Part shown: one piece after another, positions 1-39,100 of the stretch
Layout: every line of letters begins with the position of its first letter
Numbering within the stretch: position 1 is the stretch's first letter
Origin: Treponema sp.
Lineage (GTDB): Bacteria > Spirochaetota > Spirochaetia > Treponematales > Breznakiellaceae
Assembly (NCBI GenBank): GCA_009781475.1
Contig: WQYB01000018.1
Coordinates: 1-39,100, forward strand
DNA: 39,100 nt
Reading direction: 5' to 3'
Program-made: the position numbers and the translations under genes
Notes under the pieces: generated by a model
Told to the model about the DNA's origin: nothing
The model's database searches: none
The model's input: only the letters and a program-made list of their open reading frames with translations

Positions 1-1
1 C

Positions 2-760
2 GAGTTTAACTACCAGTTACTTCAAAGTTTTGACTTTCTGGAACTCTACCGCCGTCACGGCTGCCGTTTGCAAATCGGCGGCGATGACCAATGGGGTAAT
101 ATAGTCGCAGGTGTGGAATTAATACGCCGTGTCGAAGGCGCTGAAGCATACGGGCTTACATTCCCCCTTGTTACAACCTCAGACGGTAAAAAAATGGGCA
201 AAACCTTAAAAGGCGCACTTTTCCTTGACCCTGCGGTTACCACCCCCTATGATTTTTTCCAGTATTGACGAAATATCCCTGATGCCGACATCCTTCGCTT
301 TTTATTAATGTTTACCTTCCTGCCCGAAGAAGAATGCCGTATTCTTTGCGCCGATGGTAAAAACCCCAACGAAGCCAAAGAACGCCTCGCCTGGGAAGTT
401 ACCGCTTTAATACACAGTAAAGACGAAGCCGACAAAGCTCTTGCAGGAGCTAAAGCTGCATTCGGAAGCGGCTCAGGCGGTGGCGATAAATCTTCTATGC
501 CCCAAGCGCAAGCTGCTCGTTCTCGTTTTGAAGCCGGTTATAACGTAGTAGACCTTTTTTGCGATACAGGACTAGTTCCTACAAAAAGCGAGGCTCGCCG
601 CCTCGTTCAGCAGGGCGGAGCTTTTGTTTCCGATAAAAGCGGCGAACTTGTAAACATTGGTGATCCCGCAGTTATGATTGGCTCAGACAGATTAAATTCC
701 GATGGCGAACTTATCATCCGCGCGGGAAAGAAGCGCTACTTATTAATATTGGTTAAGTAA
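2..760 (+). pseudogene. tyrS: Tyrosyl-tRNA synthetase, 3' part, with an in-frame TGA
   Basis: Charges tRNA-Tyr with tyrosine in the cytoplasm. The 5' end lies before the window; reading from base 2 gives a continuous class I TyrRS sequence: the GDDQWGN tyrosine/adenylate-site motif, the KMGKT version of the KMSKS loop near 190-205, and a C-terminal S4 RNA-binding domain (from about 540). At 266-268 the frame meets TGA between FFQY and RNIPDADILRF, where family members carry Trp (FYQFW type). The following 164 codons stay in the same frame, are fully TyrRS-like and end at TAA 758-760, so this is a single TGG-to-TGA change and not a frameshift. The two other Trp codons in this part are TGG. It may be a pseudogene, a sequencing or assembly error, or UGA readthrough (UGA followed by C is a leaky context). 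Identity is certain; functional state is not. Confidence 0.93.
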
Positions 761-788
761 GAGAGTGTTATAAATACAAATTGTTATA

Positions 789-860
789 GGTCGCTGCGGA
801 AAGCGTTCCCCCTGAACCGAGTTATTCCCGAGGTGAAGGGGGCGCATTTCGGCAGCGACC
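789..860 (+). terminator. Long imperfect hairpin after tyrS
   Basis: GGTCGCTGC at 789-797 pairs perfectly with GCAGCGACC at 852-860. The flanking inner segments (CGGAAAGCGTTCCCCCT against AAGGGGGCGCATTTCGG) continue the stem imperfectly, to about 25 bases per arm with a loop near 814-835. No T-run follows, so a classical intrinsic terminator is uncertain; it could also be a small palindromic repeat. The rest of 761-1002 holds only the downstream promoter. Confidence 0.5.
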
Positions 861-937
861 TTAATGTATATGTAAATATGCAAATTTCCTGCTGACACAA
901 AATTTATAAAAAAGTTGCGTTTTTTTCCATTTTTATT

Positions 938-966
938 TTGACAAAATTTCAAATTCTGTTTATAAT
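938..966 (+). promoter_or_regulatory. Consensus sigma70 promoter of the acyl-CoA synthetase gene
   Basis: TTGACA at 938-943, a 17-base spacer, then TATAAT at 961-966: a perfect match to the sigma70 consensus with ideal spacing. Predicted start is near 973, giving a leader of about 30 bases that contains the AGAGGT Shine-Dalgarno just upstream of the ATG at 1003. Confidence 0.88.
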
Positions 967-1002
967 GAACCCAACTTAACAATTCTATGAAAGAGGTACA
1001 TT

Positions 1003-2751
1003 ATGTTAAAATTTGAAGACTATGTTTCTAATCTGCCTGATATTCCTCAAGCGAACTTCGCCCAATTACTCGAACACTTGGCTGTAAAACACGCTAACAA
1101 GGATTTTATTCTTTACCGAACAAGCAAACAAAAAGATTTTACCCGCTGGACTTTTTCAAGATTTAACGAAGAGTGCCGCAGAGTCGCACGCGGACTTTTA
1201 GCCGCAGGATTGGTTAAAGGCGACCGGGTTGTAATTTGGTCGGAAAACAGACCCGGCTGGATGTCAATCTGGATGGGAGCTGTTATTGCCGGTCTTTCAA
1301 TAGTACCTGTCGATTTCCTTGTTACAGAACAGGAATGTTTAAATATCATAAAAATTACTAGAGCAAAAGCGTTTTTTTATTCGGGAAGAAAAAAAGAATT
1401 TGCAGCCTCACTTCCCTCTAACGGAATTTCGATGGCAGCTACAGTGTGTATCAGCCCTGAAAGCGATGATGCGCCTGAAGGTATAGAAACAGAATATGAA
1501 TCTTTCGGCAAAGACGCGGATAATCAAGTTTTACCTAATCCAGACAGTATCGCTTATAATCATCCTGCTTCGATTGTATTTACATCGGGAACCACAGGTT
1601 TTGCAAAAGGCGTAACTCTTTCGCATAAAAATATAATCGCCAATGCAAGCGCCGCAATACGTATTTTGCAGCCGAATGATAAAGATGTTTTTATCGATGT
1701 TCTGCCTTTACATCACACATATCCTACAACCTGTTCTTTTATAGCTCCGTTTGCCAGCGGAGTCCCTGTTGTAATCGTAGAAAAAATTGTCGGTAAAGTT
1801 GTAATCGACGACATCAGAGATGCGGGAGTTACATTTCTTATTGGTGTTCCATTGCTTTATGACAAAGTGATGACAGCTATAAATACAGGTTATCAAAAAC
1901 TTTCTCCGGTTCTAAGAGTTCCGTTAAATATGCTGCGTAAAAAAGCTCTTGCCGAAGCCAACAAAGGAAACCCTGATTTTGGCAGAAAAGCATTACGTTT
2001 AATACGCAAAAAAGCCGGGCTTTTATCAATAAAGATAATGGTTGCAGGCGGCGGACCTTTAAGTATTAAAACAGCCGATTTTTTTGATTCATTTGGTTTT
2101 AATATAGTGCAAGGTTACGGCATGAGCGAAAACTCTCCGTTAATAACTGTAAATACTCCGCGTCATAAAAACAATGAATCGGTCGGGCTTCCTGTAAGTT
2201 ATACTGATGTTCAAATACTAGACCCCACCCCCGAAGGCATCGGAGAGATCGCCTGTAAGTCGCCTTCTGTAATGCTCGGTTATTTTGAAAATGACGAAGC
2301 TACAAAAGAAGTTATAAACGAAGACGGTTATCTTTTAACAGGCGACCTCGGTTACCGCGATGAAAAAGGTTTTATTTTTATCAAAGGCCGCAAGAAAAAT
2401 CTTATAGTCGGCTCCGGCGGAAAAAACGTATACCCCGAAGAAGTCGAAGCGCATTTTGCAGGTTCTCGAATTATCGCAGAAGTACTTGTTGTCGGCAGAA
2501 AAACACCAAGCGGCGAAATTATTTATACAGTAGCGGTTCCCAACTTTGAAAATATCAAAGTTGATTTCCCCGGCAAAGAAAATGATGATTCTTTTATAAA
2601 AGATTTAATTAAAAAGGAAGTTGAAGAAGCCAATCGCTCGCTTCCTGTATACAAAAAGATCGGAGATTTCTGTGTGCGCAACGAACAGTTTGAAAAGAAC
2701 GCGCAGCAGAAGATCCGCCGCTTCATGTACGCAAGCTACGAAAATCCTTAA
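1003..2751 (+). CDS. AMP-binding long-chain acyl-CoA synthetase family protein
   Basis: An ATP-dependent adenylate-forming enzyme that activates a fatty acid as acyl-AMP and transfers it to CoA (or possibly ACP), 582 residues, the usual size for long-chain acyl-CoA ligases. The P-loop-like motif FTSGTTGFAKGVTLSH lies near residues 195-210. The later motifs YGMSENSP, LLTGDLGY and KGRKKNLIVGSGGKNVYPEE follow in the correct order. There is no signal peptide; the enzyme is cytoplasmic or membrane-associated. The start is supported by AGAGGT five bases before the ATG and by the consensus promoter. The gene is monocistronic: tyrS is separated by a hairpin and the next gene converges. In host-associated spirochaetes such enzymes activate scavenged fatty acids for phospholipid synthesis; that role here is inference. 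Substrate chain length cannot be read from the sequence. Confidence 0.92.
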   Translation: MLKFEDYVSNLPDIPQANFAQLLEHLAVKHANKDFILYRTSKQKDFTRWTFSRFNEECRRVARGLLAAGLVKGDRVVIWSENRPGWMSIWMGAVIAGLSIVPVDFLVTEQECLNIIKITRAKAFFYSGRKKEFAASLPSNGISMAATVCISPESDDAPEGIETEYESFGKDADNQVLPNPDSIAYNHPASIVFTSGTTGFAKGVTLSHKNIIANASAAIRILQPNDKDVFIDVLPLHHTYPTTCSFIAPFASGVPVVIVEKIVGKVVIDDIRDAGVTFLIGVPLLYDKVMTAINTGYQKLSPVLRVPLNMLRKKALAEANKGNPDFGRKALRLIRKKAGLLSIKIMVAGGGPLSIKTADFFDSFGFNIVQGYGMSENSPLITVNTPRHKNNESVGLPVSYTDVQILDPTPEGIGEIACKSPSVMLGYFENDEATKEVINEDGYLLTGDLGYRDEKGFIFIKGRKKNLIVGSGGKNVYPEEVEAHFAGSRIIAEVLVVGRKTPSGEIIYTVAVPNFENIKVDFPGKENDDSFIKDLIKKEVEEANRSLPVYKKIGDFCVRNEQFEKNAQQKIRRFMYASYENP

Positions 2752-2768
2752 GAATTCTTTGATAACAT

Positions 2769-2850
2769 GGAACGCAGATTATACGGATTAACGCGGATTA
2801 ATTATTAGTTTTTATTCTTATCTGCGTTAATTCGTGAAAATCCGTGTTTA
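2769..2850. repeat. ACGCGGATTA-type tandem/inverted repeat, possible bidirectional terminator
   Basis: Three consecutive 10-base units resembling ACGCGGATTA (about 2771-2800) are followed by partly inverted versions at 2820-2850. TTAACGCGGAT (2788-2798) pairs with ATCTGCGTTAA (2820-2830) with a single mismatch or wobble. The element fills the gap between convergent genes, so it could stop transcription from both sides. Similar 'ACGCGGATTAACGCGGAT' intergenic repeats occur in many unrelated bacterial genomes (general knowledge, not searched here). Confidence 0.6.
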
Positions 2851-2856
2851 TTGTTT

Positions 2857-3465
2857 TCAAATTTCGTCTCTTTTTGTGATGACTTTGTTAATTAGGCCGT
2901 ATTTCACAGCTTCGCTTGCGCTCATCCAGTAGTCGCGATCTGTATCTTTTTCTACTTGCACAAAAGGATTGCCGGTTTCTTCCGCGATAAGCAGGTTTAT
3001 TTTTTCCCGCAGTTTTTCAAGCTCGTTTGCGTGTATTTCTATATCTGTAGCCACACCCCTAATACCTGAAAGCGGCTGGTGAATCAGATAATGACTGTTA
3101 GGAAGCCCCACGCGCTGTAATTTTGGGGAAGCCAGTTGAATAATAGCGGCGGCGCTTGCGACAAGCCCCATACCGATTGTCCAAACCTGCGGTTTTATAA
3201 AACGAATCATGTCGAAGATTGCGTAACCTGCATCCGCATCTCCGCCGGGAGAATCGATAAAAATACGGATAGGATCATCGCTCATATCTTCCAGTAACAA
3301 TAACTGGCGTATGGTTTTTTCTGCCAATTCTTTATTTATTTCGCCGGAAAGCAAAATAGTTCTTGTTTTTAACATCCTGGTTGCAAGCGGATCTATCTGC
3401 GCCGGTTTATCATTTTCCCGGGAATCGTCATCTTCTTCGTTTAAGTTTAAATAAAAAGGATTCAT
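2857..3465 (-). CDS. clpP: ATP-dependent Clp protease proteolytic subunit
   Basis: The serine peptidase subunit of the cytoplasmic Clp protease; it forms a barrel fed by ClpX or ClpA/C unfoldases. It has 202 residues, the normal length. The catalytic triad is Ser104 (VASAA), His129 (YLIHQP) and Asp178 (TDRDYW); the spacings of 25 and 49 residues equal those of E. coli ClpP. FIDSPGG near 69-75 is the oxyanion/handle region. The start is supported by GGAGG upstream of the ATG. A TATAAA-like box lies just before that, so it may have its own promoter as well as readthrough from alr, 36 bases upstream. An acidic N-terminal tail (residues 8-20) precedes the catalytic core. It could be one of several ClpP paralogues; the window does not show which. 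Confidence 0.96.
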   Translation of the reverse strand: MNPFYLNLNEEDDDSRENDKPAQIDPLATRMLKTRTILLSGEINKELAEKTIRQLLLLEDMSDDPIRIFIDSPGGDADAGYAIFDMIRFIKPQVWTIGMGLVASAAAIIQLASPKLQRVGLPNSHYLIHQPLSGIRGVATDIEIHANELEKLREKINLLIAEETGNPFVQVEKDTDRDYWMSASEAVKYGLINKVITKRDEI

Positions 3466-3501
3466 TTTTTCCTCCGTGTTTATAATAATGATTTTTTGGA
3501 A

Positions 3502-4608
3502 TTAAATATATACCCTTGGAACTCTCATATTGATATTACATGTTATTTCGTAAGGAATGGTTTGGGCAATTTGTGCTAATGAAGCGGCATCTTGTTTTAA
3601 AGCGCCGAAAATAATAACTTCATCCCAGCGTTTAACAGGCAGGTTTTTTACATCATCAGTACATAAATTAACACAGCATTGATCCATGCTGACTCGCCCA
3701 ATAAGCGGAAAAGTTTTACCGTTAATTGTTACCTGCCATTTATTGCTTGCAAGGCGCGGAAGCCCGTCAGCATAACCTGCAGATATAATGGCGATAAATG
3801 TATCTTTATCTGCAGTCCATGTTCTGCCGTAAGAAACAGTTTCGCCTTTTTTTATTTTTTTTATCAATACTACTGTACTTCTAAGTTCCATGACAGGTTT
3901 TACCGAATCATCATTTACAGTGTTATATCCGTAAAGTAAAAGACCGGGTCTTACCATATCCAGATAGGATTCGGGATGCTGCAAAATAGCGCCGGAGTTT
4001 GCGGCATGGACAATACCGGGATCAATGCCTTCAGCGCGGATTTTATCGATTACTGTCTTAAAGCGTTCAATTTGAATTTTTGTAAATTCGGTGTCTTCTT
4101 TTTCGTTTGAATCGGAAACTGCCAAATGAGTGGCAATTCCTTCCAGTTTTAGGTTCGAACATGACATTATATGATGGGTTAGCTGCAGGGCTTCATCAAT
4201 TGAGCAGCCCATTCGTCCCATTCCGGTATCAATTTTTATATGAATCGATAATTTGGCGTTTTTTAACCCGGCTTCCTCATTTAAAATGGAAGCAAATTCA
4301 ATATCTGAAATAAACGGAGTAAGGTTATTTTCGATAATTTCCGGTATATCATCAGGATTGGACTGTGAAAATACCAAAATCGGCGCTTTTATCCCCCCTT
4401 TTCTTAATTCCACACCCTCAGATACCGCCGCTACACCAAAGCAAAAAGCTCCGCTTTCAAGGCTTGTTTTGGCTATTTGCAGCGCTCCGTGACCATAGGC
4501 ATCAGCTTTAATTGGTACGCAAATCAGCCTTTTTTCGCCGATTTTATCTTTTACAAGATTGATATTTTCTTTAAATCTGTCCAGGTATATTAATGCTTTT
4601 ATCCGCAT
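3502..4608 (-). CDS. alr: Alanine racemase
   Basis: A PLP enzyme that interconverts L- and D-alanine, supplying D-Ala for peptidoglycan, in the cytoplasm. It has 368 residues, typical for the family. Lys34 in VPIKADAYGHG is the PLP Schiff-base lysine. Tyr260 in TVSYGRTW is the second catalytic base. VRPGLLLYG and RVSMDQCC are conserved PLP-pocket and dimer motifs. No Shine-Dalgarno precedes the ATG; a TAATAT box sits six bases upstream, so the transcript may be leaderless. It is followed by clpP in the same direction. No missing key residue was seen. Confidence 0.96.
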   Translation of the reverse strand: MRIKALIYLDRFKENINLVKDKIGEKRLICVPIKADAYGHGALQIAKTSLESGAFCFGVAAVSEGVELRKGGIKAPILVFSQSNPDDIPEIIENNLTPFISDIEFASILNEEAGLKNAKLSIHIKIDTGMGRMGCSIDEALQLTHHIMSCSNLKLEGIATHLAVSDSNEKEDTEFTKIQIERFKTVIDKIRAEGIDPGIVHAANSGAILQHPESYLDMVRPGLLLYGYNTVNDDSVKPVMELRSTVVLIKKIKKGETVSYGRTWTADKDTFIAIISAGYADGLPRLASNKWQVTINGKTFPLIGRVSMDQCCVNLCTDDVKNLPVKRWDEVIIFGALKQDAASLAQIAQTIPYEITCNINMRVPRVYI

Positions 4609-4614
4609 AACAAT

Positions 4615-4620
4615 ATATTA
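4615..4620 (-). promoter_or_regulatory. Candidate -10 box for alr (leaderless?)
   Basis: TAATAT on the minus strand ends six bases before the alr ATG, which places the predicted start at the A of the start codon. There is no recognisable -35 hexamer at 16-18 bases and no Shine-Dalgarno, so this is weaker than the glyA and LUD examples. Confidence 0.35.
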
Positions 4621-4644
4621 ACAGGAAAAAGATTTTATATATAG

Positions 4645-4674
4645 TTGATTATCTATGTACTTTGGTGTTATATT
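4645..4674 (+). promoter_or_regulatory. Promoter with a very short leader for the 4685 lipoprotein
   Basis: TTGATT at 4645-4650, an 18-base spacer and TATATT at 4669-4674 predict a start near 4681, four bases before the ATG at 4685. No Shine-Dalgarno lies in between. It decides the gene start: the upstream in-frame ATG at 4655 lies inside the promoter spacer. Confidence 0.45.
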
Positions 4675-4684
4675 AATATTGGGT

Positions 4685-6217
4685 ATGTGTTTTCGTAATT
4701 TTATTAAGATTTTAGTAATTCTCGTCTTTTTTGCAGCTCTTTTTTGCAGCTGTGATGCTATCGATACCATTTTACCCTCCGCCGGAAACTATAAATTAAA
4801 TGTACAGGTAAATAACACTCCGCTGGATGAATGTTCCTTTATCACTTCAAGTGACAGAATTCTCCTTTCATTTGAAGATCCTGTTTCCAATGATAAAGAT
4901 GTTACAGCTTTAATGGTATTTTTAAGAAATCAAAATGGAGAAGTAATAGGACGAAGGGTTTTATACAGCCTCGATAGGGATATTTCTCAGGATGAAACCG
5001 ATGAACTGGTTATTAATGTAAATAGTCTTGATGACAGGTTACCTGTTTTCCCAATGCCAAGCGGCTTACCTGCCGGCAGGTATATTATGGTTTCTCAGGT
5101 TATGAGCGGACGGAACATTCTGCAAAGGAATGAAAAACATATATATTATTTAAGTAACGCGATTTTTTCTTATGATGGAATAAATGTATATCTTCCCGGC
5201 GTTACCAAAAGTTCCCAGCTTATTCCAAGGGGAACGGTTGTAATGCTGGAAGCTGATATTGATTTTATCAGTCATTTTGATCCATACATTATCTGGTATG
5301 AAGGCAGAAATAAAATAAGCGAAGGAAAATATTCTGACGGCGCAGGTCTTCTATTCTGGAAAACTCCCGAGCAAAGCGGTTTTTATACTATTCGAGCTGA
5401 AGTTTTTCCTGTAAAAAATGATGACAGACTTGCAGGATACAGGCGTGATGTATCGCTTCTTGTTTCTTCCATGGCGATTGATGTTCACATGATTTCCCAA
5501 AATGTATCGCAGCTTGTACACTGGTATACACTGGAAGGCAATTTACTGGATTCAAAAATGTTTACTTCCGCAGAACGCTCCTTAAGACCTGCTGCCAGAA
5601 ATAACCTGGTTTGGATGGGTGCTAACAGAACTTATGGAATTGCTACAGGTTCCGGCAATATTGTAAATTTACCCAAAGTTTTAATTCCAAACAATAATAA
5701 TGTAAAAACCTATCAGATTTTATTCAGGTTTATGCCGATTAACGACGGCGGTATTTTATCGGCACAATTTGGAATTTCAAATGATGTGAATATGAATTTG
5801 TCTATGGAAGGTAAAAACTTAATTCTGACATTAACGTCCCCGTTAAGGACTGTTTCGCAGGTTGTTAATTTACCTGACAGTTTAGTTGATCCGGATAATA
5901 AACCGCTTTTCATAACTGCGGGAATTAATTTTTCAGTCCGCCCGGGTTCGCTATCTGCGCAAATTAATATTTTAGACAATACAATTAATAGTAATACAGC
6001 AAATGTTATTAGTCTTAACGTAAGTGTTGACGGTGAATTTCAAATTTCTCTTGGATATCCCCAGGAGAATAATTCTGAAACCGATAATAAACCAAATAAT
6101 ACTTTAAACATGCTCTGGGACGAGATTGCTCTTTATTATATGCCGCCAATGGAAATTATTGCTGCAGAATTAAAAGCGCTTTCCGATTCACCGCCGCTTG
6201 TGACATCCGCAAATTAA
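4685..6217 (+). CDS. Large predicted lipoprotein, unknown function
   Basis: I do not recognise the family. The protein has about 510 residues. A hydrophobic N-terminus (IKILVILVFFAALFCSC) ends in a relaxed spirochaetal lipobox with two candidate cysteines, so it should be a lipid-anchored exported protein. The body is rich in beta-strand patterns. The last 220 residues (VWYTLEG to MLWDEIALYYM) resemble a LamG or concanavalin-type sandwich in their alternating strands and closing DEIALYY motif; this is only a guess. The start at ATG 4685 is preferred over ATG 4655 because a promoter ends at 4674 and the signal peptide begins there. It is divergent from alr and precedes another lipoprotein by 10 bases, so the two are probably co-transcribed with mnmE-mnmG. 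Confidence 0.78.
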   Translation: MCFRNFIKILVILVFFAALFCSCDAIDTILPSAGNYKLNVQVNNTPLDECSFITSSDRILLSFEDPVSNDKDVTALMVFLRNQNGEVIGRRVLYSLDRDISQDETDELVINVNSLDDRLPVFPMPSGLPAGRYIMVSQVMSGRNILQRNEKHIYYLSNAIFSYDGINVYLPGVTKSSQLIPRGTVVMLEADIDFISHFDPYIIWYEGRNKISEGKYSDGAGLLFWKTPEQSGFYTIRAEVFPVKNDDRLAGYRRDVSLLVSSMAIDVHMISQNVSQLVHWYTLEGNLLDSKMFTSAERSLRPAARNNLVWMGANRTYGIATGSGNIVNLPKVLIPNNNNVKTYQILFRFMPINDGGILSAQFGISNDVNMNLSMEGKNLILTLTSPLRTVSQVVNLPDSLVDPDNKPLFITAGINFSVRPGSLSAQINILDNTINSNTANVISLNVSVDGEFQISLGYPQENNSETDNKPNNTLNMLWDEIALYYMPPMEIIAAELKALSDSPPLVTSAN

Positions 6218-6227
6218 TATCACTTGT

Positions 6228-6947
6228 ATGAAAACAAAGTTATCTTCAATTATTTTTATTTTAAGTGTAATAATTTTTTCTTCGTGTCTTGGACAGAACC
6301 GTTCTACTTTTATTCCTATTCCGGACAGCAGTTATTACAGTCAATTTAAAACAATCGAAGTTGATACTCAGAAAATTATTGAAACAAAAAGCGGAATGAC
6401 AGCCGCTTCTTTGCCGGATTGGCTGCGTGTTTATTTGAGCGGAGGAATTGAAGAAGTTGAAAAACTGGATCGTTTCAATGATAAATATATTTTTATTGGA
6501 ATTAATGAAGGTGAAAATTTTAATGCTTTAAACAGATGGGGGAATTTTTTTTCGGCTACGCATGATTTTCCGATGCTGGCAGCCGCAAGAATTGAAAAAA
6601 GAATAATACAATCCTCTTTTATGTATCCTGATTATGAATATGGAGAGTTTTTTGAAAAATTTATAAAAAGTGCGTATAATAATGTTTATCCTGGTACGAT
6701 TAAAGAGGATGTATATTGGATAAAATTAAATGTAGATAATATTATTGACCAGGATGAAGATTTTGAAACATTGTTAAATACTCCTTCTGAAGTTTATATA
6801 TTTTTTGTTTTAATCAGCGCAGATAAAATTATTTTGCAGAATGTTATTAATAATATGATGGCTGCGGCAATTGCTTCGGTTAAACCGACCGGTTCTCAAG
6901 TCTCTTCTGTAAACCGCCTGCGCCAAAATTTTTTTACAGGATTTTAA
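6228..6947 (+). CDS. Small predicted lipoprotein upstream of mnmE
   Basis: Unknown family, 239 residues. The N-terminus MKTKLSSIIFILSVIIFSSC is a clear lipoprotein signal with lipobox FSSC, so the mature protein starts with LGQNRST and is exported. The remainder is mixed alpha/beta with no recognisable catalytic motif. It begins 10 bases after the previous lipoprotein, and its TAA is immediately followed by the mnmE ATG, so all are likely one transcript. Pairing an envelope lipoprotein with a tRNA modification gene is probably a matter of co-transcription and not of shared function. Confidence 0.8.
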   Translation: MKTKLSSIIFILSVIIFSSCLGQNRSTFIPIPDSSYYSQFKTIEVDTQKIIETKSGMTAASLPDWLRVYLSGGIEEVEKLDRFNDKYIFIGINEGENFNALNRWGNFFSATHDFPMLAAARIEKRIIQSSFMYPDYEYGEFFEKFIKSAYNNVYPGTIKEDVYWIKLNVDNIIDQDEDFETLLNTPSEVYIFFVLISADKIILQNVINNMMAAAIASVKPTGSQVSSVNRLRQNFFTGF

Positions 6948-8387
6948 ATGCAGCACTCTGATCTAAAAAGCGCAGGTTACGGCGACGAAGCTCCAATCGC
7001 CGCTTTAGCTACAATACCCGGAAGCTGCGCTTTAACTGTAATCCGCTGTTCCGGCGCAGGTTCGATAGAGCTTTTTTCTTCTGTTTTCGCGCCGTCTAAT
7101 AAAAAAACTTTGCTTACAGAGGCTGAGGGAAATACAGTTATACACGGATGGATTGTTTCAAAAGAAGAAAGCGAAAAAATTGACGAAGTTGTTATTTCTA
7201 TATTTAGAGCACCCAAAAGTTACACAGGAGAGGACAGTATTGACATTAGCTGTCATGGCGGACATTCGGCGTGGAAAGCGGTAATGGCTGTTTTAAAAGA
7301 TGCAGGTTACCGTGACGCGCTTGCAGGCGAGTTTACATTTCGTGCATTTATGAACGGGAAAATCGATCTTACAAAAAGCGAATCTGTGATAGAACTTGTT
7401 AACGCAAAAACAGATGTTTCACGCCGTCATGCAGTCAGCCGTCTTTGCGGCTCACTTCAAAAAGAAATTAACGATATAAAGGCTTTGCTTGTGCAGGTTC
7501 TAGCCACGGCAGAAATCTATCTTGATTATTCCGAGGATGAAATAAGCGCCGATTTTGACGCGGGAGCATCAGATGAAATTGCCGGTAAACTTCCAAACAA
7601 GGAAATCGCGCGTGATGCGCTGAAAAAGTTAAAAAAGTTATCTGACTCCTGGTTACTTGAAAGACTTTACCAGCAGGGAGTTACAATTGTAATTGCAGGC
7701 TGTCCAAACTCGGGTAAGTCCAGTCTTTTTAATTCTTTTTTAAAAGAAGACCGCTCGATTGTTACCGATATACCGGGAACCACCCGTGACTGGATCGAAG
7801 CCTTTGTTTCGGTAGAAGGAATCCCTGTCCGCCTTATCGACACGGCAGGCTTGCGTGAAACAAATGATTCGGTCGAAAAAATCGGTGTACAGCGCAGCCG
7901 AACACTTTTACAGGAAGCGGATATTGTTCTGTATTTAATTGACGGAGAGATGGGTATAACAGATGATGATTATGAATTTTTAGCTTTACAAAACACCGAA
8001 GATAAATACATATTTATCTGGAATAAATCTGATATTAAACCATCACCGGATGGGTATATAAGTATAAGCGCGAAAACAGGTCAAGGTTTAGCGCAGCTTT
8101 TTTCAACGGTTGCCGCGGTTATAAAAAAGCAAACTGATGTTTTTCAATTGTTTGACGAACCTAATGCTGCTTCTATTGGAATTGGCACTGAACGCCAAAA
8201 AAAACTTGTTGACAGCGCCTGTTCGCTTTTGAAAGAAGCCCTTGTTATGTCTGAAAATAACGAGCCGCTTGATTTAATCGCGCCGTTAATAAGGGAAGCG
8301 GTAAACTCGTTAGGTGAAATTACAGGAGAGGTTTCAACCGCCGATATACTGGAAGAAATGTTCAGCAGATTTTGTGTTGGAAAGTAG
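6948..8387 (+). CDS. mnmE: tRNA modification GTPase MnmE
   Basis: Together with MnmG it installs the 5-carboxymethylaminomethyl (or aminomethyl) group on wobble U34 of certain tRNAs, using GTP hydrolysis and a tetrahydrofolate-derived one-carbon unit. It has 479 residues, near the family norm. The N-terminal folate-binding domain contains SYTGEDSIDISCHGG and GEFTFRAFMNGKIDLT. The G domain starts near residue 251 with GCPNSGKSS (G1), then DIPGTTRD (G2, K-loop), DTAGLRET (G3) and NKSD (G4). The last five residues, FCVGK, carry the essential C-terminal CxGK cysteine. The ATG directly follows the upstream TAA, suggesting translational coupling. mnmG follows 12 bases later. Confidence 0.97.
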   Translation: MQHSDLKSAGYGDEAPIAALATIPGSCALTVIRCSGAGSIELFSSVFAPSNKKTLLTEAEGNTVIHGWIVSKEESEKIDEVVISIFRAPKSYTGEDSIDISCHGGHSAWKAVMAVLKDAGYRDALAGEFTFRAFMNGKIDLTKSESVIELVNAKTDVSRRHAVSRLCGSLQKEINDIKALLVQVLATAEIYLDYSEDEISADFDAGASDEIAGKLPNKEIARDALKKLKKLSDSWLLERLYQQGVTIVIAGCPNSGKSSLFNSFLKEDRSIVTDIPGTTRDWIEAFVSVEGIPVRLIDTAGLRETNDSVEKIGVQRSRTLLQEADIVLYLIDGEMGITDDDYEFLALQNTEDKYIFIWNKSDIKPSPDGYISISAKTGQGLAQLFSTVAAVIKKQTDVFQLFDEPNAASIGIGTERQKKLVDSACSLLKEALVMSENNEPLDLIAPLIREAVNSLGEITGEVSTADILEEMFSRFCVGK

Positions 8388-8399
8388 GAAATGGAATAA

Positions 8400-10157
8400 A
8401 TGGATTACGATTGTATTGTAATAGGCGGCGGACATGCCGGCATTGAAGCATCCCTTGCGGTAAGCCGTCTTGGTTTTTCCGCTTTACTTATTACACAAAA
8501 TCCTGATAACATAGGAGCACTTTCCTGTAACCCTGCGATCGGCGGACTTTCCAAAGGCAACCTTGTACGCGAAGTAGACGCTCTTGGCGGAGAGATGGCA
8601 AAATTGATAGACGCCACAATGATCCAGTACCGTGTATTAAACCGATCAAGGGGACCTGCCGTGCAAGCGCCAAGAGCGCAGGCTGACAAACACGCTTATC
8701 AAAAAGCAGCCCGTTCATGTTTAGAAAAACAAAAAAATCTTACTATTTTTATGGATACTGTTACAGATTTATTAATCGATGATACGGACAAAACCCGATA
8801 CGTGTGCGGCAAAGTTATAGGTGTTAAAACAAGAAGAGGACATAAAATTTCTGCACGCACGGTAATTCTTGCTGCCGGCACTTTTTTGGATGGTAAAATA
8901 TTTATCGGCGAATATGAAACACCGCAGGGGCGTCTTGGCGAAGAAGCGGCGGCAGGGTTTGGAACATCTTTGCGCCGTCTTGGATTTTCTGTCGGCAGAT
9001 TAAAAACAGGAACGCCGGCGCGAATTAACGGCGATTCTATCGATTACTCTGTTATGGAAAAACAAGACGGCGAGCAAATGTTTCCTTTTTCTTTTACTGC
9101 CGATTCGGATTTTTATTCCAGTTTAACAAACAGACCATCACTTCCGTGTTATGTGACATTCACAACAGAAAAGACACATGAAATAATAAGGGCGAACATT
9201 CACCGCTCACCTTTATACGGCGGAAAAATTTCCGGCACGGGAGCGCGTTACTGTCCTTCTATCGAAGATAAAGTAGTACGTTTTGCGCAGCGGGATCGCC
9301 ATCATATTTTTATTGAACCGGAAGGACTTTCCACTAACGAAATGTATATGAACGGCGCATCCAGTTCTTTACCCGAAGATGTCCAGCATGATTTTATACA
9401 CAGCATTCCCGGTTCGGAAGAAGCAAAAATTGTGCGCCCGGCTTATGCTGTTGAATACGATTATCTTGATCCATTGGATTTATATCCATCGCTGGAATCA
9501 AAGCGGCTGTCAGGATTTTTCTCGGCAGGGCAGACAAACGGCAGTTCCGGTTACGAAGAAGCAGCGGCGCAAGGATTAATCGCAGGGCTCAATGCCGTGA
9601 TGAAAATGCAAAACCAGTCTCCGATAATTTTAGGGCGGGCTGAAGCCTACATCGGTGTACTTGTAGACGACCTTACAACACTTGGTACAAAAGAACCCTA
9701 CCGTATGTTTACAAGCAGAGCAGAACACCGCCTAATGCTGCGCCATGACACCGCCGACACAAGGCTTACTCCCAAAGGCAGGCAAGCGGGATTAATAAAC
9801 GACAGCCGCTGGGAACTTTTTATGGAAAAAACAAAAACATTGGATGAGATTAAAGAATTGCTTATTCAACGTGAATCCATCGAGCATTTTGCGCCGGAAC
9901 TTGTTGAAAGAGTATTGCTCGATAAAAAATACGAAGGCTACGTTGAAAAAGAAAAACGCTTTGCCGCAAAAGCCGCTAAAATGGACGCTATCAAACTAGA
10001 TCCCAATTTGGACTATAAATCCATTACGGGGCTTTCTGCGGAAGCAAGAGAAAAACTGGTATCCGTTAGACCCCTCAATGTCGGGCAGGCGACTCGGATA
10101 CCTGGTGTGCGCCAGGGAGACATTGCGCTTTTAATTATTTTGGCAAACAAGAAATAA
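8400..10157 (+). CDS. mnmG: tRNA U34 carboxymethylaminomethyl-modifying enzyme MnmG (GidA)
   Basis: The FAD-dependent partner of MnmE in wobble-uridine modification. It has 585 residues, at the short end of the 600-630 common for the family. The Rossmann FAD motif [12 protein letters not shown] is at residues 7-18, followed by the family signature [20 protein letters not shown]. Further motifs are [20 protein letters not shown], the conserved cysteine-containing RYCPSIEDK and the C-terminal [17 protein letters not shown]. The C-terminal helical domain ends in ARIPGV-like [11 protein letters not shown]. It lies 12 bases after mnmE with GGA-rich translation signals. No damage was seen. Confidence 0.97.
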
Positions 10158-10187
10158 AGACCAAGAAACGATGATATTTAAACCGGC

Positions 10188-10607
10188 TCAATTAACAGAA
10201 TTTAAAAGTTCACTTAAAGAGAATCTTAATTCTTCTTTTTTGTCACTTAATAAACCGGAATATTTTTCTAATTGCTGTTTTTGTTTTTTGCATTGATTTG
10301 TCAGTTTTCTGATATTCCAGTCATTTATTAATTTAAAAATAAATTTATAGGATTTTTCGCTTAGTGTTTCAATTTGCATTGACTTATCTTCCAGCTCCCG
10401 AAATATTTCAAAGCATCTTTTTTCTGTGTCTTCCAGTTCCTTATATGTTTTTTGTATTTCGTTTAATCCGTTTTTTACGTTTAATACAAAGGCTTCATTT
10501 TCTTTTTGCTTTTGCCTTAACAGTTCAAATTCTTCCCTTCTTTTTTGTTCGATTTCTCTTTTTCTTTGTGCTCTTTTATTGAAGAATTGCTTTATTATAT
10601 TTATCAT
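10188..10607 (-). CDS. Coiled-coil protein of unknown function
   Basis: 139 residues, highly charged, almost entirely helical: Lys/Glu/Arg/Gln-rich heptads run from residue 10 to 130. The N-terminus MINIIKQFFNKRAQRKR has a short amphipathic or hydrophobic patch followed by basic residues, so it may dock on the membrane or on a partner; there is no signal peptide. No domain is recognised. It converges on mnmG with a 30-base gap. Low-complexity composition makes similarity-based assignment unreliable, but a 139-codon frame with a sensible start is likely coding. Confidence 0.6.
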   Translation of the reverse strand: MINIIKQFFNKRAQRKREIEQKRREEFELLRQKQKENEAFVLNVKNGLNEIQKTYKELEDTEKRCFEIFRELEDKSMQIETLSEKSYKFIFKLINDWNIRKLTNQCKKQKQQLEKYSGLLSDKKEELRFSLSELLNSVN

Positions 10608-10639
10608 TTTTTCCGCCTGATTTAATTTTAGTTTCTTGG

Positions 10640-10717
10640 GCTTTGGAAGTCAATGTAAATGATGATTTTGGCGGTACTTTAATCAAATTAAACGCAAGAA
10701 TTGGTTATTCGTTTTAA
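10640..10717 (+). pseudogene. Remnant of an outer-membrane beta-barrel C-terminus
   Basis: Between two minus-strand genes, the plus strand reads ALEVNVNDDFGGTLIKL then NARIGYSF and TAA (715-717 of the 10 kb block). The last 11 residues alternate hydrophobic and polar and end in Phe, the classical barrel-assembly (BAM) beta-signal of outer-membrane proteins. There is no start codon or upstream coding in this frame (TGA at 10580-10582), so it would be the fossil 3' end of a deleted porin-like gene. The match is to a pattern only; chance cannot be excluded. Confidence 0.45.
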
Positions 10718-10726
10718 ACAAGGGTG

Positions 10727-11296
10727 TCAGTCACCTTCATCATCCTCGTTTTCCAGTATTTTCAATAAATCCCGGATTTCTGCCGCCTGCTCGTATTCTT
10801 CCTCGGCGACAGCCTGTTCCAGCTGCTCCCGCAATGATCTGTACTGTTCTTCTGAATCTTCTTTAAGTTCGTCAATAAAGTAAGATAAAGGGACAGCGGT
10901 TTGTTCAATTATGGAAGAAGCCAGGTAAATTGGGCATTTTTTCCGGGCGGCTATGGCAAAAGCGTCTGAAGGGCGGCTGTCTAAAGTAAGGGGGTTTTCT
11001 TTTGTATATTCACCGCCTGTAACTACCAAACGTGCATGAAAAACATCGTCTTTTAATTCATAAACTTCTACTTTTTTAATCGAAAGATTTACACGAGACA
11101 GCATATTTAAAAAAAGGTCGTGGGTATGAGGTCTTGAAAGTTTCATTCCTTCCTTGCCAATCAAAATTGACTGCATTTCCAAAGTGCCTATAAAAATAGG
11201 TACTGCGACATCCTTTTCTTTCGGCTTTAATAATATGGCATTGCCGTGGCTTGTTTTGAGAACTGACCATATTTCGCTTATATACATACTTTTCAC
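10727..11296 (-). CDS. DUF151 bifunctional-nuclease family protein with UvrB/C motif
   Basis: 189 residues. The first 130 or so match the DUF151/BFN family: VGTLEMQ-like IGTLEMQSILIGKEG, RPHTHDLFLNML, and the signature LDSRPSDAFAIAARKKCPIY. The C-terminal 40 residues form a UVR helical hairpin (LREQLEQAVAEEEYEQAAEIRDLL), a module that mediates contacts in UvrB/UvrC and in Clp-associated proteins. Its nuclease activity is known only for plant and archaeal or thermophile relatives, so the function here is inferred. The start is GTG at 11296, with AGAGG five bases upstream; ATG at 11287 is the alternative but is too far from that site. It lies 13 bases after the polyprenyl synthetase, in an operon. 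Confidence 0.88.
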   Translation of the reverse strand: MKSMYISEIWSVLKTSHGNAILLKPKEKDVAVPIFIGTLEMQSILIGKEGMKLSRPHTHDLFLNMLSRVNLSIKKVEVYELKDDVFHARLVVTGGEYTKENPLTLDSRPSDAFAIAARKKCPIYLASSIIEQTAVPLSYFIDELKEDSEEQYRSLREQLEQAVAEEEYEQAAEIRDLLKILENEDDEGD

Positions 11297-11309
11297 TGAA
11301 ACCTCTGAT

Positions 11310-12359
11310 TTAACTAATTAATTTTATAAAATCATTCAGTAAATCAAGTTTACCTTCATTTAAATTCTTAAATTGAGAGTTAAATATTTCACCGGCTTCA
11401 TTTAAGAAAGCCTGTCCTTTTTCCTGTGCTTCCTGGAAAACACCTGCGCCTGTTAAAGCATCGATAAAATCGTCAACTTCCGGGGCTCTGGTTCCTTCTT
11501 CTTTTGCTACGTGAAAATAATAAAAAATCATTTCCCGTTTTTCCGGATGTTTTTGCAAATATAAAAGAACCGGAAGCCCTTTTTTTCCTTCGACAACATC
11601 GTCTCCTCGTTTTTTACCAGGTGCTCCTGTTGTCAGGTTTTTTACATCATCCAATATTTGAAAACCAACACCCATCAAATCAGCGGCTTTTCCCAAGACT
11701 TGTGCGGTTTCCAATTCTGCGCCTGCTGCATGTGCACCTAACTCGACTGCAAGGCGGGCAAGACTTCCTGTTTTTAATTTACACATTAAAAAATAATCAT
11801 CGATATCAGGGACAATAGATATATTGCGATGCCAGTTTATATCCATTGCCTGTCCCATATGGAGCCTTCGCATACAATCTGTCCAAAGTTTGTAAATATA
11901 ATCCTTGTTTTTTACACCGCAATTTTCTATGCAGCATGTTGCAAGAAAATAAAGGAAAGAAGCGGAGTTTACCGCCGTATCAACACCAAAGAGCTTGTGA
12001 ATGGCAGGTTTTCCCCGTCTTTCATCGGAATCGTCTTCGATATCGTCATGAATTAAACTGGCGTTATGCGGAAATTCAACCAAAGGCGAAAGAGGAATTG
12101 AATTTTCGCCGCCTCCGAGAGCTTGGCAAACGAGCGTCATTAAAAGAGGTCTCCATCTTTTTCCGCCACGGTTAATCAGTTCTTTTACCGGTGTAAGAAG
12201 CGAATGTAAAGATTGATGTTCATTTTCCTTTAACGTTAGAATTTCTGTTCCAATGTCCGCAAAAACTTCTCCAGTCCACACGGATTGCGGATTATCAGGA
12301 AGCCAGCGGCTAAGCTGCGCTTCGATTTTTTTTAATAACTCTGTATACTCTTGATTCAT
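11310..12359 (-). CDS. Polyprenyl (isoprenyl) diphosphate synthase
   Basis: A trans-isoprenyl diphosphate synthase that extends allylic diphosphates with IPP; the product could serve quinone, carotenoid or lipid-carrier synthesis. 349 residues. The first aspartate-rich motif is present in LIHDDIEDDSDERRG, with GGKRWRP (substrate binding) upstream. The second motif reads FQILDDVKNLT, so the last Asp of DDxxD is Asn, a variant also known in some geranylgeranyl diphosphate synthases. KKRGDDVVEGKKGLPVLL follows as expected. Chain length cannot be assigned. There is no Shine-Dalgarno: a TATAAT box lies five bases before the ATG (see the 12365-12372 entry). The first gene of an operon with the DUF151 protein. 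Confidence 0.92.
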   Translation of the reverse strand: MNQEYTELLKKIEAQLSRWLPDNPQSVWTGEVFADIGTEILTLKENEHQSLHSLLTPVKELINRGGKRWRPLLMTLVCQALGGGENSIPLSPLVEFPHNASLIHDDIEDDSDERRGKPAIHKLFGVDTAVNSASFLYFLATCCIENCGVKNKDYIYKLWTDCMRRLHMGQAMDINWHRNISIVPDIDDYFLMCKLKTGSLARLAVELGAHAAGAELETAQVLGKAADLMGVGFQILDDVKNLTTGAPGKKRGDDVVEGKKGLPVLLYLQKHPEKREMIFYYFHVAKEEGTRAPEVDDFIDALTGAGVFQEAQEKGQAFLNEAGEIFNSQFKNLNEGKLDLLNDFIKLIS

Positions 12360-12364
12360 AAGTT

Positions 12365-12372
12365 ATTATAAT
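12365..12372. promoter_or_regulatory. Overlapping divergent -10 boxes between polyprenyl synthase and rlmE
   Basis: The octamer ATTATAAT contains TATAAT on the plus strand (12367-12372) and TATAAT on the minus strand (12370-12365). The predicted starts are about 12379 (rlmE ATG at 12380) and 12358 (polyprenyl synthase ATG at 12359), so both transcripts would be leaderless. The minus-strand -35 may be TTGTAA, read from 12393 to 12388, with a 17-base spacer inside rlmE. The plus-strand -35 (TATACT 12344-12349) is poor. The whole intergenic gap is 20 bases. Confidence 0.6.
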
Positions 12373-12379
12373 CCAATAA

Positions 12380-13030
12380 ATGGCAGATTACAAGAAAGCA
12401 GATTTCTGGCAGTTAAAAGCACGCAAAGAAGGGTATCCTGCCCGTTCTGTATATAAGTTAAAAGAAATCGATGAAAAGTTTAATTTATTTAACGTAAATG
12501 TTAAAATAGAAGGTAAAGCAGCGGTTAAACGTGTATTGGACATAGGAGCTGCTCCCGGAAGCTGGAGTCTTTATGTACTGCGTAAATTTGCTTGCGGCAA
12601 AGGCTTTCTTGCAGCAGCAGACCTTTGTCCTTTGTCGCGGGAGTTTGACAACGATTCTAAAAACAAAGGTTTATTTGACGGAAGTAATTTTTTCTTTATT
12701 CAAGGTGATGTAACAGAAGATGATGTCCGCAAGACTATTTTGTCAAAAGGACCTTATACAGTTATTATAAGCGATGCTGCTCCAAATACAACAGGCAGCC
12801 ACATGGTTGACGCCGCACGTTCTATTGAACTTTCGCAAACTGTTATATCCTATGGCGAAACTGCACTTGCACCCGGCGGCAATCTTGTTCTTAAAGTTTT
12901 CCAGGGCAGCGGTATTGACGCGCTTTTAAAACACATGAGAACGCTTTTTAAAACAGTTAAAACATTTAAACCGCAAGCCTGCCGCGGCGAATCAATGGAA
13001 ACATACTTTATAGGTTTAGGGAAGAAATAG
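12380..13030 (+). CDS. rlmE: 23S rRNA (uridine-2'-O-)-methyltransferase RlmE/FtsJ
   Basis: An SAM-dependent methyltransferase that modifies a uridine of the ribosomal A-loop (U2552 in E. coli) on the large subunit. It has 216 residues, the usual size. Substrate-recognition region ARSVYKLKEID is near 21-31; SAM motif I VLDIGAAPGSWS is at 52-63; ISDAAPNTTG is at 130-139. The catalytic K-D-K-E tetrad is visible as Lys26, Asp132, Lys172 (LVLKVFQG) and Glu207 (SMETY). There is no Shine-Dalgarno; the ATG lies seven bases after TATAAT, so the mRNA is probably leaderless. A short segment (VKIEGKAAVK) enlarges the usual gap before motif I. Confidence 0.95.
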   Translation: MADYKKADFWQLKARKEGYPARSVYKLKEIDEKFNLFNVNVKIEGKAAVKRVLDIGAAPGSWSLYVLRKFACGKGFLAAADLCPLSREFDNDSKNKGLFDGSNFFFIQGDVTEDDVRKTILSKGPYTVIISDAAPNTTGSHMVDAARSIELSQTVISYGETALAPGGNLVLKVFQGSGIDALLKHMRTLFKTVKTFKPQACRGESMETYFIGLGKK

Positions 13031-13041
13031 GCGTTTTATAT

Positions 13042-13755
13042 TTAATATAACCCGCTATTTACCAAATTTATTACTTCTGTTTTTAGTTCGTTGTTTTCAT
13101 CATAGTATTCTAAAAATATAGCTTTATTTTCAAAATATGAATTATTCCCAATAATAAACCAGAAAATATCGTCGTTATTATCAGATTGAATATCTAATTT
13201 TTTATATATTTCTGGTTCAAATATTTTATATATTGTAAAATCAAAAACAGCACATAAAATCAAACTATTATTAACATCAATTATTCCTGTAGCAAGATCA
13301 AACCTATCTGATAGTATATGCCGATCTCTTGAATAAAAATATGAATAAACGCTTGGAGCTAATGAACTGCCGCAATCTATCCTTAATAATTTGTCATTTA
13401 TCCAATATATTCTTGGTTCAGGTCTGGTAAAAAAATTTTCTATTTCTATAATTGTATCATGTAAATTATTTTTTATTTCTATTCTATATCTTTCATTCCT
13501 TATATTTTCTTCATATTCAGGTCTAGCTTCAGCAAATATTGTTATTGTACAATTATTTTCTGTTAATTTTTCAAAGACAAACTCTCTGTACTGATCCTGT
13601 ATTTCAAAAATTATTGATTCATTTTCGTTTATTTCTATATCAAATTCTAAAATCGCTTCATTTCCATTTTTTCTGCTACCATCGCAGGCAGTAAAAAATA
13701 TACCGATTATTGCTATAAAAATAAAAAACATGAATGGTTTTGTTTTATCTTTCAA
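13042..13755 (-). CDS. AT-rich predicted lipoprotein, unknown function
   Basis: Unknown family, 237 residues. The N-terminus KPFMFFIFIAIIGIFFTAC is a lipoprotein signal (lipobox FTAC), so the mature protein begins CDGSRKN and is exported. The rest is rich in Asn, Asp, Glu and Ile, with many short beta-strand patterns. The start is TTG at 13755, supported by AAGAAGG about six bases upstream. Base composition is clearly more AT-rich than rlmE or glyA, and the gene faces away from both, so it may be an acquired or fast-evolving orphan. No partner gene is suggested by context. Confidence 0.7.
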   Translation of the reverse strand: MKDKTKPFMFFIFIAIIGIFFTACDGSRKNGNEAILEFDIEINENESIIFEIQDQYREFVFEKLTENNCTITIFAEARPEYEENIRNERYRIEIKNNLHDTIIEIENFFTRPEPRIYWINDKLLRIDCGSSLAPSVYSYFYSRDRHILSDRFDLATGIIDVNNSLILCAVFDFTIYKIFEPEIYKKLDIQSDNNDDIFWFIIGNNSYFENKAIFLEYYDENNELKTEVINLVNSGLY

Positions 13756-13817
13756 AGTAAACCTTCTTCAATAATGTATAACATTATGTTTTTATAGTGT
13801 CAAGTTTTTAAAATCCA

Positions 13818-13846
13818 TTGAACGATTTACATTTATATGCTACAGT
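13818..13846 (+). promoter_or_regulatory. glyA promoter, predicted leaderless transcript
   Basis: TTGAAC at 13818-13823, a 17-base spacer and an extended -10 (TGC then TACAGT at 13841-13846). Counting the last -10 base as -7, +1 falls exactly on the A of the ATG at 13853. There is no Shine-Dalgarno in the six bases between. Confidence 0.7.
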
Positions 13847-13852
13847 ATCTTT

Positions 13853-15370
13853 ATGAATAATAACCCTGTTGCGGATTATATTGCCGCTGTTTCGCGTGAT
13901 AAAATAGACACAAATCTTCTGGCTTACCTTTGCAGTTTAATGGAAATTTCAAAGGTTACTCCTCAAATTGCCTGCTCTATTGTTAAAGAGCTGGAAAATC
14001 AGCGCAAAAGGGTAAAGCTAATTGCCAGCGAAAACTACTGTTCTATGGCAGTGCAGCTTGCGATGGGGAACCTTTTAACAGACAAATATGCCGAAGGTGT
14101 TCCTAACCACCGTTTTTACGCCGGAAATGAAAATGTGGATGATATTGAAATGCTTGCTTCAAAGGAAGCCTGCGGACTTTTTGGCGCTGAATACGCAAAT
14201 GTACAGGCGCATTGCGGAGCGGATGCCAATGTTCTGGCTTATTGGGCTATTCTTAGCACAAGAGTCGAATATCCCTTGATGGAAAAATTCGGCGAAACAA
14301 ATCTTTATAAACTTGATGATGATAAATGGAAAGAACTTAAAAACAGTCTTGGAAACCAGCGTCTTTTGGGATTGGATTATTATTCCGGCGGACATCTTAC
14401 ACATGGCTACCGTTACAATATGACAAGCCGGATGTTCGATGTATACAGCTATTCGGTTTCTGATAAAGACGGTCTTATGGATTACGATGAAATTGAAAAA
14501 CAAGCGGTAAAAGTAAAACCTCTTATCCTATTGGCAGGTTATTCGGCGTATCCGCGAAAGATCAACTTTAAACGAATGAGAGAAATCGCCGACAAGGTTA
14601 ATGCTGTTTTTATGGTAGATATGGCTCATTTTGCCGGTCTTGTTGCGGGTAAGATTTTTACAGGCGAATATGATCCTGTTCCCTGGGCGCATGTTGTTAC
14701 AAGCACAACTCATAAAACGCTAAGAGGTCCCAGAGCGGGACTTGTGCTTTCTACAAAAGAATTTGCCGATGCGCTGGATAAAGGATGTCCGCTTACAATG
14801 GGAGGTCCGTTGCCGCATGTGATAGCGGCAAAAGCAATCGCTTTCCGTGAAGCTGCCTCCGCCGATTTTAAACAATACGCAAAAAAAGTTGTAGATAACT
14901 GCAAGGCTTTGGCAGCTTCCTGCATAAAAAACGGTCTTGATGTGCTTACAGGCGGAACCGATAATCATCTTATTTTAATTAATGTTGATAAAGCCGGCAT
15001 TACAGGCAGGCAGGCGGAAAGCGCTTTACACGAATGTCACATAACGCTTAACCGAAACAGCCTTCCCCGTGATCCAAACGGTCCCTGGTATACATCCGGG
15101 ATTAGAGTCGGAACTGCAGCTGTTACAACTCTTGGCATGGAAGAAATACAGATGGCAGAGCTTGGTGAGCTTATGGCAAAAGTTATTAAAAACACAACCC
15201 AGGCAAAAGATAAAAAAGACCCATCCAAAAACAGCAAGGCAAAATACAATATCGATGCTGCTGTAAAAGAAGAAGTTCATATTCGTGTCAAAACTTTAAT
15301 GGAAAAATTCCCCGTGTATCCCGAGCTGGATTTGGATTTACTAAAAAAATACTTTGTTGTTTCTCAATAA
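13853..15370 (+). CDS. glyA: Serine hydroxymethyltransferase (long form)
   Basis: A PLP enzyme converting serine and tetrahydrofolate to glycine and methylene-THF, in the cytoplasm. 505 residues against about 420 for most bacteria. The extra length lies in an N-terminal extension (about residues 1-40), in inserts around 150-190, and in a Lys-rich segment near 445-460 (QAKDKKDPSKNSKAK). ASENYCS, DKYAEGVPNHRFYAGN and QAHCGADAN identify the family. Lys288 in STTHKTLRGPRAG is the PLP lysine. Extended SHMTs are, to my knowledge, usual in treponemes. It is preceded by a good promoter with no ribosome-binding site (see the promoter entry). Methylene-THF is also the one-carbon source used by MnmE, but no co-regulation is visible. 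Confidence 0.96.
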   Translation: MNNNPVADYIAAVSRDKIDTNLLAYLCSLMEISKVTPQIACSIVKELENQRKRVKLIASENYCSMAVQLAMGNLLTDKYAEGVPNHRFYAGNENVDDIEMLASKEACGLFGAEYANVQAHCGADANVLAYWAILSTRVEYPLMEKFGETNLYKLDDDKWKELKNSLGNQRLLGLDYYSGGHLTHGYRYNMTSRMFDVYSYSVSDKDGLMDYDEIEKQAVKVKPLILLAGYSAYPRKINFKRMREIADKVNAVFMVDMAHFAGLVAGKIFTGEYDPVPWAHVVTSTTHKTLRGPRAGLVLSTKEFADALDKGCPLTMGGPLPHVIAAKAIAFREAASADFKQYAKKVVDNCKALAASCIKNGLDVLTGGTDNHLILINVDKAGITGRQAESALHECHITLNRNSLPRDPNGPWYTSGIRVGTAAVTTLGMEEIQMAELGELMAKVIKNTTQAKDKKDPSKNSKAKYNIDAAVKEEVHIRVKTLMEKFPVYPELDLDLLKKYFVVSQ

Positions 15371-15440
15371 ATATTCAGAAAAGTTAAATACAGTTTTATT
15401 ATTTAATAAATGGATTTTATAAATAATAAGGAGACATTTT

Positions 15441-16043
15441 TTGACACAGAATACAGCCAAATGTTTAACAATCCTTATCATAATTAGTATAACTTTTTCA
15501 ATGAATTCCTGTAATGTTTATGAAATTTCTTGGAGGAATTACAGTACATATTCTGATGAAAATATTAAATTGAAATTCCAAAACAACGAAAAAGTTAATT
15601 TAAAGTTAAACAAAACAAAAAGGTTTAGATTATTTACACAAATAGATTATATAATAGAGTTTGAAAGACAATATGGATGTTACATATATGTGTATCCTTT
15701 TTTTAATATAAATACTGAATCTGAAATATTTTTTTATAACATAAATATTATAAATCAAAATGAAAAAAGTATCATTATAGAAGAAAGAAAAGATGTAGAG
15801 GCATACTTTGCAGAGTTTTATATAGATAATTTACGTTATAATGTAATATCAAAAGATAATATATTAGCAATAACAGAACCTAAAGAATTTACAAATATTA
15901 ATGATATATTATCTTATATTGAAACTTCTGATTTTACTTTTATAACTGCCGGAAGAACTGATTATGATGGGGTTGTTAAAGGCGGATATATCGTAAGAAG
16001 TAAAATAGATAGTACTATTCTTTGGCTGGAAGGCGGTTTATAA
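15441..16043 (+). CDS. AT-rich predicted lipoprotein, unknown function
   Basis: Unknown family, 200 residues. The N-terminus CLTILIIISITFSMNSC is a lipoprotein signal with lipobox MNSC. The mature part is very rich in Ile, Asn, Tyr and Lys, with short strands such as YIIEFERQYGCYIYVY; no domain is recognised. The start is TTG at 15441, with AAGGAG seven bases upstream (15428-15433), a strong site that decides the start. It shares the very low GC and TTG start of the lipoprotein on the other side of glyA, which suggests similar origin or evolution, although the sequences are not evidently homologous. It is followed by the 650-base gene-free region. Confidence 0.7.
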   Translation: MTQNTAKCLTILIIISITFSMNSCNVYEISWRNYSTYSDENIKLKFQNNEKVNLKLNKTKRFRLFTQIDYIIEFERQYGCYIYVYPFFNINTESEIFFYNINIINQNEKSIIIEERKDVEAYFAEFYIDNLRYNVISKDNILAITEPKEFTNINDILSYIETSDFTFITAGRTDYDGVVKGGYIVRSKIDSTILWLEGGL

Positions 16044-16079
16044 TAATTAAAATATATGAGATAATCTATTAGATGCTTG

Positions 16080-16615
16080 GAGGTAGACAGTATGAAATAT
16101 AGATGTTGTTAGCTGTCATAGAACACAATGATTAGTTTAGTTCGTTAGAAAAACCTTCATAAGGTGAACAGCGAAAAGACTAAACAGCGATATATGACTG
16201 CTTTTCACAATAGATATGTTTGTGTATCCTTTTAATCCTTGATTAATAAGGTAAATAACTAATAGCTAGCAGATAAAAGCTAAGTAACATTATTAATTAA
16301 AGCCAGGTACAAAAGTGGGAGTGCTGGATGTAAGCAGGGGTAGCAGCGAAAAAAGAAGTAACAAAACTGTCACAGATGCAAAACTCTTGTTTTAAGGTGA
16401 TGCATAAAAAAACTTTTAATTAATTAGAAATGTATGCTCTAATATAACTTATAGGCAGGGAGACTGCGAGACGACAAAACTATCTTTGGAATTCTCTGCG
16501 GAAGAGATAAAGGGCTTTACGAAGTAAAGACCAGCTCTGTAGCAGGTTCCTCCAAAAGTTTTGCTCGGCACGCAGGCTGCGCTGCCTATTTAGATAGTTT
16601 AATAGGCATACATTT
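16080..16615 (+). ncRNA. Candidate structured non-coding RNA, unknown family
   Basis: This lies in the 650-base gap 16044-16694, which contains no credible protein gene. Complementary segments nest consistently.
5' part: GACAG 16086-16090 with CTGTC 16113-16117; GTTTAGT 16135-16141 with ACTAAAC 16179-16185, enclosing ACCTT-cat-AAGGT (16153-16165); CACAA with TTGTG (16206-16224); ATGCAAAAC with GTTTT and GCAT (16376-16405).
3' part: AAATGTATGC 16428-16437 with GCATACATTT 16606-16615; ATAGGCAG 16451-16458 with CTGCCTAT 16582-16589; CAAAAC with GTTTTG; TTTGGA with TCCAAA; then two hairpins, TCTCT-gcgga-AGAGA and CTTTAC-gaa-GTAAAG.
The plus strand is favoured by the C-GAA-G triloop and a G-A mismatch. 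I find no tmRNA tag or tRNA-like end, no RNase P or SRP signatures, and no clear terminator. Boundaries are approximate. Confidence 0.5.
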
Positions 16616-16681
16616 CAATTGTTACCTGCGGGGGTTTTCGCGCAAGCCTGTGAAAAAAGTAATAAGCATACATTTTGCAAT
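16601..16681 (+). repeat. Direct repeat AATARGCATACATTT, 60 bases apart
   Basis: AATAGGCATACATTT (16601-16615) recurs as AATAAGCATACATTT (16661-16675), each followed by a CAATT motif. A single inverted counterpart, AAATGTATGC, lies at 16428-16437. Either copy could pair with that arm, which would make two alternative closing stems. The repeats could also be terminal repeats of a small decayed element. Confidence 0.5.
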
Positions 16682-16694
16682 TAATTGCTTTAAA

Positions 16695-18164
16695 TCAAGC
16701 GGCTTTTTGTTTTTCTTTATCGTTAATATACATTGTAAAAATGTCAAAAAGTATAACGTCTATTTTTTGATTTCTTTCTACAAATTCTTCACGCATCATA
16801 ACAAGAGCTTCTTCCGGTGTCATTGATTTGCGGTAGACTCGGTGGGGGTCTGTAACACTATCATAAACATCAATTATTTCCAGGACTTTTGCGGGAAAAT
16901 AGGCAAGCGCACGGTAATCCAAAATGGGTTCCAAATCATAAGTGATGCAGTAATCTTGTTTTGCGCTTGGATTGGCTTTTTTATACTGTTCAAGGTACGC
17001 CCTAAAATAACCGTAACCTGTCGGATCACCGTAGTATTCGTGATGATAACCTGTAATAAGACTTGCTTCCATCGGATAATTGGTTTTATTCATAATGGAT
17101 TTATAACCCTGTTTTACATGGTCAATAACGATATTGCGGTTATATTTTTCTTCACCTTCGTGGTACTCAACAGCGTTCGCTTTGCCGATATCGTGAATTA
17201 AAAAACCGACAGCCCATTTAAAATATAAATCAGGAGGAATTGCCCTCATACCTCCGTAAAATATACGCTCAAGGATTATATCATCAATATTCATATGCGG
17301 AAGCAGTTTATGATAAAAATTGCGATACTTGGAAGCAAACGATATTCGCATTTTTTGTATTGCGCTTGATGTAGAAACAAGATTGTTATAATAAGATAAA
17401 AACGATAATCCGTTAAGATACACCCTGGTCATGTGCTGTACAATAGTGCCGTTGGATTTTTCTACAAGGATGTTCATTAATTCATTACTGAAAATATTTT
17501 CTGATATTAACTGAGCTGATGACTTTACCATATCATGTGTAGAATTTACAAGTTCCTGAGTGAGTTTTTTGGCTTCATCATCGGCAAGACGCAAGGCATC
17601 TTCCAAAGCAGCGTGGTTTATTAAAGCGGCGTCTTTGGCTGTATCTACAAGAGCTTCTGTAACTTCAGCTTCGTTTTTATATTTTTGCGCAAGGATTTCG
17701 CTTAATCGTTTTTTATCGTGTTTTAAATAATCAACTTTTTCTTTAAGAGGCATATTGGCAAAATATGTATATTCGTTTCCATATCCTACTTCAACTTCAA
17801 GCTCTTCGATATCATCATCTATTTTGTCATCTTTTTTATTATCAACTGCTGTTTCGGGAGCTTTTATGGTTTTTGACATATCCGCTTCCCAAACATCCGG
17901 TTTTTCATTAAATTTTTCTTTTAATTTATTAAAACCTTCTTCTGTAAGATAGTAATCCCAGTTTCCGCTTTGCAGCCAAAAACTTTCATGATTATCATAA
18001 AGGACTTTAAACGGCATAAGGCGTTTTTTTTGTGTTTCATTGTTTAAACAGAAAATGTGGATTTCTTCGTTTATAATAATGTCTATATAGAGTTTATTCA
18101 CACTCTTTTCGTTCTGCGATGATAATACTTTTGATAGCGGTATAATAGACTTTTTTACTGACAT
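16695..18164 (-). CDS. HD-domain (HD-GYP-like) protein
   Basis: 489 residues. The C-terminal half is an HD phosphohydrolase domain: HDIGKAN with His324-Asp325, then HVKQGYKSI, then HHEYYGDPTGYG, which resembles the HD-GYP signature HHE..DGxGYP but with PTGYG in place of GYP. Such domains often hydrolyse cyclic di-GMP; the altered motif makes this only probable. The N-terminal 120 residues may form a small beta domain that could sense a ligand, followed by an acidic linker (KKDDKIDDDIEELEVEVG) and a long helical region (about 150-240). There are no membrane segments. The conserved metal-binding histidines appear intact. Downstream of it is the candidate RNA region; upstream is the DHH gene in the same orientation, separated by a promoter region of 138 bases. 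Confidence 0.85.
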   Translation of the reverse strand: MSVKKSIIPLSKVLSSQNEKSVNKLYIDIIINEEIHIFCLNNETQKKRLMPFKVLYDNHESFWLQSGNWDYYLTEEGFNKLKEKFNEKPDVWEADMSKTIKAPETAVDNKKDDKIDDDIEELEVEVGYGNEYTYFANMPLKEKVDYLKHDKKRLSEILAQKYKNEAEVTEALVDTAKDAALINHAALEDALRLADDEAKKLTQELVNSTHDMVKSSAQLISENIFSNELMNILVEKSNGTIVQHMTRVYLNGLSFLSYYNNLVSTSSAIQKMRISFASKYRNFYHKLLPHMNIDDIILERIFYGGMRAIPPDLYFKWAVGFLIHDIGKANAVEYHEGEEKYNRNIVIDHVKQGYKSIMNKTNYPMEASLITGYHHEYYGDPTGYGYFRAYLEQYKKANPSAKQDYCITYDLEPILDYRALAYFPAKVLEIIDVYDSVTDPHRVYRKSMTPEEALVMMREEFVERNQKIDVILFDIFTMYINDKEKQKAA

Positions 18165-18172
18165 ACTTTTAC

Positions 18173-18199
18173 ATTATAGAATTTCCAATATTTTTTCAA
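18173..18199 (-). promoter_or_regulatory. Promoter of the HD-domain gene, very short leader
   Basis: On the minus strand, TTGAAA (18199-18194), a 15-base spacer and TATAAT (18178-18173) predict a start about two bases before the ATG at 18164. There is no Shine-Dalgarno. Just upstream, GTACAAT occurs twice on the plus strand (about 18237 and 18268), a possible regulatory repeat. Confidence 0.45.
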
Positions 18200-18302
18200 G
18201 ATATTACCCGTACTTTAACAAATATATATAACTATAGTACAATTATTTATACATTTTTACGATTTTTGTACAATATTGATAAAAAACAGCTATTTTTACG
18301 TT

Positions 18303-19214
18303 TTAAGCCTGTGTAATTCTATCTATGATTTCCGCTATGATTTTATCTGCGTCTTCATAAGTTACCTGGCAAGTACCAACCTGTTTATGCCCGCCGCCGC
18401 CATAACCGAGCAGCATGGAACCGACATCCGCAGTGCTGGAACGGTTAATGATGCTGTGACCGAGTGTAATGGCTACATTAGACTTATTCCGCCCGTCTAC
18501 AATCCAAATTGAAATATTCTGCTCGGGGAAAAGCGTATAAATGATGAATCTATTACCGGCGTAAATGGTATCTACATCACGAAGGTCAACTTTTATTATA
18601 TTTCCGCAAACCTGTGCGTGATCTTTGATCATATTTGTAAATAGATCTTTTTGCTGGTAATACAAATCAAGACGTTCTTTTACATCAGAAAGATCCAGGA
18701 TTTCCTTAATTGATTTTTCGGCGCATGCTTTTGCCAAAACTGCCATTAAATCGTAATTACTGATGGTAAAATTGCGGAATCTGCCAAGCCCTGTGCGCGG
18801 ATCCATGATAAATCCCAATAATACCCAGTCTTTTGGGTTTAAAATTTCATCAGCGCTTAAATCGCCGGAATCCACTTTATCAACATAATGTATCATTTCT
18901 GCGAATTTGCCTAATTTGGCGTCACCGCCGTAGTATTCATATACTACGCGCGCACAGCTTGGAGCTTGTTTTGATACACCTTCAAAAAATATATCATTAC
19001 CTAGTCTTTCTGATTCGCTGGAATGATGATCAAACCACAATTTACAGCCCTTTATGTAGGGAATATTCGCTAAAATATCGTTATCTGTAGCTTCGATTAA
19101 ACCGTCTTGTATATCTTTTGGATGGACAAATTTCCAATCATCTATTAATCCCAAGTATGATAATAACGCCCCGCAGGCCAAGCCGTCAAAATCTGATCTG
19201 GTAAATAACCTCAT
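18303..19214 (-). CDS. DHH/DHHA1-family phosphoesterase
   Basis: 303 residues. The N-terminus MRLFTRSDFDGLACG carries the DxD metal motif, followed by the family DHH signature in LWFDHHSSESER and a further aspartate at YVDKVDSGDLS. The C-terminus has the DHHA1 glycine motif LGYGGGGHKQVG. The overall plan matches nanoRNase and cyclic-dinucleotide or exopolyphosphatase relatives; the exact substrate cannot be read. It is cytoplasmic. The start has TAGGAGT about nine bases upstream, a good Shine-Dalgarno, in contrast to its downstream neighbour. If the HD protein acts on cyclic dinucleotides, a linear dinucleotide hydrolase next door would fit, but this is inference from adjacency. Confidence 0.88.
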   Translation of the reverse strand: MRLFTRSDFDGLACGALLSYLGLIDDWKFVHPKDIQDGLIEATDNDILANIPYIKGCKLWFDHHSSESERLGNDIFFEGVSKQAPSCARVVYEYYGGDAKLGKFAEMIHYVDKVDSGDLSADEILNPKDWVLLGFIMDPRTGLGRFRNFTISNYDLMAVLAKACAEKSIKEILDLSDVKERLDLYYQQKDLFTNMIKDHAQVCGNIIKVDLRDVDTIYAGNRFIIYTLFPEQNISIWIVDGRNKSNVAITLGHSIINRSSTADVGSMLLGYGGGGHKQVGTCQVTYEDADKIIAEIIDRITQA

Positions 19215-19288
19215 TCTTTACAACTCCTAATATATACCTACTATATATTATAGCAAAAATAATTGTAAATGGAAATGGTAAATTTGGA

Positions 19289-20098
19289 TTATCGGATGAA
19301 AATTTCTGAGTTTATTCTATTTGTAAACCAGTTTAGTACCGCAATTGCACGGTTATTGAAGGAATTGCTGATTCTGTCTCCCATACCCGGTATTGTAGAA
19401 GCTCTTGCCATGGAAACGGCGTAAACCAAAATACTGTCGCCGCAGTCAATAACCGCTATTATAGAACGTAAATTGCCTCTTCCTATGGCAGGTATAATGC
19501 CGTAACTCATGGCGGTTGTATTTGTCTGCGAAAAAAAGATGGAATCCGCTGTATTTATGTAATGATAAGAGTAAATATTGTCTCCAAAGGTTGAATCTAT
19601 CTGTCTTGCGTTTAAAGTTAAGGTCTGCGGAAGCTGAGTGTAAACAGGGTCGGGAAGAGGATTTTTGGCTTGTGCATTATCTATAACAGTTGAACTTTCA
19701 TAAAATATACGCATGGTATTGCGGCTTGCAGAAAAATATTGTATTCCTGTTAATGTACTGATTGCCGTTAATTGGTTAAAAATCCCGATTTTCTGTCTTT
19801 CATCCCAATTTTGTACGGATGAATGATAAATTGATGGTTTTGTGTATAAATACAGGGCTTCGATCATAATATTAGGATTGAGCGAATTCCTGGTTAGATT
19901 GACATACTGTCTCAATTCGGTATTTTGCGGCAATAATTTCGGCGTGGGGTTTCTTAACTGTGTTTCTATGATTTGCCCGCGCTCTGATGCTCTAAGCAGC
20001 GCCGCTGTATCCGAAGGGATTAAATCTTCAATAGGGACAGGGAAAACACATATACTTGCAGCGAAAAGAAAGATAGTTATAAAAATCCCTGTCTTCAA
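19289..20098 (-). CDS. Exported protein of unknown function
   Basis: 269 residues. The N-terminus MKTGIFITIFLFAASICVFP is a Sec-type signal without an obvious lipobox, so it is probably periplasmic or outer-membrane associated. The mature part begins PIEDLIPSDTAALLRASE and contains conserved-looking segments (LTLNARQIDSTFGDN, YGIIPAIGRGNLRS, AVSMARASTIPG). I believe this is a spirochaete-restricted family but cannot name it. It lies 13 bases after jag and shares its direction, so it may be carried by the rpmH-yidC-jag transcript. Confidence 0.72.
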   Translation of the reverse strand: MKTGIFITIFLFAASICVFPVPIEDLIPSDTAALLRASERGQIIETQLRNPTPKLLPQNTELRQYVNLTRNSLNPNIMIEALYLYTKPSIYHSSVQNWDERQKIGIFNQLTAISTLTGIQYFSASRNTMRIFYESSTVIDNAQAKNPLPDPVYTQLPQTLTLNARQIDSTFGDNIYSYHYINTADSIFFSQTNTTAMSYGIIPAIGRGNLRSIIAVIDCGDSILVYAVSMARASTIPGMGDRISNSFNNRAIAVLNWFTNRINSEIFIR

Positions 20099-20111
20099 TA
20101 TGATTTACCTT

Positions 20112-20846
20112 TTATTTTAATCCGCGGTAATAAACACGTACCTGTTTATATAAACCATCTCCTTCGCTTTTGGTTTCAATATCGCCGATATCATTTAATG
20201 TAGTATGGATAAGCCATCTGTCAAACGGATTCATGGGTTCCAGTAAGACAGAACCCCGGCTTTCCCTCACTTTTTCCGCCACATTATAAGCAAGACGCAC
20301 AAGGGATTCTTCCCTGCGGATACGGTAGTTTTCAGTATCTAATATTATTCGGGTATCTTCTTTTCCAAGCCTTCCTGCGTAAATATTTAAAAGCATTTGC
20401 AGGGCATCAAGGTTTTTCCCTTTTTTCCCGATCAAAATTGATGAATGACTGGAATCAATTTTAATGCCAAGTTTTTGTTTATCCCGGAATAAAATTATAA
20501 CTTTACCGGGATATCCCATACGTTCTATTATACCGGAAGTAAATTCAATCATTTTTTCTTCGAATTCATTTTGAGGTATTGGATCTCCGAAAACAGGTTT
20601 GCTTTGCGGCGTTGTTCTTTCTTTTCTTTCGGTATTATTGCTTGACGGCCGGGGAGCCTGCGAGCTTTTCGCAGGGGACCCAAAATTAGGCACATGAACC
20701 TTTATCCGAACCAAACCTTTTTTAAATAAACCGCTTTTTTGAGTTTCCAGAATTTCAACATCAAAATCGTCTTTTTCAAGACCAAGTTCTCCTGCCGCTC
20801 TGTCAATCGCTTCTTTTTCGGTGCGTCCTTCAAATTCAAATTCCAT
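20112..20846 (-). CDS. jag: Jag/KhpB-type RNA-binding protein
   Basis: 244 residues. An N-terminal Jag_N domain (EGRTEKEAIDRAAGELGL, residues 5-55) is followed by a Pro/Ser-rich linker (about 70-100), a KH domain with SILIGKKGKNLDALQML near 150, and an R3H domain at the C-terminus (RIRREESLVRLAYNVAEKV and MNPFDRWLIHTTLND). In Gram-positive relatives KhpB/EloR regulates cell elongation and septation. It starts 12 bases after yidC, the usual arrangement. It is cytoplasmic. Confidence 0.92.
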   Translation of the reverse strand: MEFEFEGRTEKEAIDRAAGELGLEKDDFDVEILETQKSGLFKKGLVRIKVHVPNFGSPAKSSQAPRPSSNNTERKERTTPQSKPVFGDPIPQNEFEEKMIEFTSGIIERMGYPGKVIILFRDKQKLGIKIDSSHSSILIGKKGKNLDALQMLLNIYAGRLGKEDTRIILDTENYRIRREESLVRLAYNVAEKVRESRGSVLLEPMNPFDRWLIHTTLNDIGDIETKSEGDGLYKQVRVYYRGLK

Positions 20847-20858
20847 ATATATGCTCCT

Positions 20859-22721
20859 TTATTTTCTTTTTTTCTTTTTACCGGGGGCAATCACAGGTCT
20901 GTCCGGTTTTTTATTAAAAACATCAGCGGCAGGTTCAGCCTGAGCCAACGCCGCTCTTTTTGCAATAATATATCTATTAATCAGTATCTGCTGTACAAGA
21001 GTAAGCACGTTAGATGAAATCCAGTAAATCAAAAGTCCCGATGGTACGTTATATAATACGAAGAAAAATACAATCGGCATGATGTATAACATCATCTTCA
21101 TCTGAGCGTTTGATTGCTGTCCCGGCATCTGCGTAACTTTTCCGTAAAGAAGCTGAGATGCTACATAAATAAACGGCAGAGCTCTTAATGCAGTCCAGCC
21201 TAAAATCGGAACTCTGAAATACTCAAACTGTACTATATATTCGGGTATAGAAAGGTCGGGTATCCATCCGGGGATAAAACCCGCTCCGCGCAAGTCAAAG
21301 TGGTTGTTAAAAAGACTGAACATTGCAATAAATATCGGGATCTGTAAAAGCATTGGAAGACATCCGGAAATGGGGTTATAACCTTCCTGTTTATAGAAGT
21401 TTGCCATTTCTGCCTGTAATTTCTGCGGATTGCCTTTATGTTTATCTTGTATTTCTTTGATCTTTGGAGCCAGTGCCTGCATCCGCTGAGTAGCTTCTGA
21501 GCCTTTTTTGGTCAGAGGGAAGAAAAGTATTTTTATTAATAATGTAAGCAGAATTATCGAAATACCGTAATTTGGAACAACTCTATTTATTCCAAGCAAT
21601 AGCCATTTCAACCCTTTTTCCAGCGGTGAGAAAATTCCAAAAAATCCCCGTGTATTTGTTACTTCTACAAGATTCATATCTCTTATGCCGAATTCATTTC
21701 TGCCTGTGTTGTAGTTTACAAGTATTTCCTGGGTTTTAGGTCCAAGATAAAAACGGAATGTATCTTCTACTTTTGATATACCGGATGCAGGACGGATAAT
21801 ATTCAGCCTTGAAGCTGCCGGAATTCCTGGTTCATCTTTATCCGAAAAATTCATTGTGTACTGTGTTAGGGGAATAGCGATGAAGGTAAAATACTTACCT
21901 GTTATGGCAGACCATGTTGGATTGTAATCGATAAGCTGCTCATTTGCTTTTTCGTCTCTTCTTTTGCCGTTTGTGAATGTAATGTATCGCCTGTAATCTT
22001 CATAATGTGTGTCGAGTCTTTCAAAAACAGGACCTATTTGAGGACCAAATGATAATGTGTAAGTGTCTATACCCTGCACATGAAATCCTCCGTCAATTAT
22101 AACTGTAAGCTCAAACATAAATTCATTCGGTTTAAAATCGTAACGCTTTGTTAATAAAAATCTGCCGTCAGAATCCTGTGATGCAGAAGGAACTGAAAAA
22201 TAACGTGAAAATTCTACAGAATATTCTGATAAACGGTTAACATTAAAATTGTAATTTCCTGTATCAAGATCGCCTGATGTTATTAAAAAGGCATTTGCCT
22301 CTTTATCGCCTGATAAAATTAATTCCACATAACGGTCAGGATCACCGTCTTTTTTTCTTTGATCTTTCCATATAAAAGATGTCATATTGCCGCCTGCGTT
22401 TGTAAGAACAGCGCGGTATAATTCTGTTTCGATTATCTGCGGCGGCTGCAGTTCGATTACATCCTGCGGAACCTGCTGTACTGTTTCTGATGCTGCAGTT
22501 TGCTCAGGTGTTTGTGCAATCTGTGTTTGATCATTTTGAGATACACTTGCCTGATTTGAAGTATCTGTTGTTGCTTCATTGGTTGTGGGTGTTATATCCT
22601 GAATTTCCACAGCGGGTTCTTCCAGCTGCTGCCGCTGCGCAAACCGCTGTCCCTGCCAAATAAAGCTGATTATCAATACAAGAGTCATTAACACTATCGC
22701 AAGTAATGTATTTTTTTCCAT
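20859..22721 (-). CDS. yidC: Membrane protein insertase YidC
   Basis: Inserts and folds inner-membrane proteins, alone or with SecYEG. 620 residues, the Gram-negative (long) form. Residues 3-22 are the first membrane segment; a Gln/Thr-rich linker (25-85) leads to the periplasmic beta-sandwich P1 domain (about 85-360). The conserved 5-helix core follows, with PNYGISIILLTLLIKILFFP and the helix hairpin ATQRMQALAPKIKEIQDKHK. FYKQEGYNPISGCLPMLLQI and the last helices complete the family. The tail is basic (KKKKRK). AAGGAT lies upstream of the ATG, 10 bases after yidD. Confidence 0.96.
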   Translation of the reverse strand: MEKNTLLAIVLMTLVLIISFIWQGQRFAQRQQLEEPAVEIQDITPTTNEATTDTSNQASVSQNDQTQIAQTPEQTAASETVQQVPQDVIELQPPQIIETELYRAVLTNAGGNMTSFIWKDQRKKDGDPDRYVELILSGDKEANAFLITSGDLDTGNYNFNVNRLSEYSVEFSRYFSVPSASQDSDGRFLLTKRYDFKPNEFMFELTVIIDGGFHVQGIDTYTLSFGPQIGPVFERLDTHYEDYRRYITFTNGKRRDEKANEQLIDYNPTWSAITGKYFTFIAIPLTQYTMNFSDKDEPGIPAASRLNIIRPASGISKVEDTFRFYLGPKTQEILVNYNTGRNEFGIRDMNLVEVTNTRGFFGIFSPLEKGLKWLLLGINRVVPNYGISIILLTLLIKILFFPLTKKGSEATQRMQALAPKIKEIQDKHKGNPQKLQAEMANFYKQEGYNPISGCLPMLLQIPIFIAMFSLFNNHFDLRGAGFIPGWIPDLSIPEYIVQFEYFRVPILGWTALRALPFIYVASQLLYGKVTQMPGQQSNAQMKMMLYIMPIVFFFVLYNVPSGLLIYWISSNVLTLVQQILINRYIIAKRAALAQAEPAADVFNKKPDRPVIAPGKKKKRK

Positions 22722-22730
22722 TTTTTATCC

Positions 22731-22985
22731 TTAAATAATTATTTTTGATTTTATTAATGAAAATGATGGTATAACATCAGGAACCGGATCATAACCGCCT
22801 CTTTTAAAAGGATGGCAGCGAAGGATTCTCTTTACTGCCAGAAAGCAACCCTGAAAAAAACCGTGTTTACATACAGCTTCGTAGGCATAAGCCGAACAAC
22901 TAGGGTAATACCTGCAAGAAGGCGGGAAATGCGGGGAAATCGCTAATTGGTAAAATCGAATAAACGCTAGTATTATATACTTCAT
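22731..22985 (-). CDS. yidD: Membrane protein insertion efficiency factor YidD
   Basis: 84 residues. The signature [20 protein letters not shown] with three cysteines (SCRYYPSC..), then [18 protein letters not shown], is typical of YidD, an amphipathic peripheral protein that assists insertion with YidC. The ATG overlaps the rnpA stop by four bases (ATGA), so translation is coupled. Confidence 0.95.
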
Positions 22986-23368
22986 TTTATTAAACCGGCT
23001 TTTAAAAAAAGGGATTCAAGCTGCTTTTGTCTGTCTTGCAGCCGGGTCTTGCTAAAAAGAGGTTCAGGAAAAATCAATAAAATTAAATCATGTCCGCTCC
23101 AAAGGCGGTTTTTCGTTAACCTATAGGCTTCTCTGCCAAGACGCCTTGCACGATTTCTGGCAACAGCGTTCCAGGCTTTCCTGTCTTCCTTAGAGGCTTT
23201 GGAAAATGTAAAACAAATACGGTTGTAAGGTAAATTATTTTTTATAACAAATAATCTGGCTCCCTGACAACTATACCGTTTACCCTTGCCAAAAACCTCC
23301 TGAATCTCTTTCCTTCCCTTTAAATGTTCATTTCGCTTAAAGCGAAAATCTGATCCTGAAATTAACAT
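22982..23368 (-). CDS. rnpA: Ribonuclease P protein component
   Basis: The protein subunit of RNase P, which matures tRNA 5' ends. 128 residues. [20 protein letters not shown] is the N-terminal region, and the RNA-binding signature appears as [15 protein letters not shown]. It begins 25 bases after rpmH and overlaps yidD by four bases. No strong Shine-Dalgarno precedes the ATG, so it is probably translated by coupling to rpmH or from an overlapping GTG. The RNA subunit (rnpB) is not in this window. Confidence 0.94.
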
Positions 23369-23393
23369 TTCACGGTCAGAGACATTGTCATTC

Positions 23394-23549
23394 CTAATAG
23401 GGCTTTTTCTCGTCAGAAACTGATAGTTTTAATCTGCCCTTTGCTCTGCGGCGTTTTAATACTAGCCGTCCGCCCCTTGTTTTCATACGGGCACGAAACC
23501 CAAATTTTCGGTTTCTTTTCACTTTACTGGGTTGATAAGTGCGTTTCAT
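23394..23549 (-). CDS. rpmH: 50S ribosomal protein L34
   Basis: 51 residues: [20 protein letters not shown], then the basic [19 protein letters not shown]. The start at ATG 23549 is fixed by AGGAGATG seven bases upstream and by the conserved N-terminus; a longer in-frame extension to 23588 is not used. TTGTCA at 23588-23583 with TATAGG 17 bases later is a plausible promoter for the whole rpmH-rnpA-yidD-yidC-jag block. Unlike in many bacteria, dnaA is not its neighbour. Confidence 0.97.
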
Positions 23550-23623
23550 GGTATCATCTCCTATATATAAGTCCGCTTTAGCTGACAATCTGTTTAACTG
23601 TTTGGCTTTGGCGAACTAAGGTT

Positions 23624-23648
23624 CTTAATAACGAAATTGATTATTAAG
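23624..23648. promoter_or_regulatory. Inverted repeat CTTAATAA-N9-TTATTAAG
   Basis: A perfect 8-base dyad (23624-23631 and 23641-23648) in the 118-base divergent gap between rpmH and the Aat-like gene. Position and symmetry fit a dimeric regulator's operator; no known regulator site is recognised. AT-rich composition raises the chance of a random match. Confidence 0.3.
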
Positions 23649-23667
23649 TTTAAAATATTGAAGGAAA

Positions 23668-24474
23668 ATGGTCAAGCATATGCATATAAAATATACCCTT
23701 TCGGGGCTTATTTATATGAACTCAGAAGATGATTGCGAAAAAATAGTAGATGTCATGCTTGCTACAGATTATGACGGTGAATTCTGCGTTGCCGAAGGTT
23801 TCCAGCCGGAATTTACCGCAAGATTGATGGAAGCCGGCTTTTTGGTAATGTCTATGGGAATTCCCAAAAATGATGATACACAGGACGAACTATTCTATGT
23901 CATGCTTCCCAAGCTGCATCTTGTCCGTTCGGCTCTGTTTTATGAAAACTTGCATATAAAAAAATCGATTCGCCGTTTTTTAAATCGTTATGAGTTAAGA
24001 GCCGATGCCGAATTCGATCATATTATTGACAGCTGTGTAGAAAAACACGGCGCTGACTGGCTTACACCTCCTCTTGTTGATTGTATTAAAAAGATACGAA
24101 ATGCCGCTTTAAAACGTTTTAATGACGATTCGCAGTCCGCACCAGAACTCCCTGCGAAACCTGGTCTTCTTGCGAAGCCCGGGTTTTCTCCGAAACCCTT
24201 CGCGTATCCCGCATCTTTTGCTCTTTACCGTGACGGAAAACTTGTCGCAGGCGAGTTTGGCGTAATTTGCGGTAAAATTTACACAAGTTATTCGGGTTTT
24301 TATTATGAAGATAACGCAGGTACAGTTCAGCTTATCCTTGCCGCACAATATTTACAAGAACACGGTTTTTCTTATTTTGACATGGGTATGCCGATGGACT
24401 ATAAAAACGATCTTGGCGCTGTGGACATAAGCCCGCAGGAGTTTGTGAAGTTGTTTAGAGACGCGCAGGTATGA
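23668..24474 (+). CDS. Aat-like leucyl/phenylalanyl-tRNA-protein transferase family (GNAT fold)
   Basis: 268 residues. Several stretches fit the Aat family: HIKKSIRRFLNRYELRADAE (the SLRRxLR.. region), the WLTPPLVDCIKKI block, KLVAGEFGVICGKIYTSYSG (LVGGLYGV..FFGESMF equivalent) and the C-terminal HGFSYFDMGMPMDYKNDLGA (FxxIDxQ...LGA equivalent). Aat adds Leu or Phe to N-terminal Arg/Lys, marking proteins for Clp degradation; clpP is also in this window. Match to canonical Aat is remote and the F-P-W motif is not evident, so a related aminoacyl transferase is possible. A Pro/Lys linker with a tandem repeat splits the protein near residues 162-180. The start ATG 23668 has AAGGA close upstream; ATG 23680 is the alternative. 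It ends with TGA. Confidence 0.65.
   Translation: MVKHMHIKYTLSGLIYMNSEDDCEKIVDVMLATDYDGEFCVAEGFQPEFTARLMEAGFLVMSMGIPKNDDTQDELFYVMLPKLHLVRSALFYENLHIKKSIRRFLNRYELRADAEFDHIIDSCVEKHGADWLTPPLVDCIKKIRNAALKRFNDDSQSAPELPAKPGLLAKPGFSPKPFAYPASFALYRDGKLVAGEFGVICGKIYTSYSGFYYEDNAGTVQLILAAQYLQEHGFSYFDMGMPMDYKNDLGAVDISPQEFVKLFRDAQV
24151..24204 (+). repeat. Three 18-base tandem units inside the Aat-like gene
   Basis: Three consecutive degenerate 18-base units at 24151, 24169 and 24187, sharing a CCGAAACC-like core, encode PAKPGL, LAKPGF and SPKPFA. In-frame expansion creates a flexible Pro/Lys linker in a region where Aat relatives need no extra residues. Confidence 0.65.
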
Positions 24475-24479
24475 GCTTG

Positions 24480-24506
24480 TCCAGCACCTAAAATTTAGGT
24501 GCTGGA
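24480..24506 (+). terminator. Perfect 27-base palindrome after the Aat-like gene
   Basis: TCCAGCACCTAAA and TTTAGGTGCTGGA are exact inverted arms around a single A, six bases after the TGA stop. As RNA it gives a strong stem with an AT-rich loop, but no T-run follows, so it may stabilise the 3' end or bind a protein as well as terminate. The remaining 24507-24702 holds nothing recognisable except the pth promoter region. Confidence 0.55.
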
Positions 24507-24688
24507 TGAATGTGGTTCGTGGTAAAAATTCTTACATCCGGAGATGATGGGGAGATTTCGCTAACTCTCTTTAAAGAAATTAACAGGCAAAGATTTTTGC
24601 AGATCACCTTTTTTATTTATGTTAAAAATAATTAACCACTACACAAACCCGGATAATTCCATTCGGCTTATATTTTTCTTCATTTTTA

Positions 24689-24696
24689 TATAAACT
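24689..24696 (+). promoter_or_regulatory. Candidate -10 region of pth
   Basis: TATAAACT overlaps two possible -10 hexamers (TATAAA 24689-24694, TAAACT 24691-24696) whose predicted starts are 24701 and 24703, at or two bases before the ATG (24703). No Shine-Dalgarno and no good -35. Confidence 0.35.
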
Positions 24697-24702
24697 AAAA
24701 CC

Positions 24703-25359
24703 ATGGTTAAACTTGCTGCCTTTTTTGGAAACCCTGGTATTAAATATTCGCAGAATAGGCACAATGCCGGATGGCTCCTTGCGCAGTCGCTTCCATTTTA
24801 TCAATCTCTTTCCTGGCAGAAAAAATTTAAAGGTTTGTTTGCCGCGTATAATGATAATTATTTTTTAATGCCGCAGACTTTTATGAATCTTTCCGGTGAA
24901 GCTGTTTTTGCGGCAGCTTCATTTTATAAAATTAAAATGGAAGAAATTATCGTAGTTCATGATGAACTGGAACTGCCGCTTGGAACAATTTCTTTAAAAT
25001 TTGGCGGCGGTCTTGGCGGACATAACGGACTTCGTTCGATGCAAAAATGTTTTGGCAATGCTGATTGCTGGCGATTGCGTATCGGTATAGGGCGTCCGCC
25101 TGAAGGCGTGGTTTATGACTGGGTATTATCAGATTTTTCCAATACAGATCTTGAAGAACTTTATCCAGCACTTAATGCCGGCGTAAATTTATTACAGCAA
25201 ACTTTTACCTGCGATCCTGATACCTTACTTGACGAATGGAAAAAAAAGAAGATCTCCATACAAAATATAATTAATAATAATGATAATATTGTGGTTGAGG
25301 ATAATATTTCGAACAACGGCTCTGCGCCTCTGCGTCTTTGCGAGAATAAAAAGGACTAA
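24703..25359 (+). CDS. pth: Peptidyl-tRNA hydrolase
   Basis: Releases peptides from prematurely dropped peptidyl-tRNA, in the cytoplasm. 218 residues. FGNPGIKYSQNRHNAG contains catalytic His20; Asn62 (FMNLSG) and Asp87 (VHDELELP) match the known active-site residues. GGGLGGHNGLRSM is the conserved loop. The first two residues of the usual GLGNPG motif are altered (FFGNPG). The protein extends about 25 residues beyond the family's usual end, and that tail (GSAPLRLCENKKD) is encoded by a copy of the dispersed 26-base repeat, next to an Asn/Ile-rich stretch. mazG follows after five bases. Confidence 0.95.
   Translation: MVKLAAFFGNPGIKYSQNRHNAGWLLAQSLPFYQSLSWQKKFKGLFAAYNDNYFLMPQTFMNLSGEAVFAAASFYKIKMEEIIVVHDELELPLGTISLKFGGGLGGHNGLRSMQKCFGNADCWRLRIGIGRPPEGVVYDWVLSDFSNTDLEELYPALNAGVNLLQQTFTCDPDTLLDEWKKKKISIQNIINNNDNIVVEDNISNNGSAPLRLCENKKD
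25320..25345 (-). repeat. 26-base dispersed repeat, copy 1 (in the pth tail)
   Basis: Read on the minus strand: TCTCGCAAAGACGCAGAGGC then GCAGAG, three 8-base periods of the type GCARAGRC. It encodes the in-frame C-terminal tail of Pth on the opposite strand. Same family as 25926-25951, 34439-34464, 34718-34743 and 39007-39033. Confidence 0.8.
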
Positions 25360-25364
25360 ATTTT

Positions 25365-26198
25365 ATGACAACAAGCGATGCATTTAAAGCGTTATACGAC
25401 ACTGTAGCCAGACTGCGCGCTCCCGATGGCTGTGAATGGGACAGGGAGCAAACCCCGTCAACATTAAGAGGAGCGTTAATCGAAGAAACCTATGAATGCC
25501 TTGAAGCAATCGACAATAACGATCCTGCGCACATAAACGAAGAACTAGGCGATTTATATCTGCTTGCGACAATGATTAGTTTTATGCACGAAGAAGAAAA
25601 TAAGTTTTCAGTTGCAGATGTATTGACCAAAGTAAATGAAAAATTAATTCGCCGTCATCCTCATGTATTTGGCGATGTAAAGGTAAAAGATACAGCTGAA
25701 ATTCTTGATAATTGGGAAGCGATAAAAATTGAACAAGAAGGACGCAAACCCAAAGATTCACTGCTCGATGAAGTAAGCGCTGCGCTTCCGCCGATGGAGC
25801 GTTCGTTTAAACTTCAAAAAAAGGCGGCAAAGGTTGGTTTTGACTGGCAGGATACAGAAGGCGTAATTGAAAAAATCAAGGAAGAATTTGAAGAAGTAAA
25901 AATAGCAATAAATTCGAAAAAGAGTTCACACGGAGGCACGGAGGCACAGAGTTTCAATAAATTATATAAATCTCTAGATCAAGCAATCGAAGAAGAGCTT
26001 GGTGACTTACTTTTTTCCGTAATCAATCTTTGCCGTTTTTTAAAGGTCGAACCTTCTGCGGCTCTGCGCCGTACCAACAGCAAGTTTATTGACCGTTTTA
26101 AATATGTAGAAAAGAAAATGAAAGAAGCAGGACACCAGATGAAAAAAGAAAATTTGTGTATAATGGAAAAATATTGGAACGAAGCAAAGGAGATATAA
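25365..26198 (+). CDS. mazG: Nucleoside triphosphate pyrophosphohydrolase MazG
   Basis: A Mg-dependent all-alpha NTP pyrophosphatase that clears (d)NTPs or (p)ppGpp-related nucleotides. 277 residues with two MazG repeats. The N-terminal one has EWDREQTPSTLRGALIEETY and EELGDLYLLA (ExxE..ExxD metal motifs). The C-terminal one has GFDWQDTEGVIEKIKEEFEE and EEELGDLLFSVINLCRFLKV, followed by ALRRTNSKFIDRF. Between the conserved halves of the second domain, residues 187-197 (SHGGTEAQSF) are encoded by a dispersed repeat copy and have no counterpart in the family. AAAGGA precedes the ATG. It lies between pth and pfkA in a tight operon. Confidence 0.94.
   Translation: MTTSDAFKALYDTVARLRAPDGCEWDREQTPSTLRGALIEETYECLEAIDNNDPAHINEELGDLYLLATMISFMHEEENKFSVADVLTKVNEKLIRRHPHVFGDVKVKDTAEILDNWEAIKIEQEGRKPKDSLLDEVSAALPPMERSFKLQKKAAKVGFDWQDTEGVIEKIKEEFEEVKIAINSKKSSHGGTEAQSFNKLYKSLDQAIEEELGDLLFSVINLCRFLKVEPSAALRRTNSKFIDRFKYVEKKMKEAGHQMKKENLCIMEKYWNEAKEI
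25926..25951 (+). repeat. 26-base dispersed repeat, copy 2 (inside mazG)
   Basis: TCACACGGAGGCACGGAGGC then ACAGAG; aligns base for base with copy 1 after purine changes. It is inserted in frame in a linker of the C-terminal MazG domain. Confidence 0.8.
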
Positions 26199-26199
26199 G

Positions 26200-27288
26200 A
26201 TGTCTGCGCTTAGTGTTACAAAGAGATTTGGTATTTTAACGGCAGGCGGCGATTGCCCGGGTTTAAATGCCGCTATTCGAGGCGTATGCCGCGCCGCTCA
26301 CGACCGTTATGGTATGGAAATAATCGGTATAGCCAAAGGTTTTAAAGGTCTTATCGAAGAAGATACAAAGGTGCTTCGCCCTGATGATTTTTCCGGTATT
26401 TTAACAAGAGGCGGAACCATACTTGGCTCAAGCAGGGAAAAACCTTTTGGACCTACCGACAAGGATGAACCCGCCAGCGAAAAAGTTTCTGCGATTGTGG
26501 ATACATATTCAAAACTTAAACTTGATTGCCTTGTCGTAATCGGAGGTAACGGTACGAACACCACAGGATCAAAATTGTCACGCGAGGGCTTAAATATAAT
26601 CGGGCTTCCAAAAACAATCGATAACGACATTGTCGGAACCGACAGAACATTCGGCTTTCATTCAGCTTTGGCTATCGGTACTGAAGCGATAGATCGCCTT
26701 CATTCCACAGCGCAAAGTCACAGCCGTGTTATTGTTATCGAGCTTATGGGAAATAAAGCCGGCTGGCTTGCATTGTATGCAGGGATTGCAGGCGGAGGAG
26801 ACGTTATTTTGCTTCCTGAAATACCTTACGACATTCGTGTTATTGGTCAGCATCTGGAAAAACGTGCAAAATCAGGAAAAACTTTTTCTATCGTAGTTGT
26901 CGCCGAAGGAGCTATGTCAATTAAAGAAGCTGAAATGGATAAAAAGGACAGGAAAAAATACCGCAGCGAAAAGGGTCCTTCTGCCGCATATCGGGTTGCT
27001 AATGAAATAATCGAAGAAACAGGTATGGAAACGCGCGCTACCGTTTTAGGATATATGCAGCGCGGAGGTATTCCAAGTTCGTCAGATCGTGTTCTTGCAA
27101 CCTGTCTTGGCACTGCTGCTGTGGAACTTCTTGCCGCAGGAAAATACGGACGCATGGTAGCCCTTACCGGAAATGATATTACATCTGTCGATTTAAGCGT
27201 TCCCGAAGGAAAGGTAAAAAATGTTCCGTCTAATCATTATATGATCGATACTGCAAAAGCTGTCGGAACGTGCATTGGCTCCGATTAA
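26200..27288 (+). CDS. pfkA: 6-phosphofructokinase
   Basis: Phosphorylates fructose 6-phosphate, the committing step of glycolysis. 362 residues. TAGGDCPGLNAAIRGV is near 14-29; IGGNGT has Gly118 at the position that favours ATP over pyrophosphate; PKTIDND at 137-143 has Lys where bacterial ATP enzymes have Gly. The Gly/Lys combination is known in ATP-dependent trypanosomal-type enzymes, so ATP use is the better prediction, but GGNG (Asn for the usual Asp) makes it less certain. RFKTA-like regions such as IELMGNKAGWLALYAG and GYMQRGGIPSSSDR complete the family. AGGAGAT precedes the ATG, one base after mazG. The stop abuts the stop of the convergent small gene. Confidence 0.95.
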   Translation: MSALSVTKRFGILTAGGDCPGLNAAIRGVCRAAHDRYGMEIIGIAKGFKGLIEEDTKVLRPDDFSGILTRGGTILGSSREKPFGPTDKDEPASEKVSAIVDTYSKLKLDCLVVIGGNGTNTTGSKLSREGLNIIGLPKTIDNDIVGTDRTFGFHSALAIGTEAIDRLHSTAQSHSRVIVIELMGNKAGWLALYAGIAGGGDVILLPEIPYDIRVIGQHLEKRAKSGKTFSIVVVAEGAMSIKEAEMDKKDRKKYRSEKGPSAAYRVANEIIEETGMETRATVLGYMQRGGIPSSSDRVLATCLGTAAVELLAAGKYGRMVALTGNDITSVDLSVPEGKVKNVPSNHYMIDTAKAVGTCIGSD

Positions 27289-27498
27289 TTACTTCAACCC
27301 CTCTTTTAATACAAAACTGGGGCAATTTGCACCGGTCGCCTTATATACTTCTTGCGATGGCATATTTGAACATTTTATGGAAAAAATATCGCAAGCTCTT
27401 GGAAATGTCATATCCCACGTAACCCTGAAATAAGCGCATTTTAGGCAATTCGGAGGTCTTGCAGGGGTCTTTGCATTGCCTATTAATATATCTACCAT
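27289..27498 (-). CDS. Small cysteine-rich conserved protein
   Basis: 69 residues. NCLKCAYFRVTWDMTFPRAC, then IKCSNMPSQEVYKATGANCP: five cysteines in a C-x2-C ... C ... C ... C pattern with a Trp-Asp and FP(R/H)xC core. I recognise this as a small conserved bacterial family of unknown function that likely binds a metal, but cannot name it. Its TAA directly abuts the TAA of convergent pfkA with no gap (TAATTA at 27286-27291). The start ATG is at 27498, divergent from ftsK with a 48-base gap. Confidence 0.75.
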   Translation of the reverse strand: MVDILIGNAKTPARPPNCLKCAYFRVTWDMTFPRACDIFSIKCSNMPSQEVYKATGANCPSFVLKEGLK

Positions 27499-27546
27499 AA
27501 TACTTTATTTATTCTACCACAGATTTTGCCGAAAATATAATCAGAG

Positions 27547-29895
27547 GTGTATACATTGCAGTTTTTTCGAGATTTTGAACATAAATATTCAACTGATAGC
27601 TATTTTAAATTCCGTACCATATCTGTTTTACTGGCGGTTTTTTTCGGGCTTTCAAGTGTCTTTATAATATTTTCCATTTTTTCAACTCTTTTTCAATTAG
27701 GTTTTTTTCCTGTAGTACCAGGTATATTTTTAGTCCGTTCCTTTGGACTTCTTTCGCTTTTAGTTCCCGGATATTTTGCCTATGCCGCTTTTATTTTGGC
27801 AGATCCCCGCTGGAAGCCCGATAGAATTTTTTTCTTAAACGGTTTGATTCTTCCTTTCCTGACGCTGGCTGTTGGATTTGTTTTTATACGTGATTTTGAA
27901 AGCCGATCCTTGCAAAATGCTTTTTTAAATTTTACCGGAAAAACAGGATTTAGTTTATTTATTGTTACCATTACTGCGCTGGAAGTGCTTCTTATCCAGT
28001 TATTAAGAAATACGATTTTTTCCGCAGAGAAGAAAAATACTAAGCACCGTGCGAGTTTGCTTCCATCTCCGGATGTTCCTATTGAAGAAGAAGAAAACGA
28101 TATTCAGGAAAATCAACAGGAAAATCAAGATGATTCTTTCCAGGATGAATTACATTTAGAAAAACCGCTTTTTAAACGCCCCAGTCCTACTGTTTCATTT
28201 TTGGGGGTTATAAGCGATTCAGGTATAGTTAATGATGATATTGAGGTTGAAGAATTAAAAGCAGAACACGTGTCTTTGGATGATGTTTCGGATCTTGATG
28301 AACTAATAACCGTAGAATATGAAGAACAATATGAAGAGCAGAATCAAGTTGATATTGATGAAGAAGATGATGATGTTATACGCATGCTTGATGAAGCTGA
28401 AGCTGCCGCCGCCGCTCACGGAGAGCAGATTCGGAAAAAAGTTTCCTCGGCAGGAAGTTTTAAATATAAAAAATATAAAATCCCTGTTGATATATTAAAC
28501 GAATATCCTGACGGCGAATATTGGATAATCGATCAGGCTACAAAAGATGCAGCCATTGCTTTAAAACAAACTTTGGAAGAGTTTAAAATACAGGCAGAAG
28601 TTACAGGGATCAGAAAAGGACCTGTCATTACAATGTTCGAAATCCTGCCAGCCCCCGGAGTAAAACTTTCAAGGATTGTAGGTTTACAGGACAATATTGC
28701 TTTGCGCCTCGCTGCATCTTCTGTACGCATTGTAGCTCCCATCCCCGGAAAACACGCCGTCGGCATTGAAGTTCCAAATGCAAAACGTAACATTGTCTCC
28801 TTTAGAGAAATAATCGAAGGCGAGCTTGTACGATCAGACGGCAAGATGGGAATTCCAATTGTTATGGGAAAAGATATTACAGGAGAGGCGCAGACAGTTG
28901 ATCTTGTGCAGATGCCGCATCTTTTAATCGCAGGAGCTACAGGGTCTGGAAAATCTGTCTGTGTAAATTCGATAATACTTTCGATACTTTATCAGCTTCA
29001 TCCAAATGAATGCAGGCTTTTACTTATCGATCCAAAGATCGTAGAATTAAAGTTGTATAATGATATTCCGCATCTTTTAACACCCGTGATCACTGAATCT
29101 AAAAAAGCGTTTCAAGCTCTTCAATATTGTATTTACGAAATGGAACGCCGATATGCCTGTCTTGATAAAATGGGAGTGCGTGATATCCGCAGTTATAATA
29201 GGCGTGTTAAAGAAAAAAATATTATGCAGGAACAGCTGCCTTACATCGTTGTTATCATCGATGAGTTTGCAGACTTAATGACAACTACCGGCAAAGAACT
29301 TGAATCTACTGTTGCCCGTCTTGCAGCGATGAGCCGCGCTGTAGGTATTCATCTTGTACTTGCAACTCAGCGTCCTTCAATTGATGTTATAACAGGGCTT
29401 ATTAAAGCCAACATTCCAAGCCGCATCGCATTTATGGTTGCCAGTAAAACAGACAGCCGCATCATTATCGACATGGTAGGAGCTGAAAAACTTTTAGGCA
29501 AGGGTGATATGCTCTATGCAGGTGTAGTTGATCCGTTCCCGATTCGTATGCAGGGCGCTTTTATTTCCGAAGAAGAAGTTGAAGCCGTTGTTGAACATGT
29601 AAAAACTTTCGGTGAGCCCGATTATATCGACGATGAAATTTTCTTTGAAGACGAAGAAGAAGATTCAAGTATGTCGTTATTTTCTGACGGCGGCGATCCA
29701 TTATACGAAAAAGCTCTGGAAATTGTCATGCAGCAGGGTAAGGCAAGCGCAAGTTTTATTCAACGCAGATTAAAAATCGGTTTTAACCGTGCCGCCCGTC
29801 TTGTTGACGAAATGGAACATCACGGAGTGGTCGGTCCCGCTCACGGAAGTAAACCCAGAGAACTTTTACGAGGATCGGCGTTTAGTCATATTTAA
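27547..29895 (+). CDS. ftsK: DNA translocase FtsK/SpoIIIE
   Basis: Pumps chromosomal DNA through the division septum and aids dimer resolution. About 782 residues. N-terminal membrane segments lie at about residues 25-150. A long acidic linker (165-290, rich in Glu/Asp) follows. The motor (about 300-700) has HLLIAGATGSGKSVCVNS with Lys near 469, and Walker B YIVVIIDEFADLM. The C-terminal winged-helix gamma domain (KASASFIQRRLKIGFNRAAR) reads polar DNA sequences. The start is open: GTG 27547 follows TATAAT (27536-27541) by five bases as a leaderless start, while TTG 27556 has AGAGG eight bases upstream but that site would lie at the transcription start. Confidence 0.95.
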   Translation: MYTLQFFRDFEHKYSTDSYFKFRTISVLLAVFFGLSSVFIIFSIFSTLFQLGFFPVVPGIFLVRSFGLLSLLVPGYFAYAAFILADPRWKPDRIFFLNGLILPFLTLAVGFVFIRDFESRSLQNAFLNFTGKTGFSLFIVTITALEVLLIQLLRNTIFSAEKKNTKHRASLLPSPDVPIEEEENDIQENQQENQDDSFQDELHLEKPLFKRPSPTVSFLGVISDSGIVNDDIEVEELKAEHVSLDDVSDLDELITVEYEEQYEEQNQVDIDEEDDDVIRMLDEAEAAAAAHGEQIRKKVSSAGSFKYKKYKIPVDILNEYPDGEYWIIDQATKDAAIALKQTLEEFKIQAEVTGIRKGPVITMFEILPAPGVKLSRIVGLQDNIALRLAASSVRIVAPIPGKHAVGIEVPNAKRNIVSFREIIEGELVRSDGKMGIPIVMGKDITGEAQTVDLVQMPHLLIAGATGSGKSVCVNSIILSILYQLHPNECRLLLIDPKIVELKLYNDIPHLLTPVITESKKAFQALQYCIYEMERRYACLDKMGVRDIRSYNRRVKEKNIMQEQLPYIVVIIDEFADLMTTTGKELESTVARLAAMSRAVGIHLVLATQRPSIDVITGLIKANIPSRIAFMVASKTDSRIIIDMVGAEKLLGKGDMLYAGVVDPFPIRMQGAFISEEEVEAVVEHVKTFGEPDYIDDEIFFEDEEEDSSMSLFSDGGDPLYEKALEIVMQQGKASASFIQRRLKIGFNRAARLVDEMEHHGVVGPAHGSKPRELLRGSAFSHI

Positions 29896-29900
29896 AAGAC

Positions 29901-29929
29901 TTGTTGAATCTTAAAATATATCCTACTAT
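29901..29929 (+). promoter_or_regulatory. Promoter before moxR, predicted leaderless
   Basis: TTGTTG at 29901-29906, a 17-base spacer and TACTAT at 29924-29929. The predicted start is within one base of the ATG at 29935. There is no Shine-Dalgarno. The promoter lies in the 39-base gap after ftsK, so the envelope operon may be transcribed separately. Confidence 0.5.
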
Positions 29930-29934
29930 TAATC

Positions 29935-30969
29935 ATGGCTGCACAGGTAAAACAATCGATAGAACTGTTGATAAACAACATTAAAAATTTAATTTCGGTA
30001 GATTATAAAAAACTGGAATATATTATTGCCGCTCAAATTGCAGGGGGGCACGTTATACTTGCCGATTCGCACGGTGTCGGCAAAACTTCGCTTGCAAGAG
30101 CTCTGGCTGCGTCTATTAAATGGCGGCCTGAAGATTTGGCAACAGTTGGCGAGGCGGAAGATTCAAAGGGTTCAAGCCGTTCAAAAAAAGATAATGTTAA
30201 AATGGAAGGATTTAACCGTATCCAGTGTACAGTCGATCTTCTTCCTCAGGATATACTCGGGTTTAACCGTTTTATAGGACATTCGGGAGAAATGATTTTT
30301 AACAAAGGACCTGTGTTTGCTCACTTTGTTTTATGTGACGAAATTAACCTGCTTACGCCTAAAACGCAGGGAAGTTTTTTTCAGGTGATGGAAGAACAGA
30401 GCATCACAATTGAAGGTAAATTATACCAGTTAAAAGATCCGTTTTTTATTATCGCAACAATGAACCTTAAAGGTGTTCACCTGTTTCCGCTTCCAGTACC
30501 TCAGCTTGATCGTTTTATGATTCGTCTTTCGCTTGGTTATCCTTCTGCGGAAGATGAAACTAAAATTATTAATCAGCATGGAAAAATTGACGCATGGGAT
30601 AATTTTAAAAGTGTCATTGACAGCGCAGATTTAATCCGATGGAAAAAAATGGTAGACGATGTGCAGATGCATCCCGATGTAACAGCTTACCTTGTTAACT
30701 GTGTCAGGTTTACAAGAATACATCCCGACATTGAAACGCCTGCAAGCCCTCGCGCCGGTGTGCGGATATCAAGGCTCGCAAAATCGCTGGCTCTTTGCCG
30801 CGGTATGGATTATGTCCCCATCGATATAATAAAAGAAATATTTATTCCCGCGATGGCGCATCGTATAATTACCCGCGACCCTTCCATACCGCCGGAAGCG
30901 CCGCTTCAAAGTATTTTAAACTCAGCGCCTGTTGAACCTGCCGCTTTGGTGCTGAAGCAGGATAGATAA
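29935..30969 (+). CDS. MoxR-family AAA+ ATPase
   Basis: 344 residues. MoxR ATPases act as chaperones that assemble or activate partner complexes, usually encoded with a DUF58 protein, as here. The Walker A is ADSHGVGKTSL with Lys50; Walker B is FVLCDEIN; sensor 1 is IIATMN; LLPQDILGF and PVPQLDRFMIRLSLGYP are MoxR signatures. Residues 63-92 (RPEDLATVGEAEDSKGSSRS..) are an insertion between the Walker A helix and the RIQCTVDLLP strand, richer in Ser/Lys than the core and probably a surface loop. It is the first gene of the operon moxR-DUF58-transglutaminase-propeller-MFS. Its TAA overlaps the next ATG (TAATG). Confidence 0.93.
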   Translation: MAAQVKQSIELLINNIKNLISVDYKKLEYIIAAQIAGGHVILADSHGVGKTSLARALAASIKWRPEDLATVGEAEDSKGSSRSKKDNVKMEGFNRIQCTVDLLPQDILGFNRFIGHSGEMIFNKGPVFAHFVLCDEINLLTPKTQGSFFQVMEEQSITIEGKLYQLKDPFFIIATMNLKGVHLFPLPVPQLDRFMIRLSLGYPSAEDETKIINQHGKIDAWDNFKSVIDSADLIRWKKMVDDVQMHPDVTAYLVNCVRFTRIHPDIETPASPRAGVRISRLAKSLALCRGMDYVPIDIIKEIFIPAMAHRIITRDPSIPPEAPLQSILNSAPVEPAALVLKQDR

Positions 30970-32303
30970 TGGCTAAACGCGGAGCTTTTTTAACCCGCTT
31001 TAATCCAATCATTACACCGTTGGGTGCGGTTGTTCTTTTCATTTCTTTAATCATGCTGATACGCTCCCTTCTTTCGCGCAATTCATACGAAATTGTACTT
31101 TCATCTGCAGTTCTTCTTTTATTTCTTGTCATTGCTATTATTGGAATTTGGAAAACCAGTAAGTATAAATCTTTGGAAAGTAATTGGAAAACACCTTCTC
31201 CCATGACAGCAGGTAATGACGAACAAACGATTGTTACAGGTCTTAATGTATCTGTCCCTCTTTTTTTCAGGCTACATTACTTTTTACAGGGACATTTTTT
31301 CCCCAATGGCAAAGAATCAGGTTATAAAAACAGATGTATTGTATCACATGAAACTTCAGTTATACGAGGAGAAACATCGGCACAAATACCGCTGGAGTTT
31401 TTGATAGCGGGAGTTTTTCTGGGAGACGGTTTTTGCAGACTACGCGATATTTTCGGTTTTTTTTCTTTTTCATTCGGGAAGACACAACACAGAACTGTTA
31501 ATATAAGAAGCGCTCCCTGTTTTGGAAAGAAGACACAGATAAATGCGCAAACAGGAGCGGAAGACCGGCGAAATAAACCTGCGGCGGATATTGAACGTTA
31601 TTACATGAGAGAATATACACCGGGTGACCGGTATCGTGATATAAACTGGAAAAGCTCCGATAAAATTGATTCACTCATTACCCGAATATCTACAGATAAC
31701 CAGGAGAAAGTAAGCAGAATAGAAGTGCATTTTCGAAACTTTGCTTCTTTTAATTCTGACAATAAAAAAAAGGAGTATGTATCTTTGGAAGCTCTATGGC
31801 TTTTAGATCGAGCCAAAGCGCAGCTTACTTATTTTATAAGAAGTCTTTTGGAACAGAACTCAACATTTATATTTGATGTAAAAGCCGCAAACGGCAGTTG
31901 GGAAATTTCAAACACGGATGAACTTGAGATTTTTTTAGATGAACTTGCCGGTATTTCATTTTTGCCGCCGCAGTATGAAACTGCAATTAAACCGGGCGTT
32001 TCTGATTTATATGTTTTTTCAACTGCATGTGATAAAACATTACCCATTTTTATTACCGCATGTAATCCAAGACCTGTAACACTTTTTATTGTTCAGCCGT
32101 TTGAAATCAGCGGTAAAGCGGAAATGCAAACCCTTTATCTTTCTGATTTTGAACAAGCAGGTTTAACTGTTCCGGCTCGCTGGTTTAATTATGGTAAAAT
32201 AAAACCGTTGGGTGTTCAGGCGAACAAGGTAGAAACATTTTACGCCAATGTAAAATCTGTACATGGCATTAAGAAAAGGAGGCAAAGTGAAAAAGTCAAT
32301 TAA
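30969..32303 (+). CDS. DUF58 domain protein
   Basis: 444 residues. Two membrane segments at the N-terminus (GAVVLFISLIMLIRSLL and VLLLFLVIAIIGIW) anchor it. The DUF58 signature EYTPGDRYRDINWKSSDK is at about 215-232. The domain is related to von Willebrand-type folds and is the usual partner of MoxR ATPases; the biochemical role is unknown. The translation start overlaps the moxR stop by one base, and its 3' end overlaps the next gene by 17 bases, so the three proteins are likely made in fixed ratio. Confidence 0.9.
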   Translation: MAKRGAFLTRFNPIITPLGAVVLFISLIMLIRSLLSRNSYEIVLSSAVLLLFLVIAIIGIWKTSKYKSLESNWKTPSPMTAGNDEQTIVTGLNVSVPLFFRLHYFLQGHFFPNGKESGYKNRCIVSHETSVIRGETSAQIPLEFLIAGVFLGDGFCRLRDIFGFFSFSFGKTQHRTVNIRSAPCFGKKTQINAQTGAEDRRNKPAADIERYYMREYTPGDRYRDINWKSSDKIDSLITRISTDNQEKVSRIEVHFRNFASFNSDNKKKEYVSLEALWLLDRAKAQLTYFIRSLLEQNSTFIFDVKAANGSWEISNTDELEIFLDELAGISFLPPQYETAIKPGVSDLYVFSTACDKTLPIFITACNPRPVTLFIVQPFEISGKAEMQTLYLSDFEQAGLTVPARWFNYGKIKPLGVQANKVETFYANVKSVHGIKKRRQSEKVN

Positions 32304-34689
32304 TGCTTCTTCAATAATTTTATTTTTCTTAAGACTGTTTTTATATTTCAGCACTATTGTATTAATATTTATTCATCCCGGTATTTCAATTTCTTTTGAT
32401 CATACAGGAATTATTCAATGGTTAATTGTAATTCCTCTAATGGCATTATTTGCTTTTATCCCTTTGCATAAAATTAAATTACTTTTTAAATGTATTATTG
32501 TTTTAATTTTATTGCTTGTATTATCGTTAATCGCAGGCGCAAGAGGTATTGGTTTACTTCAATTTTTTGCCGCAGGTTTAATAAGTTTTTTCTTTACCAT
32601 ATTGTTGTTCCAAAGATCATCATTGAATCGCATACCGTTAGTAAAAAAATTAACATGGCTGGTTTCGCTTGAACCTTTCTTTTTGGCATGGGTATGCCTG
32701 CGTCTTTTGGCGCTGTCACGTTCAGGGGAGGAGATTGCAGGGCAGAGCATCGCTTTAACGCAATTTATTCTTGTATGGACTATAGTTGTGTTTTTATTTC
32801 ACAGTGTGATTATATATTTATGCTTTTATCAGAAAAGCTGTGTTAAAGTTTGGAAAGAAGCAGTTATTTTTTCTTCGGGTGTTTTGGTTGTATTTTTTAT
32901 TGTAATTATGGTTTTGCCGCCGGATTTTGTCAGAAATGTTATTGTCGAAAATCTTGTCACTGACAGAGTTCCGCAAAGGATAAATCCGTCAGATACAGAT
33001 CGCAGTCTTCCTTTAAGAAGCGGCGGCAGGAGAACTCTTCCCCGCGGTGAAGGCAGAAACGGGGATCTGCGCGGTATTCCTGAGCAGTATTGGCAGGGAA
33101 GAGGCAGCGGCTCCGGTGATAGCCGTCAGTATATGGTAAAAATTGTAGCATCTAAAAGAGAGCCGGTTTACATGAGCGAATATTACTACGGTCAGCTTGA
33201 TCCTGTACGCGGTTTTATTTTAAGCCGCAATGAACCATTAAATGAATTGGCTCATCAAAGATTTTTTGTTACATGGTCTGATAACGATCCAATCTCAGAA
33301 CATCGCGAATTTGAAATGGGCAGGGAAAGACAGGAAGTGTTTTCGCTTTCTACCTTGAGCCATAAATATCTGCCTTACCGCCCTGTAGAAATTGATCCTA
33401 CAATATTAAATGAAGATTCAGGTCCTTTGCGCTTTGTTCATCAGGTGGTTTCGTATACCCACGCAGGTGATCCGTTAATGCTTGTAAATACCCCGACACG
33501 TACTATTAGCGAACGTGAAAAAAATATACTTTCGCATTATCTTGAACTGCCGTTGGAAGCAGATGATCTTAATGAGTTTACAAACTTTTTAAATAGTGTG
33601 TTAAGTAATTGGCGCAGTAACCGTTATGAAATTATTAATAATGATAGATATCTAAAATTAATTTTTGAAGATTCACAAGATGCAATTCAGCCTGTGCGCT
33701 CTAACCGTTCGTCATATCTTGAAACCATTGTTGCTATACTGGTTGGCTTTTCTGATTTCCAATACAACCTTTTTTATGATAATGATTCTTCCATTGCCGA
33801 TTTAAAAGATTTTATCTTTAATTCAAAAGAAGGAGACTGTGTTGAGTTTTCAAATACACTTGCATTGCTTGGCAGGATTGCGGGAATTCCTTCTCGTGTT
33901 GTAACAGGTTATTTGGCGGCAGAGGGGCTTCAAACTCCCGCTCACCTTAGAGGATTGTCAAATTTACGTGCAAGAATTCCTGTTTTGCAGCAATTCCCGT
34001 TTGATGATTTATATATGGTAACAAATCTGCACAGTCATTCATGGACTCAATTTTATATACCCGATTACGGCTGGCTTGATTTCGAAGCGACATCGTTTGC
34101 TTTGCCTCCAAATGTTGAAGGCGATTTTAATAACTGGGATGTTGTCATTCCGACATTTTCCGATAACCGCACTTTATCGCAGATACGTAAATTTCCGTGG
34201 CAGGCTGTAGGAAGGGTAATAATTGCTCTTGTAATTTTTGCTCTGATTTGCGCTTATGTATTGCTTTTCGGGCGTGAATTGATTTTATACATTGGTTATA
34301 AAAATCAAAAAAATAGTGCGCGTACTAGATCGAGGTTTTTATATTTATTGATGCTTTCCCGCCTTGCCGCAGACGGTCAGCCGATAAAACCTGCTTCCAA
34401 AACAGCGCATGAATACTCGGAAATTTTTCCGAAGAGTATCTCGCAGAGACGCAGAGGCGCAGAGGTTAATGAAGTAGATATAATAAAAGAAGATAACCTA
34501 TATTTTAAAAAGTTTGCGGATTTGTATTCGGAATTGCAATGGCGACAGTTTAGTGATTCGTCAGAAATGAATGAAAAACTTAATTTATTATGGCAAGAAT
34601 ATCAAAATATACTTAAATCCACCCTCCGCCGCGGTTTACATCATGTCATTAAACGCTTAATAAGTTTAAGAGGACTGGCATACTTATGA
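32287..34689 (+). CDS. Membrane-anchored transglutaminase-like protein
   Basis: About 800 residues. Six or so membrane helices (residues 5-220) precede an extracytoplasmic region with an Arg/Gly-rich stretch (RSGGRRTLPRGEGRNG). The transglutaminase-like protease core has Cys518 (KEGDCVEFSN), His584 (HSHSWTQFY) and Asp598 (YGWLDFEATSF). One more helix (VIIALVIFALICAYVLLF) is followed by a cytoplasmic tail. GTG 32287 is preferred as start: AAGGAGG lies just upstream and the signal helix follows directly; ATG 32263 lacks a site. The tail contains SQRRRGAEV, encoded by a dispersed repeat copy. MoxR, DUF58 and a TG-like protein together are a recurrent set in envelope operons; the substrate is unknown. 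Confidence 0.9.
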   Translation: MKKSINASSIILFFLRLFLYFSTIVLIFIHPGISISFDHTGIIQWLIVIPLMALFAFIPLHKIKLLFKCIIVLILLLVLSLIAGARGIGLLQFFAAGLISFFFTILLFQRSSLNRIPLVKKLTWLVSLEPFFLAWVCLRLLALSRSGEEIAGQSIALTQFILVWTIVVFLFHSVIIYLCFYQKSCVKVWKEAVIFSSGVLVVFFIVIMVLPPDFVRNVIVENLVTDRVPQRINPSDTDRSLPLRSGGRRTLPRGEGRNGDLRGIPEQYWQGRGSGSGDSRQYMVKIVASKREPVYMSEYYYGQLDPVRGFILSRNEPLNELAHQRFFVTWSDNDPISEHREFEMGRERQEVFSLSTLSHKYLPYRPVEIDPTILNEDSGPLRFVHQVVSYTHAGDPLMLVNTPTRTISEREKNILSHYLELPLEADDLNEFTNFLNSVLSNWRSNRYEIINNDRYLKLIFEDSQDAIQPVRSNRSSYLETIVAILVGFSDFQYNLFYDNDSSIADLKDFIFNSKEGDCVEFSNTLALLGRIAGIPSRVVTGYLAAEGLQTPAHLRGLSNLRARIPVLQQFPFDDLYMVTNLHSHSWTQFYIPDYGWLDFEATSFALPPNVEGDFNNWDVVIPTFSDNRTLSQIRKFPWQAVGRVIIALVIFALICAYVLLFGRELILYIGYKNQKNSARTRSRFLYLLMLSRLAADGQPIKPASKTAHEYSEIFPKSISQRRRGAEVNEVDIIKEDNLYFKKFADLYSELQWRQFSDSSEMNEKLNLLWQEYQNILKSTLRRGLHHVIKRLISLRGLAYL
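34439..34464 (+). repeat. 26-base dispersed repeat, copy 3 (inside the transglutaminase gene)
   Basis: TCTCGCAGAGACGCAGAGGC then GCAGAG, inserted in frame and encoding SQRRRGAE in the cytoplasmic tail, a place where added residues should be harmless. Confidence 0.8.
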
Positions 34690-35951
34690 TGAATCTTAAA
34701 TCCAGCATAATATATTACTCCGTGCCTCCGTGCCTCCGTGTGATTATCTTGTGTATTATTTTTTTTGGTATTATTTCATTTACTTCTTGTGCCCGTAACA
34801 ACGACTGGATAACATTCCGCGGCGAAGGCGGACGAGGAGTGAGCCGCACACGCATCACTCCGCCGCTTGGTATACGCTGGAAAATAAATCTTCAAAGCGG
34901 CGATAACAGTATACGTTCGCTCAATCCGCCGGTTATAATAGGCAATACAATTTTTTTTGGCTCTGATGACGGAAACTTTTATGCGCTGGATGTAGAAAGC
35001 GGTTTTATGCGCTGGGTATTTAAAAGCGGAGCGGAAATTAACTCGGTTCCTTATGCCGACAAAGATCATGTATACTTTGGCTGTAAAGACGGAAAGCTCT
35101 ATGCTCTTTGCCTGCAAACAGGAGAAGAGGTGTGGAGTTTTCAAACAAGCAGTGAAATAAATTCACAAGTGCAAAGGTATGAAGATTATATTATCTTTGT
35201 AGGAGATGCTGACGCTTTTTATTTTCTCTCTCCGCAGGGAGAAGAACAATTCCGCATCCACAATCCGGGCTGGTATAATTTTACATTTTTAATTAATGAC
35301 GGAATTATTTATTTTGCGACAGGTCCTCAAACAGAATTAATCGGACCTTATGATATTAAAAAAAGAGAGTTCCTTTGGTATTTTGATTATCATTCCATGG
35401 ATGCTATTTGGTATTCGTTTTCTGCTGTACAGGGCGATTTAATGTTTATGGGAACCGCAAACCTTTATTGGGAAGGAATGTACCTTGGATATCACGCGTA
35501 TAATCGTCATACAGGGCAGCTTGTTTGGCGGCATTATTTTGATGGGATTTTAAATTTTCCGGATATTTATGATACGTATGATTATTTTGTAAGAAATCTA
35601 AATATCCTGGATTTTATGGCTCCGGCTGTTTGGAGAAATTTGGTTATTTTTACAGGCGGAGATAATTTAGCCCGCGCTTTTGATGTAAAAACCGGTCAGC
35701 TCCGGTGGGAACACAACTTTGATTTCCCTGTAAGTTCTCCGCCGACTATCGCTGACGGCAGAGTTTATTTTGGTCTTCTTGGAGACGATCATAATCCGCC
35801 GATGTTTGTCTGCATTTCCGCAAATGACGGCAGACTTTTATGGCAGATGGAAACCGATGGCTCCATTCTTTCCGCGCCGGTTATCGCCGGTAAAAGGGTA
35901 ATTTTTGGCACTGATAAAAGTGTCTTTTATGTTTTGGAACAGGTGTTTTAA
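34686..35951 (+). CDS. PQQ-like beta-propeller lipoprotein
   Basis: 421 residues. A hydrophobic segment (VIILCIIFFGIISF) ends in lipobox FTSC, so the mature protein starts CARNNDW and is lipid-anchored. About seven WD/PQQ-type blades follow, each with motifs such as VYFGCKDGKLYALCLQTGEE, VWSFQ, LVWRHYF and RVYFGLLGDDH. This resembles BamB-like or quinoprotein propellers, but the PQQ-binding and BAM-contact residues cannot be judged. The residues before the signal helix (YYSVPPCLRV) are encoded by a dispersed repeat copy, giving an unusually long N-region. It overlaps the transglutaminase stop by four bases (ATGA). Probably an envelope scaffold or partner of the same operon. Confidence 0.85.
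   Translation: MMNLKSSIIYYSVPPCLRVIILCIIFFGIISFTSCARNNDWITFRGEGGRGVSRTRITPPLGIRWKINLQSGDNSIRSLNPPVIIGNTIFFGSDDGNFYALDVESGFMRWVFKSGAEINSVPYADKDHVYFGCKDGKLYALCLQTGEEVWSFQTSSEINSQVQRYEDYIIFVGDADAFYFLSPQGEEQFRIHNPGWYNFTFLINDGIIYFATGPQTELIGPYDIKKREFLWYFDYHSMDAIWYSFSAVQGDLMFMGTANLYWEGMYLGYHAYNRHTGQLVWRHYFDGILNFPDIYDTYDYFVRNLNILDFMAPAVWRNLVIFTGGDNLARAFDVKTGQLRWEHNFDFPVSSPPTIADGRVYFGLLGDDHNPPMFVCISANDGRLLWQMETDGSILSAPVIAGKRVIFGTDKSVFYVLEQVF
34718..34743 (-). repeat. 26-base dispersed repeat, copy 4 (in the propeller gene)
   Basis: Minus strand TCACACGGAGGCACGGAGGC then ACGGAG, nearly identical to copy 2. It is in frame, upstream of the signal-peptide hydrophobic core. Confidence 0.8.
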
Positions 35952-35957
35952 TTATTT

Positions 35958-37217
35958 ATGTCAGCTTCGTTATTTTCTACTTTAAAAAATTTAAAAGGAA
36001 ATCCCAGGGCTTGCGTTTACACAGAGCCTCTTTGGGGTCTTTCCATGAATTTGTGTATGCCCTACCTTTCTGTTTTTATGCTGGCTCTGGGATTAAGCGA
36101 TACAAGAATTGGTTTTATAGTAACTATCAATATGATTTCGCAGATTGTATTTTCATTTTTAAGCGGTCCTGTTACCGATAAAATGGGAAGAAGAAATTCC
36201 ACAGCTATTTTTGATATTATTGCATGGAGCATTCCAAGTTTAATCTGGTTTAGAGCCGAAGGGTTTATTTTCTTTTTTGTTGCCGCTCTTTTAAACGGAG
36301 CGACTGCAGTTACATCAAATTCATGGACATGTTTATTAATCGAAGATGCCGAAAAAAAACAAACTACAAAAATCTTTTCTATTATTATCGCATTTGGGCA
36401 ATTCTCTGCTTTTTTTGCTCCGATTTCTGCAATATTAATTTCTAAACTGACTTTGGTTCCTGCCATTAGAATTCTTTTTATTAATGCTTTTGTTTTGATG
36501 TCGCTCAAAATTTTGATTCTTTATCTTGTATCAAAAGAAACAAGTATTGGAAAAAATAGAATCTTAGAAACAAAAGGAAAAAATATTTTTGAGCTTGCAG
36601 GCGGTTACGGAGATGTTTTTAAAATTATTCTTCATTCCAAGGGAATGGTGTTTGCGATTATTATTGCAGCTTTGGCAGGAATTGTTGGAATGATAAACGG
36701 TACATTCTGGCAAATCATCGTTAATAAAAAACTTCTTGTAGATGAATCTTTATTGCCGCTATTTATGGTTTTTAGATCGGTTCTGGCAATTGTTTTTTTA
36801 TTTTTTGTTATTCCGCGTCTTTTAAAAGGACTTTTAAAATTACCCCTTCTTCTTGGCTTTGCAGCATATCTAATAGGGCAGGGTATACTATTATTAGTTC
36901 CTGTTGAAGGAATGATTAAATTTCCGCTGCTTTGTATATCGCTTGTTTTTGACGGTTTTGGTCTTGGTATACTTGGAATGTTATCCGAGTCATTAATTTC
37001 ACTTTATGTAAACCCGGCAGAAAGAGCAAGAATAATGGCTATAAGGTTTATGATTGTTCTATCGATAGCCGCTCCTTTTGGCTGGATCGGCGGAATCCTT
37101 TCCGATATTTCAAGGAACCTGCCATTTGTTTTAAATATAGTATTTCTTATAATCGGAATTATTATAACAATGATTTATTACCGCAAAGAAAACGATCACT
37201 CTGCAGAACACGAGTGA
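35958..37217 (+). CDS. Major facilitator superfamily transporter
   Basis: 419 residues with about 12 hydrophobic segments. The MFS loop motif between helices 2 and 3 appears as GPVTDKMGRRNS near residue 72. The cytoplasmic loop between helices 6 and 7 carries KGKNIFELAGGYGDV. No substrate signature is recognised. There is no Shine-Dalgarno; it begins six bases after the propeller stop. It ends with TGA, showing that UGA is used as a normal stop here. Possibly the last gene of the envelope operon, although its role may be independent. Confidence 0.88.
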   Translation: MSASLFSTLKNLKGNPRACVYTEPLWGLSMNLCMPYLSVFMLALGLSDTRIGFIVTINMISQIVFSFLSGPVTDKMGRRNSTAIFDIIAWSIPSLIWFRAEGFIFFFVAALLNGATAVTSNSWTCLLIEDAEKKQTTKIFSIIIAFGQFSAFFAPISAILISKLTLVPAIRILFINAFVLMSLKILILYLVSKETSIGKNRILETKGKNIFELAGGYGDVFKIILHSKGMVFAIIIAALAGIVGMINGTFWQIIVNKKLLVDESLLPLFMVFRSVLAIVFLFFVIPRLLKGLLKLPLLLGFAAYLIGQGILLLVPVEGMIKFPLLCISLVFDGFGLGILGMLSESLISLYVNPAERARIMAIRFMIVLSIAAPFGWIGGILSDISRNLPFVLNIVFLIIGIIITMIYYRKENDHSAEHE

Positions 37218-37243
37218 CAATATTTATTATTTTCTGATACACT
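37214..37243 (+). promoter_or_regulatory. Promoter of the LUD gene, predicted leaderless
   Basis: GTGACA at 37214-37219, an 18-base spacer and an extended -10 (TGA then TACACT at 37238-37243). The predicted +1 is exactly the A of the ATG at 37250. There is no Shine-Dalgarno in the six intervening bases. Confidence 0.65.
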
Positions 37244-37249
37244 TAAATC

Positions 37250-37891
37250 ATGAGAACATTATCAGAGCAAAGGTATTCAAAACTCGCTCCTAAAGTTATA
37301 AAGGCTTTAAAAGAGCGCAACTTTGATCCGTATTATTTTGACGAAGAAACGCAGGCGGCAGAAAAAATATTTTCGCTTATCCCAAAAGATCATCAAGTTT
37401 CCTGGGGCGGCTCTCTTACATTAACAGGTCTTGGCATTTTACAACGGCTTGAAAAAGAAGGTTATAATTTATTGGACAGGGATAAAGCCGCCACAGGAGA
37501 AGAGCGAGCGGAAATCATGCGCCGTTCTTTGTTATGCGACACTTATCTTTGCGGCACAAACGCAATAAGCGAAGACGGTCAGCTTGTTAACATCGACGGA
37601 AACGGCAATAGAGTTGCTGCGATGATTTACGGTCCCAAACAAGTAATTATTGTTAGCGGCATGAACAAAGTTGTAAAAACACTGGAAGATGCCGTTACCC
37701 GCGCAAGGACAATCGCCGCCCCTTTAAATGTTCAAAGGTTTCCTTCTGTAAAAACCCCCTGTAACGAAAACGGAACTTGCGCCGACTGTCTTAGCCCAAA
37801 CACAATCTGTTCGTTTTTTGTTACAACACGTTTTTGCAAACCAGAGGGTAGGATCAAAGTTATATTGATCGGTAAAGATCTGGGACTTTGA
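37250..37891 (+). CDS. LUD-domain protein (LutC/YkgG family)
   Basis: 213 residues. VSWGGSLTLTGLGILQRLEK, YLCGTNAISEDGQLVNIDGN and KQVIIVSGMNKVVKTLEDA are the conserved blocks of the LUD family (lactate utilisation, LutC-like). In LutABC the partners are iron-sulfur proteins; none is next to it here, so a stand-alone family member with unknown substrate is more likely. Near the C-terminus are cysteines CNENGTCADC and ICSF, possibly metal-binding. Cytoplasmic. Preceded by an independent promoter with a predicted leaderless start; ends with TGA. Confidence 0.88.
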   Translation: MRTLSEQRYSKLAPKVIKALKERNFDPYYFDEETQAAEKIFSLIPKDHQVSWGGSLTLTGLGILQRLEKEGYNLLDRDKAATGEERAEIMRRSLLCDTYLCGTNAISEDGQLVNIDGNGNRVAAMIYGPKQVIIVSGMNKVVKTLEDAVTRARTIAAPLNVQRFPSVKTPCNENGTCADCLSPNTICSFFVTTRFCKPEGRIKVILIGKDLGL

Positions 37892-37907
37892 AAAATTCTA
37901 ACTGTGT

Positions 37908-38090
37908 TTAAAAAGTTTTTGATAAATTCTTTATAATGTTTTTGGCTAGATTTTCATCAATATCCGCATGGCGGGGAACTTGTTCAATTTTTCCTGTTTT
38001 TGGATTTACATAAATGTCATGTTTTCCGCCATGACGAACAAAAATAGCGCCAATCTTACGAATTTTTTTTAGCAGTAGATTTCGTTTCAT
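37908..38090 (-). CDS. hicA: HicA-type toxin, mRNA interferase
   Basis: 60 residues: a small dsRBD-like fold with FVRHGGKHDIYVNPKTG, where His24 is the likely catalytic residue, and QVPRHADIDENLAKNII. HicA toxins cleave mRNA and tmRNA and are held inactive by HicB. The gene starts by overlapping the upstream antitoxin's stop (ATGA, 38087-38090), so translation is coupled. Order hicB-hicA is opposite to the classical hicA-hicB order. Confidence 0.9.
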   Translation of the reverse strand: MKRNLLLKKIRKIGAIFVRHGGKHDIYVNPKTGKIEQVPRHADIDENLAKNIIKNLSKTF

Positions 38091-38290
38091 GCTGGAATTC
38101 GCAATGTACCTGATTTTTTAATTTGTTTTTTCTCTTTTCTTGCTTCTTCTTGAAAATTTATATAAAGATCCAGTAACATTTCTTCAAGTTCAGTTATATC
38201 TTTTCCTTGTGTCCATTGATCAGGGTAATCGTTAAGATAACCTACCAGCCAGCTGTTTTCGCCTTCCCAATAGGTATACGACAATTCCAT
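38087..38290 (-). CDS. hicB: HicB-type antitoxin, short form
   Basis: 67 residues. SYTYWEGENSWLVGYLNDYP, then QGKDITELEEMLLDLYINFQ fits the partial RNase H fold of HicB. The C-terminus is a Lys-rich tail (RKEKKQIKKSG) instead of the usual helix-turn-helix or ribbon-helix-helix domain, so it may not autorepress the operon by direct DNA binding. GAGGT precedes the ATG. The hicA toxin follows with a four-base overlap. Confidence 0.88.
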   Translation of the reverse strand: MELSYTYWEGENSWLVGYLNDYPDQWTQGKDITELEEMLLDLYINFQEEARKEKKQIKKSGTLRIPA

Positions 38291-38337
38291 TTTTTACCTC
38301 TAATTTCATTCTACTATAAATCTTTATAAAAGTAAAC

Positions 38338-38362
38338 GCCCGGTTTTTTTACAAAACCGGGC
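38338..38362 (-). terminator. Intrinsic terminator after Hsp20
   Basis: GCCCGGTTTT and AAAACCGGGC are exact 10-base arms with a 5-base loop. Read on the minus strand, the stem lies 11 bases after the Hsp20 stop and is followed by GTTTACTTTTAT, a modest T-run. It isolates hsp20 from hicB-hicA. Confidence 0.75.
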
Positions 38363-38372
38363 ATTGATAACA

Positions 38373-38828
38373 CTAAGCCGCATTAATTTGAATAATCCTT
38401 TTCTGCGCTTCGGCGCGTTTTTTAATTTGCAAACTTAACACGCCGTTTTTAAAAGCCGCACTGACTTCTTGCGGGTCTGCGTTTTCCGGCAACTTGAAAG
38501 AGCGTGAAAAAACATTTGCTTTTCGTTCTTTGATCAAATAAGCGTTCTGTTTTTCTTCACCTTTTTTTTCTTCCAGCGTCTCTTGTTTTGACGCAATGGT
38601 GAGGTTAGCGCCGTCTACATGAACATCGATGTTTTTTTCATCAAGACCGGGTAGTTCCATATCAAGAACATAACAGTGTTCGTTTTCCTGAATGTCCACA
38701 GCCGGGATTTGATTTGTCATTCTGGTTGTCAGAACGGATGAATCCCCAAAAAATGATTCAATGTACCTGTCTAAATCGCTTAAGACAGTTTGAATCGTGT
38801 TGGGGTGATAAAGAGATAAAGTTTTCAT
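38373..38828 (-). CDS. Small heat-shock protein of the Hsp20 family
   Basis: An ATP-independent holdase that binds unfolding proteins in the cytoplasm. 151 residues from ATG 38828, chosen because AAGGAAA lies just upstream; the frame is open further upstream but that extension is not family-like. The alpha-crystallin domain spans about residues 45-140: VDIQENEHCYVLDMELPGLD, NLTIASKQET and FKNGVLSLQIKK, the conserved GVL region. The C-terminal IxI-like motif is RIIQI. Terminated by a strong hairpin. Heat regulation is likely, but I see no CIRCE element upstream. Confidence 0.93.
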   Translation of the reverse strand: MKTLSLYHPNTIQTVLSDLDRYIESFFGDSSVLTTRMTNQIPAVDIQENEHCYVLDMELPGLDEKNIDVHVDGANLTIASKQETLEEKKGEEKQNAYLIKERKANVFSRSFKLPENADPQEVSAAFKNGVLSLQIKKRAEAQKRIIQINAA

Positions 38829-39006
38829 TGTTTTTCCTTGTCCTACGGGATATATGGAACAATTCTGTTCTTGCGGAAATTTTGATTCAACGAACCATCC
38901 CCCTTTCGGCAGGTATTCCGTGTGTCCTCGTCGACATAAATATATTAGCAAAAACCATGCCAATTAATAAAAAGCAGATAATTTCTTTAAATTTTCCCCA
39001 TTTTTA

Positions 39007-39033
39007 TCTCGCAAAGACGCAAAGGCGCAGAGA
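39007..39033 (+). repeat. 26-base dispersed repeat, copy 5 (intergenic)
   Basis: TCTCGCAAAGACGCAAAGGC then GCAGAG, the only copy outside a gene in this window. The last 270 bases (38829-39100) otherwise hold the hsp20 upstream region and nothing else I can support. Confidence 0.8.
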
Positions 39034-39100
39034 AAGATGATTATTTTTTTATTTTTTATGGTTTTTACGTTTCTGCGAAAGAATTTTTGGACTATTTTGA

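Follow-up and report, generated by a model that had tools for sequence, protein, structure and literature searches.

The enterobacterial repeat ERIC, also named IRU, is described as a small intergenic palindrome of 127 bp which occurs in high copy number and forms one long hairpin, and its copies in Yersinia are reported to have an orientation-dependent effect on mRNA stability (PMC2229807, PMC2267715). For the Bacillus cereus group, the dispersed repeat bcr1 is described with a length of about 150-170 bp and a common hairpin fold (PMC2267715), while the described REPs measure 20-40 bp (PMC3733652). Repeats of this structured intergenic kind, exemplified by ERIC and bcr1, come closest among the known kinds to a long hairpin encountered in a stretch of 39,100 nucleotides from a Treponema sp., here called the window. 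Like ERIC, the treponeme element is small, intergenic, palindromic and of high copy number with a long hairpin, a likeness drawn from the description of ERIC and not from aligned sequences. Unlike in ERIC, the stems vary freely with compensation while the internal loops are fixed, the outer arms are copy-specific, the tip varies from copy to copy, and accessory genes are in some cases enclosed by copies. With bcr1, likewise compared by description only, it shares the dispersed repetition of a hairpin fold, in another lineage. In the manner of MITE-like elements, it is non-coding and bears terminal inverted repeats around the common hairpin fold, some copies having short or truncated arms. Nevertheless, its strict loops beside freely compensating stems, as well as its ties to accessory genes, set the hairpin apart from the structured intergenic repeats. 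The attC sites of integrons also form long imperfect hairpins, with extrahelical bases, a central unpaired spacer and a variable tip; they lie beside cassette genes and carry the boxes RYYYAAC and GTTRRRY. The long imperfect hairpin, the extrahelical bases, the central unpaired spacer, the variable tip and the position of copies beside accessory genes recur in the treponeme element.

The hairpin lies in the gap 16044-16694, which, as the original prediction had claimed, holds no protein gene: there is no noteworthy ORF, and the only one of at least 40 aa wholly inside is a minus-strand ORF of 40 aa. No tRNA or tmRNA was found in the whole window, the search of the whole window against the Rfam covariance models gave no match at gathering level, and 15900-16800 yielded only three matches at E<=10, all far below their gathering scores. 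The gap belongs to a larger insertion with the following features:

13853-15370, gene convergent with the HD-domain gene, which we take to be glyA, a name given from the sequence and not from a family search
15371-16694, no strand, insertion of 1,324 bp comprising a lipoprotein-like gene and a repeat mosaic, flanked by the convergent glyA and HD-domain gene
15441-16043, plus strand, accessory gene of 200 aa with the lipoprotein-like signal ISITFSMNSC, read by eye
16097-16229, plus strand, repeat block A, pieces of which recur with 80-92% identity in the same genome (L022, L023, L031)
16193-16229, plus strand, short piece of block A (L024-L027)
16301-16446, plus strand, repeat block B, with pieces 73-81% identical in L024-L026
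16427-16437, plus strand, left arm GAAATGTATGC of the outer 11-bp closing stem
16452-16588, plus strand, this copy of the dispersed long hairpin, matched by the covariance model R1 at 16472-16567 with 89.9 bits
16606-16616, plus strand, right arm GCATACATTTC of the outer closing stem
16625-16685, plus strand, repeat block C, ending around AAGCATACATTTT and having the most own-genome matches of any block among the matches listed
16695-18164, HD-domain gene, convergent with glyA

Between match ends, the spacing of glyA and the HD-domain gene amounts to 25-176 bp in 18 of 19 relatives and to 647 bp in the remaining one, compared with 1,324 bp here; the 19 are those relatives with both genes matched in the fetched locus, beside 10 other fetched loci without both and six matching relatives outside the set. 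No hairpin match occurred at this site in any of 29 fetched relative loci. The accessory gene gave no Pfam family at E<=0.01. The 3' module of the gap is one copy of a dispersed element which is lineage-specific and present in many copies. Probably, the lipoprotein-like gene and this hairpin copy entered together as one cassette-like insertion. On the other side of glyA (13042-13755, minus strand), a second orphan gene, lipoprotein-like by eye, likewise lacks a Pfam family at E<=0.01. The closest relative, G016, features a different insert at the glyA/HD site (L268, contig C7), with an HTH-like and a lipoprotein-like gene (by eye), which is bounded by the inverted sequence TAATCGTGTGTTA / TAACACACGATTA.

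Comparison of the gap with its own genome by DNA search (E<=0.001) gave 23 matches, including the gap itself and its own inverted self-match. Most of the gap is a mosaic of block A, block B, the hairpin module and block C, which are found elsewhere in other orders and combinations, with L021 matching 16301-16675 as a single piece of 75% identity. At L024 (C126) and L025 (C148), the blocks adjoin Rhs/YD-repeat-like genes, a label assigned by eye, as the Pfam RHS match reaches 18.5 bits and lies below its cut-off of 27.9. The repeat blocks are also contained in contigs C172 and C177. Since the hairpin model matches at only two of the 11 other own-genome block loci (L021, L030) and is missing from nine, hairpin and blocks are separable.

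An excess of fold energy over shuffled sequence on both strands, as anticipated by the original prediction, held for the whole gap (z -5.2 and -5.0 on the two strands, equalled by none of 20 shuffles) and for the 3' module 16428-16616 alone (z -6.3 on the plus and -7.0 on the minus strand, equalled by none of 200 shuffles on either), but not for the 5' part 16044-16427, which alone gave z -1.0, with 16 of 100 shuffles folding equally well. The inner stretch 16440-16580 reached z -2.7, equalled by two of 200 shuffles, and six other hairpin copies, folded likewise, ranged from -2.7 to -13.8; the outer arms supply part of the energy excess of the 3' module. As the 5' part features no energy excess and holds blocks that are dispersed elsewhere, mostly apart from the hairpin, one large RNA over the whole gap, which had been considered as well, is unsupported. 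Moreover, the module is one long imperfect palindrome with an equal excess on both strands, so that energy alone cannot choose between RNA and DNA or between the strands. The case is also a warning that a gap may reach a strong fold z-score without containing an RNA gene.

Two of the predicted structural details are present in the 3' module: the closing stem 16427-16437 / 16606-16616, all 11 bp of which are matched, and the hairpin TTTACGAAGTAAAG with its C-GAA-G triloop, which begins at 16516. From the outside towards the tip and back, this copy is composed as follows:

16475-16489, plus strand, helices 1-2 on their 5' side, CAAAACT-ATC-TTTGG, including the conserved bulge of 3 nt, here AUC; pairs with 16552-16563
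16490-16508, plus strand, 5' side of loop 2 (AATTCT), helix 3 (CTGC), GGA of the 3x3 loop and helix 4 (AGAG)
16512-16532, plus strand, variable tip, the hairpin GGGCTTTACGAAGTAAAGACC with the C-GAA-G triloop
16534-16551, plus strand, 3' counterpart GCTCT-GTA-GCAG-GTTCCT, made up of helix 4, the 3x3 loop (GTA), helix 3 and loop 2

The score of 89.9 bits is the highest among the matches listed, this copy being also one of the 23 sequences from which R1 was built. Around the hairpin of L044, a G005 copy, identical outer ends recur; those of another copy, L049, agree less exactly. The tip recurs in two copies of G008 and, with one change, in a copy of G042, other tips being found elsewhere. The aligned outer arms are copy-specific with a median length of 38.5 in 108 copies; they are perfectly complementary over 34-38 bp in three printed copies and short, broken or truncated in others. 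Within the tip of some hairpins of G012 and G044, a second palindrome is nested (about CTGACCRCTAAAAC ... GTTTTAGYGGTCAG; L043, L011, L053, L142). Besides, GAGAG follows closely on the 3' side of the stem in 10 of 14 printed G012 copies, in many cases as CGGAGAGS; it is Shine-Dalgarno-like and is sometimes followed by a possible start codon (L039, L118, L147, L148, L153, L155, L158, L159, L161).

The covariance model R1 comprises 97 positions and 23 pairs and was derived from 23 aligned cores. At E<=0.01 it matched in 26 of 39 genomes of the genus, with at least 10 matches in the genome of the window, at least 54 each in G009 and G012, at least 45 in G044 and at least 44 in G043, counts which are possibly lower bounds as up to 88 candidates were scored per genome; the 13 genomes lacking a match at this threshold include several incomplete MAGs. 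In a sample of the phylum (E<=0.001, stricter filters), five of 392 genomes were matched, all of them among the 17 listed as the same family and none among the other 375. A degenerate pattern recovered 29 stretches from a named genome collection, which may not include the genome of the window, and all of them stem from MAGs titled Treponema sp., of seven isolates. Among the isolate prefixes, Emb289 and Co191 denote termite samples, of Embiratermes neotenicus and Cornitermes sp., respectively, while the main text of the same report does not contain Cx337 (PMC7024585). From these termite-derived relatives, a termite is inferred as host of the organism of the window, too. A viral origin was rejected after the same pattern, which must match exactly and fits only part of the copies, gave no match in viral_contigs. 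For 79 of 111 copies, the nearest neighbour by core identity was located in the same genome (shuffled mean 10.7, maximum 24); judged by these neighbours, amplification or concerted evolution takes place within lineages. Titles and abstracts on repeats of treponemes, spirochetes and termite treponemes do not describe the element, which does not prove its absence from print. The hairpin family fits no family of Rfam; in another locus, L139, positions 1227-1277 (minus strand) match the Rfam 6A RNA (RF02925) with 49.6 bits at a gathering score of 41.2. Of the proposed candidate novel structured RNA, the structure, the conservation and the absence from Rfam were retained, but the kind of object was not, as it is a multi-copy dispersed element.

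The predicted covariation in relatives was strongly borne out by pair counts against shuffled and slid controls. In alignment A4 (111 copies, 109 distinct), which was fitted to the model and thus leans towards the modelled structure, 94.7% of cells are paired compared with 79.2% after shuffling, double changes affect 21 of 23 pairs and a total of 381 cells, the slid controls reaching at most 60 cells, and the covariation score amounts to 0.430 versus at most 0.094. The analyst drew the structure from folds and from an RNAalifold consensus of 16 sequences in which 19 of the 23 pairs were present, so that the structure used for counting pairs derives from these same sequences. The MAFFT alignment A2 of the first 23 copies gave 93.6% paired cells, changes on both sides in 11 of 23 pairs and a score of 0.318 versus at most 0.084. 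Relatives keep a continuous hairpin that contains the 3-nt bulge, a loop of roughly 6x6 and another of 3x3, and the invariant positions are unpaired ones. The AUY bulge on the 5' side has A in 99, U in 109 and Y in 103 of 111 copies, UC opposite UC (U25, C26, U222, C223) is fixed in 110-111 of 111, and A42 opposite G206 is found in 109 and 110 of 111, respectively. The 3x3 loop reads GNA/GNA in 61 of 76 copies with readable register, 34 copies of other lengths and one unresolved copy being excluded from this count, and GGA and GUA exchange strands between copies. A loop E/sarcin-ricin reading of this loop was dropped because GNA/GNA occurs in either direction.

The balance of wobble pairs gives an indication of the molecule that folds. 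On the modelled strand, G-U outnumbers A-C by 38:6 in the core without the two loop-flanking pairs and by 70:43 with them, while the outer stem has 135:92 beside 301 other mismatches. After clustering at 95, 90, 85, 80 and 75%, the ratio is 26:5, 22:4, 14:3, 9:3 and 7:2, respectively, and the excess is significant only down to 85% (p=0.013 at 85%, 0.15 at 80%, 0.18 at 75%). The G-U excess favours RNA on the plus strand of the window, though not decisively. Since both strands fold equally well and the model weakly matches the opposite strand too at some copies, part of the pairing could stem from selection on DNA or from correction by template switching. The orientation towards neighbouring genes is weakly biased among 65 intergenic copies, with 23 in >>, 17 in ><, 13 in << and 12 in <> arrangement.

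At the level of sequence, many copies, compensatory change, fixed motifs, lineage bursts and a gain at a site empty in relatives are demonstrated. The reading that appears most probable, and somewhat likely in itself, is that the 3' module is a copy of a dispersed, non-autonomous palindromic element whose folded form, most likely RNA, would be kept by selection. Such an element of about 140-220 bp would multiply within each treponeme lineage and settle mostly between genes, several copies lying at the edge of inserted genes for lipoproteins, toxin-antitoxin systems and Rpn-like nucleases. Selection would act on the folded form, most probably an RNA of the plus strand of the window, because a putative trans-acting protein, either a mobilising enzyme or an RNA-binding or processing protein, may recognize the bulge together with the UC/UC and GNA/GNA loops. 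By read-through of neighbouring genes, the hairpin would come to lie within mRNA, where it would probably shape processing or stability, as reported for ERIC.

The genomic sites of the copies bear on this reading and on its strongest competitor. Among the 77 of 111 copies with an ORF called on both sides by simple ORF calls, 65 are situated outside ORFs. It is doubtful, though to be taken seriously, that the hairpin is instead a folded single-stranded DNA site for recombination or transposition, comparable to attC but without integron integrase, with pairs of copies moving the genes between them. Several single accessory genes do lie between two copies: a Transposase_31/Rpn-like gene in G000 (C23), small genes without Pfam family in G008 (C25), G001 (C186) and G016 (C114; lipoprotein-like by eye), a gene in G001 (C170) which matches the C186 gene at DNA level, a lipoprotein-like gene with RCC1 repeats in G016 (C89), and a gene with a weak, sub-cut-off CdiA_C match in G044 (C58). 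At the two G001 places, hairpin, gene and hairpin make up a homologous block of about 1.7-1.9 kb whose divergence lies within the gene, but segmental duplication could account for it. Moreover, 13 pairs of copies were found within 2 kb among the 150 matches listed versus 2.0 expected at random, or 10 pairs without G047, which shares a homologous region with G044 that was counted in both. In G017 (C231, L325), a weak HTH with a radical-SAM gene and a hairpin, and a PIN/Phd pair with two hairpins, separate ruvC, ruvA and ruvB; the hairpin element adjoins the following ruv gene in each of these two accessory insertions. At one site of the sister genomes G016 and G000, whose two flanking genes are 89-90% identical, G016 has a RelE-like pair, a lipoprotein-like gene and a hairpin, and G000 a MazF-like pair and no hairpin, the RelE-like and MazF-like labels being assigned by the analyst and not by family search. 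Nevertheless, the copies around cargo differ in direction, the G-U excess leans to RNA, and core positions 9 and 10 vary (A/C/T), so that no fixed AAC/GTT box and hence no RYYYAAC/GTTRRRY box exists; unlike attC sites, the copies are scattered over many contigs and do not form one array. The search for mobilising enzymes covered Y1 (PF01797) and the integron integrase (TIGR02249), and no IntI exceeded the curated TIGR02249 cut-off in any of 39 genomes, the sub-cut-off matches in 22 of 39, with a best score of 127.6 bits against 265, being as expected of other tyrosine recombinases. An integron attC/IntI system itself is unsupported, given the variable core positions and the lack of an integrase above the cut-off. 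Inspected by eye, the flanks of 24 printed copies showed no target-site duplication.

For a passive palindrome, an old, functionless remnant of an insertion sequence in which template-switch correction maintains the complementarity of the arms, the odds are poorer, and it must be called improbable. The perfect copy-specific outer arms of some copies speak for it, as do the palindromes nested in the tip and those outside the stem, but such correction would remove the bulge and both internal loops as well, which are fixed at a mean between-genome core identity of 65%. Likewise, at an orthologous site of G009 and G017 the hairpin mostly aligns (72.6% over 157 bp), but the spacer on both sides does not. 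At least one copy is thus common to two sister species at the same site, so that not every copy moves readily. Of 30 fetched loci, that of G009 alone has truA upstream of scpA, so that this site shows only the copy common to the two sisters and no clean empty site.

The outline of 6S RNA consists of a closing stem, a large open central bubble and a terminal stem, and the original prediction had seen this outline in the 3' module. The element resembles 6S RNA in length and in its long rod shape, but RF00013 gave no match in the window and none in this genome at E<=10 (in controls, it matched in eight of 14 genomes and exceeded its cut-off in four), and relatives conserve small loops in a continuous hairpin in place of the large bubble, so that 6S RNA was rejected. 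A separate gene for an RNA acting in trans, be it of the 6S type or of some other regulatory type, would agree with the covariation, the fixed loops and the outline of about 190 nt; against at least 54 matches in some genomes, the lack of any Rfam match and the absence of a copy at this site in the 29 relatives, it is very unlikely. A scan around the hairpin detected no terminator-like site and seven promoter-like sites versus a shuffled mean of 8.6, which also speaks against it. Least probable of all, to the point of being hardly credible, is a REP-like element mobilised by a transposase of the Y1 (HUH) type, as the intergenic palindrome and high copy number would suggest, but the element is far larger than REPs, and Y1_Tnp, matched in 17 of 39 genomes, does not track the repeats and was not found in six copy-rich genomes (G000, G008, G040, G001, G017, G005; 9-34 copies each), where the gene was possibly missed in MAGs 67-94% complete. 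Neither the integron integrase nor the Y1 transposase explains the copies.

For the dispersed palindromic element, the change of most paired bases beside loops that are fixed in more than 100 copies represents unusually clear selection on a folded nucleic acid outside Rfam. That the hairpin is the recognition site of a gene-cassette mobilisation system new to science, operating in gut treponemes without integron integrase, is a tentative and rather unlikely proposal. If it were true, a putative enzyme would read folded RNA or single-stranded DNA by its bulge and its UC/UC and GNA/GNA loops and would insert or exchange accessory genes, i.e., lipoproteins, toxin-antitoxin pairs and nucleases, between core genes. 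The fixed loops lend themselves readily to a search for the protein that recognizes the hairpin, and the hairpin family provides an opening for asking how these treponemes gain accessory genes.
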